DNA from: Alphaproteobacteria bacterium
Lineage (GTDB): Bacteria; Pseudomonadota; Alphaproteobacteria; Rhizobiales; Aestuariivirgaceae
NCBI GenBank assembly: GCA_024640405.1
Contig: JAHEFB010000001.1
Span: 1-64,000 of the forward strand
Direction: 5' to 3'
DNA length: 64,000 bases
A program made the position numbers and the translations under genes. Below the pieces are notes generated by a model, which was not told where the DNA came from, made no database searches, and worked only from the letters and a program-made list of their open reading frames with translations. Within the stretch, counting starts at the first letter, position 1, and each line of letters starts with the position of its first letter. Below, piece by piece: positions 1 through 64,000 of the stretch.

Positions 1-25
1 TTTACATTCAGATCGGGGTAGGTGG

Positions 26-925
26 TTGAGCAGAATATTGCTGGCGGGCGTTGCTGTGGCAGATTTGGTTTTCAACGTGGATGAAATGCCGCGAAAGCCT
101 GAAAAATACCGCGCGCGGGATGCTCACATCTTCAGCGGAGGGAATGCGGCCAACTCGGCTGTGGCGGTCAGCAGGCTGGGAGCGCAAGCCATGCTGGCGG
201 CCCGGGTCGGCGAAGATTTTGTCGGCGGGTTCATTCTGGATGAACTGAACAGGCACAATGTCGATACCTCGCTGGTAAAGCGTATTACCGGTGGGGCTTC
301 CTCATTTTCCGCCATCCATGTCGATCTGGCAGGTGAGCGTCAAATCACCAATTACAGAGGGCAGGACCTTGGGGAGGACGCTGACTGGCTGGCCGATGTG
401 CCCGCGTTTGACGTGTTGATGGCGGACAACCGCTGGGAACCGTTAACCCGCAGGGCAATCGAGATCGCGCATGAAAGAAATCTTCCCGCCATTGTTGATG
501 CCGAGCCACCTTTCTGCGAAGACGCGGTGAAGTTTGCCACCCATGTCGCCTTTTCGGCCCAGGGTATCCGGGACTATACAGGTCTTGAAAATCCCGCTGC
601 TGCGCTGGAGCTGGCGTCACGCAAACTGAATGCCTGGGTCTGTGTCACCAATGGTGCGGAAGGGACCTATTTTATCGAAAACGGACGGGTCGAAAATATT
701 CCGGCAATTGCGATTGAAGCCAGGGAGACTCTGGGTGCCGGTGATGTCTGGCACGGTGCGTTTGCTGTCATGATTGCTGAGGGGCGCGATGTTCGAAGCG
801 CCATCCGGTTCGCAAATGCTGCCGGCACGCTGAAGAGCGCTCGATCAGGTGGTCCGGCAAGCTCGCCCGGCAGGCTGGAAACCGAGCAATTTCTGGCGTC
901 GCATTGCGCGGAACCTGGCCGATAG
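26..925 (+). CDS. PfkB-family carbohydrate kinase (YihV-like)
   Basis: Cytoplasmic ATP-dependent sugar kinase of the ribokinase/PfkB family. The N-terminal signature GGNAANSAVAVSRLGA (about residues 38-53) and the C-terminal GAGDVWHGAFA, with the catalytic Asp, are both present, and about 299 residues is the normal family length. From memory the spacing and the motifs GERQITNYRG and LADNRW resemble E. coli YihV (sulfofructose kinase), but the substrate cannot be read from sequence. The chosen start is TTG preceded by GGGG about 7 nt upstream. The frame stays open to the window edge, so a further upstream start is possible. A GMC oxidoreductase follows 71 nt downstream on the same strand, suggesting co-transcription in sugar or polyol catabolism (inference). 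Confidence 0.85.
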   Translation: MSRILLAGVAVADLVFNVDEMPRKPEKYRARDAHIFSGGNAANSAVAVSRLGAQAMLAARVGEDFVGGFILDELNRHNVDTSLVKRITGGASSFSAIHVDLAGERQITNYRGQDLGEDADWLADVPAFDVLMADNRWEPLTRRAIEIAHERNLPAIVDAEPPFCEDAVKFATHVAFSAQGIRDYTGLENPAAALELASRKLNAWVCVTNGAEGTYFIENGRVENIPAIAIEARETLGAGDVWHGAFAVMIAEGRDVRSAIRFANAAGTLKSARSGGPASSPGRLETEQFLASHCAEPGR

Positions 926-996
926 GATTGAAACGTGGTTGGAATTTCTTCGGACAACAGGTTGCAGTGTTCAGGTACAGGGTTTGTTATAATGTC

Positions 997-2625
997 ATGA
1001 ATACGTTCGACTATATCATCATTGGCGCCGGATCAGCGGGTTGTGTGCTTGCCAACAAGCTGGGCGCGGATGGTCGCAAGTCTATCCTGGTTCTGGAAGC
1101 CGGTCCCATGGATCATGAACTGATGATACATGTGCCCGCCGGCGTCTACCGAACCTGGCATGAGCCAAAACTCAACTGGAACTATCACACCGAACCAGAA
1201 CCTGAATTGTCTGGCCGCAGCGTCTTCATGCCGAGGGGAAAGGTGGTTGGTGGCTCGTCATCGATCAATTCCATGGTCTATATGCGCGGGCACCCGCTTG
1301 ACTATGACCGCTGGGCCAGTGAATGCAATCTGACGCAGTGGAGTTACGAACATTGCCTTCCATACTTCAAAGCAGGTGAAACATCGGATCGAGGTGGCGA
1401 TGCGTGGCGCGGCAACAGCGGCCCGCTGGGGGTTTCCAAGGGAAGTTTCAAAAATCCTTTGTATGACGCCTTCATCGAGGCAGGCGATCAGGCAGGACAG
1501 GGTCGTTCTGACGACCTGAACGGTTTTAATCCTGAAGGTGTTTCGCGACTGGATGCAACCAGGAAGAATGGCAGACGATGCAGCTCGGCCGTAGCGCATC
1601 TCAGGCCGGCTTTGAAACGTGGAAACGTGACGCTGCTGGTCAAGGCCATGGTCAAGCGGATACTTTTCACCGGAAACCGTGCATATGGCGTTGCCTTTGA
1701 TCACCAGGGCGCGGAACGCATCGTCCATGCCGGCACACAAGTCATCCTGTCGGGCGGGGCTGTCAATTCACCACAACTTCTTATGTTGTCGGGCATCGGG
1801 CCCGCCGATCACCTGATGCAGTTGGGCATCTCGCCACTGGTCAATTTGCCGGGTGTGGGAAAAAACCTGCAGGATCATGCCAGCGTAATCCTGCAATACG
1901 AGTGCAGGAAGAGTTTTCCAATTCACAAGGTGGATGCGCCGTGGCGCAAGGTTGCAGCGGGAGTGCAATGGGTGTTTGCACGATCGGGTATTGCGGCATC
2001 CAATATCTGGGAAGCCGGCGGTCTGATCCGCGGCAATCACAAGGTAAGCTATCCAAACCTGCAGTACCATTTCGGGCCGGTTGGATTTGAATACAATGGT
2101 GGCGAAATCACTCTCCTGCAGGCCTTCGCCATTCATGTCGATCAACTGCGTCCACGCAGCAGGGGTGCCATTTTGCTCAAATCCGGAAACCCGTATGACA
2201 AGCCGGCGTTGCATTTTGAGTATCTGGCAGATCCACATGATCTGGAGGAACTTGTCGATGGGGTAGTCAAGACGCGTGAACTGGTCGCACAAAGCGCATT
2301 TGATGACCTGCGAGGAGCCGAACTGGTCCCCGGTCCGCAGGTGGCCAGCAATGCGGAAATTCGTGACTGGATCCGCTCGGCGATGAGCACTGATTTTCAT
2401 CCCTGTGGCACCTGCCGGATGGGGTTTGACCACAATGCGGTCGTCGACGACCAGATGAGAGTTCACGGCATAGAAGGCCTGCGGGTCATTGATGCATCGG
2501 TTATTCCCCAGATCACCAGTGCCAACCTGAATGCGCCGACATTGATGATCGCGGCACGTGCGGCAGACTACATTCTTGGTTCACCGCAGCTAGCCCCGCT
2601 CAAGGCAAAATTCGCTTTCCAGTAG
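997..2625 (+). CDS. GMC-family FAD oxidoreductase (choline/alcohol dehydrogenase-like)
   Basis: FAD-dependent alcohol oxidoreductase of the glucose-methanol-choline family, 542 residues from the ATG chosen here. The N-terminal dinucleotide fold YIIIGAGSAGCVLANKL, the GMC signature GKVVGGSSSINSMVYMRG (about residue 80), the active-site segment DFHPCGTCRMG and the C-terminal DASVIPQITSANLNAPT are all intact. The frame is open 93 nt further upstream, but the Rossmann fold begins directly after this ATG. BetA-type choline dehydrogenases share the same motifs, yet no betB or betC is adjacent, so the substrate alcohol remains open. A sugar kinase lies just upstream. Confidence 0.88.
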   Translation: MNTFDYIIIGAGSAGCVLANKLGADGRKSILVLEAGPMDHELMIHVPAGVYRTWHEPKLNWNYHTEPEPELSGRSVFMPRGKVVGGSSSINSMVYMRGHPLDYDRWASECNLTQWSYEHCLPYFKAGETSDRGGDAWRGNSGPLGVSKGSFKNPLYDAFIEAGDQAGQGRSDDLNGFNPEGVSRLDATRKNGRRCSSAVAHLRPALKRGNVTLLVKAMVKRILFTGNRAYGVAFDHQGAERIVHAGTQVILSGGAVNSPQLLMLSGIGPADHLMQLGISPLVNLPGVGKNLQDHASVILQYECRKSFPIHKVDAPWRKVAAGVQWVFARSGIAASNIWEAGGLIRGNHKVSYPNLQYHFGPVGFEYNGGEITLLQAFAIHVDQLRPRSRGAILLKSGNPYDKPALHFEYLADPHDLEELVDGVVKTRELVAQSAFDDLRGAELVPGPQVASNAEIRDWIRSAMSTDFHPCGTCRMGFDHNAVVDDQMRVHGIEGLRVIDASVIPQITSANLNAPTLMIAARAADYILGSPQLAPLKAKFAFQ

Positions 2626-2692
2626 CGTCTGGAATATCCGGACCGGGTAATTTTGTCCGGTGACCTCAAAACACCGAAAGGGAGACTGCCGT

Positions 2693-2706
2693 TTGACGCA
2701 GGTCAA
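2693..2706. promoter_or_regulatory. Fnr/FixK-type box upstream of rhodanese
   Basis: TTGAC-GCAG-GTCAA, a perfect dyad matching the Crp/Fnr-family consensus TTGAT-N4-ATCAA. It lies in the 265-nt gap after the GMC gene, about 190 nt before the rhodanese start. The same GCAG spacer recurs at 6585 and 10120. Confidence 0.65.
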
Positions 2707-2890
2707 GGGCCGATCCGGAAAAATCATCATGATGGCTTTGACAGGAAACCGGGGACCGGACGATTGGTGCAAGTGATGGTTCAGTGATGAAGATGGCGGA
2801 AATGAATTTGCCAAAGCTCACATTCAATGGTGCTGCTATGATGCGGGTCCAGTTCAGAGCAACGCAGAGAGTGGCTAAAGCGAGGATTGC

Positions 2891-3274
2891 ATGATGTTGA
2901 AGACGGGTTTCAAGCAGTTGCTGGCGCAGGCAAACGCCGTCATCGAAACCGTTTCAGTGCAGGACTTGCCGTACCTGCAAGATGATCCGGACGTGGTGAT
3001 CGTTGACGTCCGCGATGCCTGGGAACGCGAGGCGGAAGGCACGATCCCAAATTCGATACTTGCATCGCGCGGAATGCTTGAGTTTCATGCAGACCCGGAA
3101 TGCCCGGCGCATATTGAGGCGCTTGATCCTGCCAGGCGCATTGTGTTGTATTGCGGGACCGGTGGGCGCTCAACGCTTGCCGCCAAGACGCTCCAGGATA
3201 TGGGGTTTTCCGATGTACTGTCGCTGGCTGGCGGGTTTGCCGCGTGGCAGGCTGCGAAAAGTGGGAAAGGCTAG
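2891..3274 (+). CDS. Rhodanese-like sulfurtransferase
   Basis: Single-domain rhodanese of 127 residues, without signal peptide, so probably a cytoplasmic sulfur-carrier or persulfide transferase. The substrate-site signature VIVDVRDAWERE is near residue 36 and the active-site loop CGTGGRSTLAAKTL carries the catalytic Cys, followed by the terminal LAGGFAAWQ motif typical of the fold. Two in-frame ATGs (2891, 2894) follow a GAGGA ribosome site. The second has the better spacing. A short coiled-coil-like gene starts 6 nt after its stop, implying co-transcription. An Fnr-type box upstream suggests expression at low oxygen (inference). Confidence 0.88.
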   Translation: MMLKTGFKQLLAQANAVIETVSVQDLPYLQDDPDVVIVDVRDAWEREAEGTIPNSILASRGMLEFHADPECPAHIEALDPARRIVLYCGTGGRSTLAAKTLQDMGFSDVLSLAGGFAAWQAAKSGKG

Positions 3275-3279
3275 GTATC

Positions 3280-3483
3280 ATGGCGTTTGACGACCTGATT
3301 ACCCGAATAAATCTGTTCTTCAGCCAAGCTGAAAACGAGGCCGAGGATGCGCATCAGGTGCTTGAGCAATTGCATGCCGAGCTGGCTCAGTTGAAGGCAA
3401 CCGGGCAACCTTTGCCGGCGGACCTGGTTCGACTGGAGGCGCTGCTGGATCAGGAGTTCAAGTCCAGAGTGGTCAGGAAATAG
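3280..3483 (+). CDS. Small hypothetical protein, 67 aa
   Basis: A 67-residue reading frame starting at ATG 6 nt after the rhodanese stop. It is highly charged and predicted helical, with heptad-like spacing (AENEAEDAHQVLEQLHAELAQLKA), and reads like a short coiled coil. No catalytic motif, membrane segment or signal peptide is visible and the family was not recognised. Its tight spacing makes it the second gene of a rhodanese operon. Confidence 0.6.
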   Translation: MAFDDLITRINLFFSQAENEAEDAHQVLEQLHAELAQLKATGQPLPADLVRLEALLDQEFKSRVVRK

Positions 3484-3553
3484 CCGGACTTTCCGAACCG
3501 TTTTCGGCAAATGGCTTTTAGCACTGTTTGTTTTCACCAGTTGGCCGAGTTTT

Positions 3554-3567
3554 ATGATTTCGATCAA
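3554..3567. promoter_or_regulatory. Fnr/FixK-type box upstream of usp gene
   Basis: ATGAT-TTCG-ATCAA, one mismatch from TTGAT-N4-ATCAA. Its centre is 67 nt before the GTG of the downstream universal stress protein, the right distance for an activator centred at -41.5 and a leader of about 26 nt. Confidence 0.65.
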
Positions 3568-3627
3568 TGCGCACGCGCATGATCTGGTTGCAGGATATGT
3601 CCACCGACGCTGCAAGGAGGATATCTC

Positions 3628-4470
3628 GTGAACCCGAAAACGTTTGTCGTCAGTCTCAATGATATCGGCAATCAGGAACATCTGCTGGCCACCTGCAGTT
3701 CGCTGGCGGCTCATCATGGCGCCCATGTCACAGGCGTATTCATCATACCGTCTGTCGAGGTCTATGCCGTCTATGGCGGTATAGCCATGGCAGATGTGGT
3801 GGACGATCAACGCAAGCGCTATCAGTCAATGGCGACGGAAGTACGCGAGAAGTTTGAGCGTACGATGAAATTGAACTCACTGTCCTATGACTGGCGTGAG
3901 CTTGACGCATTAAGCTCGTCCATCGGGCGAGAATTTGTGCAGCAATGCCGGCTGGCTGACATTGTCATGATTGGACAGGTTGTTGCCGACAAGACTTGTG
4001 GTGTGGAACCGGGTTTCGCCGAGTATGTGGTAATGGAAGCGGGCCGTCCGGTGCTGTTGCTGCCGCGCGGCAAGTCATTCGAGACCATCGGAAACAAGGT
4101 GCTGATGGGTTGGAACGGAAGCAGGGAGGCTGCACGCGCCTGTTTTGATGCCCTGCCGCTTCTGTCGACGGATTGTGAGGTTGATATTGTCTGGGTCGAT
4201 CCGCAGAAGCAACGTGGTTTGGCAGGCAGTTTGCCCGGGGCGGAACTGGCAACCACTTTTGCCCGCCACGAAGTCAGGGTCACCGCGGAACCGATGCCGA
4301 CTGCGGACTCGGATGTCGGCAGGGCCTTGCTGACACGGGCTGGAGATACCGGGGCTGATCTGCTGGTCATGGGGGCTTATGGGCACTCCAGAGTGCGCGA
4401 GTTCGTATTTGGCGGCGCAACACAACACGTACTCAACAACATGACGGTTCCGGTGTTGATGTCGCACTGA
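3628..4470 (+). CDS. Universal stress protein, tandem UspA domains
   Basis: A 280-residue soluble protein with two Usp folds. The second half ends in the ATP-binding-type loop of the family, LLVMGAYGHSRVREFVFGGATQHVLNNMTVPVLM (G-x2-G-x9-G-S/T pattern). The first half is degenerate. Start is GTG behind a strong AAGGAGGA site. Family members respond to energy limitation, anoxia and stationary phase. An Fnr-type dyad sits in the promoter region, consistent with oxygen control. Two further Usp genes occur within 7 kb, each with its own dyad. Confidence 0.9.
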   Translation: MNPKTFVVSLNDIGNQEHLLATCSSLAAHHGAHVTGVFIIPSVEVYAVYGGIAMADVVDDQRKRYQSMATEVREKFERTMKLNSLSYDWRELDALSSSIGREFVQQCRLADIVMIGQVVADKTCGVEPGFAEYVVMEAGRPVLLLPRGKSFETIGNKVLMGWNGSREAARACFDALPLLSTDCEVDIVWVDPQKQRGLAGSLPGAELATTFARHEVRVTAEPMPTADSDVGRALLTRAGDTGADLLVMGAYGHSRVREFVFGGATQHVLNNMTVPVLMSH

Positions 4471-4519
4471 GAATTGCTCGCTGGCCTTAACCTAGATTTG
4501 CTTATGGAGACAATTTTTG

Positions 4520-4894
4520 ATGACTGTGAAACAAATTCGTATGGAACTCGCCCGCGACCGTGATTTCCCGCAGGGCAGCCGCGAGCATGGCTATATCCTC
4601 CTCGCCCCGCTGGACAACATGGACCGGATCGATGCTGCCGAGTGGAAGAGCAATCGCGAGAAATGCAGGGTTACGCGGTTCTGGGGGGGCGACGAGCGTG
4701 AAGTCGGACACCTGGTACGCAAGCCAGGAGGCGCATGGGCATTTCACTACGACATCCACGGCAATGAAGATGATGACGAGACCGGTTACCGCTTTGGAGA
4801 CGAGCGCTTTCGGCCCGGTGAATATGTGTCGATCCGCGAACAGGACGGCGAAATGCGAACTTTTCGCGTTATCACGGCGACGGATGTTCGCTGA
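4520..4894 (+). CDS. Conserved hypothetical protein, 124 aa
   Basis: A 124-residue acidic soluble protein with no signal peptide or membrane segment. The C-terminal half has the pattern DDETGYRFGDERFRPGEYVSIREQDG...FRVITATDV, suggesting a small beta-barrel. Function not recognised. ATG at 4520 is preferred over the TTG one codon earlier. It is placed between two stress-type genes and 32 nt before the fused kinase, so the two may be co-transcribed. Confidence 0.7.
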   Translation: MTVKQIRMELARDRDFPQGSREHGYILLAPLDNMDRIDAAEWKSNREKCRVTRFWGGDEREVGHLVRKPGGAWAFHYDIHGNEDDDETGYRFGDERFRPGEYVSIREQDGEMRTFRVITATDVR

Positions 4895-4926
4895 TCCGCA
4901 CCATTTGCGGTGCGCGCAGACGGTGG

Positions 4927-6519
4927 ATGACTACCGTCAGGCAGGATACTCGGATGACGGATCGGCCAGTTCACAAAGATCATGAAGAGCAATATCACGC
5001 CGAGGTCATTGCATTTCTCCGGGAGCCCGCCTCATACCCGGGCGGTGTCCCGTCCGTTGATGTCATAGAAACCCACGCCGCGATGGTTTTTCTGGCAGGG
5101 CATGAAGCCTTCAAGATCAAAAAAGCCGTGACTTTTCCGTACCTCGACTTCGGCTCGCCGGAGAAACGCAAGGTGGCTTGTGAATATGAACTAAAGATCA
5201 ATCAGCCCCACGCCCCAATGATTTATCTCGACGTTGTGACAATCACTCGCGAGGCAAACGGCGGACTTGCGATCAATGGGTCGGGGGAGCCAGTTGAGTG
5301 GGCTCTGCACATGCGGCGTTTTCCGGACAATTCGCTGCTTGCACATGCAGTCGGCGCCGGTGGCGTGAAAACGGGCTTTCTGGATCGTCTGGCCGACGAG
5401 ATTGGCAGATACCATGCAGTGGCACCCGTCGTGCAGGATCACAATGCAGCCAACAGGATGAGCGCCATTGTCGATGAACTGTCCGGGGCGTTTCGAGAGG
5501 CCACAGGGGCCTTACCCTCTATCGCAGTGGAGCGCTTCGAGAATGCAGCGAAAACCGCACTGCGCGATTGCGGAGACCTGCTGAACGAACGTGGCAGGCA
5601 AGGTCATGTGCGTCGCTGTCACGGTGACTTGCACTTGTCCAACATTGTCATTCTCGATGATCAGCCAGTGCTGTTCGACGCCATCGAATTCAACGATGAG
5701 ATAGCAACCGTCGATGTTTTGTACGACCTGGCCTTTCTGCTGATGGACCTCGGTCATCTCAACGAAAACGACTATGCAAACCGCGTTCTGAACCGCTACC
5801 TGTCACGGACCGGCAATGGCGAACATCTGGCCGGATTGCAGGCCATGCCGCTGTTTATGGCCTGTCGGGCCGGTGTGCGGGCCATGGTGGCTGTTACACT
5901 GTTGCAACAGTCCATGGTGGCTGGCCAGCCGTCAGAAGCAGCCGTCGATGCGGGTACCTATCTTCTTGAGGCGATAAACTTTCTGGAACCTCAGCTCCCG
6001 CGGTTGATCGCGGTTGGAGGATTGTCAGGCACTGGCAAAACATCTGTCGCCCGCGCGCTTGCGCCGCGAATAGCACGCTGTCCCGGTGCTTTGCATCTGA
6101 GAACCGACGTCGAACGCAAGCGGATGTTCGGTGTTGGCGAAACGACAAGGTTGCCGGAAGATGCATACACGCGGGAGATCAGCGATCAGGTCTATGGGGA
6201 GGTTATCAAAAAAGCGACAACTGCCTTGCAGGCGGGGCATACGGTAATTGTGGATGCGGTTTATCTGGATCAGGATGAGCGTTCCGCCATTGAACAGGCA
6301 GCCGCGAACACAGGAACGTTATTTACGGGATTGTGGCTCGAGGCTGATGAGGAGCTTCTTGTAAAGCGGGTGACCGAGAGGCGTGGAGATGCATCTGACG
6401 CCACTGCGGATGTTGTCCGGTATCAGACCAAACGCCCCACCGGACCGATCAGCTGGCGAAAAATCAATGCCGAGGGGGAACTGAAAGAAACCATCGAGCG
6501 GGCCCTGAAAACCCTGTGA
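4927..6519 (+). CDS. Fused APH-like kinase / P-loop AAA-type kinase
   Basis: A 530-residue two-domain protein. The N-terminal half has an aminoglycoside-phosphotransferase-like fold with the catalytic loop CHGDLHLSNIVILDD followed by the metal-binding FDAIEFND (about residues 233-260). The C-terminal half is a separate P-loop kinase with Walker A GGLSGTGKTSVAR (about residue 361) and an LRTDVERKRMFG lid region. The arrangement corresponds to the COG2187+COG0645 fusion, often found beside Usp genes. The phosphoacceptor is unknown. ATG 4927 and ATG 4954 (MTDRPVHKD) are both possible starts and neither has a strong ribosome site. Confidence 0.82.
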   Translation: MTTVRQDTRMTDRPVHKDHEEQYHAEVIAFLREPASYPGGVPSVDVIETHAAMVFLAGHEAFKIKKAVTFPYLDFGSPEKRKVACEYELKINQPHAPMIYLDVVTITREANGGLAINGSGEPVEWALHMRRFPDNSLLAHAVGAGGVKTGFLDRLADEIGRYHAVAPVVQDHNAANRMSAIVDELSGAFREATGALPSIAVERFENAAKTALRDCGDLLNERGRQGHVRRCHGDLHLSNIVILDDQPVLFDAIEFNDEIATVDVLYDLAFLLMDLGHLNENDYANRVLNRYLSRTGNGEHLAGLQAMPLFMACRAGVRAMVAVTLLQQSMVAGQPSEAAVDAGTYLLEAINFLEPQLPRLIAVGGLSGTGKTSVARALAPRIARCPGALHLRTDVERKRMFGVGETTRLPEDAYTREISDQVYGEVIKKATTALQAGHTVIVDAVYLDQDERSAIEQAAANTGTLFTGLWLEADEELLVKRVTERRGDASDATADVVRYQTKRPTGPISWRKINAEGELKETIERALKTL

Positions 6520-6584
6520 ACGCGGCTATGCAGAGTCGGCACTGCAACTCAAATCGACCAAACTGCTCGATAGCCAGACCATGA

Positions 6585-6598
6585 TTGATGCAGGTCAA
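6585..6598. promoter_or_regulatory. Fnr/FixK-type box upstream of second usp gene
   Basis: TTGAT-GCAG-GTCAA, full match to the Crp/Fnr consensus half-sites. Its centre is 107 nt before the usp ATG. The in-frame TTG that would extend that gene to 6585 lies inside this box, which argues against the longer start. Confidence 0.68.
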
Positions 6599-6698
6599 GG
6601 CAGGCAGCGGCAATGCCATTCAAGGTGATAATGATGACAAGGATTCGGGCAGGCATACCTGCCGGGGACATCGTAAAAAGTCATTGCTGGAGAGAGAA

Positions 6699-7682
6699 AT
6701 GCGACGGTTCAGAAAGATCCTTTATGTGCATGAGGAGAATTCGCCGGTCGCCCTGGAAACCCTGCAACTGGCATTGAAAATTGCAGAGAAGAATACAGGC
6801 CGGGTTGATCTTGTTACGGTGCTTGAACCACCGTCGGTCACGTTTGCCTCCAACATCTCCTTGTTGCTGCAATCAGGCTGGCTGAAAGAGTCAAGAGAAC
6901 AATTGCGGCAACTTGGCCTTTTGGCGGACCCGCAAGGCAAACTCAATACAAAAGTCATTGAAGGCAGACCGCATATTCAGGTGGTGCGCGAAGTGTTGAA
7001 AGAGGCTTATGACCTTGTCATCAAGCCAGTTGGGCCAAGCGGTTTCATGGACCGTTTGCTGGGGCGCCTCGACATGCGTTTGTTGCGCGATTGCCCGTGC
7101 CCGGTGTGGTTGTCGAAGGGCGAAGCCTACGGCGCCTTTGACAACGTGCTGGCGGCAGTTGATGCCGGTGGTGAGATTTTCCTGGAAGACCACACGGAAA
7201 AGCCGAAGGCAAAAGATGCGTTGAACAGGCAAATACTCGAACTGGCTTATTCATTATGCGCGGAAAACAACGCCCGCCTGCATGTTGGCCACGCCTGGTA
7301 TCCGCCGTTCCTGTCACCCTACAGCCGGGCGAGAGCCAACATCCCGCAAAAGGAAATCGATGCTTATTTCAATACCGTCAAACGTACGCATACAGGCTGG
7401 CTTAAGCTTTTGTTGGAGGAGGCCGCCGATTGGGTCGGCATGGATGTTGTTGAAAGCGTAAAGACGAAGTTGCATTTGCCAAGAGGCGAACCGGCGACAG
7501 AAATTCCGAAACTGATATCAGACGTTCAGGCGGATCTGGTGATCATGGGTACGGTTGTGCGAACCGGGATTTCCGGTCTGGTAATGGGGAACACGGCGGA
7601 GAGCATACTGGATCGCGTGACCTGTTCCGTGCTCGCGGTCAAGCCAGAAGGATTCGTATCCAGCGTGACACTGGATGAATGA
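6699..7682 (+). CDS. Universal stress protein, tandem domains (UspE-like)
   Basis: A 327-residue tandem Usp protein. Domain 1 opens with FRKILYVHEEN and domain 2 ends with LVIMGTVVRTGISGLVMGNTAESILDRVTCSVLAVKP, the UspE-type closing motif. The ATG at 6699 is preceded by GGAGAGA. The longer frame, opening 114 nt upstream, runs through an Fnr-type dyad and has no Usp homology. UspE-class proteins accumulate in anaerobic or stationary cells, which fits the dyad. It is followed by a convergent ECF sigma gene. Confidence 0.9.
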   Translation: MRRFRKILYVHEENSPVALETLQLALKIAEKNTGRVDLVTVLEPPSVTFASNISLLLQSGWLKESREQLRQLGLLADPQGKLNTKVIEGRPHIQVVREVLKEAYDLVIKPVGPSGFMDRLLGRLDMRLLRDCPCPVWLSKGEAYGAFDNVLAAVDAGGEIFLEDHTEKPKAKDALNRQILELAYSLCAENNARLHVGHAWYPPFLSPYSRARANIPQKEIDAYFNTVKRTHTGWLKLLLEEAADWVGMDVVESVKTKLHLPRGEPATEIPKLISDVQADLVIMGTVVRTGISGLVMGNTAESILDRVTCSVLAVKPEGFVSSVTLDE

Positions 7683-7767
7683 GCCGTTCCATATGATTCC
7701 CGGCAGCCTGGCAAACCGGCAAAGGACGGAATTTCAGGTCGGTCCAATTTCTCCCTGCAACCGATGT

Positions 7768-9012
7768 TCAAAGGCGCGCGATCCTATCGCGCAGGAACGC
7801 CTTCTCCAGCTTGTTGTCCGACAGGTTGATGGCTGTGATGAAGGTTTTCCTGGCCTCATTCGTCTTGCCGGCCCGAGCCAGTATGTCAGCACGGGCTGCG
7901 AAGTAAGGCTGATAGCCATCAAGTACGCCGGCGGATGCCGCCTCGCTGAGCATCGACAGTGCTGCCTCCGGTGATCGCGAATAAGATACTGCAACGGCCT
8001 GATTTACCCGCACGACGGGCGACGGTTGGATTGTGTATAACAGATGGTAGAGGGCCTCTATCTGGACCCAGTCGGTTTCGTGCCATGTGGGGCTTTGAGC
8101 ATGTACCGCGCTGATTGCTGCCTGCAACTGGTAGGGTCCGAGACGCTGCATTGGTAAGACGCGCTCCAGAATCCTTGCTCCTTCGGAGATTTTTGCCTTG
8201 TCCCAGCGCCCGCGGTTCTGATCCTCCAGCGGGATTAATTCACCCGACTTTCCAGTACGTGCAAAGCGCCGGGAATCATGCAGCAGCATTAGTGAAAGCA
8301 GGCCTTCGGTTTCAGCATCTTCCGGCATGAGCTGGTTGATGATGCGTGCCAGACGGATGGCCTCTTCGATCAGGTCTGTTCGTGTGAGCCGGTCGCCTGC
8401 CGACGCGGAATAACCTTCATTGAAGATCAGGTAGATGACCCTGAGCACTGATGCGGTCCGCTCCGGCAAAACGTCGTTGCCGGGACACCTGTAGGGAATG
8501 CCAGCTAGTCTGATCTTCTTCTTTGCTCGCACAAGCCGCTGTGCCATGGCTTCGGGCTTGTCGAGAAATGCGAGTGCTATTTCCTGTGTGGTCAAGCCAC
8601 CCAGAGTGCGCAGGGTGAGAGCTACCCTGGTCTTTTCCTCCAGCGACGGATGGCAACAGGTGAAAATCAATTCCAGTCGCTTGTCCGGGATTATCTCCGC
8701 CTGGAATTCGTCGGCAGGCACGTTTCCCAGATCAGCAAGATATGAAATCTCCTGCTGCCTGGCGGCGAAGTTTTTCTGGCGTCGCAGCCGGTCGACGGCT
8801 TTTCTGCGGGCTGCAGTTATGAGCCAGGCGGCCGGAGAATCTGGCAAGCCGTGTTTTTGCCAGTGGCTTATGGCCGAGACCACGGCGTCCTGCAGACAGT
8901 CTTCCGCCAACTGGAAATCGCCTACCGTATTTATGAGCGAAGCGAGAATGCGCCCCCACTCTTCACGAACGGTTCTGTCTATGGTCCGTTGCAGATCAAG
9001 AGGGGGCAGCAT
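7768..9012 (-). CDS. ECF42-type RNA polymerase sigma factor with C-terminal TPR region
   Basis: A 414-residue extracytoplasmic-function sigma factor. Sigma-2 is near the N-terminus (DCLQDAVVSAISHWQK), sigma-4 contains LGGLTTQEIALAFLDKPEAMAQRLVRAKKKI, and a long C-terminal helical region of TPR type ends FAARADILARAGKTNEARKTFITAI. This layout, together with the adjacent DGPF/YCII gene, defines the ECF42 group, in which no classical anti-sigma factor is used and the C-terminal extension is needed for activity. It starts 18 nt after the YCII stop, and a matching ECF42-type promoter precedes that operon. Confidence 0.92.
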   Translation of the reverse strand: MLPPLDLQRTIDRTVREEWGRILASLINTVGDFQLAEDCLQDAVVSAISHWQKHGLPDSPAAWLITAARRKAVDRLRRQKNFAARQQEISYLADLGNVPADEFQAEIIPDKRLELIFTCCHPSLEEKTRVALTLRTLGGLTTQEIALAFLDKPEAMAQRLVRAKKKIRLAGIPYRCPGNDVLPERTASVLRVIYLIFNEGYSASAGDRLTRTDLIEEAIRLARIINQLMPEDAETEGLLSLMLLHDSRRFARTGKSGELIPLEDQNRGRWDKAKISEGARILERVLPMQRLGPYQLQAAISAVHAQSPTWHETDWVQIEALYHLLYTIQPSPVVRVNQAVAVSYSRSPEAALSMLSEAASAGVLDGYQPYFAARADILARAGKTNEARKTFITAINLSDNKLEKAFLRDRIARL

Positions 9013-9030
9013 GTCGGACCTCAGCGCCTG

Positions 9031-9384
9031 CTAACTATCCCAGATCATTACCGGGCGAACTTCAACGTGACCGTGTTCGGCTGTGGGGATCATGGCAGCA
9101 TATCTGACGGCCTCGTCGAGATCTTCGCAGTCGAGCAGATAGTACCCGCCCAGTTGTTCCTTGGTTTCAGCGAAAGGTCCATCCATTGTCTCGGTTTTGC
9201 CGCCTTGCACGGAAACCGTGGTGGCAGTCGCGATCGGCTGCAGGGCGTCTCCGGCTACAAACTTGCCTGCCTGTTTTACGTCTTCGGTAAAGTCGACGTA
9301 ACCTTTCATGAATGGTCCGAATTCGTCGGTTCCCGGTTGTGGGCCTGATCCCTCTGTCGCGTAAATTAGAAGCATGTACTGCAT
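9031..9384 (-). CDS. YCII/DGPF-domain protein, ECF42 partner
   Basis: A 117-residue YCII-related protein beginning MQYMLLIYATE and carrying the hallmark TMDGPFAETKEQLGGYYLLD, the DGPF motif. DGPF proteins are almost always encoded next to ECF42 sigma factors and are usually their regulon members. The biochemical role is unknown. It is first in the two-gene operon, with an ECF42-type promoter 50-75 nt upstream. Confidence 0.9.
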   Translation of the reverse strand: MQYMLLIYATEGSGPQPGTDEFGPFMKGYVDFTEDVKQAGKFVAGDALQPIATATTVSVQGGKTETMDGPFAETKEQLGGYYLLDCEDLDEAVRYAAMIPTAEHGHVEVRPVMIWDS

Positions 9385-9434
9385 TTGATTTCTCCTTGTG
9401 ATGCACCAGGGCCATCATGGCCTTGTACATACCA

Positions 9435-9461
9435 GACGAACGGGATTGCTTGAAATCGACA
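9435..9461 (-). promoter_or_regulatory. Candidate ECF42 promoter (autoregulation)
   Basis: Read on the minus strand this is TGTCGA (9461-9456), a 17-nt spacer and CGTC (9438-9435). That matches the -35 TGTCGA and -10 CGTC-type elements reported for ECF42 promoters as I recall them. A start about 6-8 nt downstream would give a leader of about 45 nt before the YCII gene. Confidence 0.6.
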
Positions 9462-9626
9462 TGTTTATAGAATTTTTTCTAACGGCACCAAAAAGAGCCC
9501 GGGCCTCAGGTGATCGCGACAGGCGTCTTCCGCAAGAACGGAGAAGAATTCCGACGTCCGGTCGTGACACAGTGCGAGTTACGGACCGCGCGTTGCCGCG
9601 CTGTTCTGAAGGGGCCTGATCTCAGG

Positions 9627-10061
9627 TTATTTCACGGTCATGCAGGTGCAAGGGGCATTCTGGCTTACCTTGTGTGACACGCTTCCAAGCAACAGACTGG
9701 CAAGACCACCAAGCCCACGCCTGCCCGTTACAATCAGGTCTGCTTTGGATTTTTCAACCTGCCGCAGAATTTCGTCAGCCGGGTCGCCGTTGGCAATGAC
9801 ACATTCGGCGGGGCTGCAGCCCTGTTTTTTGGCTTGCTCGACAGCTTGCGCCATGACCTGTTTTCCAGCTGCGGCAATCTTTTCCTCAGTGGGTGGAATT
9901 GCCACTGCGCCGGAGCCTACCACTATCGCTGCGGTCTCAAGCTCCGGGGAGTGGACCAGATGAATTTTTGACTTGTACTTGTTGGCGATATCGCAAGCTG
10001 TGGCCAGCGCGTGTTCAGCCTGTTCGGATCCGTCAATTGCAACGACGATAGTGTTAAACAT
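9627..10061 (-). CDS. Universal stress protein, single UspA domain
   Basis: A 144-residue single-domain Usp beginning MFNTIVVAIDGSEQAEHAL and ending with LIVTGRRGLGGLASLLLGSVSHKVSQNAPCTCMTVK, which holds the complete G-x2-G-x9-G-S nucleotide-binding loop. It is therefore likely an ATP-binding Usp. The internal ATG is chosen because GAGGTG lies 7 nt upstream and the Usp fold starts there. The frame is open 72 nt further. An Fnr-type dyad is centred 66 nt upstream. Confidence 0.92.
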   Translation of the reverse strand: MFNTIVVAIDGSEQAEHALATACDIANKYKSKIHLVHSPELETAAIVVGSGAVAIPPTEEKIAAAGKQVMAQAVEQAKKQGCSPAECVIANGDPADEILRQVEKSKADLIVTGRRGLGGLASLLLGSVSHKVSQNAPCTCMTVK

Positions 10062-10119
10062 GTCAATCACCTCAATGTTGATGATGGCTGCCATGTTAAG
10101 CTGGAGAAAATGAAATATC

Positions 10120-10133
10120 TTGACGCAGATCAA
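10120..10133. promoter_or_regulatory. Fnr/FixK-type box upstream of single-domain usp
   Basis: TTGAC-GCAG-ATCAA, a full consensus match, between the end of sthA and the usp gene. The position corresponds to an activator at -41.5 with a leader of about 24 nt. Confidence 0.68.
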
Positions 10134-10142
10134 TCGTCAGGA

Positions 10143-11543
10143 TCAGGAGTTTGCCGTTGGCATCCGGTTCCACGCGTCCAGTGCCGCAATTTTGTAGGCT
10201 TCTGCCAGAGTGGGATAGTTGAAGGCATTTTCCACGAAGTACTCCAGGGTGCCCTGGAGATTGAGCACCGCCTGGCCTATATGGATCAGCTCGGTCGCGC
10301 CCTCGCCGACGATATGGCAGCCCAAGAGCCTGCGGCTCTTGAGTGAAAAGATCATCTTCAGCATGCCGGTGTTGAGGCCCATTATGTGTCCACGCGAAGT
10401 TTCCCGGAACCGCGCTATGCCGCATTCGTAAGCGATATTGCGCTCCTGAACCTCTTCTTCCGTCATGCCGACCGTCGACATTTCAGGTACCGAATAAATG
10501 CCATAGGGGAAAAATTCGGGCGGATTGTGTGCGGGCTCACCGAACGCATGACAGGCGGCAATTCTTCCCTGTTCCATCGAGGTTGACGCGAGGCTGGGAA
10601 AGCCGATTACGTCACCGGCGGCATAAATTCCCGGCACATTTGTTTCGAAAGTTCCGGCATCGACCTGTAACCTTCCGCGATCATCGGCATCCAGGCCGCA
10701 GGCATCAAGGTTGAGACCGGCGGTTGATCCAATTCTGCCGGCTGCGAACAGAACCATTTCAGAGCGAATGTTTCGACCTCCCTGCATCTCAACCTCGCAT
10801 CCGCCATTTTCCAGTCTGGTGATGTTCTCAACCTTGCGGCCAAACCGCAGCACCATCCCCCGGTCCTTGATCTGGTGGGTAAAATCATCAATCAGTTCGC
10901 GGTCGATGAAATCAAGCATGGTATCGCGTGGTTCGACAACGGTGACATGCACATCCAGTGAACTGAAGATGGTGGCATATTCTATTCCAATTACTCCTGC
11001 GCCGATTACCGTTATCGTACGGGGCAAACGGTCCAGGTTGAGAATTTCATCACTGTCAAAGACACTCGTCGCGTCAAATGGCACATGGGCAGGGCGCAAG
11101 GGGACGGTTCCGACAGCCAGCAGAATTCTATCGGCAGTGAACGAGAGTGTTTCACCTTCATCTCCAACAACCTCAATGGCATGTTGATCGACAAAGCGTG
11201 CCTCGCCATTGAGGGTTGTTACCTGGTTGCGGGCAAACTGATGCTCCAGAACCTCAATCTCGTGATTGAGGGTAATATGCAGGCGCGCGCGCAGGTCGTT
11301 GGCGGTCAGGTCCTGTTTGACGCGATATGATCTTCCGTAAAAACCGCGTTCACGCCAGCCGGACAGGTTCAGTGCGGTTTCCCTGAGTGTCTTGGATGGA
11401 ATGGTTCCGGTGTGTACGGAAACGCCGCCGACACGTCTTCCGCGTTCAACGACCAGAACCTTCCTGCCGAATTTTGCAGCCTGAATCGCCGCGCGGCGTC
11501 CGGCTGGTCCGCTGCCGATAACAATGAAGTCGTAGTGTTCCAT
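10143..11543 (-). CDS. sthA: Soluble pyridine nucleotide transhydrogenase (Si-specific)
   Basis: FAD enzyme that reversibly transfers hydride between NADPH and NAD+, cytoplasmic. At 466 residues it equals the E. coli SthA length. The FAD fold FIVIGSGPAGRRAAIQAAKFG is at the start, the NAD fold VIGAGVIGIEYATIFSSL is mid-protein, and the site that holds the redox-active CxxxxC in lipoamide dehydrogenases reads VSVHTGTIPSKTL without cysteines, diagnostic for SthA. The start is the ATG of MEHYDF. The longer frame adds 29 unrelated residues. It lies upstream of a usp gene on the same strand with an Fnr-type dyad between them, so both may serve redox balance at low oxygen. Confidence 0.93.
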   Translation of the reverse strand: MEHYDFIVIGSGPAGRRAAIQAAKFGRKVLVVERGRRVGGVSVHTGTIPSKTLRETALNLSGWRERGFYGRSYRVKQDLTANDLRARLHITLNHEIEVLEHQFARNQVTTLNGEARFVDQHAIEVVGDEGETLSFTADRILLAVGTVPLRPAHVPFDATSVFDSDEILNLDRLPRTITVIGAGVIGIEYATIFSSLDVHVTVVEPRDTMLDFIDRELIDDFTHQIKDRGMVLRFGRKVENITRLENGGCEVEMQGGRNIRSEMVLFAAGRIGSTAGLNLDACGLDADDRGRLQVDAGTFETNVPGIYAAGDVIGFPSLASTSMEQGRIAACHAFGEPAHNPPEFFPYGIYSVPEMSTVGMTEEEVQERNIAYECGIARFRETSRGHIMGLNTGMLKMIFSLKSRRLLGCHIVGEGATELIHIGQAVLNLQGTLEYFVENAFNYPTLAEAYKIAALDAWNRMPTANS

Positions 11544-11732
11544 GGCAATTCTGTTCCAACCCGGTCTGCCGATGCAATTCAAGGGAATCACTGCAACTGC
11601 AGCGCCTTGACGCATTCGATCCCATATCATGAAGAATGTCTTCGGAAGCAGGGCTGCTCCGATTCATCTCGACTGTCACCGGTCAGTCTTATTGATCTTT
11701 GCGGCAATCGCAATGCACCGGTGACCAAAGAT

Positions 11733-12323
11733 TCACTTCTCTTGCCTGGTTCTGAGATGTCGTTTCAGGACATTTACCATCCCTTGCACCTCATCCTCCT
11801 TGAGACGACCATGATTAGCGAGAAACAGAACGATATCGCGCTTCGAATAACGTCCCATCAGCCGGGTATCATCGATGATGAGTTCGCTGCGGGAGAGCTT
11901 CACTGCCCTGTCATGGCAGATTCGGCACTTCTTTTGAAAAAGCCCTCCCGACTGCTGGATGCTGATGAAATGGACCATGATGGTCGCCACCTCGGCCGGC
12001 GTCAGCCTGCCATGATCCGCATCCAGAAATGCACGTACCTCGCGGCCGGTCTCGCGACCGATGAGGTTGCCATTTGACATTACCAGGTTTTTCCGCACGA
12101 AGGTGCCTGCATGCGGTGCGTGGCAATCGCCGCATCGCTGCTCATACAGCTTGTGTGGATCAATTGATTGCGCAAAGGCCACTGCCGGCATTGCTGTCGA
12201 GATTGCGAGAAAGCAAGGCGCGCTTTTTCCGAGTAATCCAGATACAATCCGGCGCACGTAACCGGGGTTTTCAATGCTCGTCAAAAGTCCCACAGCGCGT
12301 CTCTTCCAAGGGTGAATTCTCAA
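11733..12323 (-). CDS. Periplasmic diheme cytochrome c-like protein
   Basis: The product carries two heme-attachment motifs, CGDCH (about residue 64) and CRICH (about residue 132), on two similar c-type modules (HGRLTPAEV and HGRLKEDEV repeats). A signal peptide is visible as MRRIVSGLLGKSAPCFLA...AVAFAQS if translation begins at the GTG at 12257 rather than at 12323. The Fnr-type dyad centred at 12363.5 would place transcription start near 12322, which also favours the shorter form. Family not named. The role is probably periplasmic electron transfer. Confidence 0.75.
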   Translation of the reverse strand: MRIHPWKRRAVGLLTSIENPGYVRRIVSGLLGKSAPCFLAISTAMPAVAFAQSIDPHKLYEQRCGDCHAPHAGTFVRKNLVMSNGNLIGRETGREVRAFLDADHGRLTPAEVATIMVHFISIQQSGGLFQKKCRICHDRAVKLSRSELIIDDTRLMGRYSKRDIVLFLANHGRLKEDEVQGMVNVLKRHLRTRQEK

Positions 12324-12356
12324 TTCATACTGTAGCGATCAGGGACTGCAATTGCC

Positions 12357-12370
12357 TTGACCGTCATCAA
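12357..12370. promoter_or_regulatory. Fnr/FixK-type box upstream of cytochrome c gene
   Basis: TTGAC-CGTC-ATCAA, a full consensus match, located immediately upstream of the diheme cytochrome gene. At the canonical -41.5 spacing the transcript would begin at about 12322, at or just inside the longest possible start codon. Confidence 0.66.
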
Positions 12371-12473
12371 ATGAATACAGGTCGTCTGATGATTGGCTTG
12401 TGTCGTCTTTTTTGAGCGTCGCACGCAAGCTGCCTACCGCAAGTGAACCGCGGCAATTAGACTTCCATCCTGT

Positions 12474-13979
12474 TCATTCTCTTGTTCGCCGAATTCTAGC
12501 CGTCAGCGGCCGCCACAGCGGCGTCTGGGACAGGAGCATGAGGACGAAGGCCGTTGTCAGCATAAATGAGATGGGATGGGAGACGAAATCCCAAAGGAAA
12601 GTGCCAATATCGCCGCGTGCACCGATCATGGCCCGCCGGTAGTTTGAGTCCATCATTGGACCGAGGATAACGCCGAGAATTATCGGTCCGACCTGAAAGC
12701 CGTAAGTCTTGAGAAAATAGCCGATCACACCAAACCCGAGCATCCAGTAGACGTGCGACGGATTATTCTGGATTGCATAAGTGCCCACTGACGAGAGCAC
12801 AATTATGAGTGGTATCAAAACGGCTTTGGGGCACTCGATAATTTTTGTGAATATCCGAACGCCTGTGAGCCCAAATATGAGCAGGAAGACATTGGCGAGA
12901 AGCAGGTTACCGACGGTGAACCAGAACAGATGCGGTGTCTCGATGAGCATCAGCGGCCCGGGCTTCAAGCCGTGAATAAACAACGCTCCGATAATAACGG
13001 CAGTTACCGCATCGCCCGGTATTCCCAGCGTCAGCATTGGAACAAACGCACCTCCAACGGCTGCATTGTTGGCTGCTTCCGGCGCGACCAGTCCTTCTTT
13101 TGCCCCTTCTCCGAACGGTACTTCCGGGTTGGGCGTGGTTCGCTTGGCATCATCATAGGCCAGCAGAGCGGCAATATCGCCGCCGGTACCGGGAAGCGCA
13201 CCAATTATCGTGCCAATGCCGGACGCGCGCATGGCCAGCCAGAAATACTTCTTCACATCCGACAGTTTGGGAATGATCCGGTCGATCTTCTGCTTGATCG
13301 TTGCGAGATCGAGATTGTGCAACTGGACCAACGCTTCGGCAACACCAAAGAATCCGATCATGGCCGCGATATATGGGACACCTCCCATCAGTGTGATTGA
13401 GCCGTAGGTGAAGCGCCCTTCCGCCGTCATGGGATCAAGCCCCACCATCCCGATCAACACGCCGAGTGCGCCGGCGAACGCGCCCTTGGCAAAACTCTCT
13501 CCTGACAGAGTTCCGACGAGCAGGATGCCTATGAGGCCGAGTAACAGATAATCCCGGGAATTGAACTGGATCGCGAAACTGGTGATCAGCGGCGCCATGA
13601 GAGCCAAAGCGAGGATTCCGACAAATCCGCCGAATACCGACATGACCGTTGTCAGTCCGATGGCCTCTCCCGCCTCGCCACGCTTGGCTAGCGGATACCC
13701 GTCAAACGCGGTTGCGATGGCGCTGGGTGCGCCAGGAATATTGAGCAAAATGGCGGTGCGGGCGCCACCATAAACGCCACCAATGAATACGCCTGCGATC
13801 AGCGCCAAGGCTTCATTGACCTGCCATTTGAACGTGAATGAGATCAGGATGGAAGTTGCCATCGTCACCGACAGACCGGGGATGGCTCCAACGTAAATGC
13901 CGGCCAGCGTTCCTGCTGCCGTAAGGAACATCAACCAGGGATCCAGCCAGGAAATCGAGAGATTGGCGAGTGCTTCCAT
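12474..13979 (-). CDS. tctA: Tripartite tricarboxylate transporter, large permease TctA
   Basis: A 501-residue membrane protein with about 10-12 hydrophobic segments. The N-terminal glycine-rich signature (GTLAGIYVGAIPGLSVTMATSI) and the internal IGALPGTGGDIAALLAYDDAKR belong to the TctA family. It works with TctB and the periplasmic receptor TctC to take up a carboxylate using an ion gradient. It starts one base after the tctB stop and is last in a tctC-tctB-tctA operon. The substrate is not defined. Citrate, tartrate, terephthalate and other carboxylates are all known for the family. Confidence 0.93.
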   Translation of the reverse strand: MEALANLSISWLDPWLMFLTAAGTLAGIYVGAIPGLSVTMATSILISFTFKWQVNEALALIAGVFIGGVYGGARTAILLNIPGAPSAIATAFDGYPLAKRGEAGEAIGLTTVMSVFGGFVGILALALMAPLITSFAIQFNSRDYLLLGLIGILLVGTLSGESFAKGAFAGALGVLIGMVGLDPMTAEGRFTYGSITLMGGVPYIAAMIGFFGVAEALVQLHNLDLATIKQKIDRIIPKLSDVKKYFWLAMRASGIGTIIGALPGTGGDIAALLAYDDAKRTTPNPEVPFGEGAKEGLVAPEAANNAAVGGAFVPMLTLGIPGDAVTAVIIGALFIHGLKPGPLMLIETPHLFWFTVGNLLLANVFLLIFGLTGVRIFTKIIECPKAVLIPLIIVLSSVGTYAIQNNPSHVYWMLGFGVIGYFLKTYGFQVGPIILGVILGPMMDSNYRRAMIGARGDIGTFLWDFVSHPISFMLTTAFVLMLLSQTPLWRPLTARIRRTRE

Positions 13980-13980
13980 G

Positions 13981-14475
13981 TCAGATGATGCCCCGGATCA
14001 TGCTGCCGCCCGGCAGCACGACCTGGAAGACCATGCGGAAAACGATGTAAACAATCGCCAGGGAGGCCAGGGTGAGCGCAGCTGAAATGACAGGTCCCTT
14101 GCGCCAAAGCAGCCAGAACGAAGCGAAAAGGAAAACCGCCGAGCTGAAGACAAAACCAATCAGGGGCATGGCGACAACGTAAGCAAGGATGAAACCGACG
14201 ACCACGAGTAATCGTAGCGGAACAATGTCTCTCAAAAATGACGATTGCCGATCCTGTGAGGTCGATCCCTTGGCCATCAATTCGCGCATGATGACCAATG
14301 AACTCAGCAGCATTGTCGCTGAAGCCAGCATGGGAAAGACACCCGGCTCAGACAGGCCGCGCAGACCTGATATTGCATAGGACTGCCAAAACGCAGTGAC
14401 GCTGAAGACGATCAACAGGATTGAGAAAACCATTTCACCCGGACGCCGTAAGGACTCCTTTTGCGCGCCGCTCAT
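13981..14475 (-). CDS. tctB: Tripartite tricarboxylate transporter, small permease TctB
   Basis: A 164-residue protein with four hydrophobic segments (for example GEMVFSILLIVFSVTAFWQS and VVVGFILAYVVAMPLIGFVF), the usual size and topology of TctB. Sequence conservation in this family is low, so the assignment rests on topology and on its place between TctC and TctA. It follows tctC after a gap of about 105 nt containing a strong stem-loop. Confidence 0.88.
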   Translation of the reverse strand: MSGAQKESLRRPGEMVFSILLIVFSVTAFWQSYAISGLRGLSEPGVFPMLASATMLLSSLVIMRELMAKGSTSQDRQSSFLRDIVPLRLLVVVGFILAYVVAMPLIGFVFSSAVFLFASFWLLWRKGPVISAALTLASLAIVYIVFRMVFQVVLPGGSMIRGII

Positions 14476-14511
14476 CGGCTGTTTCCTTCCAGGGATATTG
14501 ATTTTTCAGTT

Positions 14512-14538
14512 GGCCAGCCCGTCGGAAACGGGCTGGCC
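14512..14538 (-). terminator. Intercistronic stem-loop between tctC and tctB
   Basis: A perfect 10-bp stem GGCCAGCCCG/CGGGCTGGCC with a 7-nt loop lies between the receptor and permease genes. There is no long U-tract on the tctC-proximal transcript, so it more likely stabilises the tctC mRNA end or attenuates than fully terminates (inference). Confidence 0.6.
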
Positions 14539-14581
14539 TTTGGTGAGAAATACAAGCCGATCAGCCAGCGACTGCCAGATA

Positions 14582-15574
14582 TCACGGGCGCATAATGCCG
14601 AGTTTTTCCGGGCTCACCTTGGCGGCGCCGGAATCCTGCAATGCCCAGGCTGTGACTTGCTGCCACTTTTTCACAAATGCGGCAGCTTCATCGCCAGAAA
14701 TGTTCATGACAACATTGCCCTTGTTTGCCATCAAAGTGGTGAAGGTTTCGCTTTTGGCTGCGGTGTCAAACGATGCCACCAGTTTTGCTTTCACGTCATC
14801 CGGAACATCCTGTCGTACAAAGACCCCATAAAACGGACCCCATGGCAGAAACTTCGCCATCTCAGGCAATGCATCGGTGATTGCGGGAACATCCGGCAGT
14901 GTGGCCACCGGTTCAGGGTTCACCACAGCAAGTACACGCATTTTGCCAGCCTGAACCTGAGCAGCTGCGGCCGAAATACCTGCCGGCATGAAGTCGACTT
15001 CGCCGCCCAGCATGGCAGTCAGGCCGGGGCCTTCGCCACCAAAGGGAATAGCAGTCACATCAAAGTCGGCGGAGTTTTTGATCAGGGCAGCAATAGTGCT
15101 CGGCAGACCACCAGGGCCTGTGGATCCCATTTTTACGGCACCCGGGTTGGCTTTTATGTCAGCCAGCAATTCCTGCATGGTCTTGTATTTTGATTCCGTG
15201 GTGACGGCGATAACAGCAACACCGCGGCCCAGAATGTTGACAGGGTAGAATTTCGAGTAGTCGAGATCTGCGACACCCATGATCGGGTGTAGTTGCGGGT
15301 TTTCCGCGCCATACAGGAACGTATAACCGTCGGCAGGTGCCGCATTGACAAATGCGGTTGAAATCGCGCCGGCACCGCCAGATTTGTTGAGCACCACAAT
15401 CGGCTTGCCCAACGCTTCTTCAGCGGCCGGGTTTACGGCACGGGCAACCGTGTCCGTAGCGCCGCCAGCACCCCACATCACGACGCCGAGCACTTCTCGC
15501 TCGGGATATTCAGCTGCTAGAGACGGGCCAGCCATCAGCGCCAATGCGAGCGCTGCTCCAAGTAGTCTTTTCAT
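14582..15574 (-). CDS. tctC: Tripartite tricarboxylate transporter receptor TctC (Bug family)
   Basis: A 330-residue periplasmic binding protein with a clear Sec signal peptide (MKRLLGAALALALMAGPSLAA). The mature part has Bug-family features: VVMWGAGGATDTVARAVNPAAEEALGKPIVVLNKSGGAG near the N-terminus and GSTGPGGLPSTIAALI in the carboxylate-binding loop. It captures a carboxylate for TctAB. It is divergent from the fumarate reductase/fumarase operon across a 332-nt gap, suggesting that the imported acid enters that pathway (inference). Confidence 0.92.
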   Translation of the reverse strand: MKRLLGAALALALMAGPSLAAEYPEREVLGVVMWGAGGATDTVARAVNPAAEEALGKPIVVLNKSGGAGAISTAFVNAAPADGYTFLYGAENPQLHPIMGVADLDYSKFYPVNILGRGVAVIAVTTESKYKTMQELLADIKANPGAVKMGSTGPGGLPSTIAALIKNSADFDVTAIPFGGEGPGLTAMLGGEVDFMPAGISAAAAQVQAGKMRVLAVVNPEPVATLPDVPAITDALPEMAKFLPWGPFYGVFVRQDVPDDVKAKLVASFDTAAKSETFTTLMANKGNVVMNISGDEAAAFVKKWQQVTAWALQDSGAAKVSPEKLGIMRP

Positions 15575-15906
15575 TCAAAATCCCTCCCAGGATATCGGCG
15601 CGTAGTTGTTGCCGGTAGAACAATTCAACCAGCCCGCTCCATCAGCGCCCATTGATGGTGCAGCAGAAACTGCAATCATTGGGCGTTAGCGAAAATAATG
15701 CAATGTTGCAAAAGTACCTGGAAAGAATTGACAGCAATTTCCTGCAAGGGATCCACAGCAACCTCGCTGGTGGAGATGAAGCTAAGTGAGCAATTTTCTG
15801 TAAGAAAATTTTATATTTCTGGTTAATTTTTATCTCTTTCCGTTAGAAAATCAAAAATATATAGATAGAGCGGTGATAAAATCCGGCCAAATAGCGGAGC
15901 AGTGAT
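15575..15906. other. Divergent control region tctC / frd-fum operon
   Basis: No gene was found in this 332-nt gap. It is AT-rich relative to its surroundings in its distal third and must hold both promoters. A perfect inverted repeat AATTTTCT-GTA-AGAAAATT lies at 15792-15810, and its right arm recurs as GTTAGAAAAT at about 15842-15851. A second weak dyad GCAA-TG-TTGC lies near 15700. No regulator gene is adjacent. Confidence 0.5.
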
Positions 15907-16635
15907 TTGTTGTCCGATTCAGCTGATATGGAAGTCTCGGTCTGGCGTGGCGCCGGCGTTGCGGGCCAATTCGAGAACTTCAAGGTTCCGGCACAGGAAA
16001 ACCAGACTATTCTGGATGTGGTTGCCTGGATTCAACAAAACTGCGATCCGACGCTGTCTTATCGCTATGCGTGCCGTGTTGGCATGTGCGGATCCTGCGC
16101 CATGATGGTCAACGGCGTGCCGCGCTGGACCTGTCGGACGCATGTCAAGGTGGCGCTGCAAGGCAACAGGATCAGCATCGGTCCGCTGCGCAATCTGCCG
16201 GTCATCAAGGATCTGGCGACGGATATGGATCCGTTCTTTGACAAATGGATATCAGCAGAGGGCGTGCATCACCCGACCAGGTCGCGCGACGATGCGATCG
16301 AACAGATTGATCCGGAAGATCATGCGCGCCGGCAAGCAAACGAGGGGATTGAGTGTATCAACTGCTCGGTCTGCTACGCTGCCTGCGATACCGTGGCCGG
16401 CAGTGCCGACTATCTGGGGCCAGCCGCCCTGCAACGTGCCTGGACACTTTTCAATGATGCAAGAGATGCCGGCAGGGTGAGCATTCTCGAGGCAGTGTCT
16501 GGCAAGGGTGGTTGCCACAACTGCCATAGCCAGGGCAGTTGCAGCCAGTATTGCCCCAACGATCTGAATCCGATGGCAGCGATTGCCGGGCTGAAACGCG
16601 AGACAGCGTTGTCGTTTTTCAAGAGGCGGACCTGA
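15907..16635 (+). CDS. Succinate dehydrogenase/fumarate reductase iron-sulfur subunit (FrdB-like)
   Basis: Electron-transfer subunit of a membrane quinol:fumarate/succinate:quinone oxidoreductase, 242 residues. The [2Fe-2S] site is YACRVGMCGSCAMMVNG (about residues 55-71). The distal ferredoxin-type sites are CINCSVCYAAC and CHNCHSQGSCSQYCPNDLNP. The CINC..CYAAC form is closer to E. coli FrdB than to SdhB. The start is uncertain: TTG 15907 lies 7 nt after GGAG, and an ATG at 15928 is alternative. First gene of a tightly overlapping operon with two anchors, the flavoprotein and fumarase subunits. Confidence 0.9.
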   Translation: MLSDSADMEVSVWRGAGVAGQFENFKVPAQENQTILDVVAWIQQNCDPTLSYRYACRVGMCGSCAMMVNGVPRWTCRTHVKVALQGNRISIGPLRNLPVIKDLATDMDPFFDKWISAEGVHHPTRSRDDAIEQIDPEDHARRQANEGIECINCSVCYAACDTVAGSADYLGPAALQRAWTLFNDARDAGRVSILEAVSGKGGCHNCHSQGSCSQYCPNDLNPMAAIAGLKRETALSFFKRRT

Positions 16636-16637
16636 GC

Positions 16638-16970
16638 ATGCTGACAGTCAGGCTTTACATGCTTCAACGCATCACCGCACTGCTGATGGCGCCGCTGGTG
16701 CTGGGCCATCTGGCGGTGATGATCTATGCGATTCAGAGCGGCATATCGGCGGCCGAGATTCTGGGCCGCACCCAGGGCAGCATCGCCTGGTTTCTGTTTT
16801 ATGGCGGGTTTGTTGTTGCTGTGTCCGTACACGCGGCAATCGGATTGCGGGTAGTTGTTCACGAGACATTCGGCCTCAGGAACACCTTGCTCGACCTGTT
16901 TACGTGGGCTGTGGCTGCAGGCCTGTTTCTGCTTGGTGGGCGGGCCGTGATGGCGGTGACCTTGTCATGA
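16638..16970 (+). CDS. Fumarate reductase/succinate dehydrogenase membrane anchor subunit 1
   Basis: A 110-residue protein with three hydrophobic segments. Histidines in LVLGHLAVM and VSVHAAIGLR are positioned in helices as candidate axial ligands for heme b. It begins two bases after the iron-sulfur subunit stop and its TGA overlaps the next ATG (ATGA), so translation is probably coupled. Which of the two anchors corresponds to SdhC or SdhD cannot be settled by eye. Confidence 0.8.
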   Translation: MLTVRLYMLQRITALLMAPLVLGHLAVMIYAIQSGISAAEILGRTQGSIAWFLFYGGFVVAVSVHAAIGLRVVVHETFGLRNTLLDLFTWAVAAGLFLLGGRAVMAVTLS

Positions 16971-17308
16971 TACGGCCGCACCGCACCCACGCCCTTTGGT
17001 ACGCCTTCATTCTGCACCGCATCTCCGGAGTGGGACTTGCGTTGTTTCTGCCGGTTCATTTCTACACATTATCGCTGGCCCTGACGGCGCCCGGGCGTCT
17101 GGACGAATTTTTCCGGTGGACTGATACAGCAGCGGTAAAGTTTGCCGAGTTCGGTCTCGTGTTCCTTCTGGCCCTGCACATGTTTGGTGGTTTGCGTCTG
17201 ATGGCACTGGAATGGCTGCCCTGGTCAGACAGACAGAAGACCCTGGCGGCGGGTGCAGCAGCGATATCATTTCTGATTTCAGGCCTGTTCCTTTTGAGAG
17301 CGATATGA
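16967..17308 (+). CDS. Fumarate reductase/succinate dehydrogenase membrane anchor subunit 2
   Basis: A 113-residue three-helix anchor. RPHRTHALWYAFILHRISGVGLALFLPVHFY contains the HRxxG motif typical of SdhC-type cytochrome b subunits, and the third segment has LALHMFGGLRLM with another possible heme histidine. Start and stop overlap both neighbours by ATGA. It anchors the flavoprotein/iron-sulfur dimer to the cytoplasmic membrane and contributes to the quinone site. Confidence 0.82.
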   Translation: MIRPHRTHALWYAFILHRISGVGLALFLPVHFYTLSLALTAPGRLDEFFRWTDTAAVKFAEFGLVFLLALHMFGGLRLMALEWLPWSDRQKTLAAGAAAISFLISGLFLLRAI

Positions 17309-19077
17309 CCATGTTGCCAACGAGATCCATTGAGCGCCATGACACCGACATTCTTATCCTGGGAACCGGCGGGGCAGGGATGTTTGCGGCTTTGCATGCG
17401 CAACAGTCGGCTGCACCCGGCACCAAGATCACCATTGCGGTAAAAGGCCTGATCGGCAAATGCGGCTGCACCCGCATGGTGCAGGGCGGTTACAATGTAG
17501 CCCTTGGCGGCGGCGATACCGTCGAACGTCATTTCATGGATACCATCATTGGCGGCAAGTGGCTTCCCGATCAGGACATGGCATGGAAATTGTGCGAACA
17601 GGCGGTGGTTCGGATCCGGGAACTGGAAAATGAGGTGGGCTGTTTTTTTGATCGTAATGCCGATGGCTCGCTTCACCAGAAGGCTTTTGCCGGCCAGACA
17701 GCCGACCGTACAGTCCACAAAGGCGATCTGACAGGTATTGAAATCATCAACCGTCTGATGGAGCAGGTGCTCAGCAAGCCGGTTGAAAAGCTGCAGGAAC
17801 ACCGCGCGGTTGGCCTGATACCGACAAAGGATGGCTCGTCCATTGCCGGGGTTCTGTTTATCGACATGCGCACCGGCAGGTTCCGCTTCGTACGGGCGAA
17901 AGCGGTGATGATGGGTACAGGCGGCGGGCCGACCATGTACAAGTATCACACGCCGTCCGGCGACAAGACGATGGATGGACTGGCCATGGCGCTGCGTGTC
18001 GGGCTGCCGCTGCGCGACATGGAAATGGTGCAATTTCATCCGACCGGACTGCTGGCAGGCGATCACACCAAGATGACCGGCACGGTTCTGGAAGAAGGAC
18101 TGCGGGGCGCCGGCGGCAGATTGCTGAACGGTGCCGAACAGCGCTTCATGTTCGATTATGACGACCTCGGCGAACGGGCCACCCGTGACGTGGTCAGCCG
18201 TGGCATATATGCCGAAATGCGCAAGAACAATAAATCGGCAAATGGCGGTGTCTACATTTCGATGGGTCATCTGGGCCCTGAAAACGTGCGTCGGAAATTC
18301 AAGGGCATGGTCAAGCGTTGTGCAGACAGCGGCTTTGATCTGGCGGCGGGCCTTGTCGAGGTCGTGCCGACGGCTCACTACTTCATGGGCGGTGTCGTGG
18401 TGGACCCCGATACTCGGACTGCAATGGAGGGCCTTTATGTTGCCGGAGAAGACGCCGGTGGCGCACACGGGTCAAATCGGCTTGGCGGCAACGGTGTTGC
18501 CAATTCGACCGTTTACGGCGGCGTGGCAGGCGACGTGATGGGTGTCGACATCGCCAACATGCGTTCCTTGCGCGATCCTGATGAGGGAGTTCTTGCAACA
18601 GAGATCGACCGCGCGCAGCATCCATTGTCCAGACCTGCGGGAAATGTGCAGCAACTGCGCAACTCCCTGCAGGACATAATGTGGGACGACGTCGGGGTGA
18701 TGCGAACCGCGACCGGTATGAAGCGTGCGATTTCCGGGGTGGCGGATATAAAGTCGGCATTGCTGGAAACCGGCGTGGCAGCGGAAAACCTGGCTTTCAA
18801 TCTGACGTGGCATGACTGGTTGAACATGGCCAGCCTGTGTGATGTGTCCGACGTGATTGCCAAGGCCGGGCTGGCGCGCGAGAATTCCCGCGGTGCTCAC
18901 TATCGCGAGGACTTCCCGGACAGCGGGTCGATGGAAAGTTCCTATTTTACGGTTGCCCGGATGCAGGATGGCAAAGTTGATGTGGCTCGCGAGGCGGTAC
19001 AGTTTACAATCGTCAGGCCCGGCGAGACCGTTTTGCCCGATGGCGAACCGGAAACGCTGGTGGAGGCTGCTCAATGA
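17305..19077 (+). CDS. Fumarate reductase/succinate dehydrogenase flavoprotein-type subunit lacking the FAD-linking His
   Basis: A 590-residue FAD flavoprotein of the SdhA/FrdA/AspO superfamily. FAD fold DILILGTGGAGMFAALHA is at the start, capping-domain motifs are EMVQFHPTGLLAGDH and GTVLEEGLRGAGG, and the C-terminal FAD contact is GSNRLGGNGVANSTVYGG. In SdhA and FrdA the FAD is covalently bound through the histidine of the RSHT segment. Here the aligned segment reads GKCGCTRMVQGGYNVALGG, with Cys instead of His, so the cofactor is probably non-covalent. It sits between the anchors and fumarase genes with 4-nt overlaps on both sides, so it is certainly part of the complex encoded here. Confidence 0.88.
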   Translation: MTMLPTRSIERHDTDILILGTGGAGMFAALHAQQSAAPGTKITIAVKGLIGKCGCTRMVQGGYNVALGGGDTVERHFMDTIIGGKWLPDQDMAWKLCEQAVVRIRELENEVGCFFDRNADGSLHQKAFAGQTADRTVHKGDLTGIEIINRLMEQVLSKPVEKLQEHRAVGLIPTKDGSSIAGVLFIDMRTGRFRFVRAKAVMMGTGGGPTMYKYHTPSGDKTMDGLAMALRVGLPLRDMEMVQFHPTGLLAGDHTKMTGTVLEEGLRGAGGRLLNGAEQRFMFDYDDLGERATRDVVSRGIYAEMRKNNKSANGGVYISMGHLGPENVRRKFKGMVKRCADSGFDLAAGLVEVVPTAHYFMGGVVVDPDTRTAMEGLYVAGEDAGGAHGSNRLGGNGVANSTVYGGVAGDVMGVDIANMRSLRDPDEGVLATEIDRAQHPLSRPAGNVQQLRNSLQDIMWDDVGVMRTATGMKRAISGVADIKSALLETGVAAENLAFNLTWHDWLNMASLCDVSDVIAKAGLARENSRGAHYREDFPDSGSMESSYFTVARMQDGKVDVAREAVQFTIVRPGETVLPDGEPETLVEAAQ

Positions 19078-20036
19078 TCCCGATTGATCTGATTCAGAAA
19101 ACCGCAGAAACCCTGATGGACAAGGCAGCCATTGAAATCCCGGACGACTACCTGGAAGGGCTCAAGGCGGCAGCCAGTGTTGAGGACGGTGACCTGTCAT
19201 CATTTGTGCTGCAGGCCATGCTGGAGAACTACAAGGCGGCCAAGGAAGACCGGCGCGCAATGTGTGGCGATACCGGCACGCCACGCTGGTATGTGAAGAT
19301 GGGCAATGAAACCCAGATTGAAGGCGGGCCGGTCGCACTGGAGGCAGCTTTGCGCCGGGCAACTGCCAACGCTACCAACGGCGTGCCGCTGCGCCCAAAT
19401 CGGGTGCATCCGCTGTGGCGTACCGACCATGACAACAATGTCGGCATCGGCGCGCCTGAAATTGAGTACGGCTATGAACCCGGCGGTGAGTGGATCGACC
19501 TGATTACGGTTCACAAGGGCGGCCTGTTCGGCACGGATTACCGGATGCTGTTCCCGTCGGATGGTATTCAGGGCATCAAGCGGTTCTTCCTCGACAGCCT
19601 CGTGGCCTTCGGCAAGCGCGGGCTTGCCTGTCAACCTGCGATCATCGGTATCGGGCTGGGTGGCTGCAAGGATACCTGCATGGTCCTTGGCAAGCGCGCT
19701 GCCTGCCTGCGCACGGTCGGAGACCGGAATACGGATCCGCGAATTGCCGAACTGGAACTGGAGTTCACAGAACTGGGCAATTCCATTGGGATGGGTGCCA
19801 TGGGTTTTGTCGGCAAATCCATGGTCATCGATACGCACATCGAGGTGGGATACTGCCACACCGGCGGCATGCAAATGTCGGTGCATGCTTTTTGTCTGTC
19901 TTCGCGCCGGGCGGTTGCGCGGGTATATGCGGATGGGCGTGTGGAACACCGCACCGATCCTGAATGGTTCACTGATTATCAACGCCGGGAGACTGTGGAA
20001 TGGGAAATGCCCGCAAGCCACGAGAAATCCGCCTGA
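19074..20036 (+). CDS. Class I fumarate hydratase / L-tartrate dehydratase alpha subunit
   Basis: Iron-sulfur hydro-lyase alpha subunit, 320 residues, catalysing fumarate to malate or tartrate to oxaloacetate with its beta partner. Cysteines expected to ligate the [4Fe-4S] cluster are in AMCGDTGTPRW (about residue 63) and GLGGCKDTCMVLGKRA (about residue 196). A third cysteine is near GYCHTGGMQMSV. The ATG overlaps the flavoprotein stop (ATGA). Fumarase and tartrate dehydratase share this architecture. The preceding fumarate reductase-like genes favour fumarase. Confidence 0.9.
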   Translation: MIPIDLIQKTAETLMDKAAIEIPDDYLEGLKAAASVEDGDLSSFVLQAMLENYKAAKEDRRAMCGDTGTPRWYVKMGNETQIEGGPVALEAALRRATANATNGVPLRPNRVHPLWRTDHDNNVGIGAPEIEYGYEPGGEWIDLITVHKGGLFGTDYRMLFPSDGIQGIKRFFLDSLVAFGKRGLACQPAIIGIGLGGCKDTCMVLGKRAACLRTVGDRNTDPRIAELELEFTELGNSIGMGAMGFVGKSMVIDTHIEVGYCHTGGMQMSVHAFCLSSRRAVARVYADGRVEHRTDPEWFTDYQRRETVEWEMPASHEKSA

Positions 20037-20680
20037 GCACAACGCCAACCGCGCAAGCCCTGGCTGAACTGCGACTGGGTGACATCGTCTATCTGGACGG
20101 GCTGATGTACACGGCGCGCGAAGGTGTCTACATGCGGGCCCTGGAGGACAAAGCCAATATTCCCATGGAATTGCCGTCACAAAGTGCGGCCAACTTCCAT
20201 TGTTCACCCGCAGCCCGGATCAACCCCGACGGCAGTTTCGAAATGGGTGCGGTGACAGCGACGGCATCGTTCAGGTTTGCCAAATGGCTGCCGGAATGGC
20301 TGGCCAAGTCAGGCGCCAAGCTGGTCATCGGCAAGGGCGGCATGAGCAGCAAGGATTACAAGAGCTATTTCGTGCCCAACGGTGCGATTTATCTCAGCAC
20401 TGTAGGCTACGGAACCGGAGCGCTGCTGGGCCGTGGGGTTGAAAACGTCGAGGCAGTTCACTGGAACGAGGAACTGGGGTTGGCGCAAGCCATGTGGGTG
20501 ATCCGCTGCAACAGGATGGGCCCGTTCATTGTTGCCTCCGATCTTGACGGGAACTGCCTGTTCGAACGCGAGAATGAACGCATCTCGAAAAACCTTCACA
20601 AGGCTTATGAAGGCACCAGGCCGGCGACGCTGAAAAGATTTGGTGAAACCGACGACAAGAGCGACGAACTGATCGGATAA
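20000..20680 (+). CDS. Class I fumarate hydratase / L-tartrate dehydratase beta subunit
   Basis: A 226-residue C-terminal-type domain of class I hydro-lyases with the conserved LGDIVYLDGLMYTAREGVY near the N-terminus and LVIGKGGMSSKDYKSYF mid-protein. It overlaps the alpha subunit by 37 nt, so the two are translationally linked. It is the last gene of the operon. A TauE exporter gene converges on it. Confidence 0.9.
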   Translation: MGNARKPREIRLSTTPTAQALAELRLGDIVYLDGLMYTAREGVYMRALEDKANIPMELPSQSAANFHCSPAARINPDGSFEMGAVTATASFRFAKWLPEWLAKSGAKLVIGKGGMSSKDYKSYFVPNGAIYLSTVGYGTGALLGRGVENVEAVHWNEELGLAQAMWVIRCNRMGPFIVASDLDGNCLFERENERISKNLHKAYEGTRPATLKRFGETDDKSDELIG

Positions 20681-20718
20681 TATCGCGAACCGGCGTGCAT
20701 GTAATCTGGCATTACCGC

Positions 20719-21465
20719 TCAGGAGAACAGTTCGCCAAACAGTAATACGACACCGGACACCAGCATCAGCAAGATTATCACCCGGCGAAACTGATCGTCG
20801 GTCAGGCGTTTGAATGCGGCAATGCCAAGTTGCGAAGAAATCAGGGTCGTTGGCAGTGCAATGGCCAGAAGTTCGAGGATGTGCCAGCTGTACATGCCGT
20901 TGAGGGCAAACAGCAAAATTGCGATAGTGAGTACCGTTACATTGAATGGTTGCAAGACCGCCCGGGTTTCGGATTTTGACCAGGGGCGCAACGCGCACCA
21001 TATGGTGGGCAGGGCGCCTGACAGGGAAGCAGCGCCGCCAAGCAAGCCTCCCAGGAAACCGACAATCACGTCGCCTGCCAGCATCCGGCGTTCAAGCCTG
21101 GGCAATGACTTGCGGAACGTGAAGAAGCTGCCATACAGGATCAGGAAACCGGCAATGGTGAGCTTGAGAACTTTCGGATCCAGTACTGACAACAGCGCAA
21201 CGCCAACGGGTATTCCAAACAGTGCCGGTATCAGGAACCTGGCCAGCCTGAAGGGTTGACCGGCGATGGACTGGCGCACCAGCCACAAGCCCTGGACTCC
21301 ACTGGCGACGGAGGTTACGACGACCATCGATACAGCCTGGACGGGTGTCATGATGTGCAGCCAGAAACCCAGTGTAAACAATGCCGTGCCAAAACCGGCA
21401 AATCCATTGATTAGACCGCCTGCAGCCGCGCCGAGCAACAAAAAGGTCAGGAATTCAGGCGTCAT
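20719..21465 (-). CDS. TauE/SafE-family anion exporter
   Basis: A 248-residue membrane protein with about eight hydrophobic segments and the repeated glycine-rich motif of the family (AAGGLINGFAGFGTALF at the start and FLGGLLGGAASLSGALP in the second half). Family members export sulfite or sulfoacetate or import organosulfur compounds. The substrate is not predictable here. Its ATG overlaps the stop of the upstream LysR gene, so it is a likely regulatory target and co-transcribed. Confidence 0.88.
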   Translation of the reverse strand: MTPEFLTFLLLGAAAGGLINGFAGFGTALFTLGFWLHIMTPVQAVSMVVVTSVASGVQGLWLVRQSIAGQPFRLARFLIPALFGIPVGVALLSVLDPKVLKLTIAGFLILYGSFFTFRKSLPRLERRMLAGDVIVGFLGGLLGGAASLSGALPTIWCALRPWSKSETRAVLQPFNVTVLTIAILLFALNGMYSWHILELLAIALPTTLISSQLGIAAFKRLTDDQFRRVIILLMLVSGVVLLFGELFS

Positions 21466-22376
21466 TCCAGGTTACTTTTTGCAGGGTCGGTTGCAACATT
21501 TTCCGCATTTGCGACTGCTTTGAGAAGTTTGGCGTGGGTTTCGTCAATCACGCGGGCTTTTTCACTGTCGTCGCGGCTTGTCAGGCCCAAATGCCGCTGT
21601 GGTGCATCAGGTCCGAGTGACAGTCGCTTCAGGGGAGGCTGGTTCATGGCGGGCACGCAACTTCTGGGCGCAATCGAAACGCCAAGGTTGCACATGACCA
21701 TGCTGGAAATGGCATCCAGCCCTTCCAGTTCCATGGTGTCGTTCACATCGATTTTGCTGCTCTGCAGCCACTTCTCTATCATCATGCCCACGACCGCATT
21801 TCTGGAGAATCGGATAAACGGGTTGTTCTTGAGGAGATACACCGGATCATCGCTCTCGGTTTCGGTGGACACCAGAAGGTGCATTGGTTCGGTAGCGATC
21901 TGGTTCCAGTTCAACCTACGTGGCAGAAGATTGGGTTTTGAAATGATTGCTGCATCAAGGGTTCCCCGTTCAACCTGGCGTAGCAACTCATTGGTCAGTC
22001 CAGGTTGTACGCTAACGTGCAATTCGGGGAATTCGGTCTTGAGCATGGACATTGCTGCAGGGACAAGTCCGGTCAATGTGGTTGGAACCGCGCCAAGCAT
22101 CAACTTTCCGCGCAATCCATCATCTCCCAATACTGATGGAACCAGACCGTCATATGCCGCGACAACGTCGCGGGCCTTGCTGACAAGTGCCCGGCCTGTC
22201 GGGGTCAAAACGGGTGTCCGTTTCGTCCTGTCAAAAATCGCAATGCCCCAGTCTTCTTCCAGGGATTTCATTTGCTGACTCACCGCAGCATGGGTCACGA
22301 AGACCGCGTCGGCTGCAGCGCTGAATGTTCCGTTTTCTTCTACGGCGATCAGCGTCCTCAAAACCCGGATAGACAA
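21462..22376 (-). CDS. LysR-family transcriptional regulator
   Basis: A 304-residue LysR-type regulator. The N-terminal winged helix is visible as TLIAVEENGTFSAAADAVFVTHAAVSQQMKSLEEDWG, followed by an effector domain beginning LMLGAVPTTLTGLVPAAMSM. The 4-nt overlap with the TauE gene marks it as a local regulator of that exporter, an unusual arrangement since LysR genes more often diverge from targets. The effector is unknown. Confidence 0.92.
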   Translation of the reverse strand: MSIRVLRTLIAVEENGTFSAAADAVFVTHAAVSQQMKSLEEDWGIAIFDRTKRTPVLTPTGRALVSKARDVVAAYDGLVPSVLGDDGLRGKLMLGAVPTTLTGLVPAAMSMLKTEFPELHVSVQPGLTNELLRQVERGTLDAAIISKPNLLPRRLNWNQIATEPMHLLVSTETESDDPVYLLKNNPFIRFSRNAVVGMMIEKWLQSSKIDVNDTMELEGLDAISSMVMCNLGVSIAPRSCVPAMNQPPLKRLSLGPDAPQRHLGLTSRDDSEKARVIDETHAKLLKAVANAENVATDPAKSNLE

Positions 22377-22645
22377 CAGGCGCTCCTTGCGTAAATATTA
22401 TTTTCAATTCATGGAGCGGCTGCTAGATTTATGCAAGATTTTCTTAATTTTATTTTCCCGATTGGGGCTGTGTTGTTCGGCTGGCGTATTGTCGATGTCA
22501 TCCCTGGTTTGCGTCGAGTTTGCGTAAAGTTCAAATGATTGGTTGTGTACTGATTGACCCACGGTATGATGAAACAGATCAAGGTCGGCGAAGAGCTGGT
22601 GAAGAGGTCTTCGCCCACAACTACCATTTGAAATGAGGTTCAAGA

Positions 22646-23101
22646 ATGAAACGAATTTTCAGTCGCACAGCGATATTTGGTGCTTTTTGCATGGGTGTCG
22701 GGCTGACCACTCTGGTGTCCGTGCAGGCTAACTCTCCGCTGCCGGTGCAGAAGGCAATAGATGAAATCGGGGCGGCGTTCGCCAGACAGGATTTTGATGA
22801 AATCAAAACCTTCTTCGCTCCCGATCATCTGGTCGTGACCACTTACACCGGTGTGAGTCCGGTGAGCGAGTATCTTCCCGATGCGATCAAGAATCTCGAT
22901 ATCAGATCCGCCAAGGTCGAAGATCATCAACTGGTGAAGTTGGGCCCGGGCGTCTACATGCGCACCTATTACGTGGAAAATGAAGGTACATTTCACGGCA
23001 AGACCTTGCCGGAACGGGTGCTTGCGACCCAGATATGGGTTCAACGGGATGGCCGCTGGGTGCAGAGGCTGTATCAGGAGACCCCCTTGGCGCCTAAATA
23101 G
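22646..23101 (+). CDS. Secreted NTF2-like (SnoaL/DUF4440-type) protein
   Basis: A 151-residue protein with an N-terminal signal sequence (MKRIFSRTAIFGAFCMGVGLTTLVSVQA) and a mature domain patterned like NTF2-fold proteins: helix ...KAIDEIGAAFARQDFDEIKTFFAPDHLVV, then strands ending TQIWVQRDGRWVQRLYQET. Function unknown. The fold binds small hydrophobic ligands or acts as a scaffold. It stands alone between the LysR operon and fetAB. ATG is preceded by GAGGTTCAAGA. Confidence 0.75.
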   Translation: MKRIFSRTAIFGAFCMGVGLTTLVSVQANSPLPVQKAIDEIGAAFARQDFDEIKTFFAPDHLVVTTYTGVSPVSEYLPDAIKNLDIRSAKVEDHQLVKLGPGVYMRTYYVENEGTFHGKTLPERVLATQIWVQRDGRWVQRLYQETPLAPK

Positions 23102-23203
23102 GTTGACGAGCAGGGGATTCAACCTGTTCGATTCCATAGCCAAATAGCGGAACTTGCTTTACATGCTGTAGCGAAACTCGCCTGCAGAAAGTGGGTCTTC
23201 ATT

Positions 23204-23806
23204 TTGCTGGAAATTGCAGAGCTTGAAACCAGGCATGTTGGCCCCATCACCGTTGATGTTGCCGGCGGTGAATGTGTCGCTGTTCAGGGTCCGTCGGGAG
23301 CAGGCAAGTCCCTGCTGTTCCGCGCCATCGCTGATCTTGATCCCAATACCGGCGATGTCCGCCTGAACGGCAAATCCCGCGAGGAGATGCCGGCCTGTGA
23401 CTGGCGCAGGCAAGTGTCATTCGTGCCAGCCGAAACGGGATGGTGGGCAGATCGCGTGGGAGACCACTTTGATGCCAGCGGTGATGTTGAAGGCCTTCTC
23501 GAGGCTGTAGAACTGGAAGACGCGCTGAACTGGGAAGTAAGCCGCCTTTCGACCGGAGAGCGGCATCGGCTGGGTATCGTTCGTGCGCTGCAGGTCAAAC
23601 CCGCCGCGTTGCTGCTGGATGAACCAACGGCATCTCTGGATGCACGAATGACAGATGTTGTGGAGGGTTTGATCAAACAGCAACTGGCGGCGGGCGTCTG
23701 TGTTCTGATTGTCACGCACGATCCGGAGCAGGCCGGGCGCATTGCCGACCGATCAGTCAAAATGATCGGTGGTCGATTGCAATCCGAAACCGGGGCCGCA
23801 CGATGA
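23204..23806 (+). CDS. ABC transporter ATP-binding protein, FetA-like
   Basis: A 200-residue ATPase with Walker A GPSGAGKS (about residue 29), signature LSTGERHR, Walker B ALLLDEPTASLD and the switch H in VTHDP. Small size and a 4-nt overlap with a FetB/YbbM-type permease identify it as the ATPase of the FetAB system, implicated in metal (iron) export and peroxide resistance in E. coli. The TTG start is the only usable one and lacks a strong ribosome site. An out-of-frame GTG lies 13 nt upstream. Confidence 0.85.
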   Translation: MLEIAELETRHVGPITVDVAGGECVAVQGPSGAGKSLLFRAIADLDPNTGDVRLNGKSREEMPACDWRRQVSFVPAETGWWADRVGDHFDASGDVEGLLEAVELEDALNWEVSRLSTGERHRLGIVRALQVKPAALLLDEPTASLDARMTDVVEGLIKQQLAAGVCVLIVTHDPEQAGRIADRSVKMIGGRLQSETGAAR

Positions 23807-24609
23807 GCGCCTATATTTCATTGTCATACCTGGACCTGGCCGGCGCATCGGTGTTCCTGATCCTGAACGCGGTGTTTTCATATGCTCTGAGGTTGAATCT
23901 TGAACGGCAACTGCTGTTTTCAAGCCTTCGGATGGTCGTGCAGCTGCTCATGGTTGGGTTGGTGCTGAAAGCAGTTTTCGCCGCGTCCTCGGCAATCGTC
24001 ACTCTGTTGATCGCGGTTGCCATGATCATGTTCGCCGGTCGTGAGGTCTGGGCCCGCCAGGAACGGCGGTTATCCGGAATATGGGGTTATGGCCTGGGCG
24101 CCGGTTCCATGATGTTTGCGGGAACGATTATAACCGTTTGTGCGCTGGTGACCCAGATCGAACCGGAACCATGGTGGACTCCGCAGTTCGCACTGCCTTT
24201 GTTCGGTATGGTGCTGGGAAACACCATGACCGGCGTCAGCCTGGGTCTGGACACGCTCCATGGTGCGGTTTATCGCGAGCGAACGGCCATAGAGGCGCAG
24301 CTGCTGTTGGGACGGACCCGCTGGGAGGCTGTGCTGCCTTGCGTGCGGCGTTCCCTGCGCAGCGGATTTACCCCGATCATCAATGCCATGGCGGCGACCG
24401 GTGTCGTATCCCTGCCGGGCATGATGACGGGTCAGATATTATCCGGTGTCGACCCGCAGGAGGCGGTCAAATATCAGATTCTGATCATGTTCCTGATCGG
24501 CGGTGCGACCGGACTTGGAGTGCTTGGTGCGGTTTTTGCCAGCATCTGGCGGCTGACCGATCATCGTCACCGCATCCGGCTGGATCGCATGCGTGCGAGT
24601 TCGACCTGA
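23803..24609 (+). CDS. fetB: ABC transporter permease, FetB/YbbM-like metal exporter
   Basis: A 268-residue UPF0014-type permease with about seven membrane segments. Family motifs seen are QLLMVGLVLKAVF, GMVLGNTMTGVSLGLDTL and the cytoplasmic coupling region LLGRTRWEAVLPCVRRSLRSGFTPIINAMAATGVVSLPGMMTGQIL, which is the most conserved stretch of FetB. It overlaps the ATPase gene by ATGA. Export of iron or another metal is inferred from the family. Confidence 0.88.
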   Translation: MSAYISLSYLDLAGASVFLILNAVFSYALRLNLERQLLFSSLRMVVQLLMVGLVLKAVFAASSAIVTLLIAVAMIMFAGREVWARQERRLSGIWGYGLGAGSMMFAGTIITVCALVTQIEPEPWWTPQFALPLFGMVLGNTMTGVSLGLDTLHGAVYRERTAIEAQLLLGRTRWEAVLPCVRRSLRSGFTPIINAMAATGVVSLPGMMTGQILSGVDPQEAVKYQILIMFLIGGATGLGVLGAVFASIWRLTDHRHRIRLDRMRASST

Positions 24610-24649
24610 CCAAAGTGCGGACTCATTCGCACCTGGCCGGCATCTGCAG

Positions 24650-25849
24650 CTATAGCCCGCGCTCGATGGCCTGCAGCAGCCGGAAGCGCAGCCTGCCTGT
24701 GTTGCCGGTCAGCGATATCACGAAGCGCACCTGCCCGTGCTTCGAGGTCTTGGCGTAGCCTGCCAGCGTGCGCACGCCGGAGATGCTGCCTGTCTTGTAC
24801 CGCGAGCCGCCGCGACTGCGGCGAAGCAGTTTGGCATGGGGCGCAAAGTGATGCAGCAGCCTGGCAAGGCCACGGGCCGTGAAGCGGTTTTTTCGGCTTA
24901 TACCCGAACCCTCATCAAGATGGATGTCTTCGGCGAGGCCGTGTTCGGCGAGGATCCCGCCAGCGACCTGGAGTGACTTCTTGAGGCTGACGGGCCCGCC
25001 CAAACGGTGTGCGCCAATCTCCAGAAAAACCTGGTTGGCGATGTAGTTATTCGAGCCGATAAGCATCTGAGAGAGGATACTCGACAGGGCGCGCGACTGG
25101 CGGTGCACGTAAACCGGTTTCAGGCCCCCGGGCACGGATCCGGTCGTGATCTTGCCCTTGATGCTGCCGCCGGCCTGCTTGATGAATGCAGCGAGAAGCT
25201 CGCCGGCATAGCGCACGCCCACCGCGGCGTCCTGCTGGGTGAGGCTGATGCGGCTGCGACCATTGCGGGCCCGCGCCCGGAACTGGCTGATCGCCAAGGG
25301 GGTGATCGGGGTCTGTTTCTCGGCGGAACGGACAGCCTTGCCACGGCGCACGGCGTGGATCGTGTTGAAGTTCACCGCAAGGGCTGAGTTCAGCGCGTTA
25401 TAGGCCCTGCCGGTTTTCTCGATGCCGGGGATGCGAAGATCGGCCGGGTAGTAGCTCGCGTCGAGCACGATGCCGGTGAGCGGCTCCATGCCGGTAGCGT
25501 CAACGAGCTTGGCGGCGAGCAGCGCCAGTTCCTCGGAGATCAGAAACGGATCACCGCCGCCGCGCACATACAGCATCCGGTCGCCGTCCAGGTAAAAGTG
25601 GGTCTCAAAGCGGTAGTCACTGCCCAAAACCTGCATAGCCAGCCAGGCGGTGACGACCTTGTTGACGGACGCCGGCACGAAGGGCTTGTCAGCGTTCCGG
25701 GCCACCAGCTCGTTGCCCTTTTCATCCAGCACCAGCACCAGAGCCGACGGCGCAAGGGCCGCAATCCTGTCCTTAGCGGCGCTAAGGGCCGGGACGGGCA
25801 AAAGGACCAGGAACAAGGCGTAGGCAAGGGCAGGCAGGTGAGACCACAT
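24650..25849 (-). CDS. dacB: D-alanyl-D-alanine carboxypeptidase/endopeptidase (PBP4 type)
   Basis: Periplasmic penicillin-binding enzyme of the S13 family, 399 residues, trimming or hydrolysing peptidoglycan cross-links. A signal peptide (LPALAYALFLVLLPVPALSAA) precedes the catalytic SVNK (SxxK, about residue 62). SNN (SxN, in MLIGSNNYIANQ) and KTG (in RYKTGSISG) complete the active site. It is shorter than E. coli PBP4 (477 residues), with a reduced insert between SxxK and SxN, common in alphaproteobacterial members. It converges on fetB. Confidence 0.9.
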   Translation of the reverse strand: MWSHLPALAYALFLVLLPVPALSAAKDRIAALAPSALVLVLDEKGNELVARNADKPFVPASVNKVVTAWLAMQVLGSDYRFETHFYLDGDRMLYVRGGGDPFLISEELALLAAKLVDATGMEPLTGIVLDASYYPADLRIPGIEKTGRAYNALNSALAVNFNTIHAVRRGKAVRSAEKQTPITPLAISQFRARARNGRSRISLTQQDAAVGVRYAGELLAAFIKQAGGSIKGKITTGSVPGGLKPVYVHRQSRALSSILSQMLIGSNNYIANQVFLEIGAHRLGGPVSLKKSLQVAGGILAEHGLAEDIHLDEGSGISRKNRFTARGLARLLHHFAPHAKLLRRSRGGSRYKTGSISGVRTLAGYAKTSKHGQVRFVISLTGNTGRLRFRLLQAIERGL

Positions 25850-26266
25850 AACGACTCCGGCGCGGGGGTAGCGTATACGACTTACCGATCTATGTTAGCG
25901 GCACTCAAACAATAAGTCAGTCAGATAACAGTATTCCCGCTTGCGCACATACTTCGTGAATTCGTCATCGTTGAACAGAGTTCGTTTGCGGGAGTTGCCC
26001 GGATGCAATGGTCGATCAGTTCTGAATTTGCTGGCCAGAGCCTGATTGCAGCAAATCTGATAAGGGCAAAGAAGTTTTCAACTGACTCTGCATGTCGAAT
26101 GATAATTCGGCGGCATTGCTTGATGCGACCGACTGGCCGCAAGAGTGTGATCTGAGTTGGCAAGACACCTGAATTTGCGCCCATGTTCTGTGTGGGTTGA
26201 TAACTGGCCACTATCCAATTTGGACTTGTTGCAGAGGCCACGCAGATCAACCTGCGACCGACTGGA
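25850..26266. other. 417-nt gap with no intact gene
   Basis: Holds the PBP4 promoter at its left end and a short minus-strand stretch resembling a transposase C-terminus (listed separately). No other gene, RNA or clear repeat was seen. Confidence 0.5.
26035..26127 (-). pseudogene. Possible IS5-type transposase C-terminal remnant
   Basis: The minus-strand frame contains a 31-residue segment (GRIKQCRRIIIRHAE...NFFALIRFAAIRLW) patterned like the end of IS5-family transposases (RRIATRY-x-K-x-NFLA-x-LASIRIWL). The frame before and after has no similarity and no DDE residues are present, so this would be a small relic. It was recognised by pattern only. Confidence 0.35.
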
Positions 26267-28021
26267 TCATTCAGGCACGCCCGCTATTCGAAGACCCTCA
26301 ACGAGGTGTTCAAAATAACCTTGATTGTAACCGGGAAGGCTTTGCGCCAGTATCGAAAGAGAAAAGTCCGGCTTCAGCTTGAGCGCCCTAAAAGCAGCCG
26401 CGCGAGCATTTTCCAACTTGTCTTGTTTGGCGCACGCTGCCGCCAGAAACAAATATGGCCAATGTTCTCGCTCGTTCTCCCTGATGGCCTTGCGAGCCCA
26501 TAGTTCAGAAACCTCATAATCATTCAACTGATAGTAGGAGGATGCATTATTTATGTAGAATGTCCACAGCATCGGATCGCTCGGACTCAATTGAATGGCC
26601 ATTGCGATATGCGGGAGAGATTCTTCGGCGCGGCCGGCGGACTTCAATGCAAACGCCATCCCATGATGTGCGACTGCAAAGCTCGGATTGAGTGCGATTG
26701 CCTTCTCCAGGTTGGAAATCGCCGCATCGGTATCACCTGATAGAGCCAAGGCGCGTCCAAGTGCATAATGGGTCAAGGCCTCGCGGTCGTCCAGTTCCTT
26801 TGCTTTCTCCGCAGAACGTATTGCTTTCTGCACGGTTTCCGCGGTTGGAGAATGCTGGTCGGTAAATCGCATTATCACATCAGATACTCCCACCAGGGCG
26901 CAACCGACGTGGGCAAGCGCGAAGTCAGAATCCGCGGCTAGCGATTTTTCGAATAACTCCCGTGCAGCATCGTTGCCCTGCCTCGTCATCCGATTGAGAA
27001 ACCAGTTCCCTCTTTGATACAGATCCCATGCGTTGAGACTGGAGGTTGGTTTGTGCTTCGCCCGGTCGCGCTCGGCTCCGCGCAATTCACTATCGATACT
27101 GCCGACGATCGTCTCGGTGATCTCGTCTTGCAATGCAAAAATATCGACAAGTTCGCGGTCGTAACGATTGGCCCAAAGATGGTTCGAGCTGGCCGCATCA
27201 ATCAGCTGGGTGGTAACACGTACCCGATTGCCAGCTTTGCGCACGCTGCCTTCAAGCACATAACGTACACCCAACTCCCGTGCCAGTTGCCTGACATCTA
27301 CTGCCTTGCCCTTGTGTACGAACGTTGAGTTTCGCGCAATTACCAACAGCCAGCGAATGCGGGACAGTGCTGTTATAATGTCCTCGCTGATACCGTCGGC
27401 AAGATACTCCTGCTCAGGATCGCCGCTCATGTTGTCAAATGGCAGCACGGCGATTGATGGTTTGTGGGACACAGCCGGGATACCCGCTGCATCGTCTGAC
27501 TTTGGCCTCGTTGCGGCATTTGGCTTAGACCATTGCCAGACACGTACCGGTCGGCAGATATTCTTCAGATATTGTTCGCCCAGGTTCTCAAAAACCGCAG
27601 TAATCTTTGTGTGTACAGCCTGTTGCACCATGTCCGACACACAAATGCCGCCGGGCTCCGCCAGAGCCTCGAGACGAGAGGCGACGTTGACGCCATCACC
27701 ATAAATGTCGTCACCGTCGATAATGATATCACCGAGATTGATGCCGATGCGCAGGCAAATCGGGTCATCGGAGTCAGCCAGTTCCGACTGGATCGCGATG
27801 GCGCAGTTCACTGCATCGACAACGCTGGTAAACTCGACCAGAGTGCCGTCGCCCATCAGTTTGATAATGCGCCCACCGTGATCGGCGATCTTGGGATCAA
27901 ACAGATTTGCGCGATGCGCTTTAAGGCATCTAAGTGTTGCTTGTTCGTCGTCCGCCATCAGCTTCGAATAGCCGACAACATCAGCAGCAAGTATTGCGGC
28001 CAACCTGCGATCCAAGTTCAT
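26267..28021 (-). CDS. Class III adenylate/guanylate cyclase with TolB-like and TPR regions
   Basis: A 584-residue signalling protein. A class III nucleotide cyclase catalytic domain is at the N-terminus (RRLAAILAADVVGYSKLM with the metal-binding Asp, then KLMGDGTLVEF). From about residue 190 comes a TolB-N/FlgO-like segment (SIAVLPFDNMSGDPEQEYLADG...VLEGSVRKAGNRVRVTTQLIDA), followed by several TPRs to the end. No membrane segment is evident. This arrangement is common and multiplied in Hyphomicrobiales. The product is probably cAMP. Start ATG follows AGGAGGAA. The gene stands alone. Confidence 0.9.
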   Translation of the reverse strand: MNLDRRLAAILAADVVGYSKLMADDEQATLRCLKAHRANLFDPKIADHGGRIIKLMGDGTLVEFTSVVDAVNCAIAIQSELADSDDPICLRIGINLGDIIIDGDDIYGDGVNVASRLEALAEPGGICVSDMVQQAVHTKITAVFENLGEQYLKNICRPVRVWQWSKPNAATRPKSDDAAGIPAVSHKPSIAVLPFDNMSGDPEQEYLADGISEDIITALSRIRWLLVIARNSTFVHKGKAVDVRQLARELGVRYVLEGSVRKAGNRVRVTTQLIDAASSNHLWANRYDRELVDIFALQDEITETIVGSIDSELRGAERDRAKHKPTSSLNAWDLYQRGNWFLNRMTRQGNDAARELFEKSLAADSDFALAHVGCALVGVSDVIMRFTDQHSPTAETVQKAIRSAEKAKELDDREALTHYALGRALALSGDTDAAISNLEKAIALNPSFAVAHHGMAFALKSAGRAEESLPHIAMAIQLSPSDPMLWTFYINNASSYYQLNDYEVSELWARKAIRENEREHWPYLFLAAACAKQDKLENARAAAFRALKLKPDFSLSILAQSLPGYNQGYFEHLVEGLRIAGVPE

Positions 28022-28325
28022 TTCCTCCTGGCGCGGAGCTTAGACGCAAAGAGCCACAAATTCCACGCTGCATGGGAATCACAACAGAGCCGATTCCTTC
28101 ACAGGTATTGCGATGTGTCAAATTGCTGACGAATTTGATGATCAGCGGCGACCTTCACTGGCTCATGTCAGACTTGGCAGTTGTAGCAAGCTACGTCGGT
28201 TTGTACCTGGACAGTAGAATACTAGGTTAATTTGCAAACCCAAGTCTGGACGAATGATGATGTGTGTACAGGATATAGTCATCAATTCCTCGGCTAAGAC
28301 TTTCGGTTATTAACACAATTCAATT
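28022..28325. other. 304-nt gap, nothing recognised
   Basis: Lies between two minus-strand genes (cyclase and aminotransferase). It is AT-richer than the coding regions on both sides. No gene, RNA or inverted repeat of note was seen apart from the cyclase promoter that must lie here. Confidence 0.5.
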
Positions 28326-29456
28326 TCAGTTACGCATGATGTGTGCGTCGAGTGCCGCCAGGCCTTCGTCGAGACCGCTGCGGCCATAGCCAAGGCGGAA
28401 GTGGTCTGTCGGGGCCTCGTTCAGGTCTGACTTGTAAATGCTGCCGGGAAGCAGAAGGACGCCGCTTTCCTCGACCAGTGAACGGGTGAAGTTTTCCACG
28501 CCATCTGCGCCCTTGTAGCGCGGAAATGCCATGCAGGATCCATCGGGTGTCTGCCAGTCAAACAAATCCGGGTAACGGGCGAAGAAGGCGTCCCATTTGG
28601 GCAGGTTTTCATCGACTATGGCGCAGTTTCTCGCCAGCAAGCTGCCGCGATTGTTCAGGGCAATTTTGGTCAAACGCTCGCTTGGGCCGGAGTTGCAGAT
28701 CGACAGGTAATGCTTCATGCGCTCCATCCGGCTGATGATGGAAGCATCCCGGCAGGCGATCCAGCCGATCCTCAGGCCCGGCAGGCCATAGGATTTCGAC
28801 ATCACATTCAGTGAAAGCCCGCGCTCATAGACGTCTGCGACGAACGGCAGGTGTTTTGTGCCCGTGCGCCCCAGTCCGTTGAATATCTCATCGTGCAGTA
28901 TGTAAATGCCGTGTTTCCGGCACACCTCGATCAGCGCCTGATAGCGATCCAGCGGCAGGATCGTGCCGGTCGGGTTGTGAGGGAAGTTGATGGTGACGAG
29001 CCTGGTGTTTGGCCGCACCGCTGCAGCTATCCTGTCTATGTCCAGAGACCAGTTGTCATCAGGATCAAGCGGCACGCCGGTGGCTTCGCAGATCGCCAGT
29101 GGCAGTGTTTCATGAGACTGGTAATTGGGCGTAACCACAATCGCATGGCTGTCCTTGTCCAGGATCACCGAGTTGGCTGCGAAAATACCTTCGCTGGCAC
29201 CAGCGAAACACAAGATTTCGTGCGCGGCCCGGTTCCGGAACGTGGACGCGATGGCCTCGCGCAAATCAGGTGCGCCGAAGGTTTCCGTATAGCCCAGCCA
29301 GAGGTTATCGAACTCGTCGCGTTCTTCCGGCGTTGCCATGGCCAGCAATTCCCGCATGGAAATGCTCTCGGCATCAGAGGCAGTCAGGTGGTATCGGGCC
29401 TGGAACTCCCACCTGGAAAAATGGGCTTCCAGTTTGAAGTCCGGCAATGTGGTCAT
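28326..29456 (-). CDS. PLP-dependent class I/II aminotransferase
   Basis: A 376-residue fold-type I aminotransferase. The PLP Schiff-base lysine is in LNVMSKSYGLPGLRIGW (about residue 220), with upstream cofactor contacts in NFPHNPTGTILP and ILHDEIFNGLG. Overall it resembles the aspartate/tyrosine/aromatic aminotransferase group. The substrate is unresolved and the gene is single, flanked by a cyclase and a divergent hemerythrin. A part in beta-alanine metabolism is possible but unsupported, since the gene is outside the pyrimidine island. Confidence 0.85.
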   Translation of the reverse strand: MTTLPDFKLEAHFSRWEFQARYHLTASDAESISMRELLAMATPEERDEFDNLWLGYTETFGAPDLREAIASTFRNRAAHEILCFAGASEGIFAANSVILDKDSHAIVVTPNYQSHETLPLAICEATGVPLDPDDNWSLDIDRIAAAVRPNTRLVTINFPHNPTGTILPLDRYQALIEVCRKHGIYILHDEIFNGLGRTGTKHLPFVADVYERGLSLNVMSKSYGLPGLRIGWIACRDASIISRMERMKHYLSICNSGPSERLTKIALNNRGSLLARNCAIVDENLPKWDAFFARYPDLFDWQTPDGSCMAFPRYKGADGVENFTRSLVEESGVLLLPGSIYKSDLNEAPTDHFRLGYGRSGLDEGLAALDAHIMRN

Positions 29457-29638
29457 GCAAATCCGCCCCTGGCTTGATCGTTTGGTGGTTATGAAAGGGT
29501 GACAATCCCTTTAACAGGTCCTGCGATCCTTGATCAACGGATTGGGTATTGCCAATGTTTCCAGCCTTGTCGGGGTCCGCAACGTCATTGCTGGAACCAT
29601 GGGCCATGGTTGGTCCGATAGTCGCACCTGGTCATTTT

Positions 29639-29652
29639 TTGACTTAAGTCAA
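29639..29652. promoter_or_regulatory. Fnr/FixK-type box upstream of hemerythrin gene
   Basis: TTGAC-TTAA-GTCAA, a fully symmetric Fnr-type dyad. Its centre is 105 nt before the hemerythrin ATG. This is the sixth such site in the window and the only one outside the first 13 kb. Confidence 0.7.
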
Positions 29653-29750
29653 CCCGGCAGCCGCGGTTTTGTCATTTCCTGTCCCATGGCTGTTGAAGCG
29701 GCCTGGCCTCAAGCTGTGCAACTTGTGACGGGCTACAGGAGGAAACGGAA

Positions 29751-30323
29751 ATGTCGGTTGAGGAGGAGAGTGAGGTTCTGGCACTGGAGGCACTCAGTAA
29801 AGCGCCTGCAGCATCGCAACTTGCCGAGCCGCTTGATTATATTTTTGCAGAACATTTTCGCCAGCGTGTTCTGTGCAATGCGCTGGATGAGATTGCCGAC
29901 CAGGAGCGGCCCGATCACCAGTTGATCAAGGCTGTTCTGCGGTTCCTGCGAGTGGATTTCGCCCCGCACATGCAGGATGAGGAACATGATCTGTTCCCAT
30001 TGCTTCGCAAACGGGCTGAACCGGAAGACCGCGTTGACGACGTGATTGGTCAACTGACCCAGGAGCATGCGGCAGACAGGCTGGATGCCAAGCTGATTAC
30101 AGAAGGTCTGGCCAAGGTGCTTGCCGGCAAGACCACGACCGGAGCAAAGTCTTCGCTTGGCAAGCTCTTGCATCGATTTGCTGAAAATGAACGCAATCAC
30201 CTGACGCTGGAAAATGCAGTTGTATTGCCGCTTGCACGGGTCCGGCTTACCGCAGACGACCTGCAAAATATGGCGATGCAGATGGCGGCACGCAGAGGTG
30301 TCGAACTGTCAAACGCCGACTGA
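29751..30323 (+). CDS. Hemerythrin-domain protein
   Basis: A 190-residue four-helix protein with the spaced His/Glu metal ligands of a non-heme diiron hemerythrin-like domain: IFAEHFRQRV, HMQDEEHDLFPLLRKR, LTQEHAADRL and ENERNHLTLENAVVLPLAR. Family roles include O2/NO sensing and iron-sulfur repair (YtfE-like), though it lacks the YtfE N-terminal ScdA region. The ATG follows AGGAGGAAACGGAA. The Fnr-type dyad upstream fits a low-oxygen or nitrosative response. Confidence 0.87.
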   Translation: MSVEEESEVLALEALSKAPAASQLAEPLDYIFAEHFRQRVLCNALDEIADQERPDHQLIKAVLRFLRVDFAPHMQDEEHDLFPLLRKRAEPEDRVDDVIGQLTQEHAADRLDAKLITEGLAKVLAGKTTTGAKSSLGKLLHRFAENERNHLTLENAVVLPLARVRLTADDLQNMAMQMAARRGVELSNAD

Positions 30324-30359
30324 TGCGATGGTGTAGTTCCGCATCGGGTGCCTTTGGGA

Positions 30360-30992
30360 TTACTTGGTGCCGAACATCCGGTCACCTGCATCACCCAGGC
30401 CCGGTACGATGTATCCGTGATCATTGAGGTGACTGTCGATAGCAGCGGTAAAGATCGGCACGTCAGGGTGTTTGGCCGACAACGCCTTGATGCCTTCCGG
30501 CGCTGACAACAGGCACAGGAAACGAATGTCTTTTGCCCCGGCCTGCTTGAGACGATCTATGGCTGCTGAAACGGAGTTGCCCGTCGCCAACATCGGATCG
30601 ACGAGTATAACCGGACGGCTTTCAATTTCGTCAGGCAGCTTCAGGTAGTACTCGACAGCTTTCAGGGTCTCGGGGTCGCGGTACAATCCGATATGTCCGA
30701 CACGGGCTGACGGGACCAGGTCCATCATGCCTGACAGAAGGCCGTTGCCTGCTCGCAGAATGGAAACGAGGCAGAGTTTTTTCCCGGCCAGGAAAGGTGC
30801 GTCCATCGTTTCAATCGGCGTGTCGATGGTGCGGGTTGTCAGCGGCAGGTCGCGCAGCACCTCGTAAGCCAGCAACAGCGAAATTTCATTCAGCAGTTTG
30901 CGAAACACCGCAGATGGCGTGGTCTTGTCCCGCATCAGGGACAATTTGTGCAGCACCAGTGGGTGGTCGATCACGGTGACCGGCGATGTCAT
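30360..30992 (-). CDS. upp: Uracil phosphoribosyltransferase
   Basis: Converts uracil and PRPP to UMP in the salvage pathway. It is 210 residues, the standard size. The PRPP-binding loop is [21 protein letters not shown] and the uracil-binding C-terminal segment is [21 protein letters not shown]. It diverges from preT across a 188-nt gap that contains a RutR-type palindrome, so uracil salvage and degradation may be controlled from one site. Confidence 0.96.
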
Positions 30993-31099
30993 GATTGAAA
31001 CCCTTTCGAACTATTGCAGAAGTGACAGTGGTTGTGGGGCAGTGGATACGCACTCATTACAATTTCGGCAAGTGCGGGGTGTGGATAACAATAAGAAAA

Positions 31100-31115
31100 T
31101 TTACCAATTGATAAA
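31100..31115. promoter_or_regulatory. RutR-type operator upstream of preTA
   Basis: TTTACCAATTGATAAA, a palindrome with one mismatch, in the upp-preT gap and 66 nt before preT. It shares the TTTACCAATTG core with two other sites (35750 and 42208) and the ACCA-NN-TGGT core of E. coli RutR sites. Confidence 0.7.
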
Positions 31116-31180
31116 TATTTTGAATTTGCCTAATCTGGCTGCAGCAAGATTGAACAGTCAAAGGCCAGGGAGTAAGTCCA

Positions 31181-32524
31181 TTGAACAGCAAACAGCATGC
31201 AAGTGGCGTTGTTGCCGGGCGGCTGGCGACACCTGAAATCGAGGATAATTTCCAGGATCTTCATCCTGCGTTGAGCACTCATGAAGCAGTGGTCGCTGCC
31301 GACAGATGTTATTTTTGTCATGATGCGCCGTGTGTCACCGCATGTCCGACGTCGATCGACATTCCGATGTTCATAAGACAAATCGCCACCGGCAACCCTC
31401 AAGGATCGGCCGAAACCATTTTTGACCAGAATATTCTGGGTGGAATGTGTGCGAGGGTATGTCCGACCGAGACCTTGTGCGAGCAGGTCTGCGTTCGCGA
31501 GGTTGCGGAAGGCAAGCCGGTCAAGATTGGTCTTCTGCAACGCTACGCAACAGATTATGCAATGGACAGCGGTGCTGAAATTCACCGGCGCGCCAAGGCT
31601 ACAGGCAAGAAGGTCGCCGTGGTCGGGGCAGGGCCCGCCGGACTGGCATGCGCGCACCGTCTGGCGATGTATGGGCACGACGTTGAAATCCTCGAGGCCA
31701 GGGAAAAGCCCGGAGGCCTGAACGAATTCGGCATCGCGGCCTACAAGACTGTCGATGGATTTGCCCAGCGGGAGGTTGAATTTGTGCTGTCTGTTGGAGG
31801 CATCAATGTCCAGTACGGCAAAAAACTCGGTGAAGGTGTTTCGCTGAAACAGTTACAGTCTGACTATGATGCGGTGTTCCTGGGGCTCGGACTGGCTGAC
31901 GTGAATGCGTTGCACATGCCGGGATCCGATGCAGAAGGTGTTGTAGATGCGGTGGACTTCATTGCCGGGTTACGCCAGTCGGCTGACAAGTCGGATATTG
32001 CCGTTGGACGGCGGATTGTGGTTATCGGTGGTGGCATGACTGCAATTGATGCAGCCGTGCAGGCCAAACTGCTCGGTGCGGAAGACGTGACGATCTGCTA
32101 TCGCCGGGGCAGGGACCGGATGAATGCATCGGTATTTGAACAGGAACTCGCCACGTCGCGTGGCGTCATCATCCGGCACTGGCTGCAACCGCAATCAGTC
32201 AACACCACGGACGGCAAACTGCAATCCGTAACCCTGGAGTATACATCGCAGGATGGCGGCAAACTGAATGGGACCGGGGAACTGATGACCATCGAGGCGG
32301 ATCAGGTGCTGGTTGCCATCGGTCAGAAACTCGCGGCGTCGGGCCTGGGGTCGCCGGTCAAACTTGAAGGCGGGCGCATTGTGACGGATGCGGATGGCCG
32401 CACGTCTGCCGAGAAAACCTGGGCCGGCGGTGACTGCACCAACAATGGTGATGACCTGACGGTGACAGCGGTTGCCCAGGGCAGAGACGCCGCAGAGGCG
32501 ATTAACCAGACACTCAGGCAGTAG
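31181..32524 (+). CDS. preT: NAD-dependent dihydropyrimidine dehydrogenase subunit PreT
   Basis: Electron-input subunit of the bacterial PreTA enzyme that reduces uracil and thymine to dihydropyrimidines. The 447-residue protein has an N-terminal Fe-S domain (CYFCHDAPCVTACP and GGMCARVCPTETLCEQVCVRE), an FAD fold VAVVGAGPAGLACAHRLA (about residue 147) and an NAD(P) fold IVVIGGGMTAIDAAVQAKLLG. The start is TTG, 8 nt after GGGAG. preA follows 27 nt downstream. A RutR-type operator lies upstream. Confidence 0.94.
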   Translation: MNSKQHASGVVAGRLATPEIEDNFQDLHPALSTHEAVVAADRCYFCHDAPCVTACPTSIDIPMFIRQIATGNPQGSAETIFDQNILGGMCARVCPTETLCEQVCVREVAEGKPVKIGLLQRYATDYAMDSGAEIHRRAKATGKKVAVVGAGPAGLACAHRLAMYGHDVEILEAREKPGGLNEFGIAAYKTVDGFAQREVEFVLSVGGINVQYGKKLGEGVSLKQLQSDYDAVFLGLGLADVNALHMPGSDAEGVVDAVDFIAGLRQSADKSDIAVGRRIVVIGGGMTAIDAAVQAKLLGAEDVTICYRRGRDRMNASVFEQELATSRGVIIRHWLQPQSVNTTDGKLQSVTLEYTSQDGGKLNGTGELMTIEADQVLVAIGQKLAASGLGSPVKLEGGRIVTDADGRTSAEKTWAGGDCTNNGDDLTVTAVAQGRDAAEAINQTLRQ

Positions 32525-32551
32525 CCCGACCTTATCAAGGGAGTACCCAGC

Positions 32552-33862
32552 ATGGCTGATATCAGAAACACGTTCGCCGGCATCAAATCACCCAATCCAT
32601 TCTGGCTGGCATCGGCACCTCCAACCGACAAGGCCTACAATGTAGAGCGTGCATTCAAGGCCGGCTGGGGCGGAGTGGTCTGGAAGACGCTCGGAGAGGC
32701 GGGGCCTCCGCTGGTCAACGTCAACGGCCCGCGATACGGAGCAGTCTGGGGCGGGGACCGCAGGCTTCTGGGTCTCAACAATATCGAACTGATCACGGAC
32801 CGCGATCTGCATGTCAATCTTCGCGAGATCAAGCAGGTCAAGAAGGACTGGCCGGATCGCGCGCTGGTTGTGTCGATCATGGTGCCGTGCGAGGAGGCGG
32901 CGTGGAAGAAGATACTGCCTCTGGTTGAAGAAACCGGCGCTGACGGCATCGAGCTCAATTTCGGCTGTCCGCACGGCATGAGCGAACGCGGCATGGGCTC
33001 TGCCGTCGGCCAGGTTCCCGAATATATCGAGATGGTTACGCGCTGGTGCAAGGCAAGCACGCGCATGCCGGTAATCGTGAAGCTTACACCCAACATTACG
33101 GACATTCGATTTCCCGCACGTGCTGCCCAGGCGGGCGGCGCAGATGCCGTTTCGCTGATCAACACCGTATCTTCCATCACATCCGTCAATCTCGACAATT
33201 TTTCGCCTGAACCTTCCATTGACGGGAAAGGATCGCACGGTGGATATTGCGGTCCGGCTGTCAAGCCGATCGCATTGAACATGGTGGCCGAGATCGCCCG
33301 GGACGCAGAAACGCAGGGACTGCCGATCTCCGGCATTGGCGGCATAACCACATGGCGCGATGCGGCTGAGTTTCTGGCGCTTGGGTCGGGCAATGTGCAG
33401 GTGTGCACCGCCGCCATGACCTATGGCTTCAAGATCGTATCGGAGATGATCGAAGGTCTTGAAAACTGGATGGACGCCCAGGGCCATGCGAACCTTGATG
33501 ACGTCATCGGGAGAGCGGTTCCGAATGTGACCGACTGGCAGTATCTCAACCTCAACTATGTGACCAAGGCGCGGATCAACCAGGAGATGTGTATATCCTG
33601 CGGTAGATGTCACATTGCCTGTGAAGACACATCGCACCAGGCAATTACCCAGGAGGTGGATGGCCAGCGCCGGTTCGAGGTGATCGAGGAAGAGTGCGTG
33701 GGCTGCAATCTGTGTGTCAACGTCTGCCCGGTTGACAACTGCATCACCATGGAACAATTGGCGGCAGGTCAGACAGATCTGCGAACCGGCGAGAAAGTAA
33801 GCGGCGACTATGCCAACTGGACGGAGCATCCAAATAATCCGTCGCGCGTGGCCGCCGAGTGA
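32552..33862 (+). CDS. preA: NAD-dependent dihydropyrimidine dehydrogenase subunit PreA
   Basis: Catalytic FMN subunit, 436 residues: a dihydroorotate-dehydrogenase-like barrel (NPFWLASAPPTDKAYNV, ELNFGCPHGMSERGMGSAVGQ, catalytic Cys expected in the GCPHGM region) with a C-terminal two-cluster ferredoxin domain (CISCGRCHIACEDTSH and CVGCNLCVNVCPVDNC). It corresponds to the central and C-terminal parts of mammalian DPD, with PreT supplying the N-terminal part. The product, dihydrouracil, is the substrate of the hydA enzyme 3 kb downstream. Confidence 0.95.
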   Translation: MADIRNTFAGIKSPNPFWLASAPPTDKAYNVERAFKAGWGGVVWKTLGEAGPPLVNVNGPRYGAVWGGDRRLLGLNNIELITDRDLHVNLREIKQVKKDWPDRALVVSIMVPCEEAAWKKILPLVEETGADGIELNFGCPHGMSERGMGSAVGQVPEYIEMVTRWCKASTRMPVIVKLTPNITDIRFPARAAQAGGADAVSLINTVSSITSVNLDNFSPEPSIDGKGSHGGYCGPAVKPIALNMVAEIARDAETQGLPISGIGGITTWRDAAEFLALGSGNVQVCTAAMTYGFKIVSEMIEGLENWMDAQGHANLDDVIGRAVPNVTDWQYLNLNYVTKARINQEMCISCGRCHIACEDTSHQAITQEVDGQRRFEVIEEECVGCNLCVNVCPVDNCITMEQLAAGQTDLRTGEKVSGDYANWTEHPNNPSRVAAE

Positions 33863-33937
33863 CATACGCTCCTGAGCCCGGCAGTACGGCCGGTCACAGG
33901 CAATCGGCACTCTGCTGTTCCGGCAAGAGTTTCGGCT

Positions 33938-34867
33938 ATGGTTGAGCAGCCGAATACAGCGACACGGACTGTGTTTGCAACGGGTCGGCAGAAACTGCTC
34001 GGCCATCTGGCTTCGCTGTCATTTGCGCTGTTGATAGCCGGATCGTTTTCGATCGGTGATCTGGCAGCGCCCTACATTGCGCCAGCCGCGCTCAACGCAG
34101 TGCGGTTTGTCATCGCTACAAGCCTTGTTGCCGGCGTTGTACTGGCAATTTCAAGACATTCGATCGCCAGGCCGACCGCTATCTGGCGCTATGGAATTCT
34201 GGGCGCCCTGATGGCAACGTTCTTCATATTGATGTTTGTGGCGCTGCAGATTGCCCAACCCATCACAACCGGCGCCGTGTTCATGCTGGTTCCCCTTATG
34301 AGTGCCGGGTTCGGCTGGCTGTTCCTTCGCCAGACGACCCCGCGCATTGTGCTGATAAGCCTGCTGATTGCTGCGACCGGTGCCGTCTGGGTCATATTTC
34401 AGGGGGACCTCGACGCCATTGTCGGATTTCAGATCGGCAAGGGGGAAGCCATCTTTTTTGTGGGATGCGCGGCGCATGCCGCTTATGCGCCGCTGGTTCG
34501 CAAATTCAACAGGGGTGAACCGGTGCTTCACTTCACGCTATATACGCTGCTGGCAACTGCCGTGTGGATATGGGCGATAGGGGCCCGGGATATTCTGTCG
34601 ACAGACTGGACAAGCCTTCCGGTCATCGTCTGGCTGGCCGTTGCATACCTGTCAGTATTCACAACTGCAGGAACATTCTTTCTGATCCAGTTTGCCTCGC
34701 TTCGTCTGCCGGCGTCGAAAGTGCTGTCGTACACCTATTTCACGCCTACTTTCGTGATCGCGATCGAAGGCATTATCGGGCACGGCTGGGTTGGACCCTC
34801 AATACTGGCGGGCGCGCTGATCACTGCGGCGGCCATGCTGTTCATGGCTTTCGCGCCAGACGAGTGA
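33938..34867 (+). CDS. DMT-superfamily (EamA) transporter
   Basis: A 309-residue inner-membrane protein with about ten hydrophobic segments and two EamA repeats (the second includes FTTAGTFFLIQFASLRLPASKVLSYTYFTPTFVIAIEG). Such carriers usually export metabolites. It lies 75 nt after preA and before the convergent rutR gene, so it may be the last gene of the preTA operon and move a pyrimidine, beta-alanine or related compound (inference). Confidence 0.85.
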   Translation: MVEQPNTATRTVFATGRQKLLGHLASLSFALLIAGSFSIGDLAAPYIAPAALNAVRFVIATSLVAGVVLAISRHSIARPTAIWRYGILGALMATFFILMFVALQIAQPITTGAVFMLVPLMSAGFGWLFLRQTTPRIVLISLLIAATGAVWVIFQGDLDAIVGFQIGKGEAIFFVGCAAHAAYAPLVRKFNRGEPVLHFTLYTLLATAVWIWAIGARDILSTDWTSLPVIVWLAVAYLSVFTTAGTFFLIQFASLRLPASKVLSYTYFTPTFVIAIEGIIGHGWVGPSILAGALITAAAMLFMAFAPDE

Positions 34868-35024
34868 GGCCGTCACGGATGCCTGGTAAGGGGCAACCGG
34901 CCGCGATTGGTTCGCTGCCGACTGGTTAGCCGCAACAACTCTAATGATGATCGCCTTGTTTTTGAGAGCGTAGAGCAATCGGTCTTAGTACGTTGGTGGG
35001 CACTCTTGGGTAATGACAATACAT

Positions 35025-35714
35025 TTAAGGCTTCAATCCCTCCAGAAACAGTTTTTCAAGGTAACGGGCGGCATCGTCGAAGCGTCCTGCGCCAGCTTTT
35101 CCTGGCCCCAGAACGGCTCGAACCTGAACATCAAAGTCGGCATAATGCTGGGTGGTTGCCCAGATGGAGAAAATAAGATGGTGCGGGTCGCATCTGGCAA
35201 GCCGGCCATCCTTCATCCAGCCCAGCATGATCTTTGATTTTTCGTCCACCAGCGACTTGAGGTCTCGCAACTCGTCCTGAATGTGAGGAGCTCCCCGCAA
35301 GATCTCATTGGTAAACAGGCGGCCTTCGCGGGGGTAGTCGCGGGCCATCTCAAGTTTGCGTCTGATGTAGGAACAAATCTCCGACAAGGGATCGCCGTCG
35401 GCCTTCATTTCCCGCAACGGATCCAGCCAGGTGTCGAGAAGCCGGCCAATCAACAACCGATGAATCGCCTCCTTGGTGCGGAAATAGTACAGCAGGTTCG
35501 GCTTCGACATATCTGCGGCTTTGGCGATCTGGTCGATGGTCGATCCTCTAAAGCCGTGAACGGAGAAGACGTCGAGCGCTGCTTCGAGAATTCGATCTTC
35601 CTTCTCCTGCTGGATACGGGTGCGTTTTCGGGTTTCTGCAGCTCTCGGCTTGGCCAAACGAAGTGTCTCCTGCGGAGGGGTTTTCCAATTTAGATTACCA
35701 TCTGGAGTTTTCAT
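35025..35714 (-). CDS. rutR: RutR-like TetR-family regulator of pyrimidine catabolism
   Basis: A 229-residue TetR regulator. The HTH domain (RILEAALDVFSVHGFRGSTI and MSKPNLLYYFRTKEAIHRLL) is followed by a ligand domain strikingly like E. coli RutR: KLEMARDYPREGRLFTNEIL, DEKSKIMLGWMKDGRLA and HHLIFSIWATTQHYADF. RutR binds uracil or thymine and releases DNA. The gene diverges from hyuC, and the single palindrome at 35750 between them implies autoregulation plus control of the catabolic operon. Two further copies of the operator mark the rest of the regulon. Confidence 0.92.
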   Translation of the reverse strand: MKTPDGNLNWKTPPQETLRLAKPRAAETRKRTRIQQEKEDRILEAALDVFSVHGFRGSTIDQIAKAADMSKPNLLYYFRTKEAIHRLLIGRLLDTWLDPLREMKADGDPLSEICSYIRRKLEMARDYPREGRLFTNEILRGAPHIQDELRDLKSLVDEKSKIMLGWMKDGRLARCDPHHLIFSIWATTQHYADFDVQVRAVLGPGKAGAGRFDDAARYLEKLFLEGLKP

Positions 35715-35749
35715 TTTACATCTTGAGGAACGATGTGAAACCTGTAATC

Positions 35750-35765
35750 TTTACCAATTGATCAA
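35750..35765. promoter_or_regulatory. RutR-type operator between rutR and hyuC
   Basis: TTTACCAATTGATCAA, whose halves TTTACCAA and TTGATCAA form an imperfect palindrome. It lies 36 nt upstream of rutR and 27 nt upstream of the amidohydrolase start, placed to act on both promoters. Confidence 0.72.
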
Positions 35766-35791
35766 ATTTTTCGATTTGTACGGGGAACAAG

Positions 35792-37042
35792 ATGACAGCA
35801 CCTGGCGAAAACCTTCGCATCAATGGCGACCGGCTGTGGGATACCATCCATGAAATGGCGAAAATCGGGCCCGGCATCGCTGGCGGATCAAATCGCCAAA
35901 CCGTGACTGATGCGGACGGGGAAGGACGCAAACTGTTTCAGAGCTGGTGCGAAGATGCCGGTTGCAGCATGGGTGTCGATCAGATGGGCACCATGTTCAT
36001 GCGGCGTGAAGGAACAGACCCGGATGCCCTGCCTGTCTATGTCGGATCACATCTTGATACACAACCCACTGGCGGGCGCTATGACGGAGTTCTGGGTGTG
36101 CTGGCCGGGCTCGAAATCGTTCGAACCCTGAATGATCTCAGCATCAAGACAAAGCATCCGATCGTGATCACCAACTGGACCAACGAAGAAGGGGCCCGCT
36201 TCGCACCTCCCATGCTTGCATCAGGTGTGTTTGCCGGCATGCACGAGCAGGACTGGGCCTACGGTATTGAAGACGCTGAAGGCAAGAAGTTCGGTGATGA
36301 ACTGCAGCGCATCGGCTGGCGCGGCGACGAAGAGGTTGGCGCCCGCAAGATGAAGGCGTTCTTCGAACTGCACATCGAGCAGGGCCCAATTCTGGAAATT
36401 GAAGGTGTTGATATCGGTGTTGTCACACACGGCCAGGGCCTGTCATGGACACAGTTGACGATTTTCGGCAAGGATTCCCATACCGGTTCAACGCCGATGC
36501 CGATGCGCAAGAACGCAGGGCTGGGCATGGCCCGCATTCTGGACCTGGTCGACGAAATCGCCTGGTCGCACAAACCTGATGCAGTTGGCGCTGCCGGACA
36601 TATCGAAGTTTATCCCAATTCCAGAAACGTCATTCCGGGCAAGGTAGTATTTACCGTCGATTTTCGCTCACCTAATCTTGCGGTGATACAGGACATGGAA
36701 CAGCGTCTGGCGGCGGGTGCACAGAAAATATGCGATGACATGGGTCTCAGCATGGAAATCGAGAAGACCGGCGGATTTGATCCGGTGGAGTTTGATGAAA
36801 CCTGCGTGCAGGCGATCCGCAGTGCCGCGGAACGACTGGGTTATTCCCATCGCAACATAATCTCAGGCGCCGGTCACGACGCATGCTGGGTGAACCGGGT
36901 GGCTCCGACCGCTATGGTGATGTGTCCGTGCGTGGATGGCTTAAGCCACAATGAAGGTGAGGATATATCGAAGGAATGGTCGACGGCCGGTGCAGAAGTG
37001 TTGTTTCATGCGGTAGTCGAAACTGCCGAAATTGTCGGATGA
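35792..37042 (+). CDS. hyuC: Zn-dependent amidohydrolase (beta-ureidopropionase / N-carbamoyl amidase)
   Basis: M20-type hydrolase of 416 residues that would hydrolyse N-carbamoyl-beta-alanine to beta-alanine, CO2 and ammonia. Metal ligands are seen in VGSHLDTQPTGGRYDGVLGV (about residues 86-105), TNEEGARFAPPM, ELHIEQGPILE and the C-terminal GLSHNEGEDI. Allantoate amidohydrolase is the main alternative from sequence. Its position directly before dihydropyrimidinase and behind a RutR site supports the pyrimidine role. The stop lies 14 nt before hydA. Confidence 0.9.
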   Translation: MTAPGENLRINGDRLWDTIHEMAKIGPGIAGGSNRQTVTDADGEGRKLFQSWCEDAGCSMGVDQMGTMFMRREGTDPDALPVYVGSHLDTQPTGGRYDGVLGVLAGLEIVRTLNDLSIKTKHPIVITNWTNEEGARFAPPMLASGVFAGMHEQDWAYGIEDAEGKKFGDELQRIGWRGDEEVGARKMKAFFELHIEQGPILEIEGVDIGVVTHGQGLSWTQLTIFGKDSHTGSTPMPMRKNAGLGMARILDLVDEIAWSHKPDAVGAAGHIEVYPNSRNVIPGKVVFTVDFRSPNLAVIQDMEQRLAAGAQKICDDMGLSMEIEKTGGFDPVEFDETCVQAIRSAAERLGYSHRNIISGAGHDACWVNRVAPTAMVMCPCVDGLSHNEGEDISKEWSTAGAEVLFHAVVETAEIVG

Positions 37043-37056
37043 GAGGGTAGGAAATC

Positions 37057-38514
37057 ATGGCCAGTACAGTCATCAAGGGCGGGACAGTCGTTACCGCAGA
37101 CCTGACTTATGAATCGGACGTCAAAATCGAAGACGGGAAGATTGTTGCCATTGGCGGCGGACTGTCGGGAGACAAGGTGCTGGACGCGGCCGGCTGTTTT
37201 GTGATGCCGGGCGGGATCGACCCGCACACCCATCTGGAAATGCCGTTCATGGGAACCTATTCATCGGATGATTTTGAAAGCGGCACCCGAGCCGCACTGT
37301 CTGGCGGGACAACCATGGTTGTCGATTTCGCCTTGCCGTCGCCCGGCCAGTCACTGCTTGAAGCCATTCAGATGTGGGACAACAAGTCGGGTCGCGCCAA
37401 TTGCGATTACTCGTTCCACATGGCGATCACCTGGTGGGATGAGCAGGTGTTCAATGAAATGGAGACCGTTGTCCGCGACAAGGGCATCAACACCTTCAAG
37501 CATTTCATGGCCTACAAAGGCGCCCTGATGGTCGATGATGACGAGATGTACTCATCTTTCCAGCGGTGTGCCGAACTTGGGGCGCTGCCTCTGGTTCACG
37601 CTGAAAATGGCGATGTTGTCGCGCAGCTGCAGGCCAAGTTGATGGCAGAAGGCAACAACGGTCCCGAAGCCCATGCCTATTCGCGCCCTCCGGAAGTTGA
37701 GGGCGAAGCAACCAACCGGGCCATCATGATTGCCGACATGGCAGGGGTTCCGCTCTATGTGGTGCATACTTCTTGCGAGCAGTCTCATGAAGCGATCCGC
37801 CGCGCCAGGCAGAATGGCATGCGGGTATACGGCGAACCCCTGATCCAGCATCTTACCCTCGATGAAGGCGAGTATGCCCATGCCGATTGGGACCATGCCG
37901 CGCGCCGGGTGATGTCGCCGCCGTTCCGCAACAAGCGCCACCAGGATTCACTATGGGCAGGCTTGCAGGCAGGTTCCCTGCAGGTGGTGGCAACGGATCA
38001 TTGCGCGTTTACAACAGAACAGAAGCGGTTTGGCGTGGGTGATTTCACCCAGATTCCAAATGGAACCGGCGGCCTTGAAGACAGAATGCCGATGCTGTGG
38101 ACCTATGGTGTCAAGACCGGCCGTCTGACGATGAACGAGTTTGTCGCGGTTACATCGTCAAACATAGCCAAAATACTCAACATCTATCCGAAGAAGGGAG
38201 CCATTCTGGTGGGCTCCGACGCTGATCTGGTGGTGTGGGACCCAACGCTGAAGAAAACAATTTCGGCGGACAAGCAACAATCCGCAATCGACTACAATGT
38301 CTTTGAGGGCAAAAAGGTCGAAGGCCTGCCGCGTTTCACCCTGACCAGAGGCGAAGTGGCGATTGAGGAAGGTGCCGTCAAGACTAAGGAAGGCCACGGT
38401 GAGTTCGTCAAGCGCGAGCCGTTCCAGGCGGTGAACAAGGCATTGTCTGAATGGAAACAGATTACTGCGCCTCGCAAGGTGCAGCGCACGGGAATACCGG
38501 CGAGTGGGGTTTGA
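37057..38514 (+). CDS. hydA: Dihydropyrimidinase
   Basis: Zn-dependent amidohydrolase opening dihydrouracil or dihydrothymine to the N-carbamoyl amino acid. It has 485 residues. Metal ligands are in GGIDPHTHLEMPFMG (about residue 58), the carboxylated Lys is in TFKHFMAYKGALM (about residue 150), with further ligands in VVHTSCEQS and the Asp in VATDHCAFTTEQK. It is the second gene of the hyuC-hydA-ABC operon, and its TGA overlaps the next ATG by one base. Confidence 0.95.
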   Translation: MASTVIKGGTVVTADLTYESDVKIEDGKIVAIGGGLSGDKVLDAAGCFVMPGGIDPHTHLEMPFMGTYSSDDFESGTRAALSGGTTMVVDFALPSPGQSLLEAIQMWDNKSGRANCDYSFHMAITWWDEQVFNEMETVVRDKGINTFKHFMAYKGALMVDDDEMYSSFQRCAELGALPLVHAENGDVVAQLQAKLMAEGNNGPEAHAYSRPPEVEGEATNRAIMIADMAGVPLYVVHTSCEQSHEAIRRARQNGMRVYGEPLIQHLTLDEGEYAHADWDHAARRVMSPPFRNKRHQDSLWAGLQAGSLQVVATDHCAFTTEQKRFGVGDFTQIPNGTGGLEDRMPMLWTYGVKTGRLTMNEFVAVTSSNIAKILNIYPKKGAILVGSDADLVVWDPTLKKTISADKQQSAIDYNVFEGKKVEGLPRFTLTRGEVAIEEGAVKTKEGHGEFVKREPFQAVNKALSEWKQITAPRKVQRTGIPASGV

Positions 38515-39296
38515 TGTCACAAGATGTTGTGTCGGCAAACGGCCTTTCGCTCACATTTGAAACCAATGATGGTCCGGTGCATGCGCTGTCCGGCGTCGAT
38601 CTGAGTGTTGCAAAGGGAGAGTTTGTTTCGTTTATCGGGCCGTCGGGTTGCGGCAAGACGACATTCCTGCGGGTGATTGCCGATCTGGAAAAGCCCACCG
38701 GTGGCGAGATCAGGGTAAACGGCGTTGATCCCGAAGCTGCGCGCAAGTCACGGGCTTACGGGTATGTGTTCCAGGCAGCATCGCTTTATCCCTGGCGCAC
38801 AATTGAACGCAATGTCGGATTGCCGCTGGAAATCATGGGGTATTCGGCCGAAGAAACACAGCAGCGGATCGCCCGCACGCTGGATCTGGTCAACCTGTCC
38901 GGTTTCGAGAAAAAATATCCCTGGCAGCTTTCAGGCGGCATGCAGCAACGCGCATCGATTGCCCGTGCGCTGGCATTTGATGCAGATCTGTTGTTGATGG
39001 ATGAACCATTTGGAGCGCTCGATGAAATCGTGCGGGATCATCTTAATGAGCAGTTGCTGCAATTGTGGGACAAGACCAACAAGACGATATGCTTTGTCAC
39101 TCACTCGATTCCCGAAGCAGTTTACCTGTCTACAAAAATCGTAGTGATGAGCCCGCGACCGGGCAGGGTGAGTGATGTCATAGAATCTACCCTTCCAAAA
39201 GAACGGCCTCTGGAAATCCGCGAAAGTGCCGAGTTCCTGAAGATCGCGCATCGTGTGCGCGAAGGGTTGAGGGCAGGGCACAGCTATGACGAGTGA
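38514..39296 (+). CDS. ABC transporter ATP-binding protein (NMT1/SsuB-type)
   Basis: A 260-residue ATPase of the nitrate/sulfonate/thiamine-precursor class. Walker A is GPSGCGKTT, the signature LSGGMQQRASIARAL, Walker B LLLMDEPFGALDE and the switch VTHSIPEA. Start ATG overlaps the hydA stop (TGATG), so it is translationally coupled to the dihydropyrimidinase. With the two permeases and binding protein that follow it should import the substrate of the pathway, presumably a pyrimidine base or hydropyrimidine. Confidence 0.92.
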   Translation: MSQDVVSANGLSLTFETNDGPVHALSGVDLSVAKGEFVSFIGPSGCGKTTFLRVIADLEKPTGGEIRVNGVDPEAARKSRAYGYVFQAASLYPWRTIERNVGLPLEIMGYSAEETQQRIARTLDLVNLSGFEKKYPWQLSGGMQQRASIARALAFDADLLLMDEPFGALDEIVRDHLNEQLLQLWDKTNKTICFVTHSIPEAVYLSTKIVVMSPRPGRVSDVIESTLPKERPLEIRESAEFLKIAHRVREGLRAGHSYDE

Positions 39297-39308
39297 GCCA
39301 GTCTGATC

Positions 39309-40196
39309 ATGAACAGCAGGGGCAAAACCATTCCGGTACTCACGGTCATCTCGGTGATCGTAGTGATCTGGTATGCCTGCGTTGTGTGGATGAACGCGCC
39401 GTTTGAATATGACAGAGCCGAACGAGCCGGCAAGGAGATCGGATTTTCGCAACTTGTCTCCAACACAATGAACCAGGAAAGACCTGTTCTGCCGGCAGCG
39501 CATCAGATCGTAGAGGAAATGTACAAGACGATCGTGCTCAAAAAGATCACTTCGAAACGCAGCCTGATCTATCATGGCTGGATTACGCTGTCCGCCACGC
39601 TGCTTGGTTTCGTCATAGGAACCCTGCTGGGCGTGCTGCTGGCTGTCGGTATTGTTCACAACCGGGCTATGGACAAGTCCGTGATGCCATGGGTCATTGC
39701 AAGTCAAACCATTCCGATCCTTGCCATCGCGCCGATGATTATCGTGGTCTTGAATGCCGTCGGACTGTCAGGCTTGCTGCCGAAGGCGCTGATATCCACC
39801 TATCTGTCATTTTTCCCTGTGGTTGTCGGCATGGTGAAAGGCTTGCGCAGCCCTGATCAGGCGCAGCTTGACCTGATGCATACATACAGTGCGTCGACCT
39901 GGCAGACTTTCTGGAAACTGCGCTGGCCGTCTTCCATGCCGTATCTGTTTACATCGCTGAAAATCGCCATCGCCATATCACTGGTTGGTGCCATTGTCGG
40001 AGAATTGCCGACCGGTGCCGTTGCTGGTCTTGGTGCCCGGTTGCTGGCCGGATCCTACTATGGCCAGACGATACAAATCTGGTCGGCCCTGTTTACGGCA
40101 GCGATCCTGGCCGCGGTTCTGGTCATGATTGTCGGCCTTGCCCATGCTTATGTTCTCAAGCGCATGGGGCAAAAACCCGACGGGGCAACCGCATGA
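39309..40196 (+). CDS. ABC transporter permease (NMT1-type system, first)
   Basis: A 295-residue permease with an N-terminal helix, a large periplasmic loop and a BPD-type core. The EAA-like coupling loop is LMHTYSASTWQTFWKLRWPSSMPYLFTSLKIAI, and the GLRSPDQAQLDLM stretch is typical of SsuC/ThiX permeases. It pairs with the following permease as a heterodimer; the two genes overlap by four bases. Confidence 0.9.
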   Translation: MNSRGKTIPVLTVISVIVVIWYACVVWMNAPFEYDRAERAGKEIGFSQLVSNTMNQERPVLPAAHQIVEEMYKTIVLKKITSKRSLIYHGWITLSATLLGFVIGTLLGVLLAVGIVHNRAMDKSVMPWVIASQTIPILAIAPMIIVVLNAVGLSGLLPKALISTYLSFFPVVVGMVKGLRSPDQAQLDLMHTYSASTWQTFWKLRWPSSMPYLFTSLKIAIAISLVGAIVGELPTGAVAGLGARLLAGSYYGQTIQIWSALFTAAILAAVLVMIVGLAHAYVLKRMGQKPDGATA

Positions 40197-41059
40197 TCTG
40201 GCTCGTGATCCTTGCGATATTGTTCTGGATGGGAAGCTGGGCCCTGAACGAATGGTTGTCGCGTCAGAGTTTTGGCAGCGGGTTCGTGCAAAGAACAGTC
40301 AACCTGGCAATCCCATTGTTGTTTGGCGTGGCTATTCTGGTCTTGTGGGAAGGGTTTACCCGCGGCCTTGGCGTACCGAAAGTTCTGTTGCCGCCACCGA
40401 GCATGATCTGGGAGCGCATCGGCAATTCACTGCCGGTCCTGTGGGCTGACTTTCAACAGACATTCCTCAAGGCGGTTCTGGCCGGCTATGTGCTGGGTTG
40501 CGGGTCGGGATTCCTGGTTGCGCTGTTGTGTGATCGATCATCGTTCCTGAAGCGCGGACTGCTGCCATTGGGAAACTTCGTATCTGCGTTGCCGATAATC
40601 GGTGTCGCGCCGATCATGGTGATGTGGTTTGGTTTTGACTGGCAGTCGAAAGCAGCGGTTGTCGTGATCATGACTTTCTTCCCGATGCTGGTGAACACCG
40701 TGCAGGGGCTAAGCGCGGCAGATCACATGCAGCGCGACCTGATGCGCACCTATGCAAGCACCTGGTGGCAGACACTGACCAAGCTGCGGCTGCCGTCTGC
40801 TGCACCATTTATCTTCAATGCGCTGAAAATAAACTCTACTCTGGCACTGATCGGTGCCATTGTTGCGGAGTTTTTCGGCACACCGATTGTGGGAATGGGC
40901 TTCCGTATTTCCACGGAAGTCGGGAGAATGAATGTAGATATGGTCTGGGCTGAAATTGCCGTGGCAGCCCTGGCCGGTTCGTCTTTCTACGGTTTGGTGG
41001 CGCTGATTGAGCGCACCGTCACGTTTTGGCATCCGTCTCTTCGCAGAGGACGGACTTAA
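40193..41059 (+). CDS. ABC transporter permease (NMT1-type system, second)
   Basis: A 288-residue permease with six main hydrophobic segments. Its coupling loop LMRTYASTWWQTLTKLRLPSAAPFIFNALKI is clearly homologous to that of the preceding gene, indicating duplication into a heterodimeric pore. The ATG overlaps the first permease (ATGA). The binding-protein gene follows after a strong ribosome site. Confidence 0.9.
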   Translation: MIWLVILAILFWMGSWALNEWLSRQSFGSGFVQRTVNLAIPLLFGVAILVLWEGFTRGLGVPKVLLPPPSMIWERIGNSLPVLWADFQQTFLKAVLAGYVLGCGSGFLVALLCDRSSFLKRGLLPLGNFVSALPIIGVAPIMVMWFGFDWQSKAAVVVIMTFFPMLVNTVQGLSAADHMQRDLMRTYASTWWQTLTKLRLPSAAPFIFNALKINSTLALIGAIVAEFFGTPIVGMGFRISTEVGRMNVDMVWAEIAVAALAGSSFYGLVALIERTVTFWHPSLRRGRT

Positions 41060-41073
41060 CAAGGAGTAGGCTT

Positions 41074-42066
41074 ATGAAATCAAAACTCATGACTGTCTTA
41101 CTTGCAGGAGCCCTGTCGGTTGCTGCCAGTGCCGCGATGGCAGCGGATAAACTCGCCCTGCAGTTGAAGTGGGTCACCCAGGCTCAGTTTGCGGGTTATT
41201 ATGTCGCCAAGGACAAGGGCTTCTACAAGGAAGAAAACCTTGATGTCGAAATCAAGCCCGGCGGGCCTGACATTGCACCGGTTCAGGTGCTGGCAGGCGG
41301 CGGGGCGGATGTGGTGCTTGACTGGATGCCGTCTGCGCTGGCGTCTCGTGAGAAGGGCGTTGGCCTGGTGAACATCGCGCAACCGTTCAAGTCATCCGGC
41401 ATGATGCTGACCTGCCGCAAGGATTCCGGTATCAGTTCACCGCAGGATTTCAAGGGAAAGACGCTTGGTGTCTGGTTCTTCGGCAATGAGTATCCGTTCC
41501 TGTCGTGGATGAGCCAGCTTGGCATCCCGACCGACGGCAGCGCCAATGGCGTGACGGTGCTCAAGCAGGGGTTCAATGTTGATCCGATCCTGCAAAAGCA
41601 GGCCGACTGTGTGTCGACCATGACCTACAACGAATACTGGCAGATCATCGATGCCGGGTTGTCTGCCGACGATCTTGTTGTGTTCAAGTATGAGGATCAG
41701 GGCGTAGCAACTCTGGAGGACGGCATTTACGTTCTGGAAGACAAGCTCAAGGATCCGGCCTTTGAAGACAAGATGGTCCGATTTGTCCGCGCGTCCATGA
41801 AGGGCTGGAAGTTTGCCGAGGCAAATCCGGACGAGGCAGCGGACATCGTTCTGGAAAACGATGCTTCCGGTGCACAGACGGAAAAGCACCAACGGCGCAT
41901 GATGGGAGAAATTGCCAAACTTACGGCGGGTTCCAATGGTGCGCTGGATGAGGCTGACTACAAGCGTACGGTCGATACCCTGCTGAAGGGCGGTTCTGAT
42001 CCGGTTATCACCAAAGAGCCGGTTGGCGCGTGGACCTCTGCGATAACCGACAAGGCGCTCAAGTAG
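41074..42066 (+). CDS. NMT1/THI5-like ABC transporter substrate-binding protein
   Basis: A 330-residue periplasmic binding protein with signal peptide MKSKLMTVLLAGALSVAASAAMAA and the family start LALQLKWVTQAQFAGYYVAKDKGFYKEENLDVEI. Relatives bind the thiamine pyrimidine HMP (ThiY/THI5), riboflavin or other aromatics. Here a pyrimidine ligand is plausible because the gene ends the hyuC-hydA operon. ATG lies 7 nt after AAGGAG. A rho-independent terminator follows the stop. Confidence 0.9.
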   Translation: MKSKLMTVLLAGALSVAASAAMAADKLALQLKWVTQAQFAGYYVAKDKGFYKEENLDVEIKPGGPDIAPVQVLAGGGADVVLDWMPSALASREKGVGLVNIAQPFKSSGMMLTCRKDSGISSPQDFKGKTLGVWFFGNEYPFLSWMSQLGIPTDGSANGVTVLKQGFNVDPILQKQADCVSTMTYNEYWQIIDAGLSADDLVVFKYEDQGVATLEDGIYVLEDKLKDPAFEDKMVRFVRASMKGWKFAEANPDEAADIVLENDASGAQTEKHQRRMMGEIAKLTAGSNGALDEADYKRTVDTLLKGGSDPVITKEPVGAWTSAITDKALK

Positions 42067-42093
42067 TTCAACTTAAATCAAGCAGCTTTCAAA

Positions 42094-42119
42094 GGGCGGC
42101 CAGGCGGCCGCCCATTTTT
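42094..42119 (+). terminator. Rho-independent terminator after the hyuC-hydA-ABC operon
   Basis: GGGCGGCC-AGGC-GGCCGCCC, a perfect 8-bp GC-rich stem with a 4-nt loop, followed by ATTTTT. It closes the operon that began at hyuC. Confidence 0.82.
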
Positions 42120-42207
42120 GATGAAAACTGTGGGCAGAAGTCGAATTGCTGCTGAAAAACCGCTGTCAGGCTCAAAAACTGCTGGCCTAGCCTGAGTTCT
42201 TTGGTTA

Positions 42208-42239
42208 CCATTAATTTTACCAATTGGTAAAATTAATGG
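42208..42239. promoter_or_regulatory. RutR-type operator, perfect 32-bp palindrome, upstream of BMP-transporter operon
   Basis: A perfect 32-bp inverted repeat with no spacer. Its core is TTTACCAATTGGTAAA and its outer arms are CCATTAAT/ATTAATGG. Its centre is 90 nt before the binding-protein ATG. The core is the symmetric parent of the sites at 31100 and 35750, indicating that the same RutR-like regulator controls this second transporter operon. Confidence 0.8.
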
Positions 42240-42312
42240 ATGAGGGATTGCCGAAGAATTGCCGGGGGGACACATCGCACATATTTCAAACCTACCTAGT
42301 GGAGCAAAAAGA

Positions 42313-43320
42313 ATGACCTGGAACACAAACAGACGCCAGTTCAACATCATGTTGGCAGCAACAGCAGGTGCAACATCACTTGGCATAAAGCCCGCCCTTG
42401 CAGAAACAATCAAAGTGGCAGGTATCTACACCCAGCCGATCCAGCAAAAATGGGATGCCCGTCTGCACCAGGGACTGGAAGCGGCAAAGGCTAAGGGCGA
42501 GATCGAATACGTGTTCTCGGAAAAAGTCGCCAACACGGATTACATCCGCGTATTGCGGGAGTATTGTGAATCCGGGGTCAAGCTGATTGTCGGCGAAGCA
42601 TTCGGCATTTCCAAGGAAGCCCGAAAGGTAGCAGATGAGTACCCCGATATTGCATTCCTGATGGGCGATCCGTTCAAGCCTCACGGTTCGAACTTTGCCG
42701 TTTTTGACAACTACATCCATGAGCCCTGTTTCCTGATGGGCATGATTGCCGGCGCGATGACCAAGACCAACAAGCTCGGCATGGTTGGAGGTTATCCGAT
42801 CGGTGAGGTAAACCGGTTGTTCCATGCATTCATTGATGGTGCAAAGTCGGTCAATCCTGATATCCAGTACAAGGTAACCTTCATCGGCTCATGGTATGAT
42901 CCGCCAAAGGCAAAGGAAGCCGCCTTTGCGCAAATCGAAGCTGGTGCGGACATCATGTATGCAGAACGTGCAGGCGTGGTTGATGCAGCGCGCGAGAAAG
43001 GCGTTCTGGCATTCGGCAATGTCAATGACATGAACAAGGAAGAAAACGGTACCGACGTAGTGGTTACGTCGGCGCTATGGCACATGGAAGCGGCCATTGC
43101 CAACGCGATTGCGGAAGTGAAGAGCGGCACATTCAAGGCGGCTGACTACAAGGAATGGACCATGATGCGCAAAGGCGGCGCCAGCCTTGCTCCATACTAT
43201 GAATTCGAAGACAGGATTCCGGCAGACGTCAAGGCCAAGGTGGAGGAAACCAAGGCGAAAATTCTTTCCGGAGAGTTTGACGTCACCATTACTGATACCG
43301 AACCAAAGTCCTCATTCTGA
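42313..43320 (+). CDS. BMP-family ABC transporter substrate-binding protein
   Basis: A 335-residue periplasmic protein of the basic membrane protein (PnrA/Med) family, which binds purine or pyrimidine nucleosides or bases. The N-terminus (NRRQFNIMLAATAGATSLGIKPALA) has twin arginines and an AxA-like cleavage site, so Tat export is possible. The core begins IKVAGIYTQPIQQKWDARLHQGLE. ATG lies 8 nt after GGAG. First gene of a five-gene operon ending with cytosine deaminase, so cytosine or a related pyrimidine is the expected ligand (inference). Confidence 0.88.
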   Translation: MTWNTNRRQFNIMLAATAGATSLGIKPALAETIKVAGIYTQPIQQKWDARLHQGLEAAKAKGEIEYVFSEKVANTDYIRVLREYCESGVKLIVGEAFGISKEARKVADEYPDIAFLMGDPFKPHGSNFAVFDNYIHEPCFLMGMIAGAMTKTNKLGMVGGYPIGEVNRLFHAFIDGAKSVNPDIQYKVTFIGSWYDPPKAKEAAFAQIEAGADIMYAERAGVVDAAREKGVLAFGNVNDMNKEENGTDVVVTSALWHMEAAIANAIAEVKSGTFKAADYKEWTMMRKGGASLAPYYEFEDRIPADVKAKVEETKAKILSGEFDVTITDTEPKSSF

Positions 43321-43334
43321 AGTTTGATAGTGGA

Positions 43335-44885
43335 GTGAGCAAAACGCCAGTCCTGGAGTTCCGAGGCGTTACCAAGCGCTTCGGAACCCTCACCGCAAAC
43401 GACAATGTGTCCCTGACGCTTCACCAGGGCGAGGTGCTCGCCTTGCTGGGCGAGAACGGTGCTGGCAAGACGACCTTGATGAATATCCTTTTCGGTCACT
43501 ATCAGGCCGATGAAGGCGAGATACTGGTAGACGGAGAAACATTGCCGCCCGGTTCCACACAATCGGCCATCAATGCGGGTATCGGCATGGTGCATCAGCA
43601 CTTTACACTGGCTGACAATCTCAGTGTTCTGGAAAACATCACACTTGGCACCGAGAGCCTGTGGTCATTGCGGCAGGATCAGGCAAAAGCCCGTGAAAAA
43701 CTCGCCGCCATGATCAGCGATTATGGTCTGGTGGTTGATCCGGACGCACAGGTATCAGAACTCTCTGTCGGTGAAAGGCAGCGTGTCGAGATACTCAAAG
43801 CCCTTTACCGCGATGCCCGCATTCTAATCCTGGATGAACCAACCGCTGTACTGACACCACAGGAGGCGGAGCGTCTTTTTGCGACACTCAAGTCGATCAC
43901 CGAAAAGGGGCTGGCCATCATATTCATCTCCCACAAATTGCATGAGATCCTCGCGGTGAGCAATCGTATCGCTGTCCTGCGCAGGGGCGCCATTGTGGGC
44001 ACTCTGGAGACGGCAGTGTCGAAACGCGAGCAACTGGCCGAATTGATGGTGGGCCGTATGGTCACCCGGCCCAGGCTTTCAGCGATCGAGCCGGGTGAAC
44101 TTGTACTCGAAGTGAGAGATCTGTCGACAAGCGGGACAGGGGCGACGGAACTCAAACAGGTTGACCTGACTCTTCATCAGCATGAGATCGTTGGAATTGC
44201 AGGTGTTGCAGGGAATGGCCAGGGTACCCTGGCAGACATCCTGTCAGGCTTGAGGAAAGATTTTTCCGGCACTGTCCAACTCAACGGTCAAATGCTGAAA
44301 GCCGGTAATCCGCGGGCAATTGTTGCTTCCGGCGTCGGCCGGATTCCTGAAGACCGGCACGCGCGCGGTGTCGTTGCAGATATGGACATATGGGAGAATC
44401 TGATTTCCGAAGACATCAGATCGGACGAGGTTTGCAGGGCCGGGTTTATAATCGACGGCACCAGCGCGAGGGCACGGGCAGAAAAGCAGATCGAAAAATT
44501 CGATGTGCGCTGCAAAGGTCCCGATGCAGAAACCAAGCTACTGTCGGGCGGCAACATGCAGAAACTCATTCTGGCGCGTGCGCTGTCAAATACTCCTTCC
44601 TTCATTCTGGCCAACCAGCCGGTGCGTGGCCTGGACGAGGGCGCAATTGCCTATGTACAGGAACAATTGCTGGAAGCGCGCAAACGGGGCGCGGCAATCC
44701 TGCTTGTATCCGAAGACCTCGACGAACTGATGGCACTGACCGACCGAATGGCAGTGATGTCACATGGTACTCTCAGCAGCGCTCTTCCGACCGGCGATCG
44801 GACGATTGCGGAGATTGGCCTGATGATGGCCGGGCATGGCGATCAGGGCCAAAGCAACATGGGGATCTCCGCCAATGGTCATTGA
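43335..44885 (+). CDS. Nucleobase/nucleoside ABC transporter, tandem ATP-binding protein
   Basis: A 516-residue double ATPase (YufO/NupO-like, sugar-type CUT2 layout). The first half has Walker A GENGAGKTTLMNILFG, signature LSVGERQRVEI and Walker B LILDEPTAVLTPQEAERLF. The second half has the degenerate nucleotide site GVAGNGQGTLADILSG and LLSGGNMQKLILARAL. Start is GTG. It overlaps the following permease gene by 11 nt. Confidence 0.92.
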   Translation: MSKTPVLEFRGVTKRFGTLTANDNVSLTLHQGEVLALLGENGAGKTTLMNILFGHYQADEGEILVDGETLPPGSTQSAINAGIGMVHQHFTLADNLSVLENITLGTESLWSLRQDQAKAREKLAAMISDYGLVVDPDAQVSELSVGERQRVEILKALYRDARILILDEPTAVLTPQEAERLFATLKSITEKGLAIIFISHKLHEILAVSNRIAVLRRGAIVGTLETAVSKREQLAELMVGRMVTRPRLSAIEPGELVLEVRDLSTSGTGATELKQVDLTLHQHEIVGIAGVAGNGQGTLADILSGLRKDFSGTVQLNGQMLKAGNPRAIVASGVGRIPEDRHARGVVADMDIWENLISEDIRSDEVCRAGFIIDGTSARARAEKQIEKFDVRCKGPDAETKLLSGGNMQKLILARALSNTPSFILANQPVRGLDEGAIAYVQEQLLEARKRGAAILLVSEDLDELMALTDRMAVMSHGTLSSALPTGDRTIAEIGLMMAGHGDQGQSNMGISANGH

Positions 44886-45927
44886 ACCGCGGGAGACTGT
44901 GTCTGTATGGCGTGCCGGGCTGGCTCCGGTCTGGGCCATACTGGCCTCACTGGTTGTTTGCGCCATGCTGATTTCATGGGCCGGCGCGTCGATCCCGAAC
45001 GCCTATTACCTGTTGTTCAAGGGTGCGTTTGGCTCGGCATTTGCGCTCAATGAAACGCTCACACGTTCCATTCCGCTGATCTTCACCGGGCTTGCCGTAT
45101 CGGTGGCATTTCGCGCCAAGTTCTACAATATCGGCGCCGAAGGCCAGCTCTATGCAGGCGCCCTGGCTGCCACATTCTTCGGTACCGGACTGATCACCTT
45201 GCCACCTGCGCTTATGGTGCCGTTCCTGGTGTTGACGGGTGCGTTGGCCGGCGGTGCCTTGCTGATCATACCGGTGTTGCTGAAAACGCATCTCAAGGTT
45301 GACGAAGTTGTCACGACACTGTTGCTGAATTTCGTGGTGTTGCTGGTCGTCAGCTATCTGATAGAGGGACCCTGGAAGGACCCCGCCTCACTCGGCTGGC
45401 CGCAGGCAGCGTCAATTATCGATGAAGGAGTGCTGCCGACGCTTCTGGCAAAGGGCAGATTGCACTTCGGCCTTATCATTGCGTTGTTCATGGCCGTGAT
45501 AATCTGGCTGATGATGCGGTTCACGGTGCAGGGTTACGAAATCAGGGCGGTCGGTCACAATGCCAAGGCCGCAGAGTTTTCCGGCATCAATGTCAATCGC
45601 ACGGTCATTATGACGGCGATGATTTCCGGCGGGCTGGCGGGCATCGCAGGCGTCAGCGAAACAGCAGGTCTCAAAGGGTATCTGACACTCGATCTATCGC
45701 CCGGATTTGGATACACAGGGATCGCCGTCGCCATGCTTGCCCAGCTCAATCCGCTGGCAGTGGTGCCTGCGGCCATTTTCCTGTCTGCTGTCTATGTCGG
45801 TGCTGACGCCATGTCGAGGGCGGTCAACATACCGACCTATATCGCCGACGTTCTGGTCGGTGTGTCCATACTGGCCGTGTTGTGCAGCGTCATGCTGAGC
45901 CAGTACCGGATCAGGTGGCGGACATGA
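44875..45927 (+). CDS. Nucleobase/nucleoside ABC transporter permease 1
   Basis: A 350-residue CUT2-like permease (YufP/NupP-like) with about eight to nine hydrophobic segments. Conserved motifs include AKFYNIGAEGQLYAGALAATF, LKVDEVVTTLLLNFV and VGHNAKAAEFSGINVNRTVI. The internal ATG overlaps the ATPase stop. A longer frame adds 13 residues with no homology. Confidence 0.9.
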   Translation: MVIEPRETVSVWRAGLAPVWAILASLVVCAMLISWAGASIPNAYYLLFKGAFGSAFALNETLTRSIPLIFTGLAVSVAFRAKFYNIGAEGQLYAGALAATFFGTGLITLPPALMVPFLVLTGALAGGALLIIPVLLKTHLKVDEVVTTLLLNFVVLLVVSYLIEGPWKDPASLGWPQAASIIDEGVLPTLLAKGRLHFGLIIALFMAVIIWLMMRFTVQGYEIRAVGHNAKAAEFSGINVNRTVIMTAMISGGLAGIAGVSETAGLKGYLTLDLSPGFGYTGIAVAMLAQLNPLAVVPAAIFLSAVYVGADAMSRAVNIPTYIADVLVGVSILAVLCSVMLSQYRIRWRT

Positions 45928-46871
45928 GTGAATTCATTGACATTCTGCTGACCGCAGGCTTCTGGGCCGCTACAATCCGCATCGTGAGCCCGTTGATTTT
46001 TGGCACACTGGGGGAACTTATCTGCGAGCGGGCAGGGGTGCTCAACCTGGGCATTGAAGGTATCATGACGGTGGGCGCCATGTCGGGCTGGATGTGGGTC
46101 TACCAGGGTGGAGACCTGTGGACCGGCGTTTTGTTTGCAGCCTGCGTGGGTGCGATCTTCGGGCTGCTGCATGCGGTGTTCACTGTGCATCTGTGCCTGT
46201 CGCAGCATGTAACCGGCATCGGGATAACGCTGTTTGCCTCATCGCTAAGCTATTTCGTCTATCGGATGCTGCTGCCGGATGCCACCACGCCTCCGAAAAT
46301 CGTTCCATTCAAACCCATCGCGGTACCGTGGCTGTCTGACCTGCCTATCATCGGTGAGGCGTTGTTTACACAATCGGCGCTGACCTATCTGGCTTTGGCG
46401 GCAGTGCCAATGGTCTGGTATGTGTTGTTCAGAACGCCGGTCGGACTTGCTGTGCGCATGTCCGGGGAAAACCCGGTGGCTGTGGAAGCACAGGGCATCA
46501 ACGTGCTGGCAGTGCGTACAGGTGCGGTCATGGTAGGCAGCGCCTTCATGGCGGTCGGCGGTGCATTTATCACCATGTCATGGTTTGATGCCTTCTATTT
46601 CGGGATGATCAATGGCCGCGGATGGATTTGTGTCGCACTGGTGATATTTGCATCCTGGCAGCCCGGCAAGGCGTTGCTCGGAGCGTTGTTGTTTGCCGGG
46701 CTTGAAGCCATACAGGTAAGAGCGCAACAATCCGCCGGCGCATTTATCCCCTACCAGTTTTTTCTGGCGTTGCCCTACGTGATGTCAATACTGGCGATGA
46801 TCGTGATGGCCCGTAAGACCAGATATCCCCAGGCTTTGCTGGTGCCGTTCAGGCGCGGCGAAAGAGTTTAG
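45924..46871 (+). CDS. Nucleobase/nucleoside ABC transporter permease 2
   Basis: A 315-residue permease (YufQ/NupQ-like). The motif GTLGELICERAGVLNLGIEGIMTVGAM near the N-terminus and VRMSGENPVAVEAQGINVLAVR in the coupling region are diagnostic for the family. The ATG overlaps the previous stop (ATGA). The cytosine deaminase gene follows after 24 nt. Confidence 0.92.
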   Translation: MSEFIDILLTAGFWAATIRIVSPLIFGTLGELICERAGVLNLGIEGIMTVGAMSGWMWVYQGGDLWTGVLFAACVGAIFGLLHAVFTVHLCLSQHVTGIGITLFASSLSYFVYRMLLPDATTPPKIVPFKPIAVPWLSDLPIIGEALFTQSALTYLALAAVPMVWYVLFRTPVGLAVRMSGENPVAVEAQGINVLAVRTGAVMVGSAFMAVGGAFITMSWFDAFYFGMINGRGWICVALVIFASWQPGKALLGALLFAGLEAIQVRAQQSAGAFIPYQFFLALPYVMSILAMIVMARKTRYPQALLVPFRRGERV

Positions 46872-46895
46872 TTCATTAGCAAATACGAGGTTCAT

Positions 46896-47345
46896 ATGCT
46901 TAGTGATACGGATCTGAAGTTTCTGCGCATCGCGTACGATGAGGCCCTGGCCGGGTTTGACGAAGGCGGTTGCCCGATTGGTTCGGTGCTTGCGCGGGGA
47001 GATGAACTGGTGTCGCAAGGGCGTAATCAACGGGTGCAGAAAGGCGACCCGATTGCGCATGGCGAAATGGACGCCCTGCGCAATGCAGGCAGGCAACGGT
47101 CGTATCGCGACATGACGCTTTATACGTCCCTGAGCCCGTGCATGATGTGCACCGGCACAATCATCCAGTTTGGTATTCCGCGTGTGGTGGTCGGCGAGAA
47201 CACCACCTTCGGCGGTAATGAGGAATTCCTGCGCTCGAAGGGCGTTGAGGTTCTGGTTGCGGATGATCCGGATTGCATCGCGCTGATGACCCGCTTCATT
47301 GCCGAAAAGCCGGAACTGTGGAACGAGGACATTGCCGAAGAGTGA
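46896..47345 (+). CDS. Cytosine deaminase of the yeast Fcy1 type
   Basis: A 149-residue zinc hydrolase converting cytosine to uracil and ammonia. Zn ligands are His55 in PIAHGEMDAL and Cys82/Cys85 in LYTSLSPCMMCTG, and Glu57 is the proton shuttle. Long stretches match Saccharomyces Fcy1 from memory: LYTxLSPCxMCTGxII, GIPRxVVGEN and the C-terminal W-x-EDI. The HGE form and C-terminal segment distinguish it from tRNA adenosine deaminase and guanine deaminase. E. coli CodA, the usual bacterial enzyme, is an unrelated amidohydrolase. It is last in the BMP-transporter operon behind a RutR-type operator, so imported cytosine becomes uracil for PreTA or Upp. Confidence 0.85.
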   Translation: MLSDTDLKFLRIAYDEALAGFDEGGCPIGSVLARGDELVSQGRNQRVQKGDPIAHGEMDALRNAGRQRSYRDMTLYTSLSPCMMCTGTIIQFGIPRVVVGENTTFGGNEEFLRSKGVEVLVADDPDCIALMTRFIAEKPELWNEDIAEE

Positions 47346-47493
47346 GAAACCTGCAGGCTGGATATCGGGTGCCGGCATGGTGCGCTCGCGGACTGGGCAA
47401 GCAGCGTAATTCGCGGATTTTGCGATTCAGTAATCGCTTTAAGCATATATAGTATATAGCTGTTTCTTGTTATTGTGAGAAACTGAATCAATT

Positions 47494-48378
47494 TCAGGCC
47501 GTCCACACCTGCAGCAGTTTTTTGGCGGTGTCATCCTGCATATCCGCGTAAAGCGCAATGTTGACTGACATGCTGCCGTAATGGCTGCCGAGGCTGACGA
47601 GCTGGCCGTTTTCAATCTCCTGATATGTCATGCTGACCGGCAGCCACGCGACCGCCAATCCCTTGAGTACCAGTTCCTTTATGCCGTTGGAAAATGCGGT
47701 TTCAAAAACCGGATTGATTGCCTGGCTGCGGGTTGCGAATTTCTTTTCTGTTCCTGCAAACATGGCGCCGAAATGACTTTCCTCGGGATAGACAATTGCC
47801 GGGCTGTCATCCGGAATTGATCCATCACTCGCTACGCAGTATCGCATGCCGCCACCGACAACCGGGACCAGCCTGTCGGCGCCCCAGGTTCCGCGTTTCA
47901 CGGTGTCGCCGAACGGCAGTGAGGCTGCTCCTTCGGCTTCATAAAACATCAGCATTGAAGCATCGCCGCGCAGAAACATCGAGGCGCAGTCTCGCTGGTT
48001 GCCGGCCCGAACGCGAAATTTGAGGGATGGATATTCCTTCAAGGCTCGCAATGCCATGTCTGGAAATGTCGAATAGATCGAGGAATGCTGTGCTGCAATC
48101 GTGGTGGTGGTGCTTGCCGGATCGTAGTTTGAAATCTGGCTTCGTATTTCTCGTATGCGGGCAACGAGCGCTTTTATCTCGGTTTCGTTGTTCAGCAGCG
48201 CAGGGCTGAGTTCCACTCGGTTGACTCTACGATCAAGAACACGGGTACCCAGCCAGTCCTCGAACCCCCGAATTCGTCGGGAAAAAGCCGGTTGGGTGAT
48301 GTGCCGCCGGTTGGCTGCCCGGGTCAAATTTCCTTCTTCAAGCAATACCAGAACATCTTCTAGCCATCGTAAGTCCAT
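47494..48378 (-). CDS. LysR-family transcriptional regulator
   Basis: A 294-residue LysR regulator. Its winged helix reads LEDVLVLLEEGNLTRAANRRHITQPAFSRRIRGFEDWLG, and the effector domain begins near TTTTIAAQHSSIYSTFPDMAL. It diverges from the PLP lyase gene at 48495 across a 116-nt gap holding a clear dyad, so that gene and its downstream neighbours are the likely targets. Confidence 0.92.
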   Translation of the reverse strand: MDLRWLEDVLVLLEEGNLTRAANRRHITQPAFSRRIRGFEDWLGTRVLDRRVNRVELSPALLNNETEIKALVARIREIRSQISNYDPASTTTTIAAQHSSIYSTFPDMALRALKEYPSLKFRVRAGNQRDCASMFLRGDASMLMFYEAEGAASLPFGDTVKRGTWGADRLVPVVGGGMRYCVASDGSIPDDSPAIVYPEESHFGAMFAGTEKKFATRSQAINPVFETAFSNGIKELVLKGLAVAWLPVSMTYQEIENGQLVSLGSHYGSMSVNIALYADMQDDTAKKLLQVWTA

Positions 48379-48397
48379 GTCATTTCCTCCACTTGCT

Positions 48398-48412
48398 CAT
48401 ACATTATGTATG
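48398..48412. promoter_or_regulatory. Dyad in the LysR/PLP-lyase divergent region
   Basis: CATACAT-T-ATGTATG, a perfect 7-bp inverted repeat around a single base, 20 nt upstream of the lysR start and 83 nt before the lyase start. It is a plausible LysR binding site. Confidence 0.55.
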
Positions 48413-48494
48413 GGTAGGCAGAGAAGAAAGCATTATTTTTTGCCGCGGAGTTGCACGACCCTTCATGTAACGAGTATCAGGGAAGACAGACAAT

Positions 48495-49589
48495 ATGGCC
48501 GAGCCTTTAAAACAAGTGGTTGCCGGGAACCGGCAATCTCCAGAAGCTTCAAGGAGTTTATGCAAATCGCTGTCGATTGCTCTGGCAGCTTTTCCACGCG
48601 TTCGTCTCGGGCACTTGCCGACGCCGCTGGAACCCATGGACCGGCTTAGCGAGTTGTTGGGAGGGCCGCGACTTTGGGTAAAGCGGGACGATTGTACGGG
48701 GCTCTCTAGCGGAGGCAACAAGACCCGCAAGCTTGAATACCTGATGGCCGATGCACAGGCAAACGGTGCCGACACGATTATCACCCAGGGTGCGACACAA
48801 TCAAATCACGCTCGACAAACTGCGGCTGCAGCGGCCAGGCTTGGCATGAAATGCCAAATTCTGCTGGAAGACAGAACCGGCTCAAACGACCCTCAGTATA
48901 ACTTCAACGGAAACGTGCTGCTGGACATGTTGCACGGGGCCTCTGTCTCAAAACGTGCAGGTGGCGCTGACATGGCGGCGGAGATGGAAACGCTGGCCAG
49001 CGAACTGCGCCAGCAGGGTGCTGTGCCGTACATCATACCGGGTGGTGGATCAAATCCAATCGGCGCGCTCGGATATGTGAATTGTGCAAGGGAACTCACC
49101 GAGCAGGCTGCTGATATCGGTTTGCAGATAGATGCATTTGTCCACGCTACGGGCAGTTCCGGCACGCAAGCCGGGCTGGTTGCCGGTTTGGCGGCTATCG
49201 AAAGCGATATCCAGTTGCTCGGTATCGGGGTCCGTGCGCCGCAGGAAAAACAGGAGCAAATGGTTTTTGACCTTGCGCAGAGAACGGCAGACCATCTGGG
49301 TACCGGTCTCCGCATATCGCGCGACAGCGTGCGGGCCAATTGCAACTATGTCGGCCCGGGTTACGGACTGCCGACCGAGGGCATGAAGAAAGCCGTCAAG
49401 ACACTGGCCAGCACTGAAGGGCTGCTGTTCGATCCGGTCTATTCGGGCAAAGGCCTTGATGGATTGATTGATCTTGTCGGCAAGGGTGCCTTTGAAGGCA
49501 TGGACAATGTCGTGTTTCTTCACACTGGAGGCAGCGCTGCACTGTTTGGTTATCCCGAAGTCTTCGATCTTCCAGGCTACGCGAATTAA
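48495..49589 (+). CDS. PLP-dependent D-cysteine desulfhydrase / L-cysteate sulfo-lyase (CuyA-like)
   Basis: A 364-residue fold-type II PLP enzyme of the ACC-deaminase/D-cysteine desulfhydrase family. The Schiff-base Lys lies in [18 protein letters not shown] (about residue 74) and the phosphate-binding region is [15 protein letters not shown]. The stretches [25 protein letters not shown] and [19 protein letters not shown] resemble the CuyA group that releases sulfite from L-cysteate, but D-cysteine desulfhydrase cannot be excluded by eye. The first 28 residues lie before the homologous start. ATG follows GGAAGA. Confidence 0.85.
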
Positions 49590-49680
49590 TTTTGAAGAGG
49601 ATTGGCTCAATGCCGGTCAGGGAAAGACTCTATCGGCGAATGGTACGGCATCCGGAGAAGTGGAGTTTAGGGGAGTTAGC

Positions 49681-50451
49681 TTGAACAATAAGGACAGGCT
49701 CATCTTTGAACGAGAAGGCAGTGGGTTTCCGCTGGTGCTTGTGCATGGCTATCTGGCTGGCGCGGGGATATGGAATGAACAGGTTGAATTCTTCAAGAGC
49801 CGATTTGAGGTTCTGGCTCCCAATCTGCCCGGTTTCGGCGACAGCGCCCATTTGACGGCTCCCGACACGATCATTGGATTTGCAAAGCGTCTGCTGGATG
49901 AATTGCGGGCCTGCGGTGTGGAGCGGTTCCATCTGCTCGGGCATTCAATGGGGGGCATGATTGTACAGGCCATGGCTGCGATTTCCCCTGAGCGGATTGG
50001 CAGTCTGGTTTGTTACGGCACGGGCCCTGTTGGTGTTCTGCCTGACCGGTTTGAAACAATTGAAGTATCCCGCTCTCGTCTCAAGAACGAGGGACTTGAG
50101 AAAACTGTCAGGCGGATTGCCGCAACCTGGTTTCGCAAAGGTGAGGCAGCGGCAGGCTACCCGGCGTGCGTGTCTCTCGGTTTGAAGGCGTCCATGCAGG
50201 CAGCGCTAGCAAGTCTGTCGGCCTGGGAGACATGGGACGGTCAAAAAACCATGGCCGACATCAAAGCCGATACATTGATAGTTTGGGGCGATCGGGACCG
50301 GTCCTACGGCTGGTCGCAACCGGAAGCATTGTGGCGCGGGATAGGCAATAGCTCGCTGGCCGTGGTGCCGGGATGTGCCCACAATGTCCACATGGAAAAG
50401 CCAAATCTGTTTAACTCGATAATAGGAGATTTTTTGCCGACCACCGCGTAG
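49681..50451 (+). CDS. Alpha/beta-fold hydrolase
   Basis: A 256-residue soluble hydrolase. The oxyanion region is VLVHGYLAGAGIW, the nucleophile elbow LLGHSMGGMIVQAMA gives Ser, the acid is Asp in VWGDRDRSYGW, and His is in VPGCAHNVHMEKP. Substrate unknown. The TTG start is selected because GGGGAG lies 6 nt upstream and the fold begins at once. The open frame extends back over the lyase gene without homology. It lies 91 nt after the lyase and probably belongs to the same unit. Confidence 0.82.
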   Translation: MNNKDRLIFEREGSGFPLVLVHGYLAGAGIWNEQVEFFKSRFEVLAPNLPGFGDSAHLTAPDTIIGFAKRLLDELRACGVERFHLLGHSMGGMIVQAMAAISPERIGSLVCYGTGPVGVLPDRFETIEVSRSRLKNEGLEKTVRRIAATWFRKGEAAAGYPACVSLGLKASMQAALASLSAWETWDGQKTMADIKADTLIVWGDRDRSYGWSQPEALWRGIGNSSLAVVPGCAHNVHMEKPNLFNSIIGDFLPTTA

Positions 50452-50625
50452 ATCAGGTTGATTTCTTGAATCAACATGCCGAATAAATACTGTTTTTCAA
50501 TGGTTATGAGTTTTCTGGCGAAACGCCGAATGGGCCCGCTGGTGTGGCTCTAACCAAGACTTGAAGCATAAGAACGGGAGCCGATACTGAAGCGACCGTT
50601 TCGTAAACCAGGAGGAGAAAATCAA

Positions 50626-51585
50626 ATGAAGAAGATTATTACCGGTGCAATACTGGCGCTCTCGATGTCAGTATCAACCGCTGCGCTTGCGGCCGAGAAA
50701 GTAAAGATAGGTGCGCCCCCATGGACCGGGGCCCAGGCCATCGCCCATCTCATCCAGGAGATTGTGGTCACGAAAATTGGCGGTGAGGCCGACCTTGTGC
50801 CCGGCGACAACGCGTCAATATTTGCCGCCATGGATGCCAGCAAAGGTGACATCGATGTTCATCCGGACGTTTGGCTGCCGAACCAGAAAAGCTTCACGGA
50901 CAAGTATGTCGAGGGCACCGGCAAGGTCGCCCTGTCGGAAAATCCTTACGAGGGCAAGCAGAGTTTTTGCGTAACCAAGCAGTTTGCTGAAGCCAACAAG
51001 GTTACATCGATCTTTGACCTTGCGCGGCCGGAAATTGCCAAACTGATGGATTCCGACGGCAACGGGAAGGGCGAAATCTGGGTCGGTGCTCCGGGCTGGG
51101 CTTCCGCCAATGTGAATCAGGTCAAGGTGCGAGACTATGGCCTGCTGCCGTTTATGGAGCCGGTGCGGGCAGATCAGTCTGTCATGACCGCAACTGTCGG
51201 TGATTCCATCAAGAAGGGTATCGGGTACGCATTCTATTGCTATTCGCCGCATGCCATCTGGTTCCAGCACGACGTTGTTCGCCTGGAAGAACCTCCATTC
51301 GATCCTGCCAAATACAAGGCATTGCAGCCATCTGAGGATCCAAACTGGTATGAGAACTCCAAGGTGATGACTGAGGACGCGCTCAAGAAAGTGCAGATCG
51401 CCTATTCGAAGTCACTGGCGGAACGTTCTCCCGCGATCACCGATCTCTTGAAGAACATCAAGCTCACTGGAGAAGATGTGTCCAACTTTGCCTTCCAGAT
51501 CGAAGGTGGCAAACCGGCTGCCCAGGTCGCCAAGGAATGGGTAGCTGCCAATTCAGCCCGTGTGGACAGCTGGCTCGGCCTGTGA
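50626..51585 (+). CDS. Glycine betaine/proline-type ABC transporter substrate-binding protein
   Basis: A 319-residue OpuAC/ProX-type periplasmic protein with signal peptide MKKIITGAILALSMSVSTAALAA and the family start KVKIGAPPWTGAQAIAHLIQEIV. Aromatic residues for a quaternary-ammonium cage are frequent (W in PPWTG, PDVWLPN, IWVGAPGW and AIWFQHD). The ligand may be glycine betaine or another zwitterion such as a sulfonate, given the CuyA-like gene upstream. ATG lies after AGGAGGAGAA. The following ATPase gene is separated by a strong stem-loop. Confidence 0.9.
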   Translation: MKKIITGAILALSMSVSTAALAAEKVKIGAPPWTGAQAIAHLIQEIVVTKIGGEADLVPGDNASIFAAMDASKGDIDVHPDVWLPNQKSFTDKYVEGTGKVALSENPYEGKQSFCVTKQFAEANKVTSIFDLARPEIAKLMDSDGNGKGEIWVGAPGWASANVNQVKVRDYGLLPFMEPVRADQSVMTATVGDSIKKGIGYAFYCYSPHAIWFQHDVVRLEEPPFDPAKYKALQPSEDPNWYENSKVMTEDALKKVQIAYSKSLAERSPAITDLLKNIKLTGEDVSNFAFQIEGGKPAAQVAKEWVAANSARVDSWLGL

Positions 51586-51609
51586 GGGCTTGATTTGACA
51601 AACAACATT

Positions 51610-51636
51610 CCGGTGCCCGGCTGGGTCGGGCACCGG
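51610..51636 (+). terminator. Intercistronic stem-loop between binding protein and ATPase genes
   Basis: A perfect 10-bp stem CCGGTGCCCG/CGGGCACCGG with a 7-nt loop, followed by TTCATT rather than a T-run. It probably lets most transcripts end or be protected here, giving more binding protein than transporter core (inference). Confidence 0.65.
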
Positions 51637-51674
51637 TTCATTCGAAAACATTCACCATTTGATCGGTCGATCCC

Positions 51675-52736
51675 ATGAGCAACAGCGGATATGCCATAGA
51701 GATTTCCAATGTCTGGAAAATTTTCGGCGACAAGGCAACTGATGCCCTTGCCGATATCAAGTCCAACGGTCTGACCAAGAAGCAGGTGCTTGAAAAACAT
51801 GGCTGTGTGATCGGTGTTGCCGATGCGAGCATGCAGATCAAGCCCGGTGAAATATTCTGTGTCATGGGCTTGTCCGGCAGCGGCAAATCCACACTGGTTC
51901 GCCACATCAATCGTCTACTGGAACCCACTGCCGGGCAGATTATCGTCAATGGCGAGGACATCATGGCGATGTCGGCAGACGTGCTGCGGAAATACCGCAA
52001 CGAGCATATCTCGATGGTGTTTCAGAATTTCGGCCTGATGCCGCATCGCTCGGTTCTGGACAATGTGGCCATGCCGCTCGAAATTCGCGGCATCAACAAG
52101 AATGACCGTATTGAAATTGCCGAGCGCACGATCGATCTGGTTGAACTCACTGGTTGGGGCAACAAGTTTGCGCATGAGCTTTCAGGCGGCATGCAGCAAA
52201 GGGTAGGGCTGGCAAGAGCGCTGGCAGCAGACCCTGAAATCCTGTTGATGGACGAACCGTTCAGTGCGCTCGACCCGCTGATCAGGCGGCAGTTGCAGAA
52301 CGAGTTCATGAAGCTGGCCTCGCAAATGAACAAGACTACGGTATTCATCACCCATGATCTGGACGAGGCCGTACGCATTGGCGACCGCATCGCCATCATG
52401 CGAGACGGAAGAGTGGTCCAGACCGGTACATCGGAAGACATTGTCCTCAATCCGGCAGACGATTACGTGGCGGATTTCGTTGCCGGCATATCCCGGCTGA
52501 AAGTGGTGCGTGCGCATGCGGTCATGCAGAACATGAAGGCCTTTGAATCTGCGAACGGCGGCCTGAAAAAGACGGCCAAGACCTTTGGGCAGGATGCCTC
52601 GTTGAAGGAACTCATCGATCATGCCATCGCATCTGAAGACCCGGTCGCGGTCGTCAACGCCAAGGGTACACGCGTCGGCGTCATCACCCGGGCGGATCTG
52701 TTGCGCACGGTGGTTGAAGGTACGGAGACATCATGA
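51675..52736 (+). CDS. proV: Glycine betaine/proline-type ABC transporter ATP-binding protein (ProV-like)
   Basis: A 353-residue ATPase. Walker A is GLSGSGKSTLVRHINRL, signature LSGGMQQRVGLARALA, Walker B ILLMDEPFSALDPLIR, switch ITHDLDEA. A C-terminal segment after residue 275 (including a CBS-like ending with VVNAKGTRVGVITRADLLRTVV) matches the regulatory region of ProV/OpuAA. Its last bases overlap the permease start. Confidence 0.93.
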   Translation: MSNSGYAIEISNVWKIFGDKATDALADIKSNGLTKKQVLEKHGCVIGVADASMQIKPGEIFCVMGLSGSGKSTLVRHINRLLEPTAGQIIVNGEDIMAMSADVLRKYRNEHISMVFQNFGLMPHRSVLDNVAMPLEIRGINKNDRIEIAERTIDLVELTGWGNKFAHELSGGMQQRVGLARALAADPEILLMDEPFSALDPLIRRQLQNEFMKLASQMNKTTVFITHDLDEAVRIGDRIAIMRDGRVVQTGTSEDIVLNPADDYVADFVAGISRLKVVRAHAVMQNMKAFESANGGLKKTAKTFGQDASLKELIDHAIASEDPVAVVNAKGTRVGVITRADLLRTVVEGTETS

Positions 52737-54274
52737 TGAATACCGATCCGGTAATTGCAAACCAGTCAACTGAAGAGCTTGCGGAAAACCGTGCGGAGAA
52801 CCGCGACGAACTGATCAGGGAGTTTGTAGAGACAAACCCGGATTACTATCGCCAGCAGTTCGCCAAGATTGGTGCGAAATCTGGTTTTACATGGACATTC
52901 AACATGATGGCGGCGCTGCTGGGCCCGATCTGGTACGGCATGAGGGGGCTTTGGAAGTGGGGACTACCGTTTGTCATACTGGAAACGTTTGCTTTTATTC
53001 AGATTGCCCGCGGTACATTCGGCGACCTGGGAGCTGATGCCCGGGACAGAATTGCGCAGATCGAAGGTACGCTGGCGTTTCGCCACCAGCAACTGGAAGC
53101 GGCGATCAAGAAAAATGCCGACAATGTCGATGTGTTCAGACGAACCATAAAATCGCTCGAAACTGCCATTACCGACATCCAGGCCGAGATAATTGTTGCC
53201 GAAGCAAATGCGATCTGGATCGTCCTGTTTGGAATAGTTGTGCTGTTAGTGGTCAAGGCGGCCGAGGGCGTGATGGGCAACCCCGCTCTTGAAAGCCGCT
53301 TTTCGCAGTGGCTTTCCGACCGGTCCATAAATGCCGGACTGGACCCGGTCAGAACCGCCACCAGTGCAATTTTCGTATTGCTGATATTCGCTGTCTCGAT
53401 AATACATTTTGCGTTTCCGGGAACGGTATCCTGGCTGGCGGTATTCCCGACCGACGTCAATATTCGCCTGACAGCGATCAAGTTTGTCGAGCAGTTCTTT
53501 GAATTTGTCCGCTCCTCCGGGCAATGGGCATTCGACTTCGTCAGTTATGGTATCCGCGTGGTGCTTGATGGACTGGAGGTGTTGTTTGTTTCGACGCCGT
53601 GGCCAGTGATCGCCAGCTTTATCATTCTGCTGACATGGTTGTCGGCAGGGCTTATGGGTGCCGTGGCATCAGCTGCTTTTCTGGCTTACATGGGCCTGTT
53701 CGGCTTCTGGGAGAAAGCGATGACAACGCTGGCGCTTTTGGGGACGGCTGCGTGTATTTCCATTGTCCTGGGCATCCCGTTGGGGTTGTTTTGTGCCCGC
53801 CGGCCACGGTTTTACGCGATCATTCGCCCGATCATGGACTTCATGCAGACCATGCCGTCTTTTGTGTTCATGATCCCGGTCATTGCCTTCTTCAGTGTCG
53901 GCAAGCCGGCGGCGGTTATCACGACAATGATTTTCGGTGGTACACCTGTGGTACGCCTGACGGTGCTTGGCATGCGCGGCGTACCGGAAGCGGTGCGCGA
54001 AGCGGCGATCGCCTATGGTGCCTCAAAATGGTACCTGCTGACCCGGGTCGATCTGCCACTTGCCTCACCATCCATACTGGCGGGAGTCAATCAGACGATC
54101 ATGCTGTCTCTGGCGATGGTCGTGGTGGCATCGCTGATTGGCGCCAAGGGGCTTGGTGAAGACGTTCTGGAAGCGCTGCAGTACTCATCGGTAGGACAGG
54201 GAATTCTGGCAGGCTTTGCGATCCTGTTCTGCGCCATGATCCTCAACCGGGTGATACAGGGGCAGCGGGATTAG
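52733..54274 (+). CDS. Betaine-type ABC transporter permease with long N-terminal extension (ProW-like)
   Basis: A 513-residue permease. The C-terminal third is a standard ProW core (LGTAACISIVLGIPLGLF, MDFMQTMPSFVFMIPVIAFF, VREAAIAYGASKWYLLTRVDLPLASPSILAGVNQTIMLSLAMVVVASLIG). ProW proteins are about 280-350 residues. Here the first 250 residues add a cytoplasmic start, a hydrophobic hairpin (MMAALLGPIWYGMRGLWKWGLPFVILETFAF), a coiled-coil stretch (about residues 100-145) and further helices. The front resembles DUF2628-type membrane domains (inference). The start overlaps proV (ATGATG). Confidence 0.88.
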   Translation: MMNTDPVIANQSTEELAENRAENRDELIREFVETNPDYYRQQFAKIGAKSGFTWTFNMMAALLGPIWYGMRGLWKWGLPFVILETFAFIQIARGTFGDLGADARDRIAQIEGTLAFRHQQLEAAIKKNADNVDVFRRTIKSLETAITDIQAEIIVAEANAIWIVLFGIVVLLVVKAAEGVMGNPALESRFSQWLSDRSINAGLDPVRTATSAIFVLLIFAVSIIHFAFPGTVSWLAVFPTDVNIRLTAIKFVEQFFEFVRSSGQWAFDFVSYGIRVVLDGLEVLFVSTPWPVIASFIILLTWLSAGLMGAVASAAFLAYMGLFGFWEKAMTTLALLGTAACISIVLGIPLGLFCARRPRFYAIIRPIMDFMQTMPSFVFMIPVIAFFSVGKPAAVITTMIFGGTPVVRLTVLGMRGVPEAVREAAIAYGASKWYLLTRVDLPLASPSILAGVNQTIMLSLAMVVVASLIGAKGLGEDVLEALQYSSVGQGILAGFAILFCAMILNRVIQGQRD

Positions 54275-54345
54275 AGCGGGAACCTGAGAGTACAGGCCGC
54301 CATCCCAGGTGACCGGGGCTGTATCAGCCGCGCTCGGCTGCCCAA

Positions 54346-57255
54346 TTGCAGATTGCTGAAATGCTGCGTTGCGATAGAAGTACTGTCGTGTTGCTGCACT
54401 GCGACATAGGCGCCGTTGCTTTGCAGGCTGACAATCCGCATTCTGGAACAAACCAAACTCGAAAGGGTAGAGCAATTTCCACCGCCGCATTCGCCAGCCA
54501 TAATACGTCCGAGATACGTGATGCATCCAAAGATGCTCCGCTGCAGGAAGATATCCGCCTGCTCGGGCGAATGCTGGGAGATTGCGTGCGCGACAAGGAA
54601 GGCAACGAGATATTCGATCTTGTCGAGAACATCCGCCGGACTTCTACCAGACTGCACCGGTCAGATGACAAACCCTCCCACGACGAGTTGCAAGACCTGC
54701 TTGAGCAACTGACCCCCGAACAGGCCGTCGAGGTGATCCGGGCTTTCAGTTATTTTTCTCACCTGGCAAACATTGCCGAAGATCAGCACCATATCCGTCG
54801 CACACATCACCATGAACTGGCAGGATCGCCACCCAGGCCCGGCTCGCTGCAACGAGCCATCGACATTGCGCTCGCCTCGGGCATGACTGCAGACCGGTTG
54901 GCGGGGTTTTTCAAGACGGCGCTGGTGTCACCGGTCTTGACGGCTCATCCGACCGAGGTGCGACGCCGCACGACCATGTATTGGGAAAGCGATATTGTTG
55001 AACTGCTGCGCGAGCGTGAGCGTGGTCAGCACACCGCGCAGGAACTGGCGGCCATGGAAACCCAGTTGCGCATAGCAATTGAAACCTTGTGGCAAAGTAA
55101 CCTGCTGCGGCGTTCCAGGCTTACTGTTGCAGATGAGGTTACCAACGGCATTTCCTACTACAACAGCACCTTCCTTGCCGAAGTGCCGCGACTGCACAAA
55201 CAGGTGGAAGATGCGCTTGGGCAACACCTGGGCACAACGACAGTCCCGCCGCTGAAGTTCATTCAGATGGGCAGCTGGATTGGCGGTGACAGAGACGGCA
55301 ATCCGTTTGTCACAGCCGATGTGCTGCGGCAGACCCTGACGCTGCAGACAGAAGCTGCGCTGAAGTATTATCTTGACGAACTTGACCGTTTACAGAGCGA
55401 ACTGTCTATCGCGACTACCGTGTCCAATGTGTCGGAGGTGGTACTCAAAATGGCGGATATGTCTCCCGACAAGTCAGCGCATCGGGAGAAGGAGCCGTAC
55501 CGGCTAGTTTCACTGCTTATCAAGTGTCGGGTGATGGCAACCCGGCACAACCTGACGGGGAGCAATCCGGAAACTGGCGATTATGAGTATCTGCCTTACG
55601 AGTCTCCTGAAGAACTGATTGACGACCTTGACGTCATGTACAGTTCATTATGTGAGAATGGCTCGAAACTAATCGCCAACGGCCGCCTCAGCAATCTGCG
55701 CCGGGCTGTGCAGTGTTTCGGATTCCATCTCGCCAGTCTCGACCTCCGGCAAAACTCCGATGTTCATCAGCGTACCGTGGCTGATCTGCTGTCTGCAGTA
55801 GAACCGGGTGTTGACTATCTCGCCATGAGTGAAGCAGACAGGGTCGATGTCTTGACTGCGGAACTTGCCAGACATCGGCCCTTGCGTCGCCCGTACTGGC
55901 AGTATGGAGAAGAGACAGCCAAGGAACTGGCCATTTTCCAGGCGGCGCAGGATGCGCACCAGCAATACGGTTCCAAGGTCATCACCACTTCGATTATTTC
56001 CAATACCACCAGCGTTTCAGACTTGCTGGAATTGGCCATTCTGCTGAAGGAAGCCGGCATGGTAACGCCGGAAGGGACCAGCAGCGTTCATATTGTGCCG
56101 TTGTTCGAAACCATTGAGGATTTGCGCTCGTGTACCGAGATCATGGATCAGCTGTTGTCGATTCCTGCCTATCGCAAGCTGGTTGATCATCTCGGTGGCG
56201 TGCAGGAAGTGATGCTTGGGTATTCCGACAGCAACAAGGACGGCGGCTTTGTTACCTCGGGCTGGGAGCTGTACAAGGCTGAAACCGGACTGGTTGAACT
56301 GCTGGCGCGCCACAAGGTGCGCTTGCGCCTGTTTCATGGCCGTGGCGGATCCGTGGGGCGTGGCGGCGGCCCGGCATTTGACGGTATTCTCGCTCAACCT
56401 GCCGGTGCCGTGCAGGGGCAGATACGGGTCACCGAGCAGGGAGAAATCATCTCCAGCAAGTATTCGAACCCCTGGCTGGGCCGGCGCAATCTGGAAACGC
56501 TGGTGGCGGCGACGCTGGAGGCATCTCTGGCACAGCCGGACAAACATGCCATCCCTGCGGATTGGTCGAGCATCATGGAAGACCTGTCAGCTTATGCTTT
56601 CGAGGCCTATCGTGACCTGGTGTATGAAACCGAAGGGTTTGAGGACTTTTTCTGGTCTTCCACTGTCATCAATGAAATTGCCACCCTGAATATAGGGTCA
56701 CGTCCGGCATCGAGAGCGAAGACCAGGGATATCCGGGCGCTCCGCGCAATCCCCTGGGTATTCAGCTGGGCACAGTGCCGCATCATGCTGCCGGGCTGGT
56801 ATGGATTTGGCGCGGCTGTTGAAAAATGGCTTGCCGCAGACCCAAGCAACACGACAGACAAACTGACCAAACTCTACAATGACTGGCCGTTCTTTCGGGC
56901 GCAATTGTCGAACATGGACATGGTGCTGGCCAAGACCAGCATGGTCATTGCCCGCCGTTATGCCAACCTGGTCGAAGATGAAGTGCTGCGTGAGAAAATC
57001 TACGAACGCATTCGTCAGGAGTGGCAGTCCACCATCGACGCCGTGTTGCGCATCAGCCGCCAGCATGAGTTGCTGGAACGCAATCCTTTGCTGAACCGGT
57101 CAATCCAGAACCGCTTTCCCTATCTTGATCCGCTCAACCACATTCAGGTCGAGATGATGAAATTTAGCCGGGCTCAATCACAAGATCCAAAAGTGTTGCG
57201 CGGTATCCAGTTGACCATCAACGGCATAGCTGCGGGACTGCGTAACAGCGGATAG
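54346..57255 (+). CDS. ppc: Phosphoenolpyruvate carboxylase
   Basis: Cytoplasmic anaplerotic enzyme making oxaloacetate from PEP and bicarbonate. The catalytic motifs are complete: [13 protein letters not shown] (His, about residue 200), [50 protein letters not shown] and [20 protein letters not shown]. The C-terminus ends RNSG where most enzymes have RNTG. The frame opens at TTG 54346, but GTG/TTG codons at 54388-54421 are alternatives. The first 45 residues show no homology, and no strong ribosome site decides the start. Confidence 0.95.
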
Positions 57256-57320
57256 AGACTGCTGAGGCGCTGGGCACATGTGTTGGCTCGCCAATTGTGC
57301 TCAACAGCAAGTCTGCCCGC

Positions 57321-58541
57321 CTATTCCAAAAGTCGGGACAGATACCCGTGATAGAAGGCCTCTATTCCCCATTCCATGCTGGAAAGCGGGCCGGGTTGGA
57401 ACGCCACCGAGTTCACGCCTTGCTGATTGTAGCGGATAATCCGCTCATCATCCTGCGAAGTAACGTCCCATAGCCATGTCAGCGTTTCCAGCGAGTAGTC
57501 GCGATCCTCGACGGCGTCTCCTCGAACCATCCAGACAATCTGGATGTCGGTTTCCTGCAATGTTCTGGGCACAAAGCGGTAGCCTACCGCATAATCGGCA
57601 TATACCAGAAAGCTGTTCAAGGGCCCGATCATGACATCGGTGGTGCCGCCGTCATATTGCTTCAACTCGCCCAATAGGGGTGCAACCGGTTCGCCGGAGC
57701 GGGAGCCGGTCTTGTAACCCGGATACAAAGGGTATCGGCGATAATAGATGTCGCACCCTGTGTTGTCGGCATCCGGCCCGGTTTCATTCAAGACAGTTAA
57801 GGGCAGGCCTGCCTGGCAGGAATTTTCTGCCAACGCCGACAGCAGTTCCCCGGTCATCGATGCCGGGTCCTTCAAGCTGTGAGAGCGGGAGTATTCCTTG
57901 TGTGCAGGCGCACAGTGATAGCATTCCAGATAGTTCTCCAGTGCCAGTTTCCAGTTGGCCGGCACCGGATAGGATGCGGCGTGGGCAATTTTCATGTCTT
58001 CAAACTCGAACGGCTTTGTCAGCGGTGCAAGACGCTCAAGTGCAGGTGAAAGAGCTGGCGGGTTATCGGACAGGCAGACAAAAATAAGCCCCTGGAATAT
58101 TATCAGGTTGGCGGAAAACAGGCTGTAGTCAGTGCGATCAAATTGCCCGTCCATTGCCCGGTCGGTTCTCAAACGGCCATCCAGGTCATATGTCCATGCA
58201 TGATAAGGGCAGGACAGCACGGAAGTTTTTCCCGACGCTTCAAGGCATACTCTTGAACCCCGGTGACGGCAGACATTGACGTGGGCATGTACGGTACCCT
58301 GTCTGTCACGCACCACTATGATGGATTCAGTTCCGTAGTCGAACCTGAAGAAGTTGCCCGGTTCGGGGATCTGGCATTCATGGCCAACCCAGATCCAGCT
58401 GTTGCTCCAGAACGATTTGATGTCGTGGTCAAACACTGCCGGTGAGGTGTAGAAGCTGCGAGTAAGAGCAAAGCCGGGCCGGCGGTTTCTGGCCAGTTGC
58501 TTCACCTCGGCAAGGGTGTTCTGATCAAGTGCTGTTTCCAT
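57321..58541 (-). CDS. Rieske non-heme iron oxygenase alpha subunit (N-demethylase type)
   Basis: A 406-residue ring-hydroxylating-type oxygenase. The Rieske [2Fe-2S] ligands are in NVCRHRGSRVC and SCPYHAWTYDLDG, and the mononuclear iron site is in ENYLECYHCAPAHKEY with an Asp expected near WDVTSQDDE. The NYLECYHC form is found in GbcA, CntA and stachydrine-type oxygenases that demethylate quaternary ammonium compounds. The start ATG lies 7 nt after AGGAG. It follows the demethylase-like flavoprotein by 20 nt in one operon. No reductase partner is encoded within the window. Confidence 0.9.
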   Translation of the reverse strand: METALDQNTLAEVKQLARNRRPGFALTRSFYTSPAVFDHDIKSFWSNSWIWVGHECQIPEPGNFFRFDYGTESIIVVRDRQGTVHAHVNVCRHRGSRVCLEASGKTSVLSCPYHAWTYDLDGRLRTDRAMDGQFDRTDYSLFSANLIIFQGLIFVCLSDNPPALSPALERLAPLTKPFEFEDMKIAHAASYPVPANWKLALENYLECYHCAPAHKEYSRSHSLKDPASMTGELLSALAENSCQAGLPLTVLNETGPDADNTGCDIYYRRYPLYPGYKTGSRSGEPVAPLLGELKQYDGGTTDVMIGPLNSFLVYADYAVGYRFVPRTLQETDIQIVWMVRGDAVEDRDYSLETLTWLWDVTSQDDERIIRYNQQGVNSVAFQPGPLSSMEWGIEAFYHGYLSRLLE

Positions 58542-58561
58542 ACCAAAGCTCCTGTACAACC

Positions 58562-60634
58562 TCATGACAAGGCGATTATTTCCCGCCGGTAAAACGCTAA
58601 TTCAACTTCAGACTTGTCACGCTCAAAATCACGTGCGGCCTTGTGACCCGAGTAGACGGCATCGGCGATCAGACCGGGTGCGGCCGCGTCGCCAATCAAT
58701 TCAAGTGCCGCAAGTTCCGGGCCAGCGTCGTTGTTTGCCGACTGTCGCAACGCGTCAAACAGATCGCTCACCCGATGCCTTTCGGTGACCAGTACAACCG
58801 AGTGACAGTCAAGCGTCCGGATTTTGCCGGTGAATGTGCAAGCGACGCGACTGTGATCCGGGCCTACAGTCCGCAACTGGCCGTGCGGTATGATATCGAC
58901 CCCTTTTTCCAGCAGCGAGGTTTGAATTCTGGTTTGCTCCAGCGTTTCGCGCGTCCATGGCGATACTATGCTTGCCGGGGTTACAAAGCTGACCTTTTTG
59001 CCCAGCATCGCGAGATGTTCAGCGATTACGCCTGCCAGATACGCCTGATCATCATCATAAATCAACACGTGCCCGGCATCGGGCAGTTTCCCCGCCATAA
59101 TATCGTCAGGCGTGAAGACAGACGCACCGTCAGCGACGTCAACAGGGGTTCTGCATGTCCTTCCCACGCCGTCGCGTCGCCAGATCGATCCTGTGGCAAT
59201 GAACACATTTCGAATGCCCAGTTCGCCGATGTGCGAGGCGTCCAGTTTGCTGTCCAGGAACACTTGTACATTGCCGCGCTGACCAAGGTCATATGTGCGG
59301 TGATCTGCAACCCGCTTCCATGCTCCCAGGCCGGGCAGGGAGGATTCAGCTGTTACCCGGCCTCCGAGTTCACTGCGGGCCTCAGCCAGGGTCACTTCAT
59401 AGCCGCGCCTTGCGAGTTGCATGGCGCATTCGAGGCCTGCTGGGCCGCCGCCTACAACAAGCGCATCCTGCTCGGTGCCTCTTGCATCAATTTGTTCAGG
59501 ATGCCAGTTGCGCCGCCATTCTTCGCCCATTGTCGGGTTTTGTGTGCAGCGGATTGGGATTCCCATGTTGTCGCATGACACACAGATGTTGCAGCCGATG
59601 CATTCGCGGATTTCGTCGACCCTTTCGTCTCTTATCTTGACCGGCAGAAACGGATCGGCAATGGAAGGTCGTGCAGCGCCGACAAAATCAACTATGCCGT
59701 TTTTGACCATCGACACCATCATGTCAGGAGAACTCAGCCGGCCAACCGCCACCACCGGCTTGGAAGTCATCTGCTTGACGAAGTCAATGTAGGACGTCTG
59801 ATAGCCGTCTTCCGGCTGGAACCTGGTGGTCGCTGAATCGTTTGACCAATCGGAAACGTTGACATCCCACAGATCCGGGATTTCAGCCAGCATTTCGACA
59901 ACTTCACGGCCTTCGTCAGATGCCTGCATGCCGGATGGTCCCATCATTTCGTCCACCGCAAAGCGAAGTGCGACTGCGCATTTGTCGCCGACGGCGTCTT
60001 TGGCGTCCTCGAGCAATTCCCGTGTCAGCCGGGCCCGATTTTCGAGACTGCCGCCATACTCGTCTGTGCGGTCATTGCTGTCTTTCAGCAGAAAGTGATG
60101 TGCCAGTGTCAGACGGTGACCGGCATAAACATAGACGATATCAAAACCGGCGCGTTTGGCACGCAAGGCAGCATCCCTATGCCACTGGCGAAAGGTGCGG
60201 ATGTCCGTTTTATCCATGGCCCTTGCCTGCTTGGGATAAATCAGATCGATAGACGTTTCAGACGGCGACAGAACGGGGGTTCTGGACAGGTGATTGGCCG
60301 AATGACTTCCGTTGTGGACCAGTTCGATTGCCGCGAGCGCGCCCTGTTCGTGTACTGCGTCCGTCATCAGGCGCAGGGCAGGGATGTCGTGGTCGTCCCA
60401 AATGCGTTGTTCGGGAAACGGCGACAAGTCGGACGACGGGTGAATTTCCGCTTCTTCGGTGCTGACAACGGCCCAGCCGCCTTCAGCCTTCATTGCGCGC
60501 ATTGCCGCGTGGGCGCGCGGACGCATATGGCCGAGCCCACAGCAATGGGGGACTTGATAAAACCGGTTGCGCGCCGTGACCGGCCCAATATTCACCGATT
60601 CAAACAATATCGAGTATTTACTATCGATTGCCAT
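58562..60634 (-). CDS. Trimethylamine-dehydrogenase-like FMN/Fe-S/ADP-binding oxidoreductase
   Basis: A 690-residue flavoprotein closely patterned on trimethylamine dehydrogenase (TMADH): an N-terminal barrel with NRFYQVPHCCGLG, where Cys31 matches the TMADH cysteine covalently bound to FMN; a [4Fe-4S] site CIGCNICVSCDNMGIPIRCTQNP; and a nucleotide fold DALVVGGGPAGLECAMQLA. TMADH Tyr60 of the substrate bowl is replaced by Glu61 and its Tyr174 by Leu, so the substrate is probably not trimethylamine. Dimethylglycine (DgcA) and stachydrine or N-methylproline (StcD) demethylases are candidates. First gene of the minus-strand operon, divergent from a BetI-like regulator. Confidence 0.9.
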   Translation of the reverse strand: MAIDSKYSILFESVNIGPVTARNRFYQVPHCCGLGHMRPRAHAAMRAMKAEGGWAVVSTEEAEIHPSSDLSPFPEQRIWDDHDIPALRLMTDAVHEQGALAAIELVHNGSHSANHLSRTPVLSPSETSIDLIYPKQARAMDKTDIRTFRQWHRDAALRAKRAGFDIVYVYAGHRLTLAHHFLLKDSNDRTDEYGGSLENRARLTRELLEDAKDAVGDKCAVALRFAVDEMMGPSGMQASDEGREVVEMLAEIPDLWDVNVSDWSNDSATTRFQPEDGYQTSYIDFVKQMTSKPVVAVGRLSSPDMMVSMVKNGIVDFVGAARPSIADPFLPVKIRDERVDEIRECIGCNICVSCDNMGIPIRCTQNPTMGEEWRRNWHPEQIDARGTEQDALVVGGGPAGLECAMQLARRGYEVTLAEARSELGGRVTAESSLPGLGAWKRVADHRTYDLGQRGNVQVFLDSKLDASHIGELGIRNVFIATGSIWRRDGVGRTCRTPVDVADGASVFTPDDIMAGKLPDAGHVLIYDDDQAYLAGVIAEHLAMLGKKVSFVTPASIVSPWTRETLEQTRIQTSLLEKGVDIIPHGQLRTVGPDHSRVACTFTGKIRTLDCHSVVLVTERHRVSDLFDALRQSANNDAGPELAALELIGDAAAPGLIADAVYSGHKAARDFERDKSEVELAFYRREIIALS

Positions 60635-60759
60635 GCAAGCGCTCCAGCGTTAAGATTGCCCATATATGGACGTACATTCATTTTATGATGTGATTGCAGC
60701 CAAGAGTCAATTCATCCTATGGTTGTACTGGCCTCAATCGGGGGGCGTTGCAAATCCGG

Positions 60760-61440
60760 GTGAAGAAAAAGTTGAGTACAAAGGAAAATCCGAAGCAGGA
60801 AGAACGCCAGCCGCGCAGATATTCCAGTGAGGAGAGTCGCCGGCTGTTGATCGAAGCAACGCTTGATTCCATTGTGGATGTCGGGTTTTCGAGTACATCG
60901 GTTAGCGAGATCGTTACCCGGGCGAATCTGTCGCGCGGCATGGTGCATCTGTACTTCGACAACAAGGATACTCTGCTGGTTGCTGCTGCCAAACATGCGG
61001 CGGAAGTCTATTTTCGTAATCTTTCTGACCAACTGGAGTCTGCCGGATCAAGGCCGCAGGAGATAATTGAGACGGTTATTCTGAGCGATTTGGGTGAAGC
61101 CCTGCTGAATGAACGAATGGTCAAAATCTGGTTTGCGTTCCGTGGCGAAGCCCATGCCAACAAAGCCATAACCCAATTCAGCGATACTCGCGATGAACAA
61201 TTGCGAGGCATGATCTTCGATGCGTTTGTCGAGGTCGCAATTGAACAAGGAGAGCCTGAACCGGCGAAATTTGCCAGAGATACAACCCACGGTACACTGG
61301 CGTTGCTTGAGGGGATGTGGACGGATTTCCTGTTGCACTCCGATTCGTTCAGCCGCAAATCTGCTGCGCGCATCATTTTCCGGTTCTTGTCGGGTGTATA
61401 TCCGCAGCATTTTGACCTTGACGGTGCGATTGTGAAATAG
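60760..61440 (+). CDS. TetR-family regulator, BetI-like
   Basis: A TetR regulator with HTH SRRLLIEATLDSIVDVGF...SVSEIVTRANLSRGMVHLYFDNKDTLLVAAAK and a BetI-type C-terminal domain (MVKIWFAFRGEAHANKAI). The GTG at 60760 gives 226 residues and a normal N-terminal arm; TTG 60748, next to GGGGGG, and TTG 60694 are alternatives in the same open frame. It diverges from the demethylase operon. CCATATATGG (60660-60669) in the shared gap is a possible operator. BetI binds choline, so an N-methylated effector is plausible. Confidence 0.88.
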   Translation: MKKKLSTKENPKQEERQPRRYSSEESRRLLIEATLDSIVDVGFSSTSVSEIVTRANLSRGMVHLYFDNKDTLLVAAAKHAAEVYFRNLSDQLESAGSRPQEIIETVILSDLGEALLNERMVKIWFAFRGEAHANKAITQFSDTRDEQLRGMIFDAFVEVAIEQGEPEPAKFARDTTHGTLALLEGMWTDFLLHSDSFSRKSAARIIFRFLSGVYPQHFDLDGAIVK

Positions 61441-61645
61441 AAGACTCCCTGGCTGCAGGCAGTACTGTCAGCAAACCCGTGGACTGCGGGACCGGCGGAG
61501 ATGACACACGTCGTGGCTGTGCATGTGGGTGAGGGGCTTGATAGTTACAAAAGAAACTATCACTTTTGCCGGGTTGATAATCGCGTGTCACTTTTGCAGT
61601 AGGTCGCGCTACAATAATGAAAATACTCCGGGAGGATCTTCGGCT

Positions 61646-62677
61646 ATGAAGTTTGGTTCTAAAGCAGCGCTGAGTGTTGGGTTAATGTTGTCGGGTATGG
61701 CAGTTGCGGGCTTGTCTGCGATGGCTCAGGAAGTGACGTTGAAGGTGCATCATTTCCTGCCGCCGAAGGCAACTACCCATGCCAAGGTCCTGGTGCCCTG
61801 GAAAGAGGCTGTGGAAAGCCAGTCCGGCGGACGGATAAAGGTGCAGATTTATCCGGCAATGCAACTCGGCGGAAAGCCGCCTCAGTTGATGGATCAGGTC
61901 CGCGATGGCGTAGCAGATATAGTCTGGGCGTTGCCTGGCTATTCTCCGGGCCGCTTCCCCAAGATAGCTGCATTCGAACTTCCGTTCATGGTGTCCAATG
62001 CGACGGCAACATCACAAGCGGTTCAGGAATACTATGAAACTCATGCGAAAGACGAGTTTTCAGATGTACACGTGCTGCAATTTCATACCCACGCTCGCGG
62101 GTTGTTTCACACAGTTGAAAAGCCGATCAAGTCAGTGGATGACTTCAAGGGCCTGAAAATGCGGGCTCCCAACCGTGGCATAGGGGAAGCGCTTGGCGCG
62201 CTCGGGGCGTCCGCGGTATTCATGCCTGTACCTGCGTTGCCGGCAGCTCTGTCAAAGAAGGTGGTGGACGGCGCTGTGATTCCCTGGGAGATCGTACCGG
62301 CACTCAAGATACATGAACTGGCGCCGAACCACACACGCACACCCGGTGCACGAGGCCTTTATACCGCAGTCTTCGTCTATGCGATGAACAAGGCAAAGTA
62401 TGAAGGTCTGCCAGCCGACCTGAAGAAGGTCATTGATGACAATTCGGGCATGGCGATGGCCAAGAAAATCGGTGAAGCCTGGGATGAGGCGGAAAAACCG
62501 GGCGAGGGGCTTGCTTCCGCCAGGGGAAATCCGATCATTGATCTAAGCGAAGACGACATTGCAAAAATGCGCGAGATGACCAAACCGGTTACCGAAAAAT
62601 GGATTGCTGATATGGGCGCTGACGGTCAGATACTGTACGATGCCGCCAATGCGCTACTCGACAAATACAGCAAGTGA
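61646..62677 (+). CDS. TRAP transporter substrate-binding protein DctP-family
   Basis: A 343-residue periplasmic binding protein with signal peptide KAALSVGLMLSGMAVAGLSAMAQ. The DctP-family core has LKVHHFLPPKATTHAKVLVPW at the start, and the carboxylate-clamping Arg is expected in FKGLKMRAPNRGIGEALGALGA. The ATG lies 10 nt after GGGAGGA; the longer frame runs over 123 nt without homology. It precedes the DctQ and DctM genes. The ligand is unknown; the adjacent demethylase operon suggests a betaine-like acid (inference). Confidence 0.92.
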   Translation: MKFGSKAALSVGLMLSGMAVAGLSAMAQEVTLKVHHFLPPKATTHAKVLVPWKEAVESQSGGRIKVQIYPAMQLGGKPPQLMDQVRDGVADIVWALPGYSPGRFPKIAAFELPFMVSNATATSQAVQEYYETHAKDEFSDVHVLQFHTHARGLFHTVEKPIKSVDDFKGLKMRAPNRGIGEALGALGASAVFMPVPALPAALSKKVVDGAVIPWEIVPALKIHELAPNHTRTPGARGLYTAVFVYAMNKAKYEGLPADLKKVIDDNSGMAMAKKIGEAWDEAEKPGEGLASARGNPIIDLSEDDIAKMREMTKPVTEKWIADMGADGQILYDAANALLDKYSK

Positions 62678-62712
62678 TCCTGGATACGACCGGGTTGGAA
62701 CACACCTAGACA

Positions 62713-63261
62713 ATGGCTAACGGCGTCCAGCAGGGCTCCCTTTATGCTCGCGTCGCAAAGCTGGTTGAACAGCTTTGCGGCGCATTCGCCATGACCGGCG
62801 GCCTGGTATTGTGCGTCATCGCGCTGGTGACGGTTTTCAGTGTGCTGGGACGCAAGTTTTTTGGCGGTGCCATTGCAGGTGATTTTGAAGTTGTCGAAAT
62901 CGGGTGCGCGATGGCGGTTTCGCTGTTCCTGCCATACTGCCAGCTGAACAAGGGCAATGTGATTGTCGACTTCTTTACCCTGAAGGCACCACCTGTCATG
63001 CGACGCTGGCTGGACGCGGTGGGTTGTATCTTGCTGACGCTTGTTGCCATGCTCATGACATGGCGCCTTGGTGCGGGCGGCCTGTCTTTGTATTCCAGCA
63101 ATGATCAGACCATGGTACTGCAGGTCGGAACCTGGTGGGCATTTGTGATTGTTGTACCTTCTATGGCATTGCTAAGTGCCGTCGGAGTGCTGACGGCTGT
63201 ACGTTCACTTTCTGATGACGGCAAGCCGGATGACCCTGTATCGCTGGAAACAGTGTCATGA
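62713..63261 (+). CDS. TRAP transporter small permease DctQ-family
   Basis: A 182-residue membrane protein with four hydrophobic segments. The family motif FFGGAIAGDFEVVEIGCAMAVSLFLPYCQ followed by GNVIVDFFT is present. It links the binding protein to the large permease. It starts 35 nt after dctP, and its stop overlaps the dctM start (ATGA). Confidence 0.92.
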   Translation: MANGVQQGSLYARVAKLVEQLCGAFAMTGGLVLCVIALVTVFSVLGRKFFGGAIAGDFEVVEIGCAMAVSLFLPYCQLNKGNVIVDFFTLKAPPVMRRWLDAVGCILLTLVAMLMTWRLGAGGLSLYSSNDQTMVLQVGTWWAFVIVVPSMALLSAVGVLTAVRSLSDDGKPDDPVSLETVS

Positions 63262-64000
63262 GCGGACCGGTTCTAGGTGTGCTGGCAATCGGGTCAATGC
63301 TGGCAATGATGGCGTTTCGCATACCCATTGCGATATCCATGTTTTTGGCCGGAGCGGTCGGGTATATCTCGGTTTCAGGCTGGATTCCGCTGCTGGGCTA
63401 CCTGAAGACCAGCCCGTACTACCAGATGTCATCCTACTCGCTTTCCGTTGTGCCGTTGTTTTTGCTGATGGGGCACCTTGCGACACATTCAGGCATGTCG
63501 AAGGCATTGTTCAATGCAGCCAATGTTGCTTTGGGCCGGTTTCGCGGCGGGTTGTCGATGGCGTCGATCGGCGCATGCGGGATGTTCGGCGCCATATGCG
63601 GGTCATCTCTGGCAACGGCTGCCACGATGGGGCAGGTTGCACTTCCGGAAATGAAACGTCACAAATACTCCGATGCACTGGCAACCGGCACAATGGCAGC
63701 AGGCGGCACACTGGGGATACTAATTCCGCCATCGGTCATTCTGGTGATTTACGCCATCCTGACCGAGCAGAATGTAGCCAAGATGTTTCTTGCCGCATTC
63801 GTTCCCGGTCTACTTGCTGCAGTCGGTTATCTGGTTGCCATTGCAATATACGTGCGATTGAACCCGGAAGCAGGTCCTGCCGGAGAACCTCTCAGCAAGT
63901 TGCAGGTCCGGGAGGCGCTGACCGGATCAGCGCCGGCTGTTCTGATCTTTGTTGTCGTTATCGGTGGTATCTATGGCGGCGTGTTCACTCCGACCGAAGC
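63258..64000 (+). CDS. TRAP transporter large permease DctM-family (partial, runs off window)
   Basis: Begins at an ATG overlapping the DctQ stop and stays open for 247 codons to the window edge. Hydrophobic segments and the DctM signatures VVPLFLLMGHLATHSGMSKALFNAA, GAICGSSLATAATMGQVALPEM and AAGGTLGILIPPSVILVIYAI are clear. It would form the ion-driven pore of the TRAP system. The C-terminal half lies outside the window. Confidence 0.93.
   Translation, partial: MSGPVLGVLAIGSMLAMMAFRIPIAISMFLAGAVGYISVSGWIPLLGYLKTSPYYQMSSYSLSVVPLFLLMGHLATHSGMSKALFNAANVALGRFRGGLSMASIGACGMFGAICGSSLATAATMGQVALPEMKRHKYSDALATGTMAAGGTLGILIPPSVILVIYAILTEQNVAKMFLAAFVPGLLAAVGYLVAIAIYVRLNPEAGPAGEPLSKLQVREALTGSAPAVLIFVVVIGGIYGGVFTPTE

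Follow-up and report, generated by a model that had tools for sequence, protein, structure and literature searches.

Do the Fnr/FixK-type dyads upstream of redox and stress genes in the stretch of 64,000 nucleotides analysed here (the window) mark a low-oxygen regulon? A previous sequence-only reading had proposed this for five 14-mers at positions 2693, 3554, 6585, 10120 and 12357, and had suggested as checks a whole-genome scan, a comparison of intergenic with coding DNA and a search for a Fnr/FixK/Dnr homologue. All five 14-mers were found at these positions (Table 1). Those at 2693, 6585, 10120 and 12357 are perfect TTGAYNNNNRTCAA dyads (TTGAY-N4-RTCAA), the one at 3554 has one mismatch. 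We consider it probable (about 0.87), judging from sequence evidence, that the block belongs to the genome's low-oxygen regulon, with predicted Fnr-type binding at the dyads and class II activation of the block genes. The proposal is supported by the presence of regulator genes, the depletion of dyads within genes and the conservation of four of the five sites.

Table 1 Dyads and genes of the block, with one further dyad of the window
Feature	Position	Strand	Remarks
Fnr-type dyad TTGAC-GCAG-GTCAA	2693..2706	none	upstream of rhodanese and 67-aa gene pair
Single-domain rhodanese	2891..3274	+	Pfam PF00581, E 3e-21; kept with next gene in three congeners
67-aa protein without family	3280..3483	+	coiled coil according to the sequence-only reading; 5 bp behind rhodanese
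One-mismatch dyad ATGAT-TTCG-ATCAA	3554..3567	none	upstream of usp 3628
Universal stress protein, 280 aa	3628..4470	+	Pfam PF00582 on C-terminal half
Unnamed 124-aa family	4520..4894	+	relatives frequently follow a usp or stand alone after a dyad
Fused kinase, APH-like and AAA_33 P-loop domains	4927..6519	+	Pfam PF01636, PF13671
Fnr-type dyad TTGAT-GCAG-GTCAA	6585..6598	none	upstream of UspE-like gene
UspE-like tandem universal stress protein	6699..7682	+	start taken as ATG 6699; PF00582, two stretches
Single-domain universal stress protein	9627..10061	-	PF00582, E 1e-30; 83-86% identical in three congeners
Fnr-type dyad, TTGAT-CTGC-GTCAA on usp strand	10120..10133	none	upstream of single-domain usp
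Diheme cytochrome c, two CXXCH	11733..12323	-	start codon uncertain; from sequence, weak Pfam and NCBIfam matches
Fnr-type dyad	12357..12370	none	upstream of diheme cytochrome c
Extra perfect dyad TTGACTTAAGTCAA	29639..29652	none	between aminotransferase gene (-) and hemerythrin-domain gene (+)

A dyad density beyond expectation had been claimed, and this was confirmed for perfect matches: five were counted in the window against a shuffle mean of 0.32, and none of 100 shuffles reached five. With one mismatch allowed, 14 dyads were seen versus 8.28 by chance, and 5 of 100 shuffles reached 14. Because 8.28 such dyads are expected per window, the dyad at 3554 is uninformative on its own. The perfect dyad at 29639 is absent from the earlier list of sites. 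In the whole genome (4.37 Mb, 108 contigs) 63 places with a perfect dyad were detected, compared with 16 for the reversed motif as control; for the strict form TTGAT-N4-ATCAA the counts were 19 and 0. At the genome's own dyad rate, four dyads in one given 9.7-kb stretch have P ~1.4e-5, and P ~0.006 after correction for the number of such stretches genome-wide. Each of the six genomes of the genus showed this excess over the reversed motif (36-63 vs 5-16).

Furthermore, 47 of the 63 genomic dyads are intergenic in a genome with 85% coding DNA (binomial p 1.6e-25 against an intergenic share of 15.4%); the count is 47 or 48 depending on the edge rule at site 6585, and gene calls were made with a simple script and are not an annotation. 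The other 16 lie inside called genes, 6585 among them under the start chosen by the caller; thus, some dyads are probably due to chance. For comparison, 218 relatives of the 4520 protein were found in genome contigs and the best 80 of these were kept as related loci. In these loci, with 88% of the DNA coding, 93 dyads are intergenic and 13 coding, while five control dyads gave 0 to 6 in total each. The loci of the own genome were fetched around listed dyads, and the intergenic share, not the density, was used from them. In the window, 8.8% of the DNA is outside gene calls and four of the five perfect dyads are located there. The dyad at 6585 overlaps the caller-chosen start at 6588; the ATG at 6699, where strong conservation sets in, is ~107 bp downstream of it.

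Conservation in three congeners (G001, G002, G004) sets four of the five listed dyads apart (2693, 3554, 6585 and 10120). In the four-genome alignments 13 of 14 columns are invariant at 3554, where the figure for the remaining aligned non-coding positions is 27%. The counts are 12 of 14 at 10120, 11 of 14 at 6585 and 10 of 13 aligned columns at 2693, where the congeners carry one outermost mismatch. In two of the four alignments the dyad was equalled in conservation by a single other stretch of its length. For 12357, no orthologue of the cytochrome was found in the genus; the one homologue, detected among 39 relatives searched (in G035), has no dyad in front. A chance cluster of functionless palindromes might be suspected from the frequency of the motif at one mismatch (8.28 expected), but perfect dyads are in excess of both shuffles and controls, and conservation was seen at four of the five sites. 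This explanation is practically ruled out by the shuffles, the reversed and scrambled dyads and the footprints.

The GCAG spacer had been reported as common to three sites, which is correct for 2693, 6585 and 10120 on the plus strand; on the strand of its gene the spacer of 10120 reads CTGC. It is also present at 4 of the 44 remaining intergenic sites in the genome, at 8 of 93 intergenic sites in the 80 related loci and at 0 of 28 coding sites. Among the 28 sequences of the ChIP section in Table 2 of Dufour et al. (2010, PMC2908626), we counted 6 with this spacer. GCAG is a general preference. As a mark of duplication or of one special regulator it is disfavoured, since it recurs at other intergenic and at published FnrL sites.

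The distance from dyad centre to start codon is ~67 bp for usp 3628, 107 bp for the UspE-like gene and ~65 bp for the usp starting at 10061. It amounts to 40 bp for the cytochrome if TTG at 12323 is the start, which is uncertain. For the rhodanese it is ~191 bp, so a long leader is needed. Promoters were scored with an approximate -10 matrix. In 54 promoters of the own genome, the block excluded, and in 135 promoters of the related loci the score peaks 29 nt from the dyad centre and next at 28 nt, the class II Fnr spacing. The best -10 hexamer has this spacing in 15 of the 54 own promoters and in 45 of the 135 related ones. Three of the five listed sites have a -10-like hexamer there (chance P ~2e-4, with a threshold chosen after the scores were seen): CATGAT at 2693 (28 nt from the centre, with a higher-scoring hexamer at 19 nt), TAACAT at 10120 (28 nt) and TACAGT at 12357 (29 nt). 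With the same matrix no good -10 at class II spacing was found for 3554 and 6585. These two sites would suit a reading in which the dyads are real but some act as repressor sites by occlusion, like the cox and fnrL promoters of R. sphaeroides, and negative regulation by FnrL is given for such sites in Table 2 of PMC2908626. The -10 signal, regulon-wide and at three listed sites, fits activation, however, and usp genes are activated in the published cases considered here (PMC2908626, PMC5398030, PMC9104804). Repression is accordingly considered very unlikely.

The search for regulators revealed four genes: three encode Fnr-like proteins with a Cys cluster at the N-terminal end, and one a Dnr-like protein. 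The Fnr-like ones (C86:96224, CAQCPVRHHAVC; C50:15154, CATCPVHHHAVC; C40:917, CQACGARRFGIC) have the cluster C-x2-C-x7-C, a central Cys and an ETVSR recognition helix (E-x2-SR). Their nearest solved relatives are FixK2 or FNR, the comparison of C86:96224 being without a printed alignment. In the alignments with FNR, the first two Cys coincide in both the C50 and the C40 protein; the central Cys does so as well in C40 and is located beside a gap in C50. FixK2 is not known to carry N-terminal Fe-S cysteines, which the three candidates have. Judging from the cysteines, all three may hold an oxygen-labile 4Fe-4S cluster. The C40 regulator gene is ~0.7 kb and one gene away from a COX1-family gene preceded by a dyad, which is cbb3-like by our own reading.

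The Dnr-like protein (C86:88135) is a Crp/Fnr protein without Cys cluster. Its nearest solved relatives are 3fx3/3h3z (3fx3, 1e-61; a cyclic nucleotide-binding protein according to the depositors), followed by DNR (3dkw, 4e-30). If the sites served mainly this Dnr/NnrR-like regulator, the block would answer to nitric oxide and denitrification rather than oxygen as such. The promoter of its gene holds a 14-mer identical to site 2693; moreover, PMC2908626 describes the FNR, FixK and DNR motifs as closely alike and attributes one uspA family to DNR. On the other hand, the dyads are kept in G001, G002 and G004, where a search restricted to cytochrome d1, and so not covering the copper nitrite reductase NirK, gave no full-length match (G004 is 78% complete). 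Thus, denitrification is a less likely trigger there, and we regard this alternative as unlikely. Fnr, FixK and Dnr are indistinguishable by motif.

The Anr regulon of Pseudomonas aeruginosa contains Usp and arginine deiminase genes. In congeners of the present genome arginine deiminase genes are located near such dyads; unlike there, no such gene was found on searching the present genome. For one Usp a role in anaerobic survival is cited in PMC2908626. The same paper describes alphaproteobacterial FNR/FixK/DNR regulons with the same 14-bp motif and spacer variants including GCAG. The FnrL-bound 14-mers TTGACgcagGTCAA and TTGACgcagATCAA given there are identical to sites 2693 and 10120, and uspA is part of the predicted FNR core, with FnrL binding to it in R. 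sphaeroides. Predicted targets of the same kinds are Usp (FNR, DNR), Hsp20, cytochrome c, one kinase and HlyD/ABC (FixK), cbb3 oxidase (FNR) and NnrS (DNR). These data are from other organisms; Table 1 of the paper lists unnamed hypothetical proteins, but not the rhodanese, 67-aa and 4520 genes by name. In Bradyrhizobium diazoefficiens boxes of the FixK2 regulon were reported at usp (-72), host attachment (-69) and Hsp20 (-86) genes, and genes of these three kinds with such boxes fall after fixK2 deletion (PMC9104804). The usp gene bll4644 of that species has the box TTGATTTCGGTCAA, with the same TTCG spacer as site 3554. FixK2 is controlled there by FixLJ and by oxidation, whereas the three candidates here carry the N-terminal Cys cluster. 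Dinoroseobacter shibae has an oxygen-sensing FnrL besides Dnr regulators, and three usp genes are direct, activated FnrL targets (PMC5398030); the present genome differs in its set of three Cys-bearing Fnr-like proteins and one Dnr-like protein. Since published FnrL and FixK2 regulons hold usp genes and FnrL binds identical 14-mers, the block is a new instance of an already known regulon type.

The mechanism that we infer comprises Fe-S sensing, DNA binding, activation, the extents of the operons and a role of the products in survival. A drop in oxygen would cause a Fnr-type protein to dimerise, most likely one of those that bear a Cys cluster and acting through an oxygen-labile Fe-S centre. 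The dimer would bind the 14-bp dyads and, from a position near -41.5, recruit RNA polymerase (class II activation). Activation would reach the rhodanese with the 67-aa gene, and the usp with the 4520 gene and perhaps the fused kinase. Further targets would be the UspE-like gene and the single-domain usp, and the diheme cytochrome would probably be one as well. The Dnr-like regulator may share the sites.

The rhodanese and 67-aa genes are likely co-transcribed. In G001, G002 and G004 the latter immediately follows the rhodanese, with the same order in L119-L121, and its product is 87% identical in G004; no Pfam match above the cut-off and no NCBIfam match were obtained for it. The UspE-like protein matched NF008380 below its cut-off. 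The fused kinase was matched in 26 of 39 relatives searched. As the regulon is of a well-described type, the main value of the block is confirmation and a lead on the 4520 family: probable low-oxygen control of this small unnamed family and of the fused kinase offers a concrete condition for testing them.

The 4520 family is the least familiar part of the system; the literature was not searched by sequence, so we do not claim it to be unreported. The protein matched no Pfam or NCBIfam family. A beta-rich fold was predicted (pLDDT 88), for which Foldseek gave no match to a solved structure at E up to 0.001. The best VIA-align matches were lipocalin-like, PliC-like and designed barrels (best Z 6.4, rmsd 3.8, 87 aligned), below the level to trust. 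Tentatively, and with less than even confidence, the protein might be an undescribed small beta-barrel-like anoxia-survival protein of Hyphomicrobiales and neighbours, with a Fnr-type promoter, often with usp, and genetically linked to the APH/P-loop kinase. Usp, 4520 and kinase would then work together as one functional unit in cells starved of oxygen.

The 80 related loci are uneven, with many from Roseibium or Stappia and four from Anderseniella (L124, L125, L126, L163), and L125, L126 and L140 repeat loci of G004, G001 and G025. Most Roseibium/Stappia loci have no perfect dyad near the 4520-family gene. Five loci without a called family member were dropped, leaving 75, and one more at a contig edge, leaving 74 operons. 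In 26 of the 75 loci the relative of 4520 is preceded by a perfect dyad, in 12 with and in 14 without usp in front. Of the 74 operons with a family member, 25 have a perfect dyad; for the remaining 743 operons of these loci the number is 109 (Fisher p 1e-4).

All five Fnr/FixK-type dyads that the sequence-only reading had taken as a probable low-oxygen regulon were found in the window (see the table). Four of them match TTGAYNNNNRTCAA exactly and the site at 3554 has one mismatch. With the additional site at 29639, five exact dyads occur in 64 kb; the shuffle mean was 0.32 and none of 100 shuffles reached five. In the whole genome exact dyads were detected at 63 places, compared to 16 for the reversed-motif control, and this excess was repeated in the six genomes of the genus that were searched (36-63 vs 5-16). 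Furthermore, 39 stretches around the genomic dyads were fetched and their genes called by script. The dyads preferred the gaps between genes: 47 of the 63 were intergenic, though 84.6% of the DNA in these stretches was coding.

Dyads in the window and candidate regulator genes on contigs C86, C50 and C40 of the same genome
Feature	Position	Context	Remark
Dyad	2693	upstream of rhodanese gene (2891)	-10-like hexamer CATGAT
Dyad	3554	upstream of usp 3628	
Dyad	6585	upstream of UspE-like gene (6699)	
Dyad	10120	upstream of usp 10061 (-)	-10-like hexamer TAACAT
Dyad	12357	upstream of diheme cytochrome c gene, 11733..12323 (-)	-10-like hexamer TACAGT
Extra exact dyad	29639-29652	between aminotransferase gene and hemerythrin-domain gene	absent from the sequence-only reading
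Fnr-like regulator	C86:96224		Cys cluster, ETVSR
Fnr-like regulator	C50:15154		Cys cluster, ETVSR
Fnr-like regulator	C40:917		Cys cluster, ETVSR
Dnr-like regulator	C86:88135		without Cys cluster

The dyads upstream of the rhodanese gene, usp 3628, the UspE-like gene and usp 10061 are kept in the congeners G001, G002 and G004, while their flanks have drifted. Invariant columns numbered 10 of 13, 13 of 14, 11 of 14 and 12 of 14, respectively; among the remaining non-coding columns of these alignments the shares were 29, 27, 25 and 40%. In two of the four alignments, those of the UspE-like gene and usp 10061, a second stretch as long as the dyad matched its conservation. The rhodanese dyad, perfect in the window, has one outermost-base mismatch in the three congeners, and that of usp 3628 carries a single mismatch in all four genomes. 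No orthologue of the diheme cytochrome was found in the genus, and the sole homologue detected, in the relative G035, has no dyad in front. Inside the block, at 7768-9384, lie two genes which we take from their sequences to be sigma-factor-like and YciI-like. They have no dyad of their own and are kept together in three congeners.

In class II Fnr sites the dyad is centred at -41.5. An approximate -10 matrix was scored downstream of the dyads in two sets, 54 promoters of the genome outside the block and 135 promoters from related loci. In both, the score peaked sharply at 29 nt from the centre of the dyad, followed by 28 nt, which is the -10 position expected if the centre lies at -41.5. For promoters of D. 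shibae, -41.5 and -39.5 are given in an excerpt of PMC5398030. Three of the five listed sites have a -10-like hexamer at this spacing (chance P ~2e-4, with a threshold set after the scores were seen), and for site 2693 a better-scoring hexamer exists elsewhere. By the same scoring, no such hexamer was detected at class II spacing for sites 3554 and 6585, nor a convincing one for site 29639.

Candidate regulators for the proposed regulon are encoded in the genome. Among 13 PF13545 and 16 PF00027 matches, three proteins have both an N-terminal C-x2-C-x7-C cluster and the recognition helix ETVSR. The solved structures closest to them are FixK2 or FNR; for the Dnr-like protein they are 3fx3/3h3z, then DNR. 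The C50 gene and the Dnr-like gene have dyads upstream of themselves. A COX1-family gene that is preceded by a dyad lies ~0.7 kb from the C40 gene, with one gene between them. Many other dyad-bearing genes of the genome can be read as an anaerobic set: a cytochrome d1 protein, NnrS, a radical SAM gene (hemN-like in our reading), Usp, Hsp20, Host_attach, a PHB regulator, cytochromes c and PEP carboxykinase. For further dyad-bearing genes a link to oxygen is not evident. A second, denser dyad cluster (C86:86400-106399) contains the Dnr-like gene and one Fnr-like gene together with Usp, Hsp20, Host_attach and cytochrome-like genes.

For 87 alphaproteobacteria, Dufour et al. (2010) predicted the regulons of FNR, FixK and DNR; the targets in the available part of that paper include uspA, Hsp20, cytochrome c, a kinase and HlyD/ABC genes (PMC2908626). 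FnrL of R. sphaeroides was found there at TTGACgcagGTCAA and TTGACgcagATCAA, and by our own count 6 of the 28 sequences given for ChIP in its Table 2 carry the GCAG/CTGC spacer. According to an excerpt of PMC9104804, usp, Hsp20 and host attachment genes of B. diazoefficiens with such boxes are FixK2-dependent under microoxia. In an excerpt of PMC6515984, a table that deals with differential expression in microoxia includes several Usp proteins and one host attachment protein. Because the published regulons hold such targets, the low-oxygen interpretation was right in kind, and the kind was already known. Judged from sequence, the assignment as a real Fnr-type regulon block, ordinary in kind, is well supported.

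The point most worth pursuing in the block is the family of the gene at 4520. Its 124-aa protein belongs to no family in Pfam or NCBIfam and is 89-93% identical to counterparts in three Anderseniella-titled contigs and 60% in a fourth. A genome_contigs scan yielded 218 relatives, and 80 loci were kept, by title nearly all from alphaproteobacteria. These contain 93 intergenic and 13 coding dyads. A perfect dyad was present for 25 of 74 operons with the 4520 family, and for 109 of 743 among the remaining operons of these loci. Where the operon holds the adjacent 277-aa Usp family, the count was 40 of 54; 22 of 27 distances were 61-121 bp. Most Roseibium and Stappia loci of the family have no perfect dyad nearby. 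The structure of the protein was predicted with confidence (pLDDT 88), and a search for a solved relative gave none that was trustworthy. Of the 39 relatives searched, 26 have a match to the fused APH/P-loop kinase (4927), as do 33 of the 80 loci, where the kinase often adjoins the family. The 67-aa gene keeps its place immediately downstream of the rhodanese gene in three congeners.

Among the six genus genomes, full-length cytochrome d1 matches were found in the window's own genome and G003, and arginine deiminase in G001, G002, G004 and G005; a search for the deiminase in the window's genome was negative. The two do not overlap in these six genomes, three of which are 78-86% complete, and possibly represent alternative anoxic energy strategies. 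The 4520 and kinase genes are only 32 bp apart in the window. Between their orthologues in G002 and G004 lie genes of the arginine deiminase pathway, one Hsp20-like gene, one Host_attach-like gene and two more dyads; deiminase and ornithine carbamoyltransferase were Pfam-checked in G002 and the remaining genes named by eye. The corresponding interval of G001 also has dyads, and the deiminase is placed there by its coordinates.
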